From Acidobacteriota bacterium (GTDB taxonomy: Bacteria; Acidobacteriota; Thermoanaerobaculia; Multivoradales; J023): a stretch of 52,011 bases of DNA. Position 1 is the stretch's first letter. Every line of letters starts with the position of its first letter. The translations under genes were made by a program, and so were the position numbers. The notes under the pieces are model-generated. The model saw nothing but the letters and a program-made list of their open reading frames with translations. It did not search any database and had not been told where the DNA came from. Below, in pieces: positions 1-52,011 of the stretch. The stretch spans positions 1 to 52,011 of the forward strand of contig JAJCXO010000019.1 of assembly GCA_029263395.1 (NCBI GenBank). The letters run 5' to 3'.

Positions 1-1
1 G

Positions 2-2323
<2,322 letters not shown>

Positions 2324-2628
2324 ACGGCGCGGTCTGAGGCTGCTCGAATTACCTGAGTTGCCCAGCCCCGAACCGCTCACCTCGACGACGAGTTGGCCCC
2401 TGATTGCAGAGGCGCTCGCAAAAAAGTTTCTCCCGGCGTGTCCGAATTCACCTCGCGTTCTCGCGTGAGGGAGTAAGTCAGCAAGGTCTACGCCGGTGGC
2501 TGGGCTTTCGACGGGGAATCTCTCTCCGTGTCTGAAGGCATCAAGCCAGAGTCGAGGCACCGATTCCATCGGAAGCCAGCGCTTGCGTGGGTCCTGCAAT
2601 CTGCCAACCCAACCGCAGGAGTCTCGAG
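2324..2628. other. Intergenic region upstream of the Cys-rich exported protein
   Basis: This 305-nt region has no convincing gene. It contains an A-rich run followed by GTTTCTCCCGGCG and TGTCCGAAT (about 2419-2448), which may be a promoter for the downstream pair, and a small imperfect hairpin, CCTCGCG with CGCGTGAGG (about 2452-2471). A good Shine-Dalgarno (AGGAG, 2617-2621) sits 7 nt before the ATG at 2629. Confidence 0.35.
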
Positions 2629-3009
2629 ATGAAGAAGCACCTCGTTGCGAAGAAGCATCGTGTCGCGAAGAAGATGACTGTTCCGTCGATCGGTTTTTTG
2701 ACCGTGGCCCTCATTGTCATTCTGGCCAGTACCCTCGCTACCGCCCCGGATACGGTGGCACGCCCATCGTGCGATTGTGTCGGAAATTACGACACCGCCG
2801 AGCAATGGGGCCACGGCTCGAGTTGTTCCATTGCCAACCAGGATCTTTATGCCCAGGCCTTCAGCCAGGCCGAAAACCACTGTGGTGTCGGCAACGTGTG
2901 TAACGCGGCGTTGGTGATCACCCTCGGCTGCCAGGAACACCCGGTGGGCTCTGGTGACTACATGATCGATGGCTACATCAACCATGGTTGCTGCGTTGGC
3001 GAGATGTGA
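2629..3009 (+). CDS. Small Cys-rich exported protein of unknown function
   Basis: A 126-residue protein with no family I recognise. The ATG at 2629 is chosen because AGGAG lies 7 nt upstream; a longer GTG start at 2587 lacks one. The N-terminus is very basic (MKKHLVAKKHRVAKK), followed by a hydrophobic helix (about residues 20-37) ending in ATA/APDTVA, so it should be exported or anchored. The mature part has eight cysteines (CDC, SSC, HC, VC, GC and a terminal CC), an even number consistent with disulfides outside the cytoplasm. It lies 83 nt upstream of a secreted metalloprotease in the same orientation and may be co-transcribed with it. Substrate, inhibitor or structural protein are all open. 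Confidence 0.6.
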   Translation: MKKHLVAKKHRVAKKMTVPSIGFLTVALIVILASTLATAPDTVARPSCDCVGNYDTAEQWGHGSSCSIANQDLYAQAFSQAENHCGVGNVCNAALVITLGCQEHPVGSGDYMIDGYINHGCCVGEM

Positions 3010-3092
3010 TTGGGGCTCTGAATCTCCCCAGGACCTGGATAAGACCATCTCTCACTGCGTTCACACGATTCCACCTAAAAGGATTTTTTGTC

Positions 3093-4355
3093 ATGAACTG
3101 GAAGCTTGCAACCTGTCTCCTCGTCCTCACGATTGCCGCGCCAGTCTGGGCGCAGACGTCCGAGTCTCGGCAGCTAGTGGCAACTCCAGAGCTGCCGACG
3201 TTAACCACCGCCAAGGTGCTGGACGGCATGCTCTACGACTACCGAACCCTTCACTTGCCACTGTCGCAGATCGATCAACAGGTGCGCCAGCACGGCCGCT
3301 TGCGTCTTCACCTGAGCAACCGGCAAGTCGAGTTGCAACTCGAGCTCAATGACCTACGCGCCGAAGACTATCGTCTGGTCGTGGCCCGGAAGGGTGGCTT
3401 CGAAGAGCTCGACCCGCCTGCTGTCTCGACCTATCGCGGCCATGTCGTTGGCGCTCCGACCAGTACCGTCCGCTTGACGATCCGACCCGACCACTTCAGT
3501 GGTTACATCTTCACCACCGACTCGCGGCTGTTCATCGATCCGGTCTCGCTCTACGATCGCCAGGCCGCAAGCTCGCTGGTGGTGGTCTACCGCGATGAGG
3601 ACGCCCGGTCTAGCGTCGATGTCCGGTGCGGTACCCAGCGTATCCATCAGCAAGCCCGAGATCTTGCCGGGTTGCCAACAGACCCAGTTTCCTTGCCGCC
3701 AAATAAGGCACAGACCAGTACCCTAAGGCTCGCAACCGATGCCGACGGCGAGTTTGTCGAGCTCTACTCCTCATCGGTGTTTGCGGCAGCGGCGGCGATC
3801 CGCAGCATCGTCAATCAGGTGGATGGCATCTACGAACGCGACATGGGTATCAATGTGCAGTTGGTCTTCCAGCTGCTGTGGTACAACAAAAACATCGATC
3901 CTTATCCCACCACCACCAACTCGAGCACCCGGTTGGGCGACGTCAGGAACTATTGGAACAACAGCCTGGGCTGGGTCAACCGCCACACGGTGCATCTTTT
4001 CAGCGGTGTCCAGTTCGGCCAAGCATCTGGTTTATCAGACCAGGTGAGTGTGTGTGGCGGCACCAACTACTCGCTACATACCGCCAAGACGACCCAAGGC
4101 GGGCTGTTCTCCAGCCGCAACAGAAAACGATTGGTGGCTCACGAAATTGCCCACAATCTGGGGGCAAGACACATCAGCGATCACGATTGCCAGGTCGGCC
4201 AGGGGCCAATCATGTGTTCCAACACCATCAATCAGCCCCAAGGCTGCGATGGGTTCGAGGGCGTTTCGATCGATTCTATGAACGCGACGTGTCTCAATAT
4301 CCAGAATTGTGACGACTCGGGGCTGCTCGGGCAGTGTTTCTGCGAAGGGGTTTGA
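3093..4355 (+). CDS. Secreted reprolysin-like (M12B) zinc metalloprotease
   Basis: A 420-residue exported protease. The ATG at 3093 gives a standard signal peptide (MNWKLATCLLVLTIAAPVWAQ) with AAAAGGA upstream; the frame is open further 5' but without a signal sequence. Residues of about 25-170 resemble an M12B propeptide (a beta-rich segment including TVRLTIRPDHFSGYIF). The catalytic domain has the full zinc motif HEIAHNLGARH at residues 350-360, with three His ligands and the catalytic Glu, followed by cysteines typical of reprolysins. It ends soon after the catalytic domain with no sorting or carbohydrate-binding module, so it is probably released. Family assignment is firm; the substrate is unknown. 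Confidence 0.88.
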   Translation: MNWKLATCLLVLTIAAPVWAQTSESRQLVATPELPTLTTAKVLDGMLYDYRTLHLPLSQIDQQVRQHGRLRLHLSNRQVELQLELNDLRAEDYRLVVARKGGFEELDPPAVSTYRGHVVGAPTSTVRLTIRPDHFSGYIFTTDSRLFIDPVSLYDRQAASSLVVVYRDEDARSSVDVRCGTQRIHQQARDLAGLPTDPVSLPPNKAQTSTLRLATDADGEFVELYSSSVFAAAAAIRSIVNQVDGIYERDMGINVQLVFQLLWYNKNIDPYPTTTNSSTRLGDVRNYWNNSLGWVNRHTVHLFSGVQFGQASGLSDQVSVCGGTNYSLHTAKTTQGGLFSSRNRKRLVAHEIAHNLGARHISDHDCQVGQGPIMCSNTINQPQGCDGFEGVSIDSMNATCLNIQNCDDSGLLGQCFCEGV

Positions 4356-4383
4356 TGGCGGCGCCAGGGCGGCCCCAGTGCCG

Positions 4384-4455
4384 CCCGGCTCTGTATCGCC
4401 CGGCTCTGTATCGCCCGAGCCTGCGCCGTCCGACCCTAGTGCCGTCCGAACCTAG
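4384..4455. repeat. 15-nt tandem repeat, noncoding
   Basis: Two identical 15-nt copies (CCCGGCTCTGTATCG at 4384-4398 and 4399-4413) are followed by diverged copies to about 4455. They lie just after the metalloprotease stop codon. The unit length matches several other short arrays in this window. Confidence 0.8.
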
Positions 4456-4810
4456 TTAGATTGCATCAAGAAGCCCGTTTCTCGTCTCCCAGGGAGTCCC
4501 CTGTGGAGCGAGCACGCGGCGAGTATGTATGAGCAAGAGAGCAGATCGTAGCTCTCCAAAATATTGTAACCAATAGAGTTGCCAGACATCAGGGCACCGA
4601 GGCGAGTTACGCAGCTGCGCGCGCAGTCCACAGGGGGCGACCAGACAACCGGCGTTCTTGGATGCAATCTCAACCGTGGTTCGCAAGCGTCGAGTATGAT
4701 GCGGTTCGAAATTCTCAGCTGAAGTTGGGTCAAATAGAACTCAGGCATCACTGGGTGTGACCAAACCTGGCCCGTCGACAAAGACGGGGTACAACAGGGA
4801 GGATCGAACC
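4456..4810. other. Intergenic region without recognised genes
   Basis: About 355 nt between the 15-nt repeats and the LCAT-like gene. It is locally AT-richer (about 4540-4580), and I see no ORF with a ribosome-binding site and no clear hairpin. The last part carries a strong purine-rich SD (AGGGAGG, about 4796-4802) for the gene at 4811. Confidence 0.4.
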
Positions 4811-6244
4811 ATGGAAAAGAGTCCCATGGCGTGGAGCAGTGGCGCGGTCGTCGTGGCCTTGGCTGCTCTGACGTCGGCCTGCGCGTCCGCACCGCAAAAG
4901 CCTGACCTCGGTGGTTTGTACAACCAGGCGGCACAGCGCCATCACGAGTATGGCAACCCGGTGATCGTGATCCCGGGTATCCTCGGCACCCGGCTCACCG
5001 ACCCGGCCTCTGGGCGTACAGTTTGGGGTGCCTTCGGCGGGAATGCGGCCAATCCACAGAAGCCAGACGGAGCGGTGTTGGCATCTTTGCCGATGCGATC
5101 CGGCGCCAGCCTGGCGGCGCTGACGGACGGCGTCGAACCCGACGGTGTGCTCGACAAGCTCGACATCAAGCTCGCCGGCTTGCCGTTCCAACTCAAGGCC
5201 TATTTCCAGATCCTGCTCACCCTCGGCGCCGGTGGCTATTACGACGAGACTGCCTACAAGAAAGACGTCGACTACGGCTCCGAGCACTTCACCTGCTTCC
5301 AATTCGACTACGACTGGCGCCGCGACAACGTCGAGAACGCCCGTCGGTTACATCGTTTCATGCTCGAGAAACGAGCCTACGTCGCCGAGCAGAAACGTAA
5401 GCTCTACGGTGAGGAGAATCCGGACATCAAGTTCGACGTCATCGCCCACTCCATGGGTGGCTTGGTACTGCGTTACCTGCTGCGTTACGGCACCGGAGAC
5501 TTGCCGGCGGACGGCTCTTTACCTGAGTTGACTTGGGCCGGCAGTGAGTTGATTGACCGAGCGATCCTCGTCGCCACTCCCAGTGCCGGTGCGGTTGACG
5601 CCCTGGTCCAGTTGGTTGAAGGGCGTAAGTTCGGCCCCTTCACCCCGCATTACGAAGCCGCCCTCTTGGGGTCCTTCCCGTCGATCTACCAGCTTTTACC
5701 GAGGCCTCGTCACGGTGCCCTGGTTGAAGCCGATGATCGCCACCAAAAAGTCGACTTCATGGCGCCCGAGTTCTGGCGAGAGATGGGTTGGGGCTTGGCG
5801 TCGCCAGCCCAGGACCCGGTGTTGCAGCTCATGCTGCCCGAGGTCGCCGATTCCGCCGAGCGTCGTGAGATCGCCCTTGAACATCAACGCAAGAGCCTGG
5901 TTCGTGCCAAGCAGTTCCACGCCGCCCTCGACCGACCGGCCTCACCGCCAGCCGGCACAAGCCTTCACCTCTTCGCGGGTGATGCCGTCGCCACCGACAA
6001 GATCGCCACCGTCGACCGCGCCAGCAAGAAGCTCACCGTTGTCACCCAAGCTCCCGGTGACGGCACCGTCCTACGCTCCAGCGCCCTGATGGACGAGCGT
6101 CTCGGCCAGGAATGGAGACCGCGGCTCGACTCCGCCGTCGACTGGACCAGTGTGTCCTTCCTCTTCGCCGATCACCTCGGCATGACCAGCGCGCATGCAT
6201 TTAGTGACAACGTGTTGTATCTGCTGCTGGAGGCTCCACGGTAG
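4811..6244 (+). CDS. LCAT/PGAP1-like alpha/beta-hydrolase lipoprotein
   Basis: A 477-residue predicted lipoprotein acyltransferase or esterase. The ATG at 4811 follows an AGGGAGG Shine-Dalgarno and gives a lipobox (LTSAC, lipidated Cys24), so the protein is likely tethered to a membrane outside the cytoplasm. The hydrolase domain begins with VIVIPGILGTRL (oxyanion-side loop typical of lecithin:cholesterol acyltransferases) and has the nucleophile elbow AHSMGGLVLRYL, with Ser214. The conserved FDYDWRRD segment of the LCAT family is also present. The catalytic Asp and His cannot be assigned by eye; a C-terminal His near DHLGMTS is a candidate. The physiological lipid substrate is unknown. Confidence 0.85.
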   Translation: MEKSPMAWSSGAVVVALAALTSACASAPQKPDLGGLYNQAAQRHHEYGNPVIVIPGILGTRLTDPASGRTVWGAFGGNAANPQKPDGAVLASLPMRSGASLAALTDGVEPDGVLDKLDIKLAGLPFQLKAYFQILLTLGAGGYYDETAYKKDVDYGSEHFTCFQFDYDWRRDNVENARRLHRFMLEKRAYVAEQKRKLYGEENPDIKFDVIAHSMGGLVLRYLLRYGTGDLPADGSLPELTWAGSELIDRAILVATPSAGAVDALVQLVEGRKFGPFTPHYEAALLGSFPSIYQLLPRPRHGALVEADDRHQKVDFMAPEFWREMGWGLASPAQDPVLQLMLPEVADSAERREIALEHQRKSLVRAKQFHAALDRPASPPAGTSLHLFAGDAVATDKIATVDRASKKLTVVTQAPGDGTVLRSSALMDERLGQEWRPRLDSAVDWTSVSFLFADHLGMTSAHAFSDNVLYLLLEAPR

Positions 6245-6331
6245 TTGAAGCATTAGAAGGCAAAGCGGTTCAACCATCGTGACGCGTAACGCTTAAGGTG
6301 CTAGGCGCACATGTTCGGACTGAAGCTATGT

Positions 6332-6346
6332 CAACAACATGTGTTG
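6332..6346. promoter_or_regulatory. Candidate operator of the vapBC operon
   Basis: CAACAACATGTGTTG is a near-perfect inverted repeat (CAACA...TGTTG around CATG, with one extra A). It lies about 35 nt before the antitoxin start, where VapB-type antitoxins usually bind for autoregulation. Function is inferred from position and symmetry only. Confidence 0.35.
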
Positions 6347-6381
6347 CAGTGTGTGTAGTACGATGTGTGGAGGAGGTGAGT

Positions 6382-6582
6382 ATGGCTACGAACCTAGCGA
6401 TTGACCCTGAGCTGCTAGAGACTGCACACGCCGTCGGTGGTCACAAGACCAAGAAGGCGACCGTGACCGAAGCGCTGACGGAGTATGTCCAGCGTCGCAA
6501 GCAGCGCAGTGTTCTGGAGTTGTTCGGCAAGATCGAATACGAGCCAGACTATGACTATAAGGCTCAGCGAAGGCGCGAATGA
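6382..6582 (+). CDS. vapB: VapB-family antitoxin
   Basis: A 66-residue antitoxin of the VapB (DUF2191-like) type. The ATG at 6382 is preceded by GGAGGAGG with a 5-nt gap; a longer frame from 6298 is not needed. The N-terminal half (MATNLAIDPELLE...TKKATVTEALTEYVQRRKQ) is the usual ribbon-helix-helix DNA-binding and dimerisation part. The acidic/aromatic tail (IEYEPDYDYKAQR) is the part that usually occupies the toxin active site. Its stop overlaps the toxin start (ATGA at 6579-6582), indicating translational coupling. Confidence 0.9.
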   Translation: MATNLAIDPELLETAHAVGGHKTKKATVTEALTEYVQRRKQRSVLELFGKIEYEPDYDYKAQRRRE

Positions 6583-7004
6583 ACGTCCTCGTGGATTCCA
6601 GTGTCTGGTCGCTTGCGTTCAGACGCCAAAAGCCTGACCCCGCCAAGCAAGTCGCTGAGCTCTTCGAGTTGATTCTCGAAGGACGAGCGCAATTGATCGG
6701 GCCTGTTAGACAGGAAGTGCTGTCTGGGATTCGCAGTGATCTTCAATTCCAACAGCTCCGCGATGCTTTGCGCGGTTTTCCTGATCTGGAGATCCTCACT
6801 GCAGACTTCGAGCTCGCCGCCGCGATGTTCAGCCAGTGCCGCCGCCAGGGTATTCAGGGCTCGAACACGGATTTTTTGATATGTGCCGTCGCTGAACGAC
6901 TTCACATGCCGATCTTGACCACCGATGTCGACTTTCGGCATTTTGCGGAACACATATCCGTGCGGCTGCACCCTCCTAGGGCAGGCCTCGCGTTGCCGGG
7001 CTAA
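6579..7004 (+). CDS. vapC: VapC-family PIN-domain ribonuclease toxin
   Basis: A 141-residue PIN-domain protein whose ATG overlaps the vapB stop by 4 nt. The acidic residues expected to bind Mg2+ are visible: D6 (NVLVDSS), E46, D98 (SNTDFLIC) and D116/D118 (TTDVDF). The family cleaves specific tRNAs or rRNA and is neutralised by its VapB partner. Length and motif spacing are normal, so the pair looks intact. The RNA target cannot be deduced. Confidence 0.92.
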   Translation: MNVLVDSSVWSLAFRRQKPDPAKQVAELFELILEGRAQLIGPVRQEVLSGIRSDLQFQQLRDALRGFPDLEILTADFELAAAMFSQCRRQGIQGSNTDFLICAVAERLHMPILTTDVDFRHFAEHISVRLHPPRAGLALPG

Positions 7005-7141
7005 CTGCCACCACGATCAGCCCTGCAAGTGACGAGTTCGTCATTGCGGATGAGGGATCTCAGACTTTGGGACCTCGAATATCAGGCTCTGCCCGATTCA
7101 CAGACCTTTCGGTTGGCGACAGGATCATGCCGAAGTTGGCG

Positions 7142-7162
7142 CTGCCAGTCTGAAGCTGGCAG
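7142..7162. other. Perfect 7-bp hairpin between vapC and the GNAT gene
   Basis: CTGCCAG and CTGGCAG pair perfectly around the loop TCTGAAG. No U-run follows, so it is not a standard terminator. It sits about 50 nt before the next start codon and could be a leader structure or a weak transcription end. Confidence 0.35.
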
Positions 7163-7210
7163 AACAGCCGAGACTCCATGATGCCTGCTGAGAGCCGCGG
7201 GGAGGCCTTG

Positions 7211-7852
7211 ATGATTCACCCTGTCTGTACGCACGACGTTCCACTGATCCCGACCATGACGACGGAGCCACGCTTCGACGTCATCACCTATCCCGATCGA
7301 ATCGACGAGATTCTGGCGCTTCGGCAGATTGCCAACTGTGCCGCTGATCAGCTCGCACCCGATACCTCGACCGCTGAGTTGTTCGATGCTCGTGACCTCG
7401 AGGCATCCCATGTGGTGGCCGAGATGGACGATCAAATCGTCGGAACCGTGCGCCTGGCATCTCCCCTCGAAGGGTTTCTCCTCAATTCGGCCAACCCCTG
7501 CGTCGAGCCGGTGAGTGGTCTGCCCAACAGCTCCGAGTACCTGGAGACCGCTTGGGCTGCCATCCATCCCAACTACCAGGGCCGTGGACTGCTCTGGCAT
7601 CTTGCTGCCCACTTGGTGGTCACGGCCAAGCAGCGCGGCAAGCCTTTCATTGTTGGCGCTGCGAACCCTGGCATGTGGCGTTTCTGGCAGCGGTGCGGCT
7701 ACCGAAAAATGGACGTGCCCTACTTTGGGCGGAGCGGCCGGGCCCCCGAGTTTTCGTTGATCATCTCGGATGTCGACGCGGCGATCACGGGTCGAGATAT
7801 CGCTCCGCCTTTGGCCCAGGCACTCAAAGGTCTGCTCGATGGTCCGGGCTGA
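7211..7852 (+). CDS. GNAT-fold acyltransferase, possibly N-acyl amino acid synthase-like
   Basis: A 213-residue GNAT-superfamily protein. The ATG at 7211 is chosen over 7178 because GGGGAGG lies 6 nt upstream. The acyl-CoA binding segment is visible as AAIHPNYQGRGLLWHLAAH (central QGRGL). The N-terminal half (IDEILALRQI..., ELFDARDLEASHVVAEM, VGTVRLAS) resembles the Arg/Asp-rich substrate region of FeeM and LuxI-like synthases, which use acyl-ACP or acyl-CoA to acylate amino acids. An ordinary acetyltransferase is equally possible. Its stop lies 17 nt before the mechanosensitive channel gene, so the two are probably one operon. Confidence 0.7.
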   Translation: MIHPVCTHDVPLIPTMTTEPRFDVITYPDRIDEILALRQIANCAADQLAPDTSTAELFDARDLEASHVVAEMDDQIVGTVRLASPLEGFLLNSANPCVEPVSGLPNSSEYLETAWAAIHPNYQGRGLLWHLAAHLVVTAKQRGKPFIVGAANPGMWRFWQRCGYRKMDVPYFGRSGRAPEFSLIISDVDAAITGRDIAPPLAQALKGLLDGPG

Positions 7853-7869
7853 ACCCGAGGAGGTATGGA

Positions 7870-8673
7870 ATGTTCGATGTTCTTTCTCCTGAAAGGCTGA
7901 CACATCTTTCGGAACTGGCAATCCGAGTCGGCACCGTCTTGGCAATCTTCATTCTGGGCTGGCTCGCCTCTAAGTGGGTCCACCGACTGGTGCTTGGAGC
8001 TTTTCGTCGGGGCAAAGTGGAAGAAGCCTTGGCGAGGTTTTTTGCGTCGATCGCGCAATATGCCCTGCTCGTGTTTGCGGTGATTGCTTCGCTCGACAAA
8101 GCCGGTGTCGAAACCACCAGCCTGGCGGCTGCAATCGCCGCTGCCGGTCTTGCCGTGGGTTTGGCTCTGCAAGGATCGTTGGGGAATCTCGCCAGTGGCG
8201 TCCTGCTGCTGCTTTTCCGTCCGTTCTCGATTGGAGACAAGATCTCGACCTCGGGTCACCGGGGCAAGGTCGAAGATATCGGCCTATTTGCTACCGTGCT
8301 TTCGACACCAGCAATTGAACGGATCATCATCCCCAATGGCTCCATCACCCGAGACTCGATCATCAACCACACCGCCTCCGGCAAGATCCGCAGCACGATT
8401 ACCGTTGGAGTGGCCTACGGCGTCGATATCGATCGGGTCTGCAAGGTCCTCGCTGAAGCCGCCCTTTCGGCCAAATTTGTCCTTGCTGAGCCAGCTCCAA
8501 TCGCAGGTTTTGCCGACATGGCGGCCAGCTCCCTGAACTTTGTCGTCTTCTGTTGGTCAGAGTCGGACGTCGATGTCCCAATGCAGCACTATGTCCGGCG
8601 AGCGATCTACAACAGGCTCAACGAGGAAGGTATCGAGATTCCCTTTGACCAATTGGTGGTGCACAAGGGTTAG
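7870..8673 (+). CDS. Small-conductance mechanosensitive channel, MscS family
   Basis: A 267-residue MscS-type channel that releases solutes during hypo-osmotic shock. The ATG at 7870 follows GAGGAGGT; an ATG at 7865 is out of frame. An N-terminal helix (about residues 13-36) and a second one (58-78) precede the pore-lining TM3, rich in Gly and Ala (SLAAAIAAAGLAVGLALQGSLGNLASGVLLL, quoted here only as its ends SLAAA and SGVLLL). The beta-domain motif FRPFSIGDKI and the signature IPNGSI are present. The C-terminal cytoplasmic domain is complete. Confidence 0.93.
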   Translation: MFDVLSPERLTHLSELAIRVGTVLAIFILGWLASKWVHRLVLGAFRRGKVEEALARFFASIAQYALLVFAVIASLDKAGVETTSLAAAIAAAGLAVGLALQGSLGNLASGVLLLLFRPFSIGDKISTSGHRGKVEDIGLFATVLSTPAIERIIIPNGSITRDSIINHTASGKIRSTITVGVAYGVDIDRVCKVLAEAALSAKFVLAEPAPIAGFADMAASSLNFVVFCWSESDVDVPMQHYVRRAIYNRLNEEGIEIPFDQLVVHKG

Positions 8674-8693
8674 TTGTCGGCCCCTCGGTTGGT

Positions 8694-9140
8694 CTAGCTA
8701 TCTGCCGCGATCGGCTCCAGTCCGAAGTTCTGGTGGTCGGCCAGAGTGCAGCGATTCTGGACAACTTGGATGCCGGCGAGATTCAGCTGGCGGGCAAACT
8801 CGTCGTGGCGGATACCGAGCTGAAGCCAAACCAGCTTGGGTAGCGGTTGCATGGAGGTGATGTCGTCGAGATGGGTCATGAGCAAATCGGGCCGGCGGAA
8901 AACGTCGACGATATCGACCGGCTCGGCGAGTTCGGCGAGGGTGGCGCGGACGGTTTCGCCCCATAACGTCGTACCGGCCAATACCGGGTTGACGGGTAAG
9001 ATGCGATAACCCTGCGACGCCAAGTAATCAGGAACGTAGAAGGCGGGCTTGGCCGGGATATTGTGGGCGCCGAGGACGGCGATGGTTCGCGCCTCGGAGA
9101 GGACTTGGTGGATCTCTTCGTGGGTTGTCAGCTCGGTCAT
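8694..9140 (-). CDS. CoA-binding protein (YccU-like Rossmann fold)
   Basis: A 148-residue single-domain protein of the CoA_binding_2 family. Diagnostic segments are TIAVLGAHNIPAKPAFYVPDYL (nucleotide-binding loop), GYRILPVNP and the C-terminal VVQNRC. Family members bind CoA or similar nucleotides; the biological role is not established. It is transcribed towards the MscS gene, so the two converge with only about 20 nt between them. The ATG at 9140 is clear. Confidence 0.88.
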   Translation of the reverse strand: MTELTTHEEIHQVLSEARTIAVLGAHNIPAKPAFYVPDYLASQGYRILPVNPVLAGTTLWGETVRATLAELAEPVDIVDVFRRPDLLMTHLDDITSMQPLPKLVWLQLGIRHDEFARQLNLAGIQVVQNRCTLADHQNFGLEPIAADS

Positions 9141-9260
9141 GTCTGCTCCTGCCGGTTGGCGTCTGGATGGCGTCGAGCACCGTAGTGTCTATGGACGGTA
9201 GCATAGAGCGTTGATGCGATGATTCGACCGCCGCGACCACCCCGTGTGAGGAGGATGAGC

Positions 9261-11615
9261 ATGTCCGACAACTCGACAACGCCCGACTTGGACCAGGCCT
9301 CTGGTATGCAAGCACCCAGCCCGGGCCCAGATCTGGACGACCCAAGGTTGTTAGCGTTTTTCCCGTTGCTCTACGTAGCCTGGGCCGACGGTGATCTGAG
9401 TCCTGAAGAAACTCGGGCGATTTGTTCGCGGGTGAGTGCCACGGACGGTTTGAGCGATAGCTGTGGTGATTACTTCGGGCGCTGGCTCGATCCCGACAAC
9501 CCGCCGTCGGCGCGCGATCTACGGGTGTTGTTGACCACCATTCGGCGCTCGGCAGGTGGGCTGTCGGCGGACGAGAAGCGTGATCTCACTCAGCTCGGTG
9601 TGGAGCTGGCACGGGTTGATGGGTTCGATGTGCCGGAGTCGGAGATCCAGGCCTTACAAGAGATTGAGGAGGCCCTCGGGGTGGCGGGCCGGGAGGCATC
9701 GCGTAGCCTGTTGGTGGCCAAACGGCCCGAGGTACCTACCACCGAACCGGCGCCAGCGTTCGACGTCGAGGCGATGACCCGGCTGCTCGATTTCGGACAT
9801 CACGACCTACGCCAGAACCTGCGTGCTCTGCTCAGCGAAGAGCGTTTCGGTCGAGCCTATGGGCTGAGTAAGCGGGACTACCGTGACCGAGTGCTCGAAT
9901 GGACCCGCATCCTGGCGTCCGAAGGTTACGGTGCCCTCTCGTATCCAGTCGAATCCGGTGGTCGAGATGATCCGCATGCTGCAATCGTCATGTTCGAGAC
10001 GTTGGCCTACCATGACCTGAGCCTGACGATTAAGTTCGGCGTGCAGTTTGGTCTCTTCGGCGGCAGTATTTTGCAACTTGGGACCGAAAAGCACCATCAG
10101 CGCTACTTGCGCGACGTTGGTAGCCTGGCGTTACCCGGATGTTTTGCGATGACCGAGTCAGGCCATGGCTCGAACGTCGGCGATATCGAGACCGTGGCGC
10201 GTTACGATCGTGATACCCAGGAGTTCGAGATCCACACTCCGCACGACGGAGCGCACAAAGAGTACATCGGCAACGCCGCGGATCACGGTCATTTGGCGAC
10301 GGTGTTCGCCCAGCTCGAGATCGACGACGAATCCTACGGCGTGCATGCCCTATTGGTGCCGATTCGTAACGCGGACGGCCAACCCTGTACTGGCGTACGG
10401 ATTGCGGACACCGGCGAGAAGATGGGGCTCAACGGCGTCGACAACGGCCGTTTGTGGTTCGATCACGTGCGCGTGCCACGGGAGAACCTGCTCGACCGGT
10501 TTGCCGAAGTCAGTCCAGAGGGTCTCTACACGAGCCCCATCGCCAGCCCCAACAAACGTTTTTTTACCATGTTGGGCACCTTGGTCGGCGGCCGCGTGAG
10601 TGTTGCGTTGGCGGCGCTTGCCGGTGCCAAGTCAGCACTGGCGGTGGCGGTGCGTTACGGTGCAAAACGTCGGCAATTTGGGCCGGCCGGGCAGGCTGAA
10701 ACTGTGATCCTCGACTATCTCACCCATCAGCGGCGGTTGATGCCTCCCCTGGCGATGACCTACGCGCTGAACTTTGCGCTCGAAGCGTTGGTGAAGGAGT
10801 TCCTGGCCTCACCAATAGACGAGCGTCGGGACATCGAGGTGATGGCTGCGGGTCTCAAGGCGATCACAACCTGGCATGCTACCGAGACCATCCAGACTTG
10901 CCGTGAGGCCTGTGGCGGCAATGGCTACCTGGCGGTCAATCGATTCGCCGAACTCAAGGCCGACACCGATGTCTTCACCACCTTCGAAGGGGATAACACG
11001 GTGCTGTTGCAACTCGTAGCCAAGGGGCTACTCTCCGGCTACAAGCGGCAATTTGGCGAAATGGACGCGGTGGGCCTGGTGCGGTATTTGGCGGGGCGCG
11101 CTATGACCCGGGTCGCCGAGCTCAACCCGATTGTGATCCGCAACACCGACCCGGACCATCTGCGCAGCGACGACTTCCAGCTCGGTATCCTACGTTGGCG
11201 AGAAGACCATCTTGTCGCCTCGGTGGCCAGGCGGCTCAAGAAGCGCATCGACGCTGGCGTCGACAGTTTCCAGGCGTTGGTGGAATGTCAGGACCATGTG
11301 CTGACAACCGCCAAGGCTCACGTCGAACGGGTGGTGTTGGAACGGTTCATCGCCGGAGTCGAACGCTGTGAGGACCAGCGTCTACGGACGGTGCTCGAGG
11401 ATCTGGTGGACCTGTTTGCTCTCGAACGGATCGAGCGAGACCGTGGTTGGTTCCTCGAGAACGGTGTCCTCGAAGGGCCGAAGTCGAAGGCGATCCGTAA
11501 GCAGGTGCTTCAGCTCTGCCGTCAGCTGCGCCAGCAGGCAGTGCCGTTGGTGGATGGTTTTGGTATCCCCGACGCCTTGCTGGCGGCGCCGATCGCAGTC
11601 GGTGAGGATCGATGA
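9261..11615 (+). CDS. TerB-like domain fused to acyl-CoA oxidase/dehydrogenase
   Basis: A 784-residue flavoprotein. The ATG at 9261 is preferred over 9255 because GAGGAGG ends 6 nt before it. Residues of about 25-165 are an all-helical, acidic, TerB-like region (FFPLLYVAWADGDLSPEE, a second half LSADEKRDLTQLGVELARVDG). The rest is an acyl-CoA oxidase-type dehydrogenase: the flavin loop FAMTESGHGSNV, the middle domain EKMGLNGVDNGRLWFDHVRVP, and the C-terminal CREACGGNGY and FTTFEGDNTVLLQ, which holds the likely catalytic Glu. It should oxidise acyl-CoA to enoyl-CoA, with FAD. The N-terminal fusion is unusual. The stop overlaps the next gene (ATGA). Confidence 0.88.
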   Translation: MSDNSTTPDLDQASGMQAPSPGPDLDDPRLLAFFPLLYVAWADGDLSPEETRAICSRVSATDGLSDSCGDYFGRWLDPDNPPSARDLRVLLTTIRRSAGGLSADEKRDLTQLGVELARVDGFDVPESEIQALQEIEEALGVAGREASRSLLVAKRPEVPTTEPAPAFDVEAMTRLLDFGHHDLRQNLRALLSEERFGRAYGLSKRDYRDRVLEWTRILASEGYGALSYPVESGGRDDPHAAIVMFETLAYHDLSLTIKFGVQFGLFGGSILQLGTEKHHQRYLRDVGSLALPGCFAMTESGHGSNVGDIETVARYDRDTQEFEIHTPHDGAHKEYIGNAADHGHLATVFAQLEIDDESYGVHALLVPIRNADGQPCTGVRIADTGEKMGLNGVDNGRLWFDHVRVPRENLLDRFAEVSPEGLYTSPIASPNKRFFTMLGTLVGGRVSVALAALAGAKSALAVAVRYGAKRRQFGPAGQAETVILDYLTHQRRLMPPLAMTYALNFALEALVKEFLASPIDERRDIEVMAAGLKAITTWHATETIQTCREACGGNGYLAVNRFAELKADTDVFTTFEGDNTVLLQLVAKGLLSGYKRQFGEMDAVGLVRYLAGRAMTRVAELNPIVIRNTDPDHLRSDDFQLGILRWREDHLVASVARRLKKRIDAGVDSFQALVECQDHVLTTAKAHVERVVLERFIAGVERCEDQRLRTVLEDLVDLFALERIERDRGWFLENGVLEGPKSKAIRKQVLQLCRQLRQQAVPLVDGFGIPDALLAAPIAVGEDR

Positions 11616-12115
11616 CGACATTAGAAACTGAACGCCTGACCCTCCGCGAGCTGACCCTCGACGACGCCGAGTTCATTCTCGAGTTGGTCAACGAGCCGGC
11701 ATACCGTCGTTTCATCGGTGACAAAGGGGTGCGCAACCTTGAAGATGCTCGGGGCTACCTCCGCAAAGGGCCGCTCGACAGTTATCAGCGATTCGGTCAT
11801 GGACTCTACCTGACGTCGTTGAAAGACGGCACCAAGATCGGGACTTGTGGGCTGCTCAAGCGCGACACCCTGGACGACCCGGATGTCGGGTTCGCTTTCC
11901 TGGCGGCCCATCATCGGCAGGGTTATGGCTTCGAATCGGCGGCGGCGGTGATGGAGCATGGCCGAGACGTGTTGGGGTTCCGGCGCATCGTGGCGGTGGT
12001 TTCGCCGGAAAATGCCGGTTCGATCGGTCTGCTCGAGAAGCTCGGCCTGCGGTTCGAGCGCATGATCGAGTTCGCCCAAGACGACGTGGTCCGCCTGTTT
12101 GCAATCGACTGGTAG
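11612..12115 (+). CDS. RimJ/RimL-type GNAT acetyltransferase
   Basis: A 167-residue GNAT enzyme with the usual opening TERLTLREL, DVGFAFLAAHHRQGYGFESAAAV (acetyl-CoA binding, HRQGYG) and FRRIVAVVSPENAGSIGLLEKLGLRFE. Relatives acetylate protein N-termini or small amines. Its ATG overlaps the preceding stop by 4 nt, so it is translationally coupled to the acyl-CoA oxidase-like gene. The substrate cannot be told from sequence. Confidence 0.9.
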   Translation: MTTLETERLTLRELTLDDAEFILELVNEPAYRRFIGDKGVRNLEDARGYLRKGPLDSYQRFGHGLYLTSLKDGTKIGTCGLLKRDTLDDPDVGFAFLAAHHRQGYGFESAAAVMEHGRDVLGFRRIVAVVSPENAGSIGLLEKLGLRFERMIEFAQDDVVRLFAIDW

Positions 12116-12268
12116 GGAGTCCTCGTGGACCCGTTGCTGAGTTTGAGCGACAAAAACCGATAGCTCGAGACCCTGGTCAGCTTTTACGATCTTCTTGTGA
12201 GCAGGACATGCCGGCCGCCGATGTGTTCGACACCGGCGCTGGTCTTGCGTGACAAAAGGAGTCGTACA

Positions 12269-13465
12269 ATGTTGCATACCGTGGCTTCCAATACCGCCTC
12301 ATCTAGATCGGTAGTCTCTAGATCGACCCTGACCGAGGAGTCTATGAATTCTTCGAACCAACTCGAGTCTTTGGACGAAGATCACTGTTGGCAGGCGGTC
12401 CTACAGCGTGACCGCACTCAGGACGGCCACTTCTACTTCGGGGTGACCACCACCGGCGTGTTCTGTCGCCCATCGTGCGCCGCCCGCAGGCCGTTGCGCA
12501 AGAATGTTCGCTTCTTTCGCACCGCGCCGGAAGCCGAGCGCGAAGGGCTGCGTTCGTGCCTGCGCTGCAAACCGCTGGATCAGGCCGAAGATGGACGCGT
12601 GGCGCAGATCCGCGAGCTGTGCGACTACATCCAGAGTCACTGTGACTCGGGAGATTCCCTGGCCCTCGAGGTGCTCAGTCGCCAGGTCGATCTCAGCCCG
12701 TCGCGTCTACGGCGGATGTTCCTCGAGATTGTCGGGGTCACGCCGCGACAGTACGTCGAGGGTTGTCGTTTCAAAACCCTCAAACAAGGCTTGCGCGATG
12801 GCGACTCGGTGACCCACGCTATTTATGACGCAGGCTTCGGCTCGTCGAGCCGGGTCTACGAGCAAACCGGATCCCGTCTTGGCATGACGCCGAGCGAGTA
12901 TCGTGACGGTGGGCGGAATCTTGCCATCTCGTACGCATTGGCGGACACTCCAGCGGGTCGCCTGATGGTTGCCGCCACCGACCGCGGGTTGTGTTTCGTG
13001 CATTTCGACAATGTGGCCGAAGGTTCGACCGAGACCGTGACCGAGCGCCTGATCAAGGCCCTGCACGACGAGTTCCCAGCCGCGACGATTCGGCAGACCG
13101 AGGCCGAAGGTTCTGAACAGCTGACCCTGTGGATCGCCGCCTTGCAGCGTCACCTTGCAGGCCGCGAGCCTCACCTCGACCTACCTGTCGACATCCGGGC
13201 AACGTCCTTCCAGCTCCAGGTGTGGCGTTACTTGCGATCGATTCCTTATGGTGAAACCCGCTCCTACGCCCAGGTTGCTGCTGCCATCGGCAAACCGAAA
13301 GCGGTGCGGGCGGTGGCCGGAGCCTGCGCCGCCAATCGTGCTGCGTTGGTCATTCCTTGCCATCGGGTGATCCGCGCCAATGGTGAGCTTGGCGGCTACC
13401 GTTGGGGAGTTGATCGTAAGGCGCAGCTCCTGGACCGTGAGCGAACGTTCGAGAGCGCTGGGTAA
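12269..13465 (+). CDS. ada: Ada: methylphosphotriester-activated regulator and O6-methylguanine-DNA methyltransferase
   Basis: A 398-residue two-part DNA-repair sensor. The ATG at 12269 has AGGAG with a 7-nt gap; ATG 12344 is a possible shorter start closer to the normal N-terminus. The N-domain has the four zinc-binding cysteines C66 and C70 (FCRPSC) and C97 and C100 (SCLRC), C66 being the expected phosphotriester acceptor. An AraC-type helix-turn-helix follows (LSRQVDLSPSRLRRMFLEIVG). The C-domain carries the active site PCHRV with acceptor C364 and ends LGGYRWG. It repairs alkylated DNA and, once methylated, activates adaptive-response genes. No clear Ada box was identified upstream. Confidence 0.93.
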   Translation: MLHTVASNTASSRSVVSRSTLTEESMNSSNQLESLDEDHCWQAVLQRDRTQDGHFYFGVTTTGVFCRPSCAARRPLRKNVRFFRTAPEAEREGLRSCLRCKPLDQAEDGRVAQIRELCDYIQSHCDSGDSLALEVLSRQVDLSPSRLRRMFLEIVGVTPRQYVEGCRFKTLKQGLRDGDSVTHAIYDAGFGSSSRVYEQTGSRLGMTPSEYRDGGRNLAISYALADTPAGRLMVAATDRGLCFVHFDNVAEGSTETVTERLIKALHDEFPAATIRQTEAEGSEQLTLWIAALQRHLAGREPHLDLPVDIRATSFQLQVWRYLRSIPYGETRSYAQVAAAIGKPKAVRAVAGACAANRAALVIPCHRVIRANGELGGYRWGVDRKAQLLDRERTFESAG

Positions 13466-13525
13466 ACATCTGTCGAGATTGCTCCGTATAGACAGGGGAG
13501 GGCACTGTATCTTCAGGGGAGTATT

Positions 13526-14170
13526 GTGCAATTTTTTTGGACTCGCCGAGCATTTTGGCCCGGTTGGAGCATCAACCGGGTCATCCTATGGAGCACCGTC
13601 GTTGGACTCGTCAGCGCATGGGGGCTGACCCTACCCGCCGCTGCCGACTGGTTGATCACCCTCGAAGGTCGGATGATCGAAACCCAGGGACCGTGGACGA
13701 TCGACCAAGGCGTCCTCACCTACACCGACCTTGCGGGTGAGGAGCAAGCCCTCGCCCTCGATGATGTCGATCTCGAAGCCAGCGAGGAAACCACCGCTCT
13801 CAAGGCTGGGGTGCCCTACGTGCCGAGCAGCGAGCGCTCGTCGGTCGAAGTCGACAAGAAGGCCGAAAAAAAGCGCAAGAAAAAGGCCAAGGTCATCCTC
13901 TACATGACCACCCTATGCCGCGAGTGCAGTCGGGCCAAGGAGCTGCTCGAAGAGCTCGGGGTCAATTTTGTCGAGAAAGACATCAACGCCAGCGTCAACA
14001 ACGGTCGCGAATATCGTCGCAAAGCGGGCCATGGCGGCGGTCTACCGGTCATCGATATCGATGGCACCCTGGTCTTCAGCAACAATCCGCGGGTGATTCG
14101 TCAGCACGTCGAAAAGCTGCAGGAGCGTGAGCGCAAAGCGGGGGTCTCCGGCAAAAAAATGGATAGCTAG
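13526..14170 (+). CDS. Membrane-anchored or exported glutaredoxin-like protein
   Basis: A 214-residue protein starting at GTG 13526 (AGGGGAG just upstream). An N-terminal hydrophobic segment (residues 17-40) ends in LPAAA, a possible cleavage site. A short beta-rich domain (about 42-80, starting DWLITLEGR) is followed by a charged linker full of Lys/Glu (110-122). The C-terminal ~90 residues form a glutaredoxin domain with redox pair CREC (C131, C134), then GGGLPVIDIDG, the cis-Pro and substrate-binding segment. Role: thiol-disulfide exchange, presumably outside the cytoplasm, with the partner unknown. An envelope location is unusual for glutaredoxins. Confidence 0.8.
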   Translation: MQFFWTRRAFWPGWSINRVILWSTVVGLVSAWGLTLPAAADWLITLEGRMIETQGPWTIDQGVLTYTDLAGEEQALALDDVDLEASEETTALKAGVPYVPSSERSSVEVDKKAEKKRKKKAKVILYMTTLCRECSRAKELLEELGVNFVEKDINASVNNGREYRRKAGHGGGLPVIDIDGTLVFSNNPRVIRQHVEKLQERERKAGVSGKKMDS

Positions 14171-14180
14171 CCGTTGGCCC

Positions 14181-15035
14181 TCATGGCGATGCCTGGAGCT
14201 GTCGGGTCAACTCCAAGAGTTTGCTGATCGGCACCGCCAGATGGACGTTGCAATGCTCCCGGCGGCCAGCACAGGAGGCGTCTCCCAGCTGAGTCAGGGA
14301 GCCGGTGTTGATGCCGAGCACTTGGCCTTGATCGTCTACCAACGGCCCGCCGCTGGATCCGGGCAGCAGGGCGGCATCGTGGGTCAAGGCGTGGTCCAAG
14401 GAGAGTTGACCCGCGGCGTGTCGCGAGCCGAACGAGAAGTAGTTGGCGTTGAGGTGGTTGATTTCGCCGAGTAGTAGGCCGGACGAAAAGCGTTTGCCGG
14501 CCTTGTCCTTGGAGCGCCTGGGGTGCAAGAGCTGGAGGTCGGGGAAGCCGATGGCTACGACGCGGGTGCCAGCGACGAGTGGACCGTTGGCCGGCCGAGC
14601 GATCGCAACCTGCCTCCGGTCGACACGAAGCGGGAGGGTACACCGCAGGAGTGCCAGGTCCTGGTCGGCATCACGCCAGACGATTTCGGCGGAAGTCGAC
14701 ACGGTTCGGCCCGTGACACTCGATGGCGGTAGGTAGACACGGATCAGGCACCGCCCAGCACACGGCACGACATGGGCGCTGGTGGCGATCCATAGTCGCC
14801 GCTGGTCGTCGATGTCGAGGATGAGCCCGGATCCGGTTTCGTGGCTCGGGAAGTTGGCGGATCCAGCCCACGATCGGGTTGAGAGCAACACGGTTGCGTC
14901 CCAGGCATCGCGCAGTGGAGCGGGGATCTCAGCGGATTGAAAGTCGAGTTCGGTCGCCGGTGGAATCGCCTTTGCTGGCGTCACGAGCGCGGTCAGTACA
15001 AGTCCGAAGCCGATCGCTGCAAGCTGCTTCCACAT
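14181..15035 (-). CDS. Exported trypsin-like serine protease
   Basis: A 284-residue protease with signal peptide MWKQLAAIGFGLVLTALVTPAKA. The catalytic triad is visible as H88 (TSAHVV), D126 (DQDLALL) and S228 (LPGSSGGPL). It lacks a PDZ domain, so it is a stand-alone S1-fold (HtrA-like core) enzyme. Two cysteines after the His (PCAGRC) and two near the C-terminus (CAGRREHC) could form disulfides. It is convergent with the glutaredoxin gene, with 10 nt between stops. Confidence 0.88.
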   Translation of the reverse strand: MWKQLAAIGFGLVLTALVTPAKAIPPATELDFQSAEIPAPLRDAWDATVLLSTRSWAGSANFPSHETGSGLILDIDDQRRLWIATSAHVVPCAGRCLIRVYLPPSSVTGRTVSTSAEIVWRDADQDLALLRCTLPLRVDRRQVAIARPANGPLVAGTRVVAIGFPDLQLLHPRRSKDKAGKRFSSGLLLGEINHLNANYFSFGSRHAAGQLSLDHALTHDAALLPGSSGGPLVDDQGQVLGINTGSLTQLGDASCAGRREHCNVHLAVPISKLLELTRQLQASP

Positions 15036-15325
15036 GGCATCTCCTGGTGGGGTGGTTGTGGCGATCGATGGCTACCGAAAGACAGCCTCCATCGTCGCGA
15101 TGCCGGGAAAGGTGTGCAGCGTGCGTACCAGCCAGCGGGAATTTGTAGGAGACCTCTCTAAACGCTGACGAACATAGATTTGGCCCTGTGGTCGTTGGAT
15201 TGGAGTGGTGAAGAAATGCGTAGTTGTCTATGCAAGAGTGCATATGCATTTAGGCGATTTCTGAGGTTGCAGTGGGTGAGGCATCTAATGCAGTGCGGTC
15301 ATGGCAGAATGTGGTCTGCGGCATC

Positions 15326-15339
15326 GTGTTTGCAAACAC
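15326..15339. promoter_or_regulatory. Perfect 14-bp palindrome upstream of the histidine kinase
   Basis: GTGTTTGCAAACAC is fully self-complementary, consistent with a dimeric regulator site. It lies about 80 nt before the likely start of the histidine kinase. The 385-nt region between the protease and the kinase (15036-15420) holds no clear gene; it also contains a TATGCA/TGCATA hairpin at about 15228-15243. Confidence 0.4.
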
Positions 15340-15420
15340 AGCCATGCATCGCAACAGGTCTGTACCGAAACACACCTCGTCTCTGACAACCGCGTCCCTC
15401 GGACTCTTGTTCTTCGAACC

Positions 15421-17619
15421 ATGGACACGCCAACCTCCATCGATCAATTCCGCTTGCTGTCGGCGGGATTCCACCTACTGCCCACCTTGGCTTGGATCAT
15501 CCTTGCCAGCAGTTATTGGCGTTCCCACGGGACCGCCCGACCTCAGGGGCAGCTGTTGTGGCTGTTCCGGTTGCTGAGCGGTATCGTGGCTTTGCACTAT
15601 GGGCTCAACGTGGTCGTCGATCTGATTTACCCGGAAGACCACTTGTCAGGGTCCTGGCTGTGGAATGTCGGCTGTGTTCTGACCAAGGCGACAACCCTGG
15701 CCGAGCTCGCGGTACTGCGCCACATGTTGCCGTTGACCGCTCTTGGTGCAACCCCGCCGGGACGCCTTTGGCTGGTGGTGAATTACGGTTCAGCGTTGTT
15801 TGCGGGCATCTTGACCGCCACGCTCAGCCCTCGAGTTGGGTCAGCTGGGGCCGTTGTGCACGTCTACCTGCTGTTGATGACGGCAGCCATCATCTGGGAG
15901 ATGGTACAGATGTCGCGGTGTGCAACAGACCGCTGGCGGCCAGTGATCATGGTGGATCTCAGTCCGCGCAGCTGTGTCCTCCTCGGCCTCGGCATGTTCG
16001 CTGGCGTGGTGCTGATTGTTGTTGTGGAACAAAGTCGCAGCGGGCCTAGCTTGGCGTGGGCGATTGTTCATTCGGCGGTTGGTTTGGCACTCGCCGCGAT
16101 GTTTGCGGTGCGCATCTTGGGCGAGGTGATGCGGCGCCTGTTGACGGCGGTGGCGACAATTGCTGTCACCGTTGGTATGTATACCGGCATTCGGATCGCA
16201 GCCGCCGCGATGCAGGACAGCCCGATGCGATGGCTGGTCGAGGTGACTGGAGTTCTGGCATTGGTTTTGACGTTTGGTCCCGGCTTCGGTTGGTTGAAAG
16301 CAGGGGTCGATCGACTGATGTTGCGGCAGAGCCGTCAATGGCGTCAGCAGTTGCAGTCTTTCCTCCAGACCCTACAACCCGAGATTGGGGTTGCCGAATG
16401 CCGTCGGCGGGCGGTGGTCGAGGTGGCGCAGGTGCTGCGGTTGAGAGGAGCCGGCATTTTGTCGACAGAATCGACGACCGACGAGGACGGTTCCGCGCTG
16501 ACGGTTTTTGCGCCAACCGTTGAAACCGGGCAGATCGATCTCGATCAAGTTGCCCGGGTTTGGCCGCGAGACCCAGCCGAGTTGCCCGATCGGGCGTTTG
16601 ATCTGTTGTGGCTAGAGGATCTCGAACTACAGATGGCGCTCCACGACGCCGGGGTTACCTGGGTGGTGCCGATCATCAGCCCTCGCCGTTGTTGGGGGCA
16701 TCTTTTTGTGTCGGCGGGACCGTTTGGTATCGAGGCTGGCAGCGCCAAGCTCTACACGGTGGAAAGCCTGGCGCGCCAGCTGGCGCTGGTACTCGATAGT
16801 GCCGATTTGCTCGATCGCGCGGTACGCGTCGAGCGTGAGCTGGCGCAAGCGGAGAAGCTGGCGGCGGTAGGTGAAATGGCGGCCCGTATGGCACACGAGA
16901 TCCGCAACCCGGTGACGGCGGCGCGCAGCTTGTCTCAAATGCTGGCGCAGGAACCGGATTCGCCGCTCAATGCCGAGCACGCCGGCATCATCACCCGCGA
17001 GCTCGACCGAGTGGAGCGTCAGGTGAGATCGTTGCTCGAATTTGCCCGTCACGAGACCTATCAATTCGAGGATGTACGGCTCGCCGGCCTGGTGCGAGCG
17101 GTGGTGGACGATCTGCAGCCTCGACTCGGCGAGCTCGATCTCGACCTGACCCTCGATCTCGACGCAGCCGCGGTGGTGCGTGCTGACCCGGAGCGCCTGC
17201 GTCAGGTCTTGATCAATCTGGCCGAGAATGCGGTCGATGCGATGCGTGCTGTCGTTTCGACGCCAGGTCCGCAAAGTCTGCGAAGCCCACAAGATCTGGT
17301 ATCGCGCCAACCCTCGCCGCAAACCTTGACGATCTCGGTCAGCGCCGGTGAGGAAACCACCCGACTGATGGTGCGCGATAGCGGCCCAGGTGTGGAGCCG
17401 GAGAAACTTGCGCGGTTGTTCGATCCCTTTGTCTCTCACAAAACCCAGGGCACCGGGCTCGGGCTGGCGATCGCCCGACGCATCGTCGAGGCTCACGGTG
17501 GGCGGATCGAGGCGGCGTTGGCGGCGGGTGGCGGCATGGTGTTTACGGTCGATCTGCCGGCCACCCCGGATCACGAGTCTCGTCTATCGTTGCCCGAGAC
17601 CTTGCGGCAGGCAGTATGA
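15421..17619 (+). CDS. Membrane sensor histidine kinase
   Basis: A 732-residue NtrB-type kinase if started at ATG 15421; the frame stays open to 15301 and no start has a good Shine-Dalgarno. The first ~300 residues hold about eight hydrophobic helices (7TM-like sensor). A GAF-like region follows (about 330-470, ending ARQLALVLDSADLL). The dimerisation helix has the phosphoacceptor H492 in MAHEIRNPVTAARSL. The ATPase domain shows the N box NLAENAVDAM, DSGPGV, and GTGLGLAIARRIVEAHGG. Its stop overlaps the response regulator start, so the two form a coupled two-component pair. The signal is unknown. Confidence 0.92.
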   Translation: MDTPTSIDQFRLLSAGFHLLPTLAWIILASSYWRSHGTARPQGQLLWLFRLLSGIVALHYGLNVVVDLIYPEDHLSGSWLWNVGCVLTKATTLAELAVLRHMLPLTALGATPPGRLWLVVNYGSALFAGILTATLSPRVGSAGAVVHVYLLLMTAAIIWEMVQMSRCATDRWRPVIMVDLSPRSCVLLGLGMFAGVVLIVVVEQSRSGPSLAWAIVHSAVGLALAAMFAVRILGEVMRRLLTAVATIAVTVGMYTGIRIAAAAMQDSPMRWLVEVTGVLALVLTFGPGFGWLKAGVDRLMLRQSRQWRQQLQSFLQTLQPEIGVAECRRRAVVEVAQVLRLRGAGILSTESTTDEDGSALTVFAPTVETGQIDLDQVARVWPRDPAELPDRAFDLLWLEDLELQMALHDAGVTWVVPIISPRRCWGHLFVSAGPFGIEAGSAKLYTVESLARQLALVLDSADLLDRAVRVERELAQAEKLAAVGEMAARMAHEIRNPVTAARSLSQMLAQEPDSPLNAEHAGIITRELDRVERQVRSLLEFARHETYQFEDVRLAGLVRAVVDDLQPRLGELDLDLTLDLDAAAVVRADPERLRQVLINLAENAVDAMRAVVSTPGPQSLRSPQDLVSRQPSPQTLTISVSAGEETTRLMVRDSGPGVEPEKLARLFDPFVSHKTQGTGLGLAIARRIVEAHGGRIEAALAAGGGMVFTVDLPATPDHESRLSLPETLRQAV

Positions 17620-19028
17620 AGGCAACCATCCTGGCGGTTGATGACGAACCGGCGATCCTGATTGCGATCGAGCGCCTGTTGTCCGGCTGCGGCCATCAGG
17701 TAGAAACCGCATCGTCGGGAGAACAGGCGATCGATCGTCTGCGGCGCGGTGCCTATGATCTTGTTGTCACCGACCTCACCCTTGCACCCTTGACCGGCAT
17801 GGATGTCCTGCGGTGGACTCGCGATCACGCCAACGAGACCGGTGAGAGTGCACTGCCGGTGATCTTGATCACGGCTTACGGTTCGGAGCGTGCGGCGGTC
17901 GAGGCGATGAAGCTCGGAGCGGTCGATTATTTGCCGAAACCGTTCGACAATGACGAATTGGTGCGAGTTGTGGAGCGTGCCTTGGAAGAGCGACGGCTGC
18001 GTCGTGATCTTCAGCTGCTGCGGCAGGAGGTTTCGGACAAGTACCGCTTCCACAACATCCTGGGCAAGAGTCCGGCGATGCAACGGGTTTTCGAACGGCT
18101 GCGCAAAGTGGCAGGCACTGACTTGACGGTGTTGATCCTCGGCCCCAGCGGTACCGGCAAAGAGCTGGTGGCCAACGCCGTGCACTACAACAGTCCGCGT
18201 CGTCGTCGGCCGTTGATCAAGGTCAACTGTGCAGCATTCTCCAGTGAGCTGGTGGAGAGTGAGCTGTTTGGCCACGAGCAAGGTGCCTTCACTGGCGCCA
18301 CCCGTGCCCGCCAGGGCAAGTTCGAGCTCGCCGACGGTGGCTCGTTGTTGCTCGACGAGATTGGCGACATGAGTCTCGAGACCCAGGCCAAGGTTTTACG
18401 GGTGTTGCAAGAGAAGGCCTTCGAGCGGGTCGGCGGCAACCGTACCTTGAATGTTGACGTCCGGTTGTTGGCAGCAACCAATCAGAATCTCGAAGCGTTG
18501 ATCGCCGAGGGCAAGTTCCGCCAAGATCTCTACTACCGCTTGAACGTGGTGCCGATCGAGTTGCCAGCGCTCGGCGAGCGGGCCGGCGACCTACCGCTGC
18601 TCACCGAACATTTCTTGCGCACCACTGCTAAGAAACTCGATCGTCCGCGGCGGCCGCTATCGTCCGAGGCTTTACGGTGCCTGGTCGAACATCCTTGGGA
18701 GGGCAATATCCGCGAACTCGAGCACGCCATCGAACACGCCGTAGTGTTGGCCGATGGCGGCACCATCGAGCTCGAGGACTTACCGGCTTCGATCCGCGGA
18801 ACGGGATCGGGAGCGGACTCAGCGTCCATGGACGACGCTCCACTGGATTTCAAAGAAGCCAAGCAGCGTGCCGTCGACCGCTTCGAGCGCGAGTTCATCA
18901 GCCGGGCTCTCGAGCGCCATCACGGCAACGTTACCCGGGCGGCGGAAGAGATGGGGATGTATCGTCAACATCTTCAGTTGAAGCTCTCCAAGCTCGGGCT
19001 TGATCCGCGCAGCTTCCGTGATCGGTGA
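17616..19028 (+). CDS. NtrC-family sigma54-dependent response regulator
   Basis: A 470-residue regulator in the standard three-domain layout. The receiver domain has phosphoacceptor D53 (VVTDLT) with the acidic pair D9/D10 and the switch lysine in LPKPF. The AAA+ domain has Walker A GPSGTGKE (from residue 176), the sigma54-contact loop GAFTGA at 223-228, and LLLDEIGDM. A Fis-type helix-turn-helix ends the protein (GNVTRAAEEMGMYRQHLQLKLSKLG). It should activate sigma54 promoters when phosphorylated by the upstream kinase. No convincing -24/-12 site was seen in the window, so its targets probably lie elsewhere. Confidence 0.95.
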   Translation: MKATILAVDDEPAILIAIERLLSGCGHQVETASSGEQAIDRLRRGAYDLVVTDLTLAPLTGMDVLRWTRDHANETGESALPVILITAYGSERAAVEAMKLGAVDYLPKPFDNDELVRVVERALEERRLRRDLQLLRQEVSDKYRFHNILGKSPAMQRVFERLRKVAGTDLTVLILGPSGTGKELVANAVHYNSPRRRRPLIKVNCAAFSSELVESELFGHEQGAFTGATRARQGKFELADGGSLLLDEIGDMSLETQAKVLRVLQEKAFERVGGNRTLNVDVRLLAATNQNLEALIAEGKFRQDLYYRLNVVPIELPALGERAGDLPLLTEHFLRTTAKKLDRPRRPLSSEALRCLVEHPWEGNIRELEHAIEHAVVLADGGTIELEDLPASIRGTGSGADSASMDDAPLDFKEAKQRAVDRFEREFISRALERHHGNVTRAAEEMGMYRQHLQLKLSKLGLDPRSFRDR

Positions 19029-19055
19029 GTTCGCGGTTTCCCTGGCTGAACGTCG

Positions 19056-19061
19056 TATAAT
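19056..19061 (+). promoter_or_regulatory. Candidate -10 box for a leaderless yqeY transcript
   Basis: A perfect TATAAT sits 6 nt before the ATG at 19068. Transcription would start at or next to the initiation codon. There is no proper Shine-Dalgarno spacing and no good -35 hexamer. Confidence 0.5.
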
Positions 19062-19067
19062 CGAGGT

Positions 19068-19520
19068 ATGAGCACACCCCAAGACCGGATCCAAAGCGAT
19101 ATCAAAGAAGCTCTCAAGGCGCGGCAGACCGAGCGTCTGGCAACCCTTAGGATGCTGTTGAGCGAACTCAAGAACGAAAAAATCCGCGCCGGCCAAGAGG
19201 TCGATGATGAGGCCTTCGTGCGGGTAGTCCGCAAAGGCGTCAAGCAGCGCCAGGATGCCGCCGAGCAATTTCGCGCTGGCGACCGCGAAGAGATGGCGGC
19301 GAAAGAAGAGCGCGAGGCCGAGATCCTGACCGCTTATCTTCCGCAGCAGATTGGTGAGGAAGAAATTCGTGCCGCCATCGAAGAACTGGTGGCCGCTGAA
19401 GAGCTCTCTGGCCCACGGGCTATCGGTGTGGTCATGAAGGCGATGATGACGCGCTTCGGCAGCGCTGCCGATGGGCGGACCATCAACCAAGTCGCGCGCG
19501 ACGTGCTGGCTTCGAGCTGA
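19068..19520 (+). CDS. yqeY: GatB/YqeY-domain protein
   Basis: A 150-residue protein of the YqeY family. It shows the family pattern IQSDIKEALKARQTERLATLRMLLSELKNEKI at the start, then AEQFRAGDREEMAAKEEREAEILTAYLPQQ, and the C-terminal GRTINQVARDVL. The fold is shared with the C-terminal tRNA-binding domain of GatB, suggesting a tRNA-related role, but the function is not established. It is followed after 13 nt by selB. Confidence 0.92.
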   Translation: MSTPQDRIQSDIKEALKARQTERLATLRMLLSELKNEKIRAGQEVDDEAFVRVVRKGVKQRQDAAEQFRAGDREEMAAKEEREAEILTAYLPQQIGEEEIRAAIEELVAAEELSGPRAIGVVMKAMMTRFGSAADGRTINQVARDVLASS

Positions 19521-19533
19521 CCGGCGGCGTTGC

Positions 19534-21450
19534 ATGCGACGCGTTGTCATCGGTACCGCGGGTCATATCGACCACGGTAAAACCAGCCTGTTACAAGCCC
19601 TGACCGGGATCGATTGTGATCGATGGGCAGAGGAGAAGGCTCGCGGCATCACTATCGACCTTGGATTCGCCCACCTCGAGGACAATGATCCGGAGCGAGG
19701 TGCACTGCAAGTCGGCTTCGTTGATGTACCGGGCCACGAGCGGTTTCTTCACAATGCGTTGGCCGGGCTTGGTGGCATTCGCATCATGGTACTGGTGGTG
19801 GCGGCGGACGAAGGTGTCAAGCCGCAGACCCGGGAGCATCTTGCGATCTGCTCGTTGCTCGAGATCCCGCATGGCATCGTGGTGCTGACCAAACGCGACC
19901 TGGTCGATGATGACCTGCTCGAGCTGGCTCAGCTCGAAGTGGAGGAAGAGCTCGAAGGGTCGGCATTTGCGGGCTCGGATGTGGTGGCAGTATCGAGTAC
20001 CACCGGCGAAGGCATCCCTGAGTTGCGGCGCCGACTGTTGGAGCTGGCTCACGCCACCGCCGTCGACAGTGACCCGACGCGGCCGTTTCGCCTGCCGGTC
20101 GACCGTGCCTTTCAATTGCGTGGCCTGGGAGCGATCGTCACTGGCACCTTGATCAGCGGGCGAGTCGAGCCCGGGCAGACCCTGAGTGTGCTGCCGCGAG
20201 ACGTCAACGCTCGCGTCCGCAGTCTGCAAGTGCACGGTGAGAGTCGTCCCAGCGCTGAAGCAGGGGAGCGCACTGCGGTGCAGTTGACCGGCATCGATCT
20301 CGACAGCCTGGAGCGCGGTGAACAATTGGTGAGCTCCGAGACTTTTGTGACCACCCGCAGCCTCTGTGCCCGCTTCACCCTCCTGGACGACGCCCCAGAG
20401 CCGATCAAGACGTTTATCCCGATTCGATTCCACCTCTACTCGAGTGAGGTAGTCGGTAAATTGCGACCCCTCGGCGGAGCACCGCTGGCTCCCGGCGAGA
20501 CGACCGCTGTTGAGATCCGTCTCAGCCAACCGGTGGTGGCGATCCGGGGTGACCGTTTCATCATCCGGCGGCCGTCGCCGGCCACCACCCTCGGTGGCGG
20601 TGTGATTCTCGACTCAGGCTGGCGCAGGCGTCGCGGGAAGTCGCTTACCGCTGCTGTCGCCGCGCTCGACGACGCGGATAAGGCGCTCGAGTTGTGGGTT
20701 ACCGAAACCGGAGAACGCGGCGCTACCGCCGCGGAGATTGGGCCCCGCCTCGGGCGGACCGCCGCCGAGCTCACCGTTGAGCTCGATCGATTGACTTCGG
20801 CGAATCGCCTGCTACGGGTCGACTCGGGGCGCGGTCGACGATGGATTGCACCACCGGTCAGCCAACGCGTCCTAGATCGTGGCAAGAAGGTCCTCACCGA
20901 GTTCTTTCGTGACGATCGGCTCGCCCGGGGGATGCCCAAGGCTCAGTTTCTAGGGCAGGTGCTGCCGCGAAGGGCGATGGATCTCGCCGACGTTTACCTC
21001 AGCTGGCTGAGTGCCGCCAAGATTCTGGTGGTGGCTGGTGACGTGGTCAATCGGCCAGGGCGGCAGGTGGAGCTCAGTGGCGAGGAGTCGAAACTATCGC
21101 GTGCGGTGCTGGCCGAAGTCGAGGCCGGTGGCCTGGCACCGCCTGCTCCGGTTGAACTGCGAGCCACAATTGGTGCCAAACGCCAGATTCTCGACGGCGT
21201 GCAGCGTTACTTGGTGGAGCAAGGCAAGCTGGTTCGCCTGCCCTCCGGCTTGATTCTCGCCGCGTCTGTGATCGCCAACTTGCGGCGCGATCTCCTGGAC
21301 ACCGGGTGGCAAGAATTCACCGTCGCCCAATTCAAAGACCGCTTCGATCTCAGCCGCAAGTGGGCGATTCCCCTCTTGGAGCATCTCGACTCGATCGGGG
21401 CGACGCGCCGGGTTGGTGATAAACGGCAAATTGTTGGCCTCGGATCTTAA
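19534..21450 (+). CDS. selB: Selenocysteine-specific elongation factor SelB
   Basis: A 638-residue GTPase that brings Sec-tRNA to UGA codons marked by a SECIS hairpin. From ATG 19534: G1 [12 protein letters not shown] (residues 7-18), the SelB-typical [24 protein letters not shown] (23-46), G3 DVPGHERF (64-71) and G4 TKRD (119-122). EF-Tu-like beta domains 2 and 3 follow. The C-terminal ~250 residues contain the winged-helix repeats that read the SECIS RNA (for example [26 protein letters not shown]). Length and domain order are normal. No selA, selC or selD was seen in the window. Its presence implies that some UGA codons in this genome encode selenocysteine, which bears directly on the interrupted gene at 38731-41979. 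Confidence 0.95.
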
Positions 21451-22102
21451 TGTTGTTTGTAATTATTTAATGAATTCGTAGCCCGCTAGTTTCTCAGGGC
21501 CGGTTTCTTAATATTTCTGTAATATTTGGGCAGTGAAATGTAACGGTGGCGGCGAGTCGCCGAAGAGTGAGTTCTCGTAGTGACCTGCAACGGGTGTCAG
21601 AGGTTGCTGGTGTCACGTAAGAATATTTTTTTCTCAATGGAGTTGATGGTACTCGCGGCGTCCGATCAGACCTTGGCAGGCATCGCGGCTATGCCATGTG
21701 TAGTGATTTCGCTAACTAGCGAATTGAAATCTCTATGAGCTAACATTTTCAGCTGAATTATACGCCTAGGTCCTGTTGTCTAGGGAGCTGGTGAAAGATG
21801 CCTCGCTGTGGGTAGTGGGTCCTTTCGCAATGGCCTGTTGCGAGACCGGCATGAGGTTCGTAGAGTGTTGTTTGTAAAGATTAGTTATTTATATATAACG
21901 AAGAGTTGATCGCTGTTGGAGGTAGTCCAGTGAAGTTATTCAACCGCGACTTGGAAACGTAATGTAGGCCGCAAGGTCGATAGTGACTAATAGGCATCAC
22001 GGTAGTTCGTTTCTCGGTGGTGGTGGACGGTCCTGGCTGCTGATGAATGACATCGAAGTCTCCACGACGTACGCCAAGAAATAAAATTTTGAAGGAGGAC
22101 AC
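21451..22102. other. 652-nt AT-rich intergenic leader region before the first giant secreted protein
   Basis: No gene is recognised. An exact 12-nt direct repeat, TGTTGTTTGTAA, occurs at 21451-21462 and 21866-21877. An imperfect hairpin spans 21580-21616 (GTGAC/GTCAC and GCAAC/GTTGC arms). A possible promoter is TTGTTT (21868-21873) with TATATA (about 21892-21897), which would leave an mRNA leader of about 200 nt. The base composition is clearly lower in GC than the neighbouring genes. No known riboswitch was identified. Confidence 0.4.
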
Positions 22103-25100
22103 GTGAGAAACACTTGGATATCTAAGACTTTCAGCTCGGCAATGGCACCTGTCGCCCTGGTCATGCTGGCGCTGCTCTTGGCTCCGTCTGCTGCCCAGGC
22201 CGAGGAGCCTTACGTCTGTTTCCCGACGTGTTCACGGGTTGATGGACGGATGCTGTCCGTCGCCGGTGTCGCTGGTAACGGTCTGGTGCAAGAGATCGTC
22301 CTGCGCGTCGCTGTTTCGGCCGACGATCCCGACATCGAGATTGACGTCTTCGATGCCGACACCGGAACTACCTGGGATAGCCCGGGCGGTACCGACGCGG
22401 TGCTCTTCGAGTTGTTCGCGGACCCTAATGGGGACGGCACCGGTACGACGTCGATTCTCGGCCCGGTTGACGGCAACACCTTGGCTGGTGCCGACAACAA
22501 TTGGGTCAACATCGTGTCGATGCCGAATAGTCCGCTGGCCCTGGCGCCGTCGGGCAACTATGTCTATCGCTTGCTGGTTTCTCTCAGTGCGCCGACAGGA
22601 AGTAGCTGGTCTAATTTCAAGGTACGTACCAGGGGTGTGGTTTCCACCGCAACGCTGACCCCAATTCCGGGTATCTTTGCGCTCACCGCGCCGCTGTTCT
22701 TCAATCCTCTCGAGATACCGGCGATTTATCCGAATGCCGCGTTCTTCGAGATCGAGCCGACCAACTTTGATGGCACGGTCAATCTTTTTGTTGATTTCCC
22801 CAATGATGCGTCCTTTTTCGAATTTTTCGAGGGTGACAGCGATCGTGGCCGTGGCGACGGCACGGATCTCGACACCAATGACCCGAACTCGGACGATCTT
22901 GCGGTGCCGCCTTTTGCGGTGGGAACCAACGCCCGACCCGAGGGTGTGGCGTTTGTCGACTCTTGTACTACCGAAGTTTCGGCAACCGCTTGTCCGGCAG
23001 ATGATCGCTCGGACGTGTTCTTCCAGCGTTCACCGAGTATCCAGATTCGCCTCGTGACGCCCACCGGCGAAGAATTCCTGGAAAGCAACCCCTCCGGTGA
23101 ACTCGAGTGGGAGCGGATCCGGCTTTCGAACTCCCCGGTGTTAGATCCGTCGGTAGACGATTTTGTCACCAGCAGCATCCCAGCGGGGCTCTATCAAGTA
23201 CGTCTCGAGGGAATCGACCTGTCGAACCTCAATGCGTTCAGCTTCTCGGAAGAAGTAATCGGTCTCTGTCAGGGTTTGGATACACCCTGCCGTCGCAGCC
23301 TGCGCTCCTTTCGACTGGGCGACACGGTCTTCTTGGACCTCAACGGTGACGGCGTTCAGCAATCGCCCACCGAACCGGGTATTGGTGGCGTGATCATGGA
23401 TCTGCGGGGCAGCGCCGGGTCGCTGCTCGGCAGCCGGGTGACCGATGCCAACGGTAACTACACCTTCGAGGTCGCGGCAGGCACCTACACGGTCGAAGTT
23501 GCAGCTGAGAACTTCACGCCTCCCGGTGCTGGAGGTGTTGTTGGTGATCGGGTTTGGCTCGATATCGATGGTGACGCGATAGATTCCGGCGAGCCGGGGC
23601 TGAGCAATGTGCGGGTCGAGTTGGTAGACACGGTCAATGGGGTCGCTGGTGATGCCGACGATAAGGTGATTGGCTCCATGCTGACCGATGTCAACGGCAA
23701 CTACATCTTCGCGGGTCTGCCGGCGGGAACCTATTTCACGCGGGTCATCGAATCGACGGTGGCGTCGGGGTTGGCGTTGTCTGGCGGCGGCTCGAATCCG
23801 AGCCCAATGCGAACCATCCTAGCGAGTGGTGCCTGTTCCGAGCCGGATTGCCTCGACTTGGACTTCCCCTATACCAGTGGCGATCCAGCGACCGCAGTCG
23901 CCGGTGACTATGTGTGGTTCGACGCCAATGGCGATGGCCTCCAAGGGGCGGACGAAGTCGGCTTTACTGGTGTCACGATGCAGCTGATTAATACCACGAC
24001 CGGTCGGATAACGGATATGACGACGACCAATGGTGGTTTCTATCTGTTCACCGGTTTGATACCGGGTGATACCTACGTCATCACTGTCACCGACCATGCC
24101 GATGTCTTGACCACCTTCACCGCGACCAGCCCGGTAACAAGTCCGAGCTCCGCACCCTTTACTCCAGCGGCCGGTGACGTGCTGTTGGACAAGGACTTTG
24201 GATACACCACGGGTTCTTCGGCGACGATTGCCGACCGGGTGTGGGCCGACGACAACCAAAACGGTCTGCTGGATGGCACCGAGACCGGGATTGCTGGCGT
24301 GACGGTCAACCTGCTCGACTTTGCGGGCTCAGTGGTGGCTACGACCTCGACCGTCGTAGACGGCAGCTTTGCCTTCGCGAATCTGCCGACTGGCCTCTAT
24401 TCGGTGGTGGTCTCAGATCTCACCGATCTCACCAACGGGCGATTGCCGACAACCACCGAGTCGTTGCAGGGCCTCGAGATTGTGCTCGGTGGCGGTGGCG
24501 CCGGTGGCGAGAGCTTCGGCTACGCGCCGGTGTCGACGGGTGCCCTCGAGGGGCTCACGGGAACCACCATCAAGGCGCCAAACGCCAACGTCGATGTCCA
24601 AACCGATGCCGTGCCGGTTGGTGACCCGGCAGGTAACAACGTCGATTTTGATTTCGGGTATCGGGCGGCCCTCGGCTCGATCGGTGACCGGGTCTGGCAC
24701 GACACCAACGAGGATGGCGTCCAGGATGCCGGCGAAGTTGGGCTCAACGACGTCGTGGTCGAGTTGGTGGACAACACCAACACGGTACTCGCGACCCGTA
24801 CCACGGCAGGTGATGGCGACTATCTGTTCGAAGACCTCGAGGCAGGGGACTACTCTGTCAGAGTGGACGCGAGCACCCTACCGAGCAACTTTGCGCAGAC
24901 CTTTGATCTCGATGGCTTGCTGTCGCCGAATGCCGCGACAGTGACGCTCACGATTGCGGAAGATCGGCGCGATGTCGACTTCGGGTACGACGAGTGTGCC
25001 CCTTGCGCCGGCAAGGTGAGCCAGTTGAGTTTGGTCTACCTCGGTGCGCAGATGGACGCCGAGATCCAGGTCCTTGGCAAGCGTGGCCCGAACACCGACG

Positions 25101-26359
25101 AACTCTTCAACGAGACCTTGCAACCGGGTGAAGTGTTCGACCTGACGGGGCCGCTGACAGGCAATCCAGGTTTCAGTGGAACGTTGGGGACGACGATCGA
25201 GATCTACGTCAACGGTGTTCTCCACACCACAATCCACACCAGCTGCTCGGTACCGATCGGTCCTGGTTTGGTGAGCGGCGACTTCCAGGTCGTGTCGGGC
25301 TCCAGCAAACACGGTGGCTTGCTCTGTCCGGTCGGCGGTGATGGCGGTGGCGGAAACGATTGTGTGCCGATCCTGGTGCGCGACGACTTTGACACCGTAA
25401 CCTTTGACAACAACGACGGTACCAGCGATTGGGCTGCTGGCTGGATCGAGAACGATACGCTGGCGGGGGGAGCTGGTCCTTCAGCTGGCCAGGTGCAGAT
25501 CCACGACAGCTTGCTGACGCTCGACGATCAGCCGAACACCGGCGGGCAGCCGAGCATTGCTCGTGAAGTCGATCTCTCGGGCGCTACGAATGCAACGCTC
25601 CGCTTCAAGTACCTGACCAGTTCTGGGGTCGACCGCAGCGACGCTGTTACGGTTGAGGTCTCGAACGATGGCGGTGCGAACTGGACGAAGCTGAAGAAAA
25701 TCACCGGCATCACTGGAGCGGTGACTCGGACCAAGGAATTCGATATCTCGAGCTTCATTTCCGAGCAGACACAAATTCGATTCCGGGTGTCGAAGTATTA
25801 CGGTGGTCAGAACGAGTTCTTCTGCCTGAGTTTCGTCGAGATCGAGACCGACTGCACGGACTGCCAGGCGGTCGATGTGATCGACGACTTCGAAGTCGAG
25901 GCCTTCGACAACAACGACGGCCCTGATTCCTGGTCCAGTGCCTGGATCGAAAACGATCCGGCATACAACGGTCAAGGGCCATGGGCTGGCCAGGTGCAGA
26001 TCCACGATGGGCTCATCACGCTCCATGACTACCCGAACACCGGTGGCCAGCCGAGCATCGCCCGTCAGGTTGACCTCTCGGCAGCCAGCACCGCGACCCT
26101 CAGCTTCGACTTCTACACCAGTGGTGGCGTCGACTATGACGACGCGGTTACGGTCGAGGTGTCGAATGATGGGGGGGCAACCTGGACGACGCTCGAAGTG
26201 ATCACCGGCATCTCCGGCGCGGCGAGCGGGATTCGAGATATCGATATTTCATCGTTTGCATCGGCTGAGACCCAGGTGCGCTTTCAGGTGTCGAACAAGT
26301 ACGGTGGCAGCAACGAGCTGTTCTGCCTGGGCTTCGTGAGGATCACAGCCTCTTGCTGA
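22103..26359 (+). CDS. Giant secreted SdrD B-like repeat protein, paralogue 1
   Basis: A 1,418-residue exported protein starting at GTG 22103 (AAGGAGG upstream). The signal peptide ends LLLAPSAAQA. An N-terminal ~380-residue domain (starting YVCFPTCSRVDGRMLSVAG) is nearly identical to that of the next gene. Five SdrD B-like repeats follow, each opening with a Ca2+-type motif: GDTVFLDLNGDG, GDRVWLDIDGDA, GDYVWFDANGDG, ADRVWADDNQNG and GDRVWHDTNEDG. The C-terminus has two ~150-residue beta-sandwich copies (DDF...FDNNDG, IENDP/T, AGQVQIHD, PNTGGQPSIAR, TVEVSNDGG). No LPxTG, PEP-CTERM or type IX signal was recognised, so how it is retained is unknown. Likely a surface or matrix adhesin. Confidence 0.88.
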   Translation: MRNTWISKTFSSAMAPVALVMLALLLAPSAAQAEEPYVCFPTCSRVDGRMLSVAGVAGNGLVQEIVLRVAVSADDPDIEIDVFDADTGTTWDSPGGTDAVLFELFADPNGDGTGTTSILGPVDGNTLAGADNNWVNIVSMPNSPLALAPSGNYVYRLLVSLSAPTGSSWSNFKVRTRGVVSTATLTPIPGIFALTAPLFFNPLEIPAIYPNAAFFEIEPTNFDGTVNLFVDFPNDASFFEFFEGDSDRGRGDGTDLDTNDPNSDDLAVPPFAVGTNARPEGVAFVDSCTTEVSATACPADDRSDVFFQRSPSIQIRLVTPTGEEFLESNPSGELEWERIRLSNSPVLDPSVDDFVTSSIPAGLYQVRLEGIDLSNLNAFSFSEEVIGLCQGLDTPCRRSLRSFRLGDTVFLDLNGDGVQQSPTEPGIGGVIMDLRGSAGSLLGSRVTDANGNYTFEVAAGTYTVEVAAENFTPPGAGGVVGDRVWLDIDGDAIDSGEPGLSNVRVELVDTVNGVAGDADDKVIGSMLTDVNGNYIFAGLPAGTYFTRVIESTVASGLALSGGGSNPSPMRTILASGACSEPDCLDLDFPYTSGDPATAVAGDYVWFDANGDGLQGADEVGFTGVTMQLINTTTGRITDMTTTNGGFYLFTGLIPGDTYVITVTDHADVLTTFTATSPVTSPSSAPFTPAAGDVLLDKDFGYTTGSSATIADRVWADDNQNGLLDGTETGIAGVTVNLLDFAGSVVATTSTVVDGSFAFANLPTGLYSVVVSDLTDLTNGRLPTTTESLQGLEIVLGGGGAGGESFGYAPVSTGALEGLTGTTIKAPNANVDVQTDAVPVGDPAGNNVDFDFGYRAALGSIGDRVWHDTNEDGVQDAGEVGLNDVVVELVDNTNTVLATRTTAGDGDYLFEDLEAGDYSVRVDASTLPSNFAQTFDLDGLLSPNAATVTLTIAEDRRDVDFGYDECAPCAGKVSQLSLVYLGAQMDAEIQVLGKRGPNTDELFNETLQPGEVFDLTGPLTGNPGFSGTLGTTIEIYVNGVLHTTIHTSCSVPIGPGLVSGDFQVVSGSSKHGGLLCPVGGDGGGGNDCVPILVRDDFDTVTFDNNDGTSDWAAGWIENDTLAGGAGPSAGQVQIHDSLLTLDDQPNTGGQPSIAREVDLSGATNATLRFKYLTSSGVDRSDAVTVEVSNDGGANWTKLKKITGITGAVTRTKEFDISSFISEQTQIRFRVSKYYGGQNEFFCLSFVEIETDCTDCQAVDVIDDFEVEAFDNNDGPDSWSSAWIENDPAYNGQGPWAGQVQIHDGLITLHDYPNTGGQPSIARQVDLSAASTATLSFDFYTSGGVDYDDAVTVEVSNDGGATWTTLEVITGISGAASGIRDIDISSFASAETQVRFQVSNKYGGSNELFCLGFVRITASC

Positions 26360-26451
26360 GGCTTTGATACTTGGAGCACCCTGACTGATAGAGCACCCAG
26401 ACTGAGCAAGTCTGGGACCTAGCCAAGGCGAGGCAAAACCTCCGCCGCCTG

Positions 26452-26484
26452 AAGCGGACTCGGATTATCCGAGTCCGCTTTTTC
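26452..26484 (+). terminator. Rho-independent terminator after secreted paralogue 1
   Basis: An 11-bp perfect stem (GCGGACTCGGA with TCCGAGTCCGC), extended by two A-T pairs, with a 3-nt loop (TTA) and followed by TTTTTCTTTT. It lies about 95 nt after the stop codon. Confidence 0.93.
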
Positions 26485-26865
26485 TTTTGGGCGGCAGGCG
26501 TATGTGCCAATGCCTTCATTTGCATGGGTAGTCTTCGGCATATTTATCTGGAGCAAGATCCAATGACTGGGGCGCGGGCGTAGGAGGTTTCTGTCGCCGG
26601 AGAGGGCATTTGGCCTGGCTCGACGGCATTATGACCGGATGAAGCCTCCGGCCAGAGAATTTGTCTCTTACGGCGTTGAGATCGTAATGTTCGCCGTAAT
26701 GTTGGTGGCTCCTAATAGGTTAGACCAGCGATAGCGAAAGGGTGATCGGGCGGACGACGACGAGTCCAAAATGCTAGTTCACCTACAGTTTTGAATAATC
26801 CAATATCTAAATTGTTATCTGATTTCGCGGCTTTAGACTGATTAGAGGCACACCAAGGAGAAGCC
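26485..26865. other. Intergenic region before the second giant secreted protein
   Basis: About 380 nt with no recognised gene. The part nearest the start codon is AT-rich (about 26780-26830) and probably holds the promoter, but no hexamer pair is convincing. A GAAGCCTCCGGCC stretch at about 26641-26653 recalls part of a GEMM riboswitch but the rest is missing. AAGGAG (26853-26858) is a good ribosome-binding site for the ATG at 26866. Confidence 0.4.
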
Positions 26866-29800
26866 ATGAGTCCTGCAACCAAGTCACCCAGACGCGCGAT
26901 AAGGCAGCTTTATCAAGCTGCTGCGATCCTTTTTACTCTGACTCTCATTCCGGGAACAGCGTGGGCGGCAGATCCCTTTGTCTGTTTCCCGACCTGCTCA
27001 CGAGTCGATGGCCGCATGCTGTCGGTGGCGGGCGTGGCCGGTAACGGCCTGGTCCAAGATATTGTCTTGCGGATCGCTGTCTCAGGCGACGAGCCGGGTA
27101 TCGAGGTCGATGTCTTCGATGCCGATACCGGCGCCAACTGGGACAGCCCCGGTGGTGCCGATGCGGTGCTCTTCGAGCTCTTTGCGGACCCCAACGGCGA
27201 CGGCACCGGGGTGGTGTCGGTGTTGGGCCCAATAAACGGCAACACGCTGGTCGGTGCAGACAACAACTGGGTCAACATTGTCTCGTTGGCCAACGTCCCT
27301 GCGGCTCAGGCGCCCTCCGGTAATTTCATCTACCGATTGCAGATTTCATTGGCCAACCCACTCGGCAGCAGCTGGTCGAGCTTCAAGGTGCGGACCAAAG
27401 GTGTGGTGTCGACTGCAACCCTGACCCCGATTCCAGGTATCTTCGCGCTTACCGCACCGCTGTTCTTCAATCCCCTCGAGATCCCGGCGATCTACCCGAA
27501 CGCAGCCTTCTTCGAAATCGCCCCAACGAGCTTCGACGGCAACGTCGATCTCTTCGTCGAGATCCCCAACGATACGTCCTTCTTCGAGTTCTTCGAGGGA
27601 GATAGCGATCGGGGCAAGGGTGACGGTACCGATCTCGACACCGACGATCCCAACTCGGACAACTTGGCGGTACCGCCGTTCGCGGTAGGAACCAACGCAC
27701 GACCTGAGGGTGTTGCGACGGTCGATCCGGGTTGTACGACCGAAGTTGCAGCCACGGCTTGCCCGGCGGATGATCGCTCGGACATCTTCTTTCAGCGTTC
27801 GCCCAGCATCCAGATCCGTATCACCAAGCCCGATGGCACCGAGTTCCTAGAAGATAATCCTTCCGGCGAGCTCGAATGGGAGCGGATCCGTTTGTCCACT
27901 GCCGCGGTACTCGATCCCACCGTGGATGATTTCATCACCGACACTATTCCGGCCGGCCTCTATCAAGTGCGGCTCGAAGGTATCGATCTTTCAAACCTCA
28001 ACGCCTTCAGCTTCTCCGAAGAAGTGGTCGGCCTGTGCCAGGGACTCGACAAGCCTTGTCGGCCGACCCTGCGCTCCTTCAACTTGGGAGACACAGTCTT
28101 CCTCGACCTCAATGGTGACGGCACGCAGCAGGGTGGCGAGCCGGGCCTCGGCGGTGTGATCGTCGATCTCAAGGGTTCGATGGGTACCTTCCTCTCCAGT
28201 ACCGTCACCGACGGCAATGGCAACTACGAATTCGAGGTCTCTGACGGGCAATATACCGTCGAGATCGCAGCCGAGAACTTCGCGCCGCCAGCGGCAGCGG
28301 CAGGCTCGGTTGGAGACCGGGTTTGGTTCGACCTCGATGGTGATGCCATCGACTCCGGCGAACCGGGTCTAGGTAGTGTCACGGTCGAGTTGGTCGATAC
28401 GGTCAACGGCGTCCAGGGTGACGCGGACGATGTGGTCATCGCGACGACCCAGACCGATGTTGATGGTTTCTACATCTTCAATGAACTGGCGGACGGTACC
28501 TACTACACCCAAGTGGACGAATCGACGGTCAACTCTGGACTGTCGCTGTCGGTCGGCGGCTCGAACCCGAGTCCGACGCGGACGATCCTGGCCGGCGGTG
28601 TGTGCTCCGAGCCCGACTGTCTCGATCTCGACTTTCCCTACACCAACGGCAATCCCGCAGCGGCGACGGCCGGTGATCGGGTGTGGTTCGACACCAACGG
28701 TGACGGCGTGCAAGACGCCAGCGAGACCGGTTTGAGCGGTGTCACCCTGCAGTTGACCAACACCACCACGGGTCGGATCGAGGATCTGACGACCACCGTC
28801 GGCGGTTTCTACCTGTTCACCGACTTGATTCCGGGTGACACCTACGTCATCACCGTGACGGATCAGGCCGACGTGCTGACATCCTTGACCGCAACCTTCC
28901 CGGTCACGAACCCGAGTTCGGTTCCGTTCACACCGCTACCTGGCGATGTGCTGCTCGACAAGGACTTCGGCTACAACGAAGCGGTGACGGCGACGATCGC
29001 GGATCGTGTGTGGTCGGACGACAACTTCAACGGTGTGCTGGATGGCGCCGAGACCGGGCTGGCCGGGGTAACGATCAACCTGCTCGACGTGGCTGGCAAC
29101 AGCATCGCCACCACAACCACCGCTGGCGACGGCACGTTCTCCTTTTCTGGCTTGCCGGTCAGCCTCTACCGTGTGATCGCGAGCGATCTCGACGGTGTGA
29201 CTGCTGGGCGCTTGCCGGCTTCGGTGTCCTCGCTCTCCGGTCTGGATCTCAATCTCGATGGCAGCGGTGTCAACAACGAGACCTTCGCTTATGCCCCGGT
29301 GAGTACCGGCGCTCTCGAAGGTTTGGTAGGAACAACGATCAAAGACTCGAACGGTGATGTCGATAGCCAGGCCGACCTCGTGCCGATCGGCGATCCGGCG
29401 GATAACAACCCGAACTACGACTTCGGCTACATCGCTCCGGGTACTCTCGGGGACCGCGTGTGGCAGGACACCAATGGTGACGGTGTGCAAGACAACCCGA
29501 TCGACGAGCCGGGTATCGTCGGTGTCACGGTTGAGCTCTTCGATCCCGACACCGGCATTACCCTGTCCACCACCACGGGTCCGAACGGGATCTACAGCTT
29601 CACCGGCTTGCGGCCGAATGATGACTACGTGGTGACCGTGATCGATAGCACGCTGCCAGCGGACCTCGAGCAGACCTTCGACCTCGATGACCCGGCGCAG
29701 CCAATCAACACACCGAATACCACGGTGGTGTCATTGGGAACCTCGGCACCGGGTGTGACCGCGGATCGCGATGATGTCGACTTTGGCTACCAGCCGATTG

Positions 29801-32097
29801 TCGGTTCGATCGGTGATCGGGTGTGGCTGGATCTCAACAACGACGGAGTGCAAGACGACCCCCTCGTCGAGACCGGCATCAATGGGTTAACCGTCGAACT
29901 GTTGGACGGCGGCGGTTTGGTTATCGACAGCCAGATGACATCCGGCGACGGCAACTATCTGTTCGAGAACTTACCTGCCGGTAACTACACCGTGCGCGTC
30001 GTACCGCCTGCGGGTCTCGTGCAAACCTTCGATATCGATCTACCGCTCGACAACGAGGCCAGCGTCACGCTGAACCTTGGTGACAATCGCACCGATGTCG
30101 ACTTTGGTTACCTCTCGAGTCTCGGCTCGATCGGCGATCGGGTGTGGCACGATCTCGATGGTGACGGTGTCCAGGATGCCGGCGAAAACGGCATCAACGA
30201 TGTGACCGTCGAGTTACTCAATGGTGGCGGCTCGGTCATCACCAGCGATGTCACCTCGGGTGACGGCAACTACTTCTTCGGTGAGCTCCAGGCCGGGACC
30301 TACACGGTGCGCGTCGTCGATACCACGCTGCCCGAGGGTTTCCTCCAGACCTTTGATATCCAAGGGCCGCTCGACGATCAAGCGACCGTGACGCTCGGTC
30401 CTGGTGAGGATCGTGACGATGTCGACTTCGGTTATGCCGATGAGTGCCTGACCGACATCGATTTCGAGACCGACGGTAACGGCGGTACTCTGTCGAAGGG
30501 TCAAATCATCGACGACGAGTGGGCGAAGTTCGGCGTCACCGTGACCACCGACAACCCGATCGTCAATCCGGCGATGATTTTCTACTCGGGCAGCCCAACC
30601 GGTGGTGATTACGATCTCGGTACTCCGAACGAAGATTTCGGCGGCCCGGGGATCGGCAGCGGTGGCAGCGCAGGTGCACCGGGAGCCAACACAGCGGCAC
30701 TCGGCAACGTACTGATCATTTCCGAGGACGGTGACCAAACAGACCCGGATGACGACGCCTCCGGCGGCACCCTGATCTTCACCTTCGCCCATCCGGTGCG
30801 AATTGATCAGATCGGCATTCTCGACATCGATGAAGGTATGGCCGGCAAGATCCGGGCCTTCGATGCTGGCGGGGCGATGATCGGTTCGACCGCCATGGCC
30901 AACAACCTGGGCAACAACAGCGTCCAGACAGTTACCCTCGGCGTCGCCGGTGTGAGCCGTCTAGAGGTTCTCTTCCCGGGTAGCGGTGCGGTTACCAACA
31001 TCGAGTTCTGTGTCGACTGCCAGGTGGTGCAGGTGCGGGACAACTTCAGCACCGATTCCTTCAACAACAACAATGGTGCCGACGATTGGGCCGCTGGTTG
31101 GATCGAGAACGATCCACAGTCCGGTGGTGCGGGACCGTCAGCCGGCCAGGTGCAGGTGCACGATGACCTGCTGACCCTCGATGACCAACCGAACACCGGT
31201 GGTTACCCGAGTGCTGCACGCCAAGTGGATCTCTCCGGTACCCAGAATGCAACGCTGAGTTTCAAGTTCTTGACCAGTTCCGGTGTCGACCCGAGTGATG
31301 CGGTGACGGTTGAGGTCTCGAGTGATGGCGGGGCAACCTGGAGCACCTTGGAAGTGATCACCAACATCCACGGTGCGGTTACCCAAGCGCGCGACTACGA
31401 CATCTCGGCGTTCGCCTCATCGGAGACTCAGATCCGGTTCCGGGTGACGAAGTACTACGGAGGTTCGAACGAGTTCTTCTGCCTCAAGTTCGTCGAGATC
31501 TCGACCGACTGTGCCAACGGTTCCAGCTGTCAGGACAGTGCGGTTCGCGACAACTTCAATGCGGTCTCTTTCGGCAACAATGACGGGCCCGACAACTGGT
31601 CAGCGGACTGGATCGAAAACGATCCGGAAAACAATGGCAAGGGACCCTGGAATGGTCAGGTGCAGATCAACAACAGCCGACTGGTCATGGACGATTACTT
31701 CGATACGGGTTACTACCCGAGTGTCGCTCGTCAGGCCGACCTCTCGGGTGTAACGTCTGCGACGTTGCACTACATATACCTGACCACTTCCGGTGTCGAT
31801 AGCCACGATGAGGTACTTGTCGAAGCGTCGAGCAATGGTGGATCAACGTGGACGGTTGTCGATGTCATCTCCGGCATTACCGGCGCGGTCACCAAACCGA
31901 GGAGTATCGATATCTCGGCCTTTGCTTCGGGAGAGACTCAGGTCCGCTTCCGGATCTCCAAAAACTATGGCGGTTCGGACGAGTCCTTCCTTCTGGAGTT
32001 TGTCGAGATCGAGGGAAAATGTCCCGGCGACAGTTCAGCGAACTCGGGTGGACCGTCGGGCGGGATTCAGCCGGTGATCGGCGGGATCCAACCCTGA
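26866..32097 (+). CDS. Giant secreted SdrD B-like repeat protein, paralogue 2
   Basis: A 1,743-residue exported protein, a tandem paralogue of the preceding gene. The signal peptide ends LIPGTAWAAD. The N-terminal domain (FVCFPTCSRVDGRMLSVAG onward) is almost the same as in paralogue 1. There are seven SdrD B-like repeats instead of five, the last three opening GDRVWQDTNGDG, GDRVWLDLNNDG and GDRVWHDLDGDG. A new ~190-residue domain (about 30450-31020; contains GTPNEDFGGPGIGSGG and a LDIDEG motif) is inserted before two copies of the same C-terminal beta-sandwich. It ends with Gly/Ser/Pro-rich GGIQPVIGGIQP. Expansion by repeat duplication is the simplest explanation. A surface role is inferred. 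Confidence 0.88.
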   Translation: MSPATKSPRRAIRQLYQAAAILFTLTLIPGTAWAADPFVCFPTCSRVDGRMLSVAGVAGNGLVQDIVLRIAVSGDEPGIEVDVFDADTGANWDSPGGADAVLFELFADPNGDGTGVVSVLGPINGNTLVGADNNWVNIVSLANVPAAQAPSGNFIYRLQISLANPLGSSWSSFKVRTKGVVSTATLTPIPGIFALTAPLFFNPLEIPAIYPNAAFFEIAPTSFDGNVDLFVEIPNDTSFFEFFEGDSDRGKGDGTDLDTDDPNSDNLAVPPFAVGTNARPEGVATVDPGCTTEVAATACPADDRSDIFFQRSPSIQIRITKPDGTEFLEDNPSGELEWERIRLSTAAVLDPTVDDFITDTIPAGLYQVRLEGIDLSNLNAFSFSEEVVGLCQGLDKPCRPTLRSFNLGDTVFLDLNGDGTQQGGEPGLGGVIVDLKGSMGTFLSSTVTDGNGNYEFEVSDGQYTVEIAAENFAPPAAAAGSVGDRVWFDLDGDAIDSGEPGLGSVTVELVDTVNGVQGDADDVVIATTQTDVDGFYIFNELADGTYYTQVDESTVNSGLSLSVGGSNPSPTRTILAGGVCSEPDCLDLDFPYTNGNPAAATAGDRVWFDTNGDGVQDASETGLSGVTLQLTNTTTGRIEDLTTTVGGFYLFTDLIPGDTYVITVTDQADVLTSLTATFPVTNPSSVPFTPLPGDVLLDKDFGYNEAVTATIADRVWSDDNFNGVLDGAETGLAGVTINLLDVAGNSIATTTTAGDGTFSFSGLPVSLYRVIASDLDGVTAGRLPASVSSLSGLDLNLDGSGVNNETFAYAPVSTGALEGLVGTTIKDSNGDVDSQADLVPIGDPADNNPNYDFGYIAPGTLGDRVWQDTNGDGVQDNPIDEPGIVGVTVELFDPDTGITLSTTTGPNGIYSFTGLRPNDDYVVTVIDSTLPADLEQTFDLDDPAQPINTPNTTVVSLGTSAPGVTADRDDVDFGYQPIVGSIGDRVWLDLNNDGVQDDPLVETGINGLTVELLDGGGLVIDSQMTSGDGNYLFENLPAGNYTVRVVPPAGLVQTFDIDLPLDNEASVTLNLGDNRTDVDFGYLSSLGSIGDRVWHDLDGDGVQDAGENGINDVTVELLNGGGSVITSDVTSGDGNYFFGELQAGTYTVRVVDTTLPEGFLQTFDIQGPLDDQATVTLGPGEDRDDVDFGYADECLTDIDFETDGNGGTLSKGQIIDDEWAKFGVTVTTDNPIVNPAMIFYSGSPTGGDYDLGTPNEDFGGPGIGSGGSAGAPGANTAALGNVLIISEDGDQTDPDDDASGGTLIFTFAHPVRIDQIGILDIDEGMAGKIRAFDAGGAMIGSTAMANNLGNNSVQTVTLGVAGVSRLEVLFPGSGAVTNIEFCVDCQVVQVRDNFSTDSFNNNNGADDWAAGWIENDPQSGGAGPSAGQVQVHDDLLTLDDQPNTGGYPSAARQVDLSGTQNATLSFKFLTSSGVDPSDAVTVEVSSDGGATWSTLEVITNIHGAVTQARDYDISAFASSETQIRFRVTKYYGGSNEFFCLKFVEISTDCANGSSCQDSAVRDNFNAVSFGNNDGPDNWSADWIENDPENNGKGPWNGQVQINNSRLVMDDYFDTGYYPSVARQADLSGVTSATLHYIYLTTSGVDSHDEVLVEASSNGGSTWTVVDVISGITGAVTKPRSIDISAFASGETQVRFRISKNYGGSDESFLLEFVEIEGKCPGDSSANSGGPSGGIQPVIGGIQP

Positions 32098-32133
32098 GAA
32101 GGGACCTAGTGTCGTCCTGATGGTCTGAAAGCG

Positions 32134-32165
32134 AGCGGGCTCGGAGTTATTCCGAGTCCGCTTTT
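32134..32165 (+). terminator. Rho-independent terminator after secreted paralogue 2
   Basis: A 12-bp stem (AGCGGGCTCGGA with TCCGAGTCCGCT, one G-T pair) with a GTTAT loop and TTTT tail. The stem sequence is nearly the same as that of the terminator after paralogue 1, so the duplicated unit included the terminator. Confidence 0.92.
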
Positions 32166-32241
32166 GAACGTTTCAGGACTCCTTGAACACTGCTTGATTG
32201 CGCAGGCGATAGGCTAAATGCAAAGAACTCGTGGCATAAGG

Positions 32242-32247
32242 TACAAT
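32242..32247 (+). promoter_or_regulatory. Candidate -10 box for the lasso-type cluster
   Basis: TACAAT lies 7 nt before the ATG at 32255, with no Shine-Dalgarno in between, suggesting a leaderless first gene of the operon. The -35 region is not recognisable. Confidence 0.4.
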
Positions 32248-32254
32248 ATTACTA

Positions 32255-32548
32255 ATGGGTGCGATGACAACTTCGTTGGAGGCCAGGGTTTCGATTCCAG
32301 AGACAGTGCTGTTCCGGGAGTTAGCCGGTGAGGCAGTTCTGTTGGTCTTGGACAAGCGCCGCTATTACGGGCTTGACGAGATGGGGACTCGAATGTGGCA
32401 CCTCCTCCGTGAACATGAGAATCTTCACCAAGTCTTCACAGCACTCCTTGGAGCCTACGATGTTTCAGAGCAGCGGTTGCGCGAAGATCTATTTGAATTC
32501 GTGCACAACCTTGTCTCGCGAAACATCGTTGAGCTCGATGAGGGCTGA
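32255..32548 (+). CDS. PqqD-like peptide-recognition protein (lasso B1-like)
   Basis: A 97-residue PqqD-family protein. It shows the family pattern of a short beta-hairpin (VLFRELAGEAVLLVLDKRRYYGLDEMGTRMWHLL) followed by helices (VFTALLGAYDVSEQRLREDLFEFVHNLVSRNIVEL). Such proteins bind the leader of a ribosomal peptide and deliver it to the modifying enzyme. In lasso clusters the stand-alone form is called B1. It begins the cluster, 111 nt before the cyclase gene. ATG 32264 is an alternative start. Confidence 0.85.
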   Translation: MGAMTTSLEARVSIPETVLFRELAGEAVLLVLDKRRYYGLDEMGTRMWHLLREHENLHQVFTALLGAYDVSEQRLREDLFEFVHNLVSRNIVELDEG

Positions 32549-32659
32549 GTTTCAGCACTCGCGCATCTCTGCCGGATACTGTGTTTTTGGCAGAGACCGT
32601 GTCTCTGACGGACGCATGGTCGGTCAGAGGTTGCCGAGCGTCGTTTCCAAGAGCCTGAG

Positions 32660-34675
32660 ATGAGTGGGATCTGTGGCACGCTCCACCTTGATGGAGCCCC
32701 CGTCCAACCAGAGCTGCTGCGGACGATGGCAACTGCAGCGGCTTTTCGTGGACGTGACGGTATTCGGTATTGGGTTGACGGTGCGGTAGGTTTTGCTCAT
32801 CTTGCGCTCCATACGACGCCCGAATCGGTTCGAGAGCGTCAGCCGTTGTTGCTGAAAAAGGCAGGTCCGGGTCGAGCAGTAGGTCCGGGTGAAACAGCAG
32901 GTCTGGGTGGACCAGCTTCGGGCGGACCAGCTTCGGGCGAACCAGCGTGTTGTTTGACCGCGGATGCCAGGATCGATGGTCGCCGTGAGCTCGAAGAGGT
33001 TCTGACGACAAGCGGCCACCTGGATCACCACGAGCCTACCGACGCCGATCTCATTCTGGCGGCTTATCGGTGCTGGGGAGAACAGTGTCCCGAGCACCTA
33101 GTGGGTGATTACGCCTTCGCCGTGTGGGACGGGAACCAACGTAAGCTGTTCTGTGCCCGTGATGTTGTGGGAGCCAAGCCGTTCCACTACCACTTCGATG
33201 GTCGCACGTTCCACTTCGCATCGGATCTCCGTCAGATCCTGGCGGATCCTGCCATTTCGCGCGATCTCGATGGTTATGCCATCTCTGATTTCTTGACCTT
33301 CAACTTCCGCCATTTGGCGCGGACGATGTTCGGTGCCATCCAAAGGTTGTTACCCGGGCACTGCTTGGTGCTCGATGCCGACGGGCCGCGAGCCTGGCGG
33401 TATTGGAATCCGGATGAGACGCCGCAGATTCGTTATCGCTCCGAAGATCAGTATGTCGAGCATTTCCGCGATCTCCTGTGGCACGCGGTCGGCGATCGGA
33501 TGCGCAGTCATTCTGGGCGCGCCGCGATCTTGACCAGCGGCGGAGTCGACTCGTCATCCGTTGCAGCATTGGCACAGCATCTGTATGCAAGCGGTCGCAG
33601 CCCCACCCAACCGATTGCTTACACGATCGCCTTCGAGCGCCACCGCGAGTGTGATGAGCGGCACTATGCCATGGAGTTGGCCGATGATCCGGGGATCGAG
33701 TTCCGCCAGGTCACAGCTGAGAAGTTTGGCCTGTTAGATAGTGGGCCGACGATCGAATCGCCCATCATTCTGGGCGAAAGCCTCTTCCGGCACTTGCATT
33801 CACAGATGCGAGAGGATGGCTGCGATGTCGTCATGGACGGCGTTGGCGGCGATAGTCTGTTCGATGGAGCAAAGTTGCTTTACTGGGACGAGGCTCGATC
33901 CGGTAGATGGTGGCGGCTGAGGCCTTGGCTGGCCGCAGGCCGAGAGAGTGGATTCTCTTGGCCACAGGCTATTCGTTCCTATTGTCTGGTGCCACTGACC
34001 TCAAAACGGTTACGATATTGGCTAGATTCACGGATGTCTCGTTCCCGGTATTGGCACGTACCGCGCTGGCTTCGTCCTGAGCTGGCTGACAAGACGTCCG
34101 CGGCCGAGCGCCTTTTCCAGTCCAGTTACACCAAAAAGTTCCGGGGAGTCGCCCGGCAGTATCAGTATGAAGACATCATCAGTCTGGCTCAGCAGAGTCC
34201 CGGCAACGATGCGTTCGTCGGGCGGGCTGCGGCTGCCCATCTCGACCATCGTTTCCCGCTTCTCGATCGTCGACTCGCCGAGTTTGTGCTCGCGACCCCG
34301 GTCGAGCTCGGTGCAAAACCCGGGCGAGGCAAGACCAAGTGGTTGTTGCGGCGCGCGATGGAAGGTCTTCTGCCGGAGCGCATTCGCCAACGTCCAGACA
34401 AGACTGGATGGGGGCCATACCTTACCTACCAGCTCTACCAGGAGTCTGCGGAAGAGGTCCGTGGGCTTTTTGCCGATTCTCAACTCGGCGGCCGACAGTT
34501 GGTCGACGAGAATTTGCTGCTAGAGGAGTTCGAAGCCTTTTGTGATGGCAAGAACGACCTCTATGATGGCAGTTCGATCCTTTACCCTTTATGCATGGAA
34601 TGGTGGCTTCAAAAGCACACACATCGAGAGCAGGCCATTCTCTTCGAGCAACTTGAACCCTGGCAATACGAGTAG
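32660..34675 (+). CDS. Asparagine synthetase-like lasso peptide cyclase
   Basis: A 671-residue AsnB homologue. The start MSGICG replaces the catalytic Cys2 of true glutaminases with Ser, as is common in lasso cyclases that only use the ATP site. The synthetase domain has the pyrophosphate loop SGGVDSS at residues 293-299, plus DGVGGDSLFDG, and ends near GRGKTKWLLRRAMEGLLPERIRQRPDK. It should adenylate the Asp side chain of the precursor and close the macrolactam ring. A run of Gly/Pro/Ala repeats (about residues 69-96, from a 15/18-nt tandem array) interrupts the glutaminase-like domain. It lies directly upstream of the precursor gene. Confidence 0.88.
   Translation: MSGICGTLHLDGAPVQPELLRTMATAAAFRGRDGIRYWVDGAVGFAHLALHTTPESVRERQPLLLKKAGPGRAVGPGETAGLGGPASGGPASGEPACCLTADARIDGRRELEEVLTTSGHLDHHEPTDADLILAAYRCWGEQCPEHLVGDYAFAVWDGNQRKLFCARDVVGAKPFHYHFDGRTFHFASDLRQILADPAISRDLDGYAISDFLTFNFRHLARTMFGAIQRLLPGHCLVLDADGPRAWRYWNPDETPQIRYRSEDQYVEHFRDLLWHAVGDRMRSHSGRAAILTSGGVDSSSVAALAQHLYASGRSPTQPIAYTIAFERHRECDERHYAMELADDPGIEFRQVTAEKFGLLDSGPTIESPIILGESLFRHLHSQMREDGCDVVMDGVGGDSLFDGAKLLYWDEARSGRWWRLRPWLAAGRESGFSWPQAIRSYCLVPLTSKRLRYWLDSRMSRSRYWHVPRWLRPELADKTSAAERLFQSSYTKKFRGVARQYQYEDIISLAQQSPGNDAFVGRAAAAHLDHRFPLLDRRLAEFVLATPVELGAKPGRGKTKWLLRRAMEGLLPERIRQRPDKTGWGPYLTYQLYQESAEEVRGLFADSQLGGRQLVDENLLLEEFEAFCDGKNDLYDGSSILYPLCMEWWLQKHTHREQAILFEQLEPWQYE
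32863..32947. repeat. In-frame 18/15-nt tandem repeat in the cyclase gene
   Basis: Three 18-nt units (GGTCCGGGTCGAGCAGTA and two variants) are followed by two 15-nt units (TCGGGCGGACCAGCT, TCGGGCGAACCAGCG). They encode a Gly/Pro/Ala-rich loop and keep the reading frame. Confidence 0.8.
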
Positions 34676-34700
34676 AATGCAGTCATAGGAGACGTACGCC

Positions 34701-34895
34701 ATGACCCTCAGACATACAAACCCGACCGCCGTGGATACTGGCGGAAAGCCAGGAAGCTTAGACGAGCGCACGGCCAAGCTACCCTACCAACGGCCCCGCG
34801 TGATCGACTATGGGTCTCTGACCGAGCTCACTGGCTCGGCTACAGGGACGATGTTGGATGGAGCGCCGTTCATGGCAACGGGCGTCAATCCGTAG
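34701..34895 (+). CDS. Lasso peptide precursor
   Basis: A 64-residue precursor with a good Shine-Dalgarno (TAGGAGA). The leader matches the lasso recognition rule exactly: Y29, P32, V34, G38 and T44 (YxxPx(L/V)xxxGxxxxxT), with the Thr at the -2 position and Gly45 at -1, as in fusilassin. The predicted core is residues 46-64, SATGTMLDGAPFMATGVNP. Ring closure would join the amino group of S1 to the side chain of D8, an 8-residue ring, leaving an 11-residue tail. Alternatives are cleavage before Gly45, giving a G1-D9 ring. It sits between the cyclase and the phosphoribosyltransferase fusion. The product's activity is unknown. Confidence 0.85.
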   Translation: MTLRHTNPTAVDTGGKPGSLDERTAKLPYQRPRVIDYGSLTELTGSATGTMLDGAPFMATGVNP

Positions 34896-34918
34896 GGTGT
34901 TGTCCAGCGCTGTGAGCG

Positions 34919-35821
34919 ATGCCGGAAGCCCCGATCTCCTATCGCCAGGCCGAGATCCTGTGCGCACGGCTCGCTGAGAAGCTCCGGCGACACCTGGGCG
35001 CGGAGTTACCCGCCAGTCGCTTCCTTGCTAGTCCGCGAGGGGGTTTCATCGTCCTGGGCATGTTGAGTTATTGCCTGGATTTGGAGAAATCACAGCTGGA
35101 AGAGATCTCCAGCGAAGGGGACGGCCCGGTAGTTGTAGTGGACGACTGTGCGATCTCTGGCGCTCGATCCGGGGTCATGCTCGAGCGTCTCGGCACGAAG
35201 CGAGTCGTCTTCGCCCATTTGTTTTCACATCCTCACCTGCGTCAGAATTTGGTGGATCGTGAGCCCAACGTCGAAGCCTGCTTGGCGGCGGCGGATCTTC
35301 GTGCGGTCCGCGACTTCGGGCCCGGAGAACAGGCAGAGTGGGTCGCTCGCCTACCGGGCCGACGGTATTGGCTGGGGATTGCCGAACAATTAGCGTTCGC
35401 CTGGTCGGAGCCCAGAGTGGTGATGTGGAATGCGCGCACCAGCCGACTCGAAGATGATTGGCATTGGAGCTCGCCGCGAATCTGCCTTGCCACCCGGGGT
35501 GTGTTGGACCCACCGTTTCCCGAGGGTGACACCCTGGGCGACTATGCGTTGCCCACCGGCGTCCTGTGGAAGCGCGATGGCGAAGCGATTGTGCTCTGGA
35601 ACCCGCACACCGATCGTGTCCATGGGCTCGAAGGACTTGCCAGCGCGATGTGGCGGAGTCTGATGAGTGGCGGTGATTTGGAGGCTTCAGTCAATCGCCT
35701 CGGTGCACGTTACGAGGTGGCAGAAAGCCAGTTGCGCCAGGATCTCCAGAACTTTGTTGAGGAGTTGGTCAGTCTTGGGTTGCTTGCCGATAGTCTGTCC
35801 GAGGACGCTGCGTCCTCGTGA
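34919..35821 (+). CDS. Phosphoribosyltransferase-like protein fused to a PqqD-like domain
   Basis: A 300-residue fusion. The N-terminal half is a type I phosphoribosyltransferase fold: SPRGGFIVLGML (38-49) and the PRPP-binding loop VVVVDDCAISGARSG (71-85), with the paired acidic D75 and D76. Residues of about 208-293 resemble PqqD (VLWKRDGEAIVLWNPHTDRVHGLEGLASAMWRSLM..., then a LRQDLQNFVEELVSLGLL helix). The PqqD part would hold the leader while the transferase acts, so ribosylation or phosphoribosyl transfer to the peptide is possible, but this is inference. It starts 24 nt after the precursor. It has no Cys/His/Asp pattern of a B2 leader peptidase. Confidence 0.72.
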   Translation: MPEAPISYRQAEILCARLAEKLRRHLGAELPASRFLASPRGGFIVLGMLSYCLDLEKSQLEEISSEGDGPVVVVDDCAISGARSGVMLERLGTKRVVFAHLFSHPHLRQNLVDREPNVEACLAAADLRAVRDFGPGEQAEWVARLPGRRYWLGIAEQLAFAWSEPRVVMWNARTSRLEDDWHWSSPRICLATRGVLDPPFPEGDTLGDYALPTGVLWKRDGEAIVLWNPHTDRVHGLEGLASAMWRSLMSGGDLEASVNRLGARYEVAESQLRQDLQNFVEELVSLGLLADSLSEDAASS

Positions 35822-36858
35822 CTGACGACCCGACATCGAGCCATCTAGGCCAATGGAGTCTGTTCGGCGTTCGCTTGGCGACGAACTTCCCGTTCGCCAG
35901 CCAACTGACGGCAAGCTCGGGAGAACCAGATTTAGTCTTCGAGTGCGGCCCTCCGCCAGCCCTCGAGGGTGGACTGGAGGCGGCCGAGGCGCTTTATGTC
36001 AGTCCGCAACAGATCGATAGCGGCGAGCCGCTGTGTGCCCTTTACCGTGCCGACAGGGTTGATGCCAACACGGTTGATGCCAACACGGTTGATGCCGACA
36101 CGGTTGATGCCGACAAGATCGACGTCTTGAGATTCTCGGGTATTGGCGACTTTTATGTCGCACCGCATCGGATCGTTGGCCATTTGGTAGAGGCCGTTGA
36201 CCCTCGGTTGGTCGAGATTCGCTTTCTGGGTTCGGTCCTAGCCTATTGGCTCGAGTGTCGAGGGACTCTGGCACTGCATGCATCAGCGGCAGTTGTGGAC
36301 GGGCAAGCGATCGCCTTCCTGTCTGGCAACTTCAGCGGCAAGACCGGGCTCGTCGCAACCTTGGTACGCCAAGGCCACTCCCTGCTCACCGATGACATCC
36401 TGCCGATCGAAGAGACTAAAAATCGTTTCGTAGGGTACCCCGGATACCCTCAGATGCGTATGTGGCCGGACCTGGCGACACATTTCCTGGGCGGCTGTGA
36501 TGATCTCGAAGTGGTTTATCCCACCCTCGACAAACGTCGCGTGAAGCTAGGGCCCGATACCTTCTGTGACCAATCAAGGCCGTTGGCCTGCTTGTACTTG
36601 CCCGAACGCAGGGCTGCGGGCGAGTCAGGCCGTTGCGAAATAGACGTCGTGCCACCACGGGACGCCCTGATCGAGCTCGTCCGTCACTCGTTTTCCCCTT
36701 TCTTGGTCGAGGCCATCGGTCTACAGCCGCAACGAATCGATAAGATCAGCCGATTGCTGGAGAGGGTGCCGATGCGACGAGTGCTCTATCCCGAAGGATT
36801 CGAGAACCTGGAGAGTACGGCTTCTGCCATTCTCGAGGATGTCTCGGTTTCTGTCTGA
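35818..36858 (+). CDS. HprK-like kinase of the lasso-type cluster
   Basis: A 346-residue protein with an HPr kinase/phosphorylase-like C-terminal domain: H154 (LHAS), P-loop GNFSGKT at 170-176 and the acidic pair TDD at 191-193. HprK-like enzymes in some lasso clusters (for example paeninodin) phosphorylate the peptide. Here the core ends VNP, so a Ser or Thr elsewhere would have to be the target, or the enzyme has another role. GTG 35818 overlaps the previous stop (TGA 35819-35821), indicating coupling. A 15-nt repeat at 36058-36117 adds a VDANT/VDADT run at residues 81-100. Confidence 0.78.
   Translation: MTDDPTSSHLGQWSLFGVRLATNFPFASQLTASSGEPDLVFECGPPPALEGGLEAAEALYVSPQQIDSGEPLCALYRADRVDANTVDANTVDADTVDADKIDVLRFSGIGDFYVAPHRIVGHLVEAVDPRLVEIRFLGSVLAYWLECRGTLALHASAAVVDGQAIAFLSGNFSGKTGLVATLVRQGHSLLTDDILPIEETKNRFVGYPGYPQMRMWPDLATHFLGGCDDLEVVYPTLDKRRVKLGPDTFCDQSRPLACLYLPERRAAGESGRCEIDVVPPRDALIELVRHSFSPFLVEAIGLQPQRIDKISRLLERVPMRRVLYPEGFENLESTASAILEDVSVSV
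36058..36117. repeat. In-frame 15-nt tandem repeat in the HprK-like gene
   Basis: Four copies of GTTGATGCCAACACG (two identical, two with point changes) encode VDANT, VDANT, VDADT and VDADK. The copies are contiguous and keep frame. Confidence 0.9.
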
Positions 36859-36888
36859 GTCCGGCCAACCGCGACCTGGATCTCCAAG

Positions 36889-38031
36889 ATGTACAGCCTG
36901 ACAGGCTACGGAACGATGGTTGCTGACAGCGTCCGGCGTCGAGCCTACATCGCGGCTCTCGAGCGGGTGATCCAGCCTGGATGTACGGTGCTCGAGATTG
37001 GCACCGGTCCGGGGATCTTCGCGATACTGGCGGCCCGTCTGGGGGCCCGCAAGGTCTATGCGATCGAGCCCGATGACTCGATCGAAGTGGCTCGTCAACT
37101 GGTCAGTGCCCACGGCTTGGACGACAAGATCGAGCTCTTTCAGGGTTGGTCGACCCGCTTCGAACCTCCCCAGCCGGTGGATGTGATTTTTTCGGATCTA
37201 CGAGGCATTCTGCCGTTGTTTCGAAGTCACCTACCCGCCGTCATCGACGCCCGCGAGCGGTTGCTCGACCCAAGGGGAACCTTGATTCCGCAACGGGATC
37301 GTTTGTGGGTGACCCTAGTCGAAGCGGAGGAAGCCTACGGTGCCCATGTCGATGGCTGGTCCGACCACGGCCTGAATCTCGATCTTTCCATTGCACGGGA
37401 GTTCACCACCAATACCTGGGGTCGAACTTGGATCGGGGATCCCGAACAGTGCCTCGTCGAGCCGTGGAATTGGGCTACGCTCGACTACACAACGGTGGTG
37501 AGTCTCGACGCTAGAGGGCATGCCGAGTGGCGTGTACGACGCAACGGTCGAGCCCACGGCCTTTTACTGTGGTTCGATACCGAGCTTGTTGACGGCGTGG
37601 GTTACTCCACCGCCCCAGGAGAGTCGCGCCTGGTTTATCGTCAACAATTCCTGCCGCTGCCGCAGCCGGTTGACCTCCGGGCAGGGGACCGAGTCAGTCT
37701 TCGTCTCGAAGCGATCCATACTGGCACTGACTACGTCTGGCGCTGGCAAACGGAGATCGAGCCAGCAGACGGACCTGCGAGCTCCTTCGACCAGTCGACC
37801 TTCTTCAGCAGACCGGTGTCTCTGGCCAGCTTGCGCAAGAGAGCCGGGGGTTATGTACCGCAGCTCAACGACAAGGGTCGGGTGTTGGACTTCGTGCTGC
37901 GACGGATGGACGGTCACACGTCGCTCGAAGTCATCGCCAGAGAGCTTTACGGAGCCTTCCCGGGGCGTTTCGAAGATTGGCGGCAGGCATTCGAGAGAGT
38001 TGCCGAGATTGCAGAATCCTGCAGCGATTAG
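36889..38031 (+). CDS. PRMT-like SAM methyltransferase with a PqqD-like C-terminal tail
   Basis: A 380-residue class I methyltransferase. The SAM site is VLEIGTGPG (34-42) with the acidic E60 that binds the ribose. The order and the long beta-barrel C-terminal half match protein arginine methyltransferases, but the usual double-E loop is altered (SDLRG at 102-106 instead of SE.MG), so arginine methylation is uncertain. The last ~60 residues (from GYVPQLNDKGRVLDFVLRRMDGHTSLEVIARELYGAFPG, quoted here only by its ends) look like a PqqD winged helix. It lies 30 nt after the kinase gene and probably modifies the lasso peptide. Confidence 0.75.
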   Translation: MYSLTGYGTMVADSVRRRAYIAALERVIQPGCTVLEIGTGPGIFAILAARLGARKVYAIEPDDSIEVARQLVSAHGLDDKIELFQGWSTRFEPPQPVDVIFSDLRGILPLFRSHLPAVIDARERLLDPRGTLIPQRDRLWVTLVEAEEAYGAHVDGWSDHGLNLDLSIAREFTTNTWGRTWIGDPEQCLVEPWNWATLDYTTVVSLDARGHAEWRVRRNGRAHGLLLWFDTELVDGVGYSTAPGESRLVYRQQFLPLPQPVDLRAGDRVSLRLEAIHTGTDYVWRWQTEIEPADGPASSFDQSTFFSRPVSLASLRKRAGGYVPQLNDKGRVLDFVLRRMDGHTSLEVIARELYGAFPGRFEDWRQAFERVAEIAESCSD

Positions 38032-38062
38032 TGTTCCGTTGGACGGCTTCGGAAGGTTCTGA

Positions 38063-38704
38063 TCATGCCGGCAGAATCCGAACGATGTCCGACTCGACCG
38101 TGATCTCGGCGCCCGGCCAGCTGGCTGTGACGACCTGCTGAATTTTCTCGAGGGTCGGATAACCGGTGCCGGGACGGAACAGGCGTGCGTCATCGATCAG
38201 GATCACGGAATTTGTCGATCCATGGCCCAAGATCTGGTGCAGCTCCTCCAGGATCGGGGTGACGCTCTCGGCCCGCACGCCACCCTCCATCCAGTGGGCG
38301 TCGAGCCAGAATAGGCAGGAGCTGCCTGCCACCTTCGGCAGCACGAAGCCGAGCATCTGAGCGCTATCGCCGGGAACCACCTGGATGTGTGACTGGTTGC
38401 GAAATCGCTCACAAGCCTTGTTGTAGAGATCTCGATCGAGCTCGATCGAGAAAATCCGGTCGAAGACTCGGTGGTTGGCAAATATCATGTCACCGAGCAG
38501 GGTCCCGGTCTCGACCAGAGTTTGCAGCGAATACGTTTCGGCGGTTTTTTTGACCACTTGCTGCTTGAAGCGGGCGGGCGGAGTGCCGGTGCATCCTGTC
38601 GCCTGCCAGCGGCGGTACTCCCAGCGGTGGTAGAGACGCCGCAGTGGGCCATAACGCCCCAATCTCCACAGTAGCGCCCTGAACTGTTCAGCCGACTCAG
38701 GCAC
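38063..38704 (-). CDS. Class I SAM-dependent methyltransferase
   Basis: A 213-residue methyltransferase, convergent with the cluster (30 nt between stops). The SAM region is LQTLVETGTLLGDMIFAN followed by IFSIELDRDLYNKA. The DAHWMEGG segment and the LIDDARLF segment resemble O-methyltransferase metal or substrate loops. It is probably not in the operon, and a link to the peptide is only positional. Confidence 0.75.
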   Translation of the reverse strand: MPESAEQFRALLWRLGRYGPLRRLYHRWEYRRWQATGCTGTPPARFKQQVVKKTAETYSLQTLVETGTLLGDMIFANHRVFDRIFSIELDRDLYNKACERFRNQSHIQVVPGDSAQMLGFVLPKVAGSSCLFWLDAHWMEGGVRAESVTPILEELHQILGHGSTNSVILIDDARLFRPGTGYPTLEKIQQVVTASWPGAEITVESDIVRILPA

Positions 38705-38730
38705 GGATCATGTCCCGCTAGCTCGAGGCT

Positions 38731-39834
38731 TCAGGGCCCGAGCCTATCGAGCAGCTTGTGCAGATCCGAGATCGAAGGTACGCCGGCTTCGGCATAGAGG
38801 ACAAGGCCTTCGCGGTCGGTGATGAAGGTGGTGGGCAGAGCTTCGTGATGGAACACCTCGAGAACCTTTGTGCGTACCTCGGCGGCATCCTCCGGCGGGA
38901 TATCAACCAGTAGCCGATAGGGTGGCGTTCGTTTCGAGGCATACCTCAGCAGTTTGTCGCGGTCTTCGTCGGGATCAACAGGCACTCCGAACATCGCCAG
39001 ATCTGAGTTCGCAAAACGATCTTGCAAGCGCCGCAGATGAGGGATCTCGGAGTGACAAGCTTCGCACCAGGTGGCAACGGTAGTGAACATCAGCAACCGT
39101 GCCTCGGATGTTATCCCGTGGCGTTTCGCCACCGTGAGTGTCCAGCCCTGCCTGGATTCAGGTGTAGCGTCTGCAACCGGCTCCTTACGATAGGCCTCGA
39201 CGGTGTAGGTCTGCGCTGTCGGAGACTGGGTGAGGTTTTCGTAGATTGTTACCATAGAACCGGCTGGGATGGATTCCGTAGTCACGAGCTGTCCCGAGGG
39301 CCAGCGCACGGACAACGACCGAACCACGGGCCGAGAGCCCAGCCCAATCAACATTGTCGCCTGATTTTGGGCCGCGAAGCCTTCGCCCGCACGGTGCTCC
39401 CGGTGGATCTGGAGATCCCCGAGATCCGCGGTCACCACCGCGCCAATTCCGTCTCGATTCGACAGCCCTGGGGAGGCCTCGGCCGAGTGATTGCTACCCA
39501 CGAATCGTACGGCTAGATGATGTGGGGTTGCGGCGGCGAGGCTACCGATTCGATTGTGGAAGAGTTGGAAAAACGGAGCGTTGGCGTTGACCATCGCAAC
39601 GTCGAGCCAACCGTCGCGGTCGAAATCGAGCAGGGCAAAAGCGCGGGAATCGCCCGCATGATCGAGACCGGAAAGCCCTGACAGATCGAGGAAGCGTTCG
39701 CCATTTTGGGCCAAGAACAGATGGTTGCGCTCGCGCCCACTGAGCGAGCTCTGGCCGTAGAGCTGGGTCAGCTGTTGTGAGTCGAGATCCGAATCTCCGC
39801 TCAGCCGAATACCGACGTCGGGGTCTGTGCGCAC
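38731..39834 (-). CDS. C-terminal part of FG-GAP/UnbV protein: ASPIC-UnbV domain and TlpA-like thioredoxin domain
   Basis: Continues the same reading frame as the gene at 39856-41979 after an in-frame TGA. If translated separately from GTG 39834 it has 367 residues, but there is no Shine-Dalgarno and the GTG lies inside the hairpin described below, so independent initiation is unlikely. Residues 31-95 are an FG-GAP/VCBS stretch, 128-199 an ASPIC/UnbV domain (GIGAVV...WPSGQLVTTESIPAG), and 240-365 a thioredoxin-like domain with active-site pair CEAC (257-260, in TWCEACHSEIPHL), like TlpA reductases. The protein should be outside the cytoplasm and act in thiol redox chemistry or protein interaction. 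Likely one protein of about 1,082 residues with the upstream part. Confidence 0.82.
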   Translation of the reverse strand: MRTDPDVGIRLSGDSDLDSQQLTQLYGQSSLSGRERNHLFLAQNGERFLDLSGLSGLDHAGDSRAFALLDFDRDGWLDVAMVNANAPFFQLFHNRIGSLAAATPHHLAVRFVGSNHSAEASPGLSNRDGIGAVVTADLGDLQIHREHRAGEGFAAQNQATMLIGLGSRPVVRSLSVRWPSGQLVTTESIPAGSMVTIYENLTQSPTAQTYTVEAYRKEPVADATPESRQGWTLTVAKRHGITSEARLLMFTTVATWCEACHSEIPHLRRLQDRFANSDLAMFGVPVDPDEDRDKLLRYASKRTPPYRLLVDIPPEDAAEVRTKVLEVFHHEALPTTFITDREGLVLYAEAGVPSISDLHKLLDRLGP

Positions 39835-39848
39835 GACCGCGCGCCAGA
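39824..39848 (-). promoter_or_regulatory. SECIS-like hairpin directly after the in-frame TGA
   Basis: On the coding (minus) strand, counting T of the TGA as 1: T11-G14 pairs with C32-A35, A31 is bulged, and G15-C20 pairs with G25-C30 (one G-U). That is a 10-bp stem with loop GGUC (21-24). In E. coli fdhF the loop GGUCU starts at 22, with the same GGUC core, so spacing differs by only 1 nt. The fdhF bulged U17 is absent here. The loop begins with G and 17 nt separate it from the UGA, inside the range I recall for bacterial SECIS elements (about 16-37 nt). Sequence fits; function is inferred. Confidence 0.6.
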
Positions 39849-39855
39849 AGTTACT

Positions 39856-41979
39856 TCACAAATCGACCGGCAACTCGAAGGGAGCCGGCGCTGTGAAGAA
39901 GCCGCTGAGTGCGTAAACGTCGAGAAAACCATCGTTGTCGAGGTCGGCGAGCTGTCCCCCCCAAGACCAACCAGCCTTCTCTACGTGTAAGGCGTCCGGC
40001 GTGTCCCCGGAACGTTTCTCGAACCCGTTGGCAGCGTTGCGAAAAAGCGAGTTGCCGCGGCTCATGATCGGTAGCCTGGAGTCGATCTGAGGCATGTCGC
40101 GTGTGATGCGTCGTCCAGCCTTGCTGTACATGTTGGAGACGTAGAGGTCGGGTCGACCGTCATGGTCGTAGTCGCCCCAGGAGGCCCCCATGCCGAAGCC
40201 AACATCCGCGGTCCCGGTTTCGACGGTGACATCGCTGAAGTGCCCATCACCCTCGTTGCGCAGCAGGTTGTTGGGTGCAAAGTCATTGGCTAGGTAGACG
40301 TCGGCATCACCGTCGAGATCGTAGTCTGCCCAAGTTGATTGGAACGTGTTGCGATAAAGGTCAGGCATCAGCCGCACGGCTTCGAACCGGCCACCGCCTC
40401 GGTTCCTCAACATCACATTGGGTGGGCCAAAATTGTCCATGATCAAATGCTCGGTGCTGGCCAGTTCGAGCCACCGTTGGCGATCCGCCTCGGGTAAACA
40501 CTTGGCCACCAACTCGCCCGGGTCGTTCAGCAGATAACTCTGCATGACCGCGCCGTAGGTCGAGATGTAAACGTCGAGCAGGCCGTCCGCGTTGTAGTCC
40601 ACTGCCGAGACCGACGAGGCCAAGCAGGGCAACGGTTGGTCGACATGGGTCGACGAACGATCGACGAATCGGCCCTCTTCGTTGACCAGGTAGAGGCTGC
40701 GTTCGAGCGTGCGCCCGAGCACCACATCGGCGTCGCCATCGTTGTCGAAATCGGCAAAGATGGCGGACGACGTGTGATCGACAACGTCCAGGCCGAGCTC
40801 ACTCGCGGTCTCTTCAAAGGTTCCGTCGCCACGGTTACGAAAGAAAAGATTGGCACCCCAGCGTGGCATGACGTAGAGATCGTCGTAGCCGTCACGGTCG
40901 AGATCAACCACCGACACACCGGGATGAAGATCGGCGGACGACGTCATGAAATAGGGAAACGCTGAGGTGATCTTGTCGGGATCGGCGAAGTACTCGCGTA
41001 ACCGTTCTTCGTGGATCGAGCGACGAGCCCTGGTCAGCACTGCGGGATCGTCCAGCGCATCATCGAGTACCTCGGCGAACAGTCGTTCCGGTGCCTCCTG
41101 AGTGCTCCACCGAAGGGTGTGCCATTCGGCAATGAACCACGACGACTCTTTGGCTGCAGGGAGTTGCCAGCGCAGGCTCAAATCGATATCCACGGCAACC
41201 CACCGTTTGACCTTGGTGCGCGCCAGGCCTTGGAAGTGAACGTGCGTAACATAGAGATCCGAGCTATCGTCGATGAAACGCCCTTCGACCATCTTGAACT
41301 TGGCATGCTCGAAATACTCGACGTTGTCGAGCAGAGGTCGCCACAAGTTGAGGTTGTTGCTGGCGAGATCCGTCGTTTGGGTTGCAATGGCTCGTTCGAC
41401 CACCTCGACAGCCACCGAGTCGATCTGCTCGGTCGCCGACAGCACTGTAGTCAGGTCGCGCACTGAGACTTGCTCGCTGAACAAACGACGGCTTCCAAGG
41501 TCCGGTAGCCCCAGGTTTTCGACACTGGTTGTCAGTCGATCCAATTTGGGCGTGAGCTCCAGCAACAACTCCTCAGCGGCCGTCACCTCGTCCCATGATG
41601 CGCGTAGCTCGCGATAAGGATCGAGGATCCCTTGAGCGCGGAGATTGCCGTAAATACCGACCAGCAGACTCCCTCCCACCAAAATTCTGGCAAGAGTCTT
41701 GAGGGCGGCTGGGACGTGACGTTTTTGATGCCAAAGCAACGCCACACCGAAGACAATCCAGGTGAGCTGAAAGGCAGCAATCACCATGGTGAATCGCGGC
41801 GAGCCGATCTTGCCGTCGGCAGCAAGGAACGACTCGAGCGCCCACTTGTGCAGTAAAAGCCCGGTGGCCAAGCTCAGCCAACCCAAGCCGCTTCCGATCG
41901 CGTTCCTAGCCGGTCCCTCCCCGGACGGTCCCTCCCCGGACGGTCCCTTCCCAGACGGTCTTTCGTCCAAAGGTGTCAC
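39856..41979 (-). CDS. N-terminal part of FG-GAP/UnbV membrane protein, ending at an in-frame TGA (possible Sec707-708)
   Basis: A 707-residue frame before the TGA at 39858-39856. It begins with a repetitive GPSGEG stretch (residues 7-25) from a 15-nt array, then several hydrophobic helices (about 30-120), a helical region (about 130-340) and FG-GAP/VCBS repeats (VDLDRDGYDDLYV, ADFDNDGDADVVL, VDYNADGLLDVYI, ADYDLDGDADVYL, GDYDHDGRPDLYV, ADLDNDGFLDVYALSGFF). Such proteins form calcium-bound beta-propellers. After the TGA the next codons read SNFWRAVVRTDPD, which fits the FWR stretch that usually follows this propeller in CRTAC1 proteins, so the two parts belong together. The TGA may be selenocysteine; a nonsense mutation is the alternative. 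Confidence 0.82.
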   Translation of the reverse strand: MTPLDERPSGKGPSGEGPSGEGPARNAIGSGLGWLSLATGLLLHKWALESFLAADGKIGSPRFTMVIAAFQLTWIVFGVALLWHQKRHVPAALKTLARILVGGSLLVGIYGNLRAQGILDPYRELRASWDEVTAAEELLLELTPKLDRLTTSVENLGLPDLGSRRLFSEQVSVRDLTTVLSATEQIDSVAVEVVERAIATQTTDLASNNLNLWRPLLDNVEYFEHAKFKMVEGRFIDDSSDLYVTHVHFQGLARTKVKRWVAVDIDLSLRWQLPAAKESSWFIAEWHTLRWSTQEAPERLFAEVLDDALDDPAVLTRARRSIHEERLREYFADPDKITSAFPYFMTSSADLHPGVSVVDLDRDGYDDLYVMPRWGANLFFRNRGDGTFEETASELGLDVVDHTSSAIFADFDNDGDADVVLGRTLERSLYLVNEEGRFVDRSSTHVDQPLPCLASSVSAVDYNADGLLDVYISTYGAVMQSYLLNDPGELVAKCLPEADRQRWLELASTEHLIMDNFGPPNVMLRNRGGGRFEAVRLMPDLYRNTFQSTWADYDLDGDADVYLANDFAPNNLLRNEGDGHFSDVTVETGTADVGFGMGASWGDYDHDGRPDLYVSNMYSKAGRRITRDMPQIDSRLPIMSRGNSLFRNAANGFEKRSGDTPDALHVEKAGWSWGGQLADLDNDGFLDVYALSGFFTAPAPFELPVDL
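41911..41960. repeat. In-frame 15-nt tandem repeat in the FG-GAP gene
   Basis: Three copies of CGGTCCCTCCCCGGA (two identical, the third with two changes) plus a partial fourth, read as GPSGE repeats on the minus strand. Confidence 0.85.
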
Positions 41980-42086
41980 GCCAAACCACCAACTATCAGG
42001 CGGCTCAGTGTTTCACGGGTGGGTTGGATGCAGCGGCTGGCCATCATGAAAGGGTCCTCGTGGGCTTCGGGGAGGACCTCCCGGTT

Positions 42087-42124
42087 ACAAAAGGCCCCGC
42101 CCCGATGAACGGGACGAGGCCTTC
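42087..42124 (-). terminator. Rho-independent terminator of a short minus-strand transcript
   Basis: A 14-pair stem (42091-42104 with 42110-42123), loop ATGAA on the plus strand. On the minus strand two otherwise mismatched positions become G-U pairs and a TTTT run follows, which shows the direction. It closes a short transcript that begins upstream of about 42250. Confidence 0.8.
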
Positions 42125-42204
42125 AAGGTTCGTTTCAGTGGCGTTGGGTTACCCTTTGTCGGGGTGACCTTCAGCGAGCGCCACAGGCTCGGGTAGGTTG
42201 CCCT

Positions 42205-42249
42205 TTACGGGGCCGCCACCTCCACTAAACCATACTGGTCTAACTTCAA
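42205..42249 (-). CDS. Tiny ORF with a strong Shine-Dalgarno (14 residues)
   Basis: TTG 42249-42247 is preceded by AAAGGAGG and starts MKLDQYGLVEVAAP, then TAA at 42205-42207. It lies upstream of a convincing terminator, inside the 628-nt region between the FG-GAP gene (minus) and the J-protein gene (plus), which holds no other supported gene (41980-42607). It could be a small peptide, a RiPP-like precursor or an attenuator leader. No family is known to me. Confidence 0.35.
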   Translation of the reverse strand: MKLDQYGLVEVAAP

Positions 42250-42607
42250 ATGACCACCTCCTTTCCTGGGCGTAACCTTCATTGGTGGGTCCCAACCCAC
42301 CCAGCTCTCTCAGCCGCCAGAACCTCGAGAGCCGCCGCGTTGCACGAAGCACGCGGAGCGCATAGACATCATGGAAAATCAAGCCATGATTGTCAAATCA
42401 GATGAGTCAACACACGTTTTGACGAAAATCGAGGCAATTGGCGTCCTCGGGAATGGACCAGGGCCTCAGGTTGTTTACAAATATGAGGGCCACGCACTAA
42501 GATTTTGGCACCATGTGAGGAGATTGGGCCCTGTCAGGTGAACGGTATTCATTCCCTGGTCTGGAATGCTGGGTTGCATTGTGCCAGGCCATTCAGGAGG
42601 CTTTAGC

Positions 42608-43561
42608 TTGGAGTACAAGGATTACTACCAGACGCTCGGGGTGACCAAACAGGCGTCGGCCGACGAGATTCAGAAGGCCTATCGCAAGTTGGCGCGCAAG
42701 TTCCACCCGGATGTCAACCAAAGCCCCAAGGCCGAGGAGAAGTTCAAGGAGATCACTGAGTCCTACGAGGTACTGAAGGATCCCGAGAAACGACGCACCT
42801 ACGACCGCTTCGGTAAAGACTGGAAGAACTACCGTGGCGCCGGTGACGCGCCGCCGGGTTTCGACTTCAGTGGCGGCGGTGGAAGCGGTTTCTCGTCGTT
42901 CTTCGAGTCCCTGTTCGGTGGTGCTGGCGGTGGCCGCGGAGGTAGCCCATTTGGCGGCGGCGGCGATCCGCTGGGTCGGGGCGGTTTTGGTCAAGGTTTC
43001 GCGCCAGGCGGCGGGGGGTTTGCTGCCCGCGGTCAAGATCAGGAAGCGCGCTTGGCCCTCAGTGTCGAAGAGGCAGCCCGGGGAGGCGGTCGCGAGATCA
43101 GCCTCACAGATCCCACTACCGGTGAGCTCAAGAACCTCTCGATCAATATTCCGGCGGGGGTCCGTCCTGGGCAAAAGATGCGGCTTGCTGGCCGCGGTGG
43201 TGCGGGAGCCGGGGGTGGGCCACGTGGCGACCTGCTGCTCAAAGTCGACGTCGAGTCCAACGGCCGATTCAGGCTCGAGGGCACAGATCTTTATACCGAC
43301 CTGCGGATCAGTCCATGGCAGGCCGCGCTCGGCACGGAAGCCGACGTCCTGACCCTCGAAGATCCGGTCAAAGTCAAAATTCCCTCGGGCACCTCGAGTG
43401 GTCGCAAGATTCGATTGCGAGGCAGAGGATTTCCGAATCCCAAAGGGGCAGCCGGAGATCTCTATGCCGAGGTCAAGATCGTTGTTCCGAAAGAACTGAC
43501 GGACGAAGAGCGCGGGCTGTTCGAAGAGCTCGCCAAGGTCTCTGAGTTCGAGCCGATATAA
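42608..43561 (+). CDS. CbpA-like J-domain co-chaperone
   Basis: A 317-residue DnaJ-class protein. TTG 42608 is chosen as start: AGGAGG lies 7 nt upstream and the protein then opens MEYKDYYQTLGV. The J domain carries HPD (KFHPDVN). A Gly/Phe-rich linker (about 85-155) is followed by the two C-terminal substrate-binding beta domains (DPTTGELKNLSINIPAGVRPGQKMRLAGRG; KIPSGTSSGRKIRLRGRGFPNPKG). There is no zinc-finger (CxxCxGxG) module, so it is CbpA-like rather than DnaJ. It sits upstream of ClpB and should feed substrates to DnaK. Confidence 0.92.
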   Translation: MEYKDYYQTLGVTKQASADEIQKAYRKLARKFHPDVNQSPKAEEKFKEITESYEVLKDPEKRRTYDRFGKDWKNYRGAGDAPPGFDFSGGGGSGFSSFFESLFGGAGGGRGGSPFGGGGDPLGRGGFGQGFAPGGGGFAARGQDQEARLALSVEEAARGGGREISLTDPTTGELKNLSINIPAGVRPGQKMRLAGRGGAGAGGGPRGDLLLKVDVESNGRFRLEGTDLYTDLRISPWQAALGTEADVLTLEDPVKVKIPSGTSSGRKIRLRGRGFPNPKGAAGDLYAEVKIVVPKELTDEERGLFEELAKVSEFEPI

Positions 43562-43728
43562 CTCCGTGACGGTCGGCTGCTCAGGTTTGCAGCCGCGCTG
43601 TCCACAGATAGACGAGCTGGGGTAGGCCTAGCTGCAAAACACGCCTAACGGGCAGACAAGGAATCCGTGTGTCTAGACAACATGCGGATCAGATGGCCCG
43701 ATCCACAATAGAAAACTGAGGTGACACG

Positions 43729-46359
43729 ATGGATATGAACCGATTGACCCAAAAGTCCCAGGAGGCAGTGCAGGCAGCCCAGGCGCTGGCGGTCCGGCAC
43801 GGTCACCAACAGATCGATGGCGAGCACTTGCTGCTGGCGTTGTTGGAAGAAGGTGGGCTGGTTGCCCGCTTGTTGGAAAAGATGGAGATCACCGGCGACG
43901 CAATGCGGCAGGCGGTGACCCAAGAGCTCGATCGTCTGCCGCAGGTTGGTGGCCCGGGGGCCGAACCCGGCAAGATTTTTGTCACCCAGCGCTTCGAAAA
44001 GTTGATGCTCGCGGCGCAGCAAGAAGCCAAGCGGCTCAAAGACGAATACGTCTCCGTGGAACATCTTGCCCTGGCGCTGATCGAAGAAGGTTCGAAGACC
44101 ACCGCCGGCAAGCTGCTCGCGCAATGGGGTGTCGATCGCAACCGATTCCTGCAGGCGCTGCAAGCCGTACGCGGCCACCAGCGGGTGACCAGCGCCAATC
44201 CCGAGGACGCCTACGAGGCACTCGAGAAGTACGGAGTCGATCTGGTCGCCGAAGCGCGCAACGGTAAGCTCGATCCAGTGATTGGGCGTGACTCAGAGAT
44301 CCGACGGGTGGTGCGCATTCTGTCGCGCAAAACCAAGAACAACCCGGTGCTGATCGGGGAGCCCGGTGTCGGTAAAACCGCCATCGTCGAAGGTCTGGCA
44401 CAACGTATTGTGCGCGGTGATGTGCCGGAGTGGCTCAAAGACCGTTCGGTCTTCTCCCTCGATATGGGGTCACTGCTAGCGGGTGCCAAATATCGTGGCG
44501 AGTTCGAGGAGCGGCTCAAAGCCGTCTTGAACGAGATCAAGCAGAGCGAAGGTCGGGTGCTGCTGTTTATCGACGAGATCCACAACATCGTCGGTGCCGG
44601 CAAAACCGAAGGTTCCACCGACGCCGGCAACTTGCTCAAGCCGATGTTGGCCCGCGGTGAGTTGCACTGCATCGGTGCTACCACCCTCGACGAACATCGA
44701 AAGCACATCGAAAAGGATGCTGCGCTCGAGCGTCGGTTCCAGCCGGTAGTGGTCGACGCGCCGTCGGTCGAAGATACAGTGTCGATCCTGCGCGGTTTGA
44801 AGGAACGTTACGAAGTCCACCATGGGGTGAGCATCCAGGACAACGCTCTGGTGGCGTCGGCCATGTTGTCGAACCGCTACATCACCGATCGGTTCCTGCC
44901 CGACAAGGCGATCGATCTGGTCGACGAAGCCTGCGCCATGATCCGCACCGAAATCGACTCCATGCCCGCCGAGCTCGACGAAGTCACCCGCCGGGTGATG
45001 CAGCTCGAGATCGAAGCGGCAGCCCTCAAGAAGGAGAAGGACAAAGCCTCCAAAGCCCGGCTATCGAGCCTGCGCAAGGAGTTGGCTGACTTCAAGGAGC
45101 AGGCTGATGAGATGCGGGCCCAGTGGGAGAGCGAAAAGTCGTCCATCCTCGGGGTCAACAAGCTGCGCGAGGAGATCGAGAAAGTGCGGCAGGAGATCGA
45201 GGTTGCCGAGCGCGAGTACGATCTCAACCGTGCGGCGCAGCTGAAATACAGTCGGCTGACCGGTCTCGAGCAACAGTTGGCGGAGGCTGAAGAGCGTGCC
45301 GCCGAGCCTCAGGCTGCAGGGCGCTTGCTACGCGAGGAAGTGACCGAAAACGAGATTGCCGACATCGTCTCCAAATGGACCGGCATTCCCGTCACCCGGC
45401 TGGTGGAAGGCGAGCGCGAGAAGCTGCTCAAGCTCGACCAAATCTTGCATCGGCGGGTGATCGGTCAAGACGAAGCGGTGCAGCTGGTGGCGGATTCGGT
45501 GATCCGGGCGCGCTCCGGCATCAAAGATCCGCGACGGCCGATCGGCTCGTTCATCTTCCTCGGTCCCACCGGGGTCGGCAAAACCGAACTCGCCAAAACC
45601 CTGGCCGAGGCGTTGTTCGACTCCGAAGACAACATGGTGCGGATCGACATGTCCGAGTACATGGAAAAACACTCCGTGTCGAAGTTGATCGGTGCTCCTC
45701 CGGGTTACATCGGCTACGACGAAGGGGGCCAGCTCACCGAGGCCGTGCGGCGCAAGCCCTATTCGGTGATCCTCTTCGACGAAATCGAGAAGGCCCACCA
45801 CGATGTCTTCAACGTCCTGCTGCAAATCCTCGACGACGGTCGTGCCACCGATGCGCAGGGGCGTACCGTCGACTTCAAGAACACCGTCATCATCATGACC
45901 TCCAACATCGGCTCCCGGCACCTGCTCGAAGGGGTTACCGATCTCGGTGAGCTCACCGAGCCAGCGCGGGATGCGGTGATGGGTGAGCTGCGGGCCCACT
46001 TCCGGCCCGAGTTCCTCAACCGGGTCGACGACACCGTGCTTTTCACCCCGCTGCAACTCGACGAGATCAAGCAGATTGTTGGTCTGTTGACGCGGGACCT
46101 CAGCCATCGGCTGGCCGAGCGCGGCGTCAAGCTTGAGCTGTCCGATGCCGCCCGCGAGCTGATCGCCCGCGAAGGCTACGATCCGGTCTACGGTGCGCGG
46201 CCGCTCAAGCGGTACCTCCAACACCAACTCGAAACCCGCATCGGTCGTGCCCTGATCGCTGGCGAAGTGGCCGAAGGCGGAACCGTCGATGTTGGGGTAG
46301 CTGCGGCTGGCGGGCTCGATGTCCGGATCCAGGCGTCGGAGGTGCCGGTAACAAGTTGA
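43729..46359 (+). CDS. clpB: ATP-dependent disaggregase ClpB
   Basis: An 876-residue Hsp100 chaperone that pulls proteins out of aggregates with DnaK. The N-domain shows two Clp_N repeats (residues 1-145). AAA-1 has Walker A GEPGVGKT and Walker [10 protein letters not shown]. The coiled-coil middle domain (about 410-525) is rich in Lys/Glu. AAA-2 has GPTGVGKT and [25 protein letters not shown]. The C-terminal D2-small domain is complete. Preceding J-protein and ClpB are in the same direction, 167 nt apart. Confidence 0.97.
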
Positions 46360-46389
46360 AGATCGTCGGTACGGCGACGGTCGTGGTGT

Positions 46390-46425
46390 CAGGCCAAGCC
46401 AGATTGCTGGCTTGGCCTGTCTCTT
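46390..46425 (+). terminator. Rho-independent terminator after clpB
   Basis: A perfect 13-bp stem (CAGGCCAAGCCAG with CTGGCTTGGCCTG) around ATTG, followed by TCTCTTTT. It lies 30 nt after the clpB stop. Confidence 0.9.
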
Positions 46426-46504
46426 TTGGTGGGTAGCGCGAAACTTGGGTACGGTACCTCTAGGCCTGTCGGCCAAGGTCACCTATCAGCGGTTATGCCC
46501 CTGT

Positions 46505-46510
46505 CATACT
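46505..46510 (+). promoter_or_regulatory. Candidate -10 box for a leaderless antitoxin transcript
   Basis: CATACT lies 6 nt before the ATG at 46517, with no Shine-Dalgarno in between. It matches the arrangement seen before 19068 and 32255. Confidence 0.3.
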
Positions 46511-46516
46511 CGGGCT

Positions 46517-46753
46517 ATGAAGACCACGATTTTGCTACCAGATCCTCTCTTCCAGTCTGCTGAAGAGTTGGCGGCGCGTCTCGGGATGTCTCGGAACCAA
46601 CTTTATGCCAGAGCAGTAGAGACATTTGTACAGACTCACCTTGCGGATGACATCACCGAGGCTCTGGATCGCGTTTATGCGACCGAACGCTCGGAGTTGG
46701 CCCCTGTGCTTGCGAAAATGCAATCTGCCTCGCTGTCCACCGAGGACTGGTAG
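46517..46753 (+). CDS. MazE-like ribbon-helix-helix antitoxin
   Basis: A 78-residue antitoxin: MKTTILLPDPLFQSAEELAARLGMSRNQLYARAVETFV is the DNA-binding part, ending QSASLSTEDW, the usual tail of MazE proteins paired with MazF. The toxin that normally follows is present only as a broken remnant, so this is now an orphan antitoxin. Confidence 0.85.
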   Translation: MKTTILLPDPLFQSAEELAARLGMSRNQLYARAVETFVQTHLADDITEALDRVYATERSELAPVLAKMQSASLSTEDW

Positions 46754-46995
46754 TTCGCCGTGGCGAAGCCTGATGGGCTTTGCTGCCAGAGCCGGTAGGC
46801 TCGCGCCAAACGCTGAGGAAGGTCGCCCAAGCGTCTCGGATCATCGTGCTGCCGCTGAGGAAAGTGCCGGACCGTCTCGTGTCGCCGTGCTCACCGTTGA
46901 GAGCGGGACTAAAGTTTCGTGCTATCGATGTCGTCCCTAAGGGACTCAGAACGAGTCCAAGAATCGCAGATTTTGATCTTTTTGACCGACTTTAG
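46753..46995 (+). pseudogene. Decayed mazF toxin remnant
   Basis: Directly after the antitoxin, the frame reads VRRGEA-stop-WALLPEPVGS, the opening of MazF (RRGEVWWA.LPEPVGS). The start codon position is GTT instead of GTG (overlapping the antitoxin stop) and the first Trp of the WW pair is TGA. The rest of the frame to the TAG at 46993-46995 no longer matches MazF well (a frameshift near 46805 is likely). This is a toxin lost by mutation, with the antitoxin still intact. Confidence 0.65.
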
Positions 46996-47310
46996 CCCGT
47001 CAACTTTTTGCCAAAGCCGTTCTTGACCGCCAAAAACGCTTTCGGCAAAATGCCATTGAGCCTTATGACCGCTAAGAACGGCTTGGGCAAACTGCTATTG
47101 AGCTTTATGACCGCCAAGAACGCCTTTGGAGAAAAATAAAGGCGTCCTCAGCCGACCACAGAGAGCCTGGGGAAATGATCAGAGCGTCCGTGGCCGTTCA
47201 CAACGCTCTTGGAAAAAATCCAGAGCCTCCTCAGTGGCCCATAGGAGGCTCGAGAAAAATCCCGAGACTTTGTCGGCCGTCCACGACCTAGTTGGGGAAA
47301 TCCAACAAAG
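46990..47310 (+). repeat. Array of ~42-nt hairpin-forming repeat units
   Basis: TGACCG occurs at 46983, 47024, 47066 and 47108 (spacing 41-42 nt), and the same period continues as hairpins with A-rich loops: centres at about 47049, 47091, 47132, 47174, 47216, 47257 and 47298. Clear stems include ACGCCTTT/AAAGGCGT (47120-47145), GCTCT(T)GG/CCAGAGC (47205-47226), AGGCTCG/CGAGACT with one mismatch (47246-47269) and GTTGG/CCAAC (47291-47306). Stem sequences differ between units while pairing is kept. A 73-residue ORF (47126-47347) crosses the array but the unit length is not a multiple of three, so it is not a credible gene. Confidence 0.65.
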
Positions 47311-47694
47311 CGACCGGCCTCGCGTGCTCCCGAAAGTCGACTCCTAGAAGTGTGATGGACCTCCGCGGCCACGCGCCGCGAGGGTTTCACACGCTTTCGG
47401 AGCCGGTTTCTCGAGACATCCGTGGCTTGCAGCGGAGATCGCCGAGCGCATTCGATGCCTACACCTGATAGAAGACGGAAAACGGTCTCCCGATCTTTCG
47501 GGCTCGACTAAAATAGTCGTAACTCGGTTACGCTGGTACGGCAGGCCGAAGTAGCCGCCGGGCGGAACCAAATTTGCGTACGAATCGGCAGGGGATAAAG
47601 TGAAGGATTGATACGTTTCAGACGACGAAGATCAGAATTGGACAGAACAAGTCATCGCAGATCAACACCCTCCCCGTCACGGGTTGAGATCGAC
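47311..47694. other. Gene-poor stretch after the repeat array
   Basis: About 380 nt between the repeat array and a small ORF. No recognised gene, promoter or terminator. Confidence 0.35.
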
Positions 47695-47886
47695 ATGAAC
47701 GCTCGAACCCCTAAACGGAATTCAAAGCGGGCGAACCTAAACGATCTCGATGTTCTGGAACTTGCCCGTCTACGTGAAAAGCTCTGCAATCTCGATGCTT
47801 CAGTTTTTCCCGTGCGATACGAAACAGACTTCCTTGGCAGTGACGACAACTTGATCGCCGGGGCGTTTTCGGGGCCGACGGGTTGA
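47695..47886 (+). CDS. Small hypothetical protein
   Basis: A 63-residue ORF from ATG 47695 (frame open to 47608). It begins basic (MNARTPKRNSKRANLNDLDVLELARLREKLCN) with a possible helix, and ends GAFSGPTG. The Shine-Dalgarno is weak and no family is recognised. It may be a false prediction. Confidence 0.25.
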   Translation: MNARTPKRNSKRANLNDLDVLELARLREKLCNLDASVFPVRYETDFLGSDDNLIAGAFSGPTG

Positions 47887-47946
47887 AGGGTTAGTTTCAG
47901 AGTTGCTACTTGTGGTCAGCCCCTCAACTCAAACCGTTAAACACAC

Positions 47947-48861
47947 ATGGCTCTGGCGAGAAAGGGATCGAGGACGATCGACGTCGATGGCGTCGAAGGA
48001 CTACGGATCTTGAGCTACCATCTAGCCGTGAAGCACAACCTCAAAGTTCTGACCTGGAACCTCTGGTTTGGCGAATTCGAGCTGATGGCCAGGCTCGAGG
48101 CAGCCCTAGCCATCATTCGCAGCCACGATCCAGATGTGATCGCCCTGCAGGAAGTGGTTCCGGAGACACTCGAGCACATTTGTGACACGCCGTGGATCCG
48201 AGACGGTTACCACTTGTCCGACTCGACGGGCGAGACGATCGAGGGCTACGGGACGGTGCTGCTGACCCGTGTCTTGCCAGCGCAGCAAACCATTCTGGAC
48301 TTCCCGAGTGTCATGGGGCGTAAGCTGGTGTCCGCTGACATCCCTGTCGGCACATCCATGCTCCGGGTGGGGACGGTCCATCTCGAAAGCCTGGAGAGTA
48401 CGCCTGCTCGACTGGACCAACTCGACATCAGTTTCCCATTCCTGAGGGAAGCCGATGCGGCCATTTTGATGGGGGACTTCAACTTCGACCCGGCGGACCC
48501 CGAAGAAGCTTTTATCCCAGAGGACTTCACCGACCTGTGGGCACTGCTTCATCCAGAGTCCAATGGTTGGACACGAGATACCGATGCCAACGTGATGGCA
48601 GCACTCTTCTCCGAGCGACCCAAGGCCAGGAGAATCGATCGCATACTTCTGCGGTCGGGTACGACAGGGTCGCACGGAACAGGGTCGCACGGAACAGGTT
48701 CACACAGAACAGGGTGGCGGGGGACTGAAATACAACTTGTCGGTACCAAGCCATGCACCGCCGACGATCCGACCCTGTTTCCGTCGGACCACTTTGGCCT
48801 GGTGGCCTGTCTCGAGATGGAGACTCCTCCCCAGGGTTGCGCTGCGCTGACCCTGGGCTGA
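47947..48861 (+). CDS. Endonuclease/exonuclease/phosphatase-family enzyme (TDP2-like)
   Basis: A 304-residue EEP-fold phosphodiesterase. The motif series TWNLW, ALQEV, GTVHLES, MGDFNFDP, RRIDRILL and PSDHFGL matches the tyrosyl-DNA phosphodiesterase 2-like branch. The metal-binding Glu (LQEV), Asp and Asn (GDFN) and final DH pair are present. The true start may be GTG 48027, because no Shine-Dalgarno precedes ATG 47947 and the EEP domain starts close to residue 27. A 15-nt repeat at 48664-48708 inserts TGSHG repeats in a loop before the last strands. The substrate is unknown (DNA or phosphoesters). Confidence 0.82.
   Translation: MALARKGSRTIDVDGVEGLRILSYHLAVKHNLKVLTWNLWFGEFELMARLEAALAIIRSHDPDVIALQEVVPETLEHICDTPWIRDGYHLSDSTGETIEGYGTVLLTRVLPAQQTILDFPSVMGRKLVSADIPVGTSMLRVGTVHLESLESTPARLDQLDISFPFLREADAAILMGDFNFDPADPEEAFIPEDFTDLWALLHPESNGWTRDTDANVMAALFSERPKARRIDRILLRSGTTGSHGTGSHGTGSHRTGWRGTEIQLVGTKPCTADDPTLFPSDHFGLVACLEMETPPQGCAALTLG
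48664..48708. repeat. In-frame 15-nt tandem repeat in the EEP-family gene
   Basis: ACAGGGTCGCACGGA occurs twice exactly, then as ACAGGTTCACACAGA, then a partial copy. It encodes a TGSHG repeat. Confidence 0.9.
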
Positions 48862-49016
48862 TGGATGCAACCCCTTTGGGGTAAAGAGATGAGACTTGCC
48901 TAGTCCCACGTGAGTTCCAGTCCCTTGCGTTACCGGAGCGCCACGAAGACTCGGCGCAGTTGGTCAATCTGCGGGCTGCTACCTTCGACTTCGTTGCTGA
49001 GGTGTTTGCCGTGGAC

Positions 49017-51761
49017 TCAATCGGCCCGTAGCGCCCGCAGCGGGTCAACCCGTAGCGCCCGCAGGGCTGGAAAGGCCGAGGCGGCCAGTGCCACGGCGAC
49101 AAAGCCGAGGGCGACGCCGAGCAGCAGCCAGGGTTCGAGTGGACGAATGCCGAGCAGTAGGCTGGATAGCCAGCGGGTGGTCCACCAAGCGCCGAGAAGT
49201 CCGAGCGCAACGCCACCGAGGCTCAGTCGCAAGCCGCGGTCCAGGACCATGGTGACGATCGACCGCCAGCTGGCTCCGAGGGCGACGCGGAGCCCGATCT
49301 CGCGGGTTCGTCGTGCGACGTGACTCGACAGCACACCGTAGATCCCCAGCGTAGCCAGCAACAGAGCGAGGCCTGCAAAGGCGCCCATCATTCGCATGTT
49401 GAAACGTTGCGACGCAACCGAGGTATCAATCCATTGTTCCATGGTCGTGACGTCGACGGGGATGGTCGGATCGAGCGTCCAGATCTGCTCGCGGATGGTG
49501 GCGGCCGCCGGGGTTGCCGCGTCTGAGAAGCGAACCAGTGCCTTCATCCGCGGCCACGGCATCTGTCGGTAGGGAAGATAGATCCGGGGTTTGACCGGCC
49601 CGGCCGCGGCGTCGGCGCGGACGTTGGCGACCACCCCGATAATCTGGTGCTCGACCGGTTGCTCGTCACCAAAATAGGCTGGATGGGTGAGGCGTTGGTG
49701 CAGTGGATCCATCGCCGGTAAGAACGTCTCAACGAAGGCCTCGTTGACTACCGCCAGACCTTGGGATGCGCCAGCTCGAGCTGCGTCGGATGGGAAGTCG
49801 GCGCCAGCAACCAGTTGGATGCCGGCGGCGCGAAAGAAGCCGGGGCTGGTCGAGCGGAGCAGGGCTTGCGGTGATTTGCCACCTTCCTGGATCGGCTGGC
49901 CGACGAGTTCGAAAGGCATGCGAAAGCCAAAGTCTTGCATCGGGTGGAAGTTGGTCAACGCCACGGCCTCCACCCCCGGCAGATCCGCCAGCGTTGCGCG
50001 CACCTCCTGGTAGAAGGCGACCCGCTGCTCACGGGTATCGCGGTGGTTCGGTGGGCTGAGATCAACAGTGAGCACGTCGTCCGTCGTGAATCCGCGATCG
50101 GCGCCTTGGATGTGAACAAAAGTGGCGGTCAGCAGGCCCGCGCTCACCACCAGCAGGGTCGCCATGGCGATTTGAGCGACCGCAAAGAGCTGCTGCAGCT
50201 GCTGGCCTTGACGGCCGAGGGTCGTCCGTGAGCCGTGCAGAGCGCGCGCCGGGTCGAACCGGACGGCACGCAGCGCCGGGATCAAGCCAAACAAGATCCC
50301 GACGACCACGGTCACGGCGAGCATGACCGCGGCGACGCGCAGGTCCAGGCGCACCTCCGCCAGCCGTGGTAGATCGGCTGGACTGATCAGCACCATGAGC
50401 CGTAGCAGCCAGCTCCCGAGGCCCAGGCCGAGGAGGCCGCCGCAGGCCGCCACCACCACACTCTCCGTCAGAACCTGGGTCATCATGCGCCGGCGGCCGG
50501 CACCCAGCGCCGTGCGGATCGCGAGTTCTCGGGATCTGGCGGCACCCTGTACCAGCTGCAGATTGGCAACATTGGCGCAGGCGATGGCAAGTACCGCGAC
50601 GACCGCCGCCAGCAAGAGCCAGAAGGGTCGACGCACGTCCTTGACCATCATTGCTTGTAACGGCTGGACCCAGCCGGTCATCCGTTCGGTGTCGCGGTCG
50701 GCGGGTGGCAACCGCGACAGGATCGAGGCGACCTCTGCCGACGCCTGTTCCACAGTTACGTCCGGGTGCAACCGCGCCACCACTTGCAGCTCGCGGTCGT
50801 CGTCCTGGTTTTCGTCCTCTGTGAACGGACGCCACAACATCGCCTCCTGCGGATAGCGCAAGGCTCTCGGCATGACGCCTACGACCTGATGGGGCTCACC
50901 TTGAATCGAAAGCGTTTCGCCGACAACCTCTCGGCGGCCGCCATAACGCGTCTGCCAGAGGTTATGACTGAGGACGACGACAGGTGCTCCGCGGGCATAT
51001 TCTTCGTCCAGGACTCCTCGCCCGAGGCTCGGGCCGACGCCGATGACGTCGAAGAAGCCCCTCGACACCCGAGCGATAACAACACCTCGAGGCGTGCCCG
51101 CGCTGTCGTGCAAGTCGCGTGGTGCCAGCGACACGGCAGCGATTTCGACGAACGCACGGTGGTGCTCACGCAGCACGTTCAGCTCGTCGATGGTCGTCTC
51201 CAAGAATCGCCGGTTGCCGTCAGGCAGGGCACTCCAGACGCGCACCAAGCGGTCGGAATCGGCAAACGGCAGGGGCCGCAAGAGGATCGTATCGATCAAC
51301 GAGAACACCGCCGCGTTGACTCCGATGCCAAGCCCAATAGTGAGCACCGCGATTGCGGTGAAGCCGGGGGACTTGGTCATTCTGCGCCCAGCATGGCGAA
51401 GGTCGGCGATCATTTGCTGCATCCAGTGATCTCCTTTCCCGGAAGCTCCTGCCACCAACGGCTGCCGGTGTCGACGTCGCGTCATATGCCGCATGATCCC
51501 GTGGCGGTGCTCCACCAAGGCGCACCCGAGGGATGCGGCCAGGGTAGTTCCCCACCACCTCGCCAGCGCTACCCGACCACGGGTCTGGGCGGCGGTGATC
51601 TCCTGCTCGAGTGCTGCGATCATCTCCGCCCCGAAGCGGTCCTTGAAAGCTCGTGGATAGAGACTTACCAGCAGACCGAGCCAGCGTGCGCGCCTGATTG
51701 TCCTCGACTCGCTGTTGCGTCGCATCCCGGTGCCGCGTCTCATCCCGATGCCGCGTCTCAT
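49017..51761 (-). CDS. ADOP-type duplicated orphan ABC permease (FtsX/MacB fold)
   Basis: A 914-residue integral membrane protein of the acidobacterial duplicated orphan permease type. An N-terminal region (about residues 1-110) precedes two FtsX/MacB halves, each with an opening helix (FTAIAVLTIGLGIGVNAAVFSLIDT) and a large periplasmic domain; permease cores include VLAIACANVANLQLVQGAARSRELAIRTALGAGRRRMM and the C-terminal REIGLRVALGASWRSIV. No ATPase is encoded next to it. Three nearly identical 18-nt repeats at the 5' end encode GMRRG(I/T), so the start could be 51761, 51743 or 51725. The start overlaps the PadR stop (ATGA). Confidence 0.9.
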   Translation of the reverse strand: MRRGIGMRRGTGMRRNSESRTIRRARWLGLLVSLYPRAFKDRFGAEMIAALEQEITAAQTRGRVALARWWGTTLAASLGCALVEHRHGIMRHMTRRRHRQPLVAGASGKGDHWMQQMIADLRHAGRRMTKSPGFTAIAVLTIGLGIGVNAAVFSLIDTILLRPLPFADSDRLVRVWSALPDGNRRFLETTIDELNVLREHHRAFVEIAAVSLAPRDLHDSAGTPRGVVIARVSRGFFDVIGVGPSLGRGVLDEEYARGAPVVVLSHNLWQTRYGGRREVVGETLSIQGEPHQVVGVMPRALRYPQEAMLWRPFTEDENQDDDRELQVVARLHPDVTVEQASAEVASILSRLPPADRDTERMTGWVQPLQAMMVKDVRRPFWLLLAAVVAVLAIACANVANLQLVQGAARSRELAIRTALGAGRRRMMTQVLTESVVVAACGGLLGLGLGSWLLRLMVLISPADLPRLAEVRLDLRVAAVMLAVTVVVGILFGLIPALRAVRFDPARALHGSRTTLGRQGQQLQQLFAVAQIAMATLLVVSAGLLTATFVHIQGADRGFTTDDVLTVDLSPPNHRDTREQRVAFYQEVRATLADLPGVEAVALTNFHPMQDFGFRMPFELVGQPIQEGGKSPQALLRSTSPGFFRAAGIQLVAGADFPSDAARAGASQGLAVVNEAFVETFLPAMDPLHQRLTHPAYFGDEQPVEHQIIGVVANVRADAAAGPVKPRIYLPYRQMPWPRMKALVRFSDAATPAAATIREQIWTLDPTIPVDVTTMEQWIDTSVASQRFNMRMMGAFAGLALLLATLGIYGVLSSHVARRTREIGLRVALGASWRSIVTMVLDRGLRLSLGGVALGLLGAWWTTRWLSSLLLGIRPLEPWLLLGVALGFVAVALAASAFPALRALRVDPLRALRAD

Positions 51762-51770
51762 CCTGATGCC
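51723..51770. repeat. 18-nt tandem repeat at the ADOP gene start
   Basis: CATCCCGGTGCCGCGTCT and CATCCCGATGCCGCGTCT are followed by a partial copy. On the minus strand each carries an ATG, so the number of repeats changes the number of possible start codons. Confidence 0.85.
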
Positions 51771-52011
51771 TTCACGGGATCGAGCAGGCCAAGATCGTGC
51801 CCCACCTGCAAGATATTCTGAAGGCGTCGCATCTCAGACTGCAAGATTTGTCGCCCCGACACGCTCAGCTCGTAATGCCGTCGTCGGGAGTCCTGCTCGT
51901 CCGTCGTCTTCGACTCCACGACCCAACCTTGATCGAGGAGCTTCTTCAGGTGCCGATAGAGGTGGCTCGTCCCTAGTTCGACCCCGCCATCGGACTGTTC
52001 CCGCACCGCCA
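51758..52011 (-). CDS. PadR-family transcriptional regulator, partial at the window edge
   Basis: The last ~84 residues of a PadR regulator; the 5' part is beyond the window. The winged-helix segment GVELGTSHLYRHLKKLLDQGWVVESKTTDEQDSRRRHYELSVSGRQIL is typical. PadR genes commonly sit just upstream of ADOP permeases in Acidobacteriota and control them. The stop overlaps the permease start. Confidence 0.88.
   Translation of the reverse strand, partial: AVREQSDGGVELGTSHLYRHLKKLLDQGWVVESKTTDEQDSRRRHYELSVSGRQILQSEMRRLQNILQVGHDLGLLDPVKASG

Follow-up and report, generated by a model that had tools for sequence, protein, structure and literature searches.

In the Sec-containing TlpA, Redoxin, and Prx families, as listed in Table 1 of PMC13188914, selenocysteine (Sec) lies within the motif of the thioredoxin fold itself (UGC, UxxC, or TxxU). 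A different case is GrdA (glycine reductase selenoprotein A), which is named in PMC12013277 as the sole earlier selenoprotein without Cys homologues. The candidate gene described here also encodes a thioredoxin-fold domain, but this domain keeps a CxxC, and the proposed Sec is placed 264 residues upstream, in a β-propeller. The candidate is unrelated to GrdA and, unlike it, belongs to a family with a small Cys clade (four sequences). Its closest solved structure is CRTAC1 (9etn), and it shares the UnbV_ASPIC domain of the CRTAC1/UnbV-ASPIC FG-GAP proteins, from which it differs by its TGA site and its fused thioredoxin domain. Its putative recoding signal resembles those of bacterial SelB/SECIS selenoproteins (selD and fdhF), whose protein families are unrelated to it.

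A propeller-thioredoxin gene with one in-frame TGA

A preliminary description of the window (the whole stretch of 52,011 nucleotides that was analysed) pointed to a single TGA splitting one FG-GAP/UnbV(ASPIC)/thioredoxin frame. We confirmed that the frame 41979..38731 on the minus strand contains exactly one internal TGA, codon 708, and that its terminal stop is also TGA. The features considered below are:

19471..21450, plus strand: selB, Sec-specific elongation factor (TIGR00475, SelB-wing_3 Pfam)
38731..41979, minus strand: candidate selenoprotein gene, with hydrophobic N-terminal stretches, FG-GAP β-propeller, UnbV/ASPIC, and thioredoxin-like domain
41650..41793, minus strand: hydrophobic stretches, residues about 63-110, a probable membrane anchor (hydropathy windows)
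39451..40935, minus strand: FG-GAP repeat β-propeller region, residues about 349-843, including Sec708 (Pfam, AF2, PDB match)
39856..39858, minus strand: TGA codon 708, proposed Sec, motif D-L-U-S-N-F-W-R
39824..39848, minus strand: SECIS-like hairpin, 10 bp and one bulge
39835..39838, minus strand: apical loop GGUC
39250..39450, minus strand: UnbV_ASPIC domain, residues 844-910 (Pfam 2.9e-13)
38794..39093, minus strand: AhpC-TSA thioredoxin-fold domain, residues 963-1062 (Pfam 1.7e-9)
39055..39066, minus strand: CxxC, Cys972/Cys975, proposed reductant of Sec708

The 1082 residues, Sec708 included, represent the whole open frame, and the true start codon may differ. Both halves are coding, as had been claimed: GC content at the three codon positions is 0.63/0.43/0.71 upstream of the TGA and 0.67/0.47/0.67 downstream, and the best Pfam stretches flank the codon (FG-GAP_3 552-614 and FG-GAP 595-621 before it, UnbV_ASPIC and AhpC-TSA after it). 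The FG-GAP repeats, UnbV_ASPIC, and AhpC-TSA/Redoxin all exceed their Pfam cut-offs, and the NCBIfam models for TlpA/ResA/DsbE score 20.6-26.7 bits, below curated cut-offs of 123-230. The first start downstream of the TGA is a GTG at 39834, inside the hairpin; consistent with the preliminary description, no ribosome-binding-site-like sequence was found before it.

An AF2 model of residues 349-945 reached a pLDDT of 82.9 and a pTM of 0.87, and its best PDB match is 9etn (sequence E 7e-53; fold TM 0.66/0.71). The full-length model is poor (pLDDT 57.6). The Sec site itself has a pLDDT of about 48-59 in the propeller model, so we claim no Sec geometry.

The TGA and the thioredoxin CxxC across homologues

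To survey the codon at this site, we drew on the loci returned by searches and on 120 fetched stretches (80 + 40). Of 126 deduplicated homologues, 75 have TGA at the aligned position; in a tree widened to a second phylum (sequences below 350 bits or 430 model positions excluded), 127 of 182 sequences do. The TGA homologues belong to Acidobacteriota and Planctomycetota. All 129 TGA homologues of at least 300 bits carry only that one TGA within the matched domain. The motif around the proposed Sec is D-[LT]-U-S-x-[FY]-W-R. Neither TAA nor TAG occurs at the site among the 126 homologues. Where a sense codon replaces Sec, it mostly encodes G, A, S, N, Q, D, E, or R; the Cys that the preliminary description proposed to look for is mostly not seen (4/126, all in one small clade). 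The variability that it ascribed to the site is real among distant CRTAC1-type proteins and sense-codon orthologues, but the TGA subfamily does not show it. Many of the sequences are closely related, for example 14 from one genus. In-frame TGAs in five distant sense-type members (L218, L220, L223, L224, and L225) were set aside, since they fall where the matched domain ends and not at the aligned site.

A fused thioredoxin CxxC is present in 111 of 119 TGA homologues (111/120 with L312, which ends at a contig edge) versus 2 of 38 sense homologues, eight of which are short proteins without a thioredoxin domain (2/30 when these are excluded). Among orthologues aligned through this domain, both Cys residues are found in 62/62 TGA sequences, and the first Cys is missing in 16/19 sense sequences. 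Nine independent tree pairs differ in TGA; CxxC is concordant in 6.1 of them on average and never opposite (sign test, median p 0.031, range 0.016-0.125).

We consider it likely that the UGA is read as Sec and that the product is a redox protein whose propeller Sec works with its own thioredoxin CxxC, most likely being recycled by that domain. The computational support comprises the conserved UGA, a hairpin tied to it, the Sec machinery, and the linked loss of UGA and CxxC. The product would probably be a membrane-anchored, extracytoplasmic protein, a location that is predicted, in which the Sec of the FG-GAP β-propeller may directly partner the CxxC of the thioredoxin-like domain of the same chain. 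It would most likely act as a thioredoxin-recycled selenoenzyme of the peroxidase or reductase type.

An unlikely alternative role is that of a Sec that is inserted but not recycled by the fused thioredoxin, acting as a metal ligand or structurally, with Sec and CxxC lost together through a change of redox lifestyle. Replacement mainly by residues other than Cys would suit such a role, as would the TGA proteins without a CxxC, namely eight main-class homologues and the LP class (fused CxxC in 0/9). Against it, CxxC never changes opposite to the TGA in the tree pairs, and the 16 sense orthologues that are missing the first Cys still have an alignable thioredoxin region.

The hairpin and the Sec machinery

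Just 3′ of the TGA, the RNA folds as the preliminary description had it, into a 10-bp hairpin with a one-base bulge (MFE -15.3 kcal/mol), whose GGUC loop spans +21 to +24. Judged by energy alone, the hairpin is unremarkable (z -0.84; 37/200 shuffles fold equally well), and 9 of 195 other places within the gene have a lower MFE z-score. Rfam returned two weak matches at the hairpin, to unrelated families and far below gathering scores. RNAalifold found no consensus pairs in 60 TGA sequences, so we relied on place-specific stem counts and pair counts.

Several observations bear on the hairpin. First, 104 of 119 TGA homologues form a stem of at least 6 bp after the codon (about 12 expected from synonymous shuffles), versus 4 of the 49 sites that have a sense codon (about 4 expected), the 49 including distant Glu clades; rows below 300 bits, without W as the fourth residue past the site, or with N were dropped from this count. 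Among 21 SxFWR-type sense rows (those below 150 bits or with N in the stretch dropped), four have a 6-bp stem (9.3% expected). Second, stem cells are 88.1% paired, and double-change cells number 34 versus 15.9 in shuffles that ignore kinship (0/500). No excess of double-change cells was found in the 21 sense sequences. Two of five pair measures fall within the shuffles (both-sides-changed pairs, 73/500; further pair types, 234/500), and pair n15-n25 also forms in 10/16 sense sequences from the second phylum. Third, MFE z-scores are modest, averaging -0.93 for TGA sequences (n=74) and 0.006 for close sense sequences (n=21; Mann-Whitney p 7e-5). Conservation is what lifts the observation above chance, as many relatives repeat the TGA, the place of the hairpin, and the peptide on either side; relatives with other residues at the site are also without the hairpin, as recoding predicts.

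The selD gene of the same genome likewise has a UGA followed by a hairpin with a GGUC loop at identical spacing (+21 to +24). E. coli fdhF is a further case of a SelB-read, adjacent SECIS with a GGUC loop. The bulged U of fdhF, which the preliminary description noted as missing from the candidate hairpin, does not seem to be required here, since the genome's own selD hairpin matches the candidate both in its loop and in the spacing of that loop from the UGA.

The selB reported earlier in the window scores 346 bits, over cut-off, and a check of the genome for the remaining genes found them all (SelA 534 bits, tRNA-Sec 68 bits, and SelD 365 bits). SelB is over cut-off in 50/55 TGA genomes and in 8/19 sense-only genomes. 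Twelve of the family-bearing genomes tested had no SelB over cut-off and no clear tRNA-Sec (G310, whose SelB is partial, is not counted among them); in 11 of these the site shows sense codons only, never TGA. In one TGA genome, G165 (95% complete), neither a clear tRNA-Sec nor SelB was found. TGA ends 13 of 20 hand-picked long open reading frames of the window and thus looks like a normal stop in this genome; a change of genetic code was considered and rejected.

We infer that the TGA very probably specifies Sec insertion, the reading given in the preliminary description and supported by the conserved TGA, the TGA-linked hairpin, and the machinery. SelB and tRNA-Sec would decode the UGA as directed by the hairpin immediately 3′ of it. 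Bypass without Sec, by plain readthrough or near-cognate decoding that inserts an ordinary residue, is very improbable. UGA is the leakiest stop codon and several residues are tolerated at the site in sense-codon homologues, both in favor of bypass, but the hairpin is kept with the TGA and not elsewhere, the site TGA is absent from those 11 of 12 genomes, TGA looks like a normal stop in the window, and no TAA or TAG takes its place in the 126 homologues. A pseudogene, a sequencing error, or two proteins separated by a genuine stop can be dismissed almost entirely: although the window comes from one draft assembly, the same TGA recurs in many genomes of two phyla, single-contig assemblies such as G047, G116, and G207 among them, which excludes a read error, and a split gene would have no plausible downstream start and a cut propeller.

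Relation to catalogued selenoproteins

The candidate family is absent from the 119-family inventory of 2026 as given in Table 1 of PMC13188914, and NCBIfam has no model for it. This points to a selenoprotein family that is new relative to the catalogues compared, in keeping with the earlier statement that the family was not known as one. Reading Sec708 as recycled by its own thioredoxin, we lean toward the broader view that these proteins form an unrecognised class of self-recycling extracytoplasmic selenoenzymes in Acidobacteriota and Planctomycetota; a Sec in a CRTAC1-like propeller would be reduced by the same-chain thioredoxin, and Sec and the thioredoxin nucleophile would be kept or lost as a unit, with hardly ever a Cys instead.

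If true, the bacterial selenoproteome would gain a large family from two big environmental phyla, along with a testable reason for the retention of Sec machinery in many of their members. Methods that demand Cys/TGA pairs would seem to have a blind spot here, and gene finders that treat TGA as a stop would split such genes. A natural fusion of Sec and thioredoxin would provide a direct system for the study of redox recycling.

The neighborhoods of 16 family loci revealed no conserved partner, with no other protein cluster common to more than two loci; among 104 neighbors, only the TPR and FG-GAP families exceeded three. Several paralogues are often present per genome.

A conserved in-frame UGA in two phyla

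Our computational analysis shows a conserved UGA, a position-conserved hairpin tied to it, the selenocysteine (Sec) machinery, and linkage of the UGA to a CxxC motif, in a family that includes the window's candidate selenoprotein gene. Its features are as follows:

41979..38731 (-), frame of an FG-GAP/UnbV(ASPIC)/thioredoxin protein, terminal codon TGA
39858-39856 (-), single internal TGA, codon 708, proposed Sec site
39824..39848 (-), SECIS-like hairpin

The preliminary description held that both halves of this frame are coding and that the downstream half lacks its own ribosome-binding site. Both points stood: codon-position GC is gene-like on either side of the internal TGA, and no ribosome-binding-site-like sequence precedes the first start codon after it. 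Moreover, Pfam matches to FG-GAP, UnbV_ASPIC, and AhpC-TSA span both sides. The protein has four cysteines, two of them in the CxxC (Cys972/Cys975).

Comparison with homologues across the TGA recovered the same aligned TGA in relatives and genome contigs, within the motif DL*SFFWRQVV. With a profile built from 13 TGA homologues (A1), 97 of 396 genomes of the window's phylum matched at E <= 1e-60. The site codon in 126 deduplicated homologues was TGA (75), GAG (15), GGC (5), GAC (4), TGC (4), a gap (4), or another codon (19), and neither TAA nor TAG was found among them. The window's genome (G000) encodes two more TGA paralogues (L166 on contig C152 and L204 on C55), one with a fused CxxC and the other, without CxxC, of the LP class (DLULP and kin). 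A search centred on a Planctomycetales locus, L012, gave matches at E <= 1e-130 in 71 of the 343 genomes from that phylum; among the matches listed, 15 had no stop and the rest had at least one TGA. Genomes sampled from the phylum of L009, an Acidobacteria MAG, matched at coordinates identical to those from the window's phylum, so the window probably belongs to Acidobacteriota. We took the phylum of L012 as a second one, as no match places were seen in common with the search of the window's phylum. Of 191 deduplicated rows of at least 300 bits, 129 have TGA at the site, and in all 129 it is the sole TGA within the matched domain. Three matches (G700:C78, G894:C31, and G724:C141) contain two or three in-frame TGAs and could be multi-Sec members, terminal stops, or errors. 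In-frame TAA or TAG occurs in G112:C40, G350:C9, and G154:C166 of the first phylum and in G693:C17 and G844:C393 of the L012 search, possibly as decayed copies or gene ends.

Close sense orthologues carry Gly, Ala, Ser, Asn, Gln, Asp, Glu, or Arg in place of Sec, and Cys occurs in one supported clade of four. Sister clades (L115, L210, L211, L213, L215-L217, L224, and L227), which include a Glu clade with the motif EFW, have Pro, Glu, or Trp at the site and no downstream CxxC. According to the excerpted text of PMC12013277, its method may miss selenoproteins without Cys homologues, which could be why this family was missed. Literature searches on selenoprotein or selenocysteine with FG-GAP, UnbV, CRTAC1, Planctomycetes, or Acidobacteria, and on selB, new selenoprotein families, propeller, groundwater/deep-Sep, or GrdA, gave no report of the family among the matches listed. 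A 2026 inventory counts 119 selenoprotein families/subfamilies (PMC13188914); its text lacks "CRTAC1," "FG-GAP," "propeller," and "VCBS," and the excerpted part of its Table 1 has no FG-GAP, UnbV, or CRTAC1 entry. NCBIfam of June 2026 holds no fitting model. PMC4807772, in the part consulted, describes selenoproteins in two planctomycetes and places candidates in a supplementary list, where an earlier mention of the family is possible.

The hairpin downstream of the UGA

The window-gene hairpin folds as first drawn, with 10 bp, one bulge, and a GGUC loop at +21 to +24 (-15.3 kcal/mol), an energy that by itself is ordinary (z -0.84). Since SFFWRQVV is conserved as a peptide, any conservation of the RNA has to be judged against it, and expected stem numbers were taken from synonymous shuffles. 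The count took in unbroken stems whose loop, 3-7 bases long, starts 17-20 bases after the codon and has a G at one of its first two positions. Stems of at least 6 pairs were present in 52/62 TGA homologues of the first phylum (expected 6.7) and 52/57 of the second (expected 5.6), and in 4/33 (expected 3.3) and 0/16 (expected 1.0) sense-codon homologues, respectively. Hairpin presence tracks TGA, including among orthologues retaining SFFWRQVV, where 4 of 21 sense sequences have the stem. The nine LP-class sequences have GGUC one codon later and a mostly 4-bp stem.

Across 60 TGA sequences, pairing holds in 88.1% of the stem cells, and slid versions of the stem score worse than the actual placement. 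Cells changed on both sides numbered 34 vs 15.9 in shuffles (0/500 as high), with kinship ignored; on the same footing, neither pairs with a double change (73/500) nor further pair types (234/500) were exceptional. The 21 sense sequences showed no excess of stem pair changes. In the top covarying pair, which occurs as C-G, G-C, G-U, A-U, and U-A, the third position of the Arg codon pairs with the first position of the codon four further along. Two results speak against the hairpin: RNAalifold predicted no consensus structure for the 60 sequences, and in the second phylum this top pair also forms in 10/16 sense sequences.

Sec machinery in TGA and sense-only genomes

The selB gene reported in the window encodes a SelB of 346 bits, and the window's genome supplies the remaining machinery: tRNA-Sec (68 bits, over cut-off), SelA (534 bits), and SelD (365 bits). 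Its selD (L230, G000:C222) itself has one in-frame TGA (context TCGUAAK), followed by 17 bases and a stem-closed GGUC loop, a spacing it shares with the window gene. The SelD family counts among the verified selenoproteins (PMC13188914, Table 1). This equal spacing provides a within-genome control for what SelB reads.

Among 74 genomes tested, SelB was over cut-off in 50/55 with a TGA homologue vs 8/19 with sense-codon close homologues only (Fisher p 4e-5, uncorrected for kinship). A clear tRNA-Sec (E at most 1.1e-11) turned up in 48/54 TGA genomes (G016 left out) and in none of the 11 sense-only genomes without SelB over cut-off; the top hits in these 11 (E 2.5e-8 or weaker; in G159, 47.6 bits vs a cut-off of 47) resemble background from other tRNAs. 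Six TGA genomes showed no clear tRNA-Sec. SelB exceeds its cut-off in four of them (G055, G146, G314, and G431) and is partial in G310; G165 (L195, a 95% complete draft) has no SelB over cut-off.

Linkage to CxxC and a proposed mechanism

In the W class, which has Trp as the fourth residue after the site, a CxxC downstream of UnbV, often WCxxC, occurs in 111/119 TGA homologues and in 2/38 sense-codon homologues (L138, Asn; L149, Ser). An alignment through the thioredoxin domain in the first phylum has both cysteines in 62/62 TGA sequences; 16 of 19 sense orthologues lack the first, eight of these keeping the second. On a tree built without the Sec site, TGA changed at least 12 times and CxxC 16. 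Of nine independent pairs with a difference in TGA, on average 6.1 differed in CxxC in the same direction and 2.9 not at all, and none differed in the opposite direction (median p 0.031; range 0.016-0.125). Sec and the thioredoxin nucleophile thus behave as a single unit. Exceptions are the LP class (CxxC 0/9) and eight main-class TGA proteins.

An AF2 model of the propeller (residues 349-945) is good (pLDDT 82.9, pTM 0.87), and its best PDB match is CRTAC1 (9etn, TM 0.66/0.71), also the best by sequence (7e-53). Sec708 is predicted to start a helix, in a stretch of low model confidence. We propose that Sec would be inserted at the UGA of a probably membrane-anchored and extracytoplasmic protein and may carry out a redox step on a peroxide, sulfoxide, or disulfide. 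Cys972/Cys975 of the same chain would then reduce Sec and be reduced in turn by a putative CcdA/DsbD-type partner. Glutathione peroxidases have a Sec/Trp pair, of which the Sec-x3-Trp spacing here is reminiscent.

Two loci from different phyla, L338:1898-6479 and L345:1818-6586, have PSCyt1/DUF1549/DUF1553 and DUF1501 genes in the vicinity of the TGA gene. The window also contains two very long ORFs, at 22103-26359 (1418 aa) and 26866-32097 (1743 aa).
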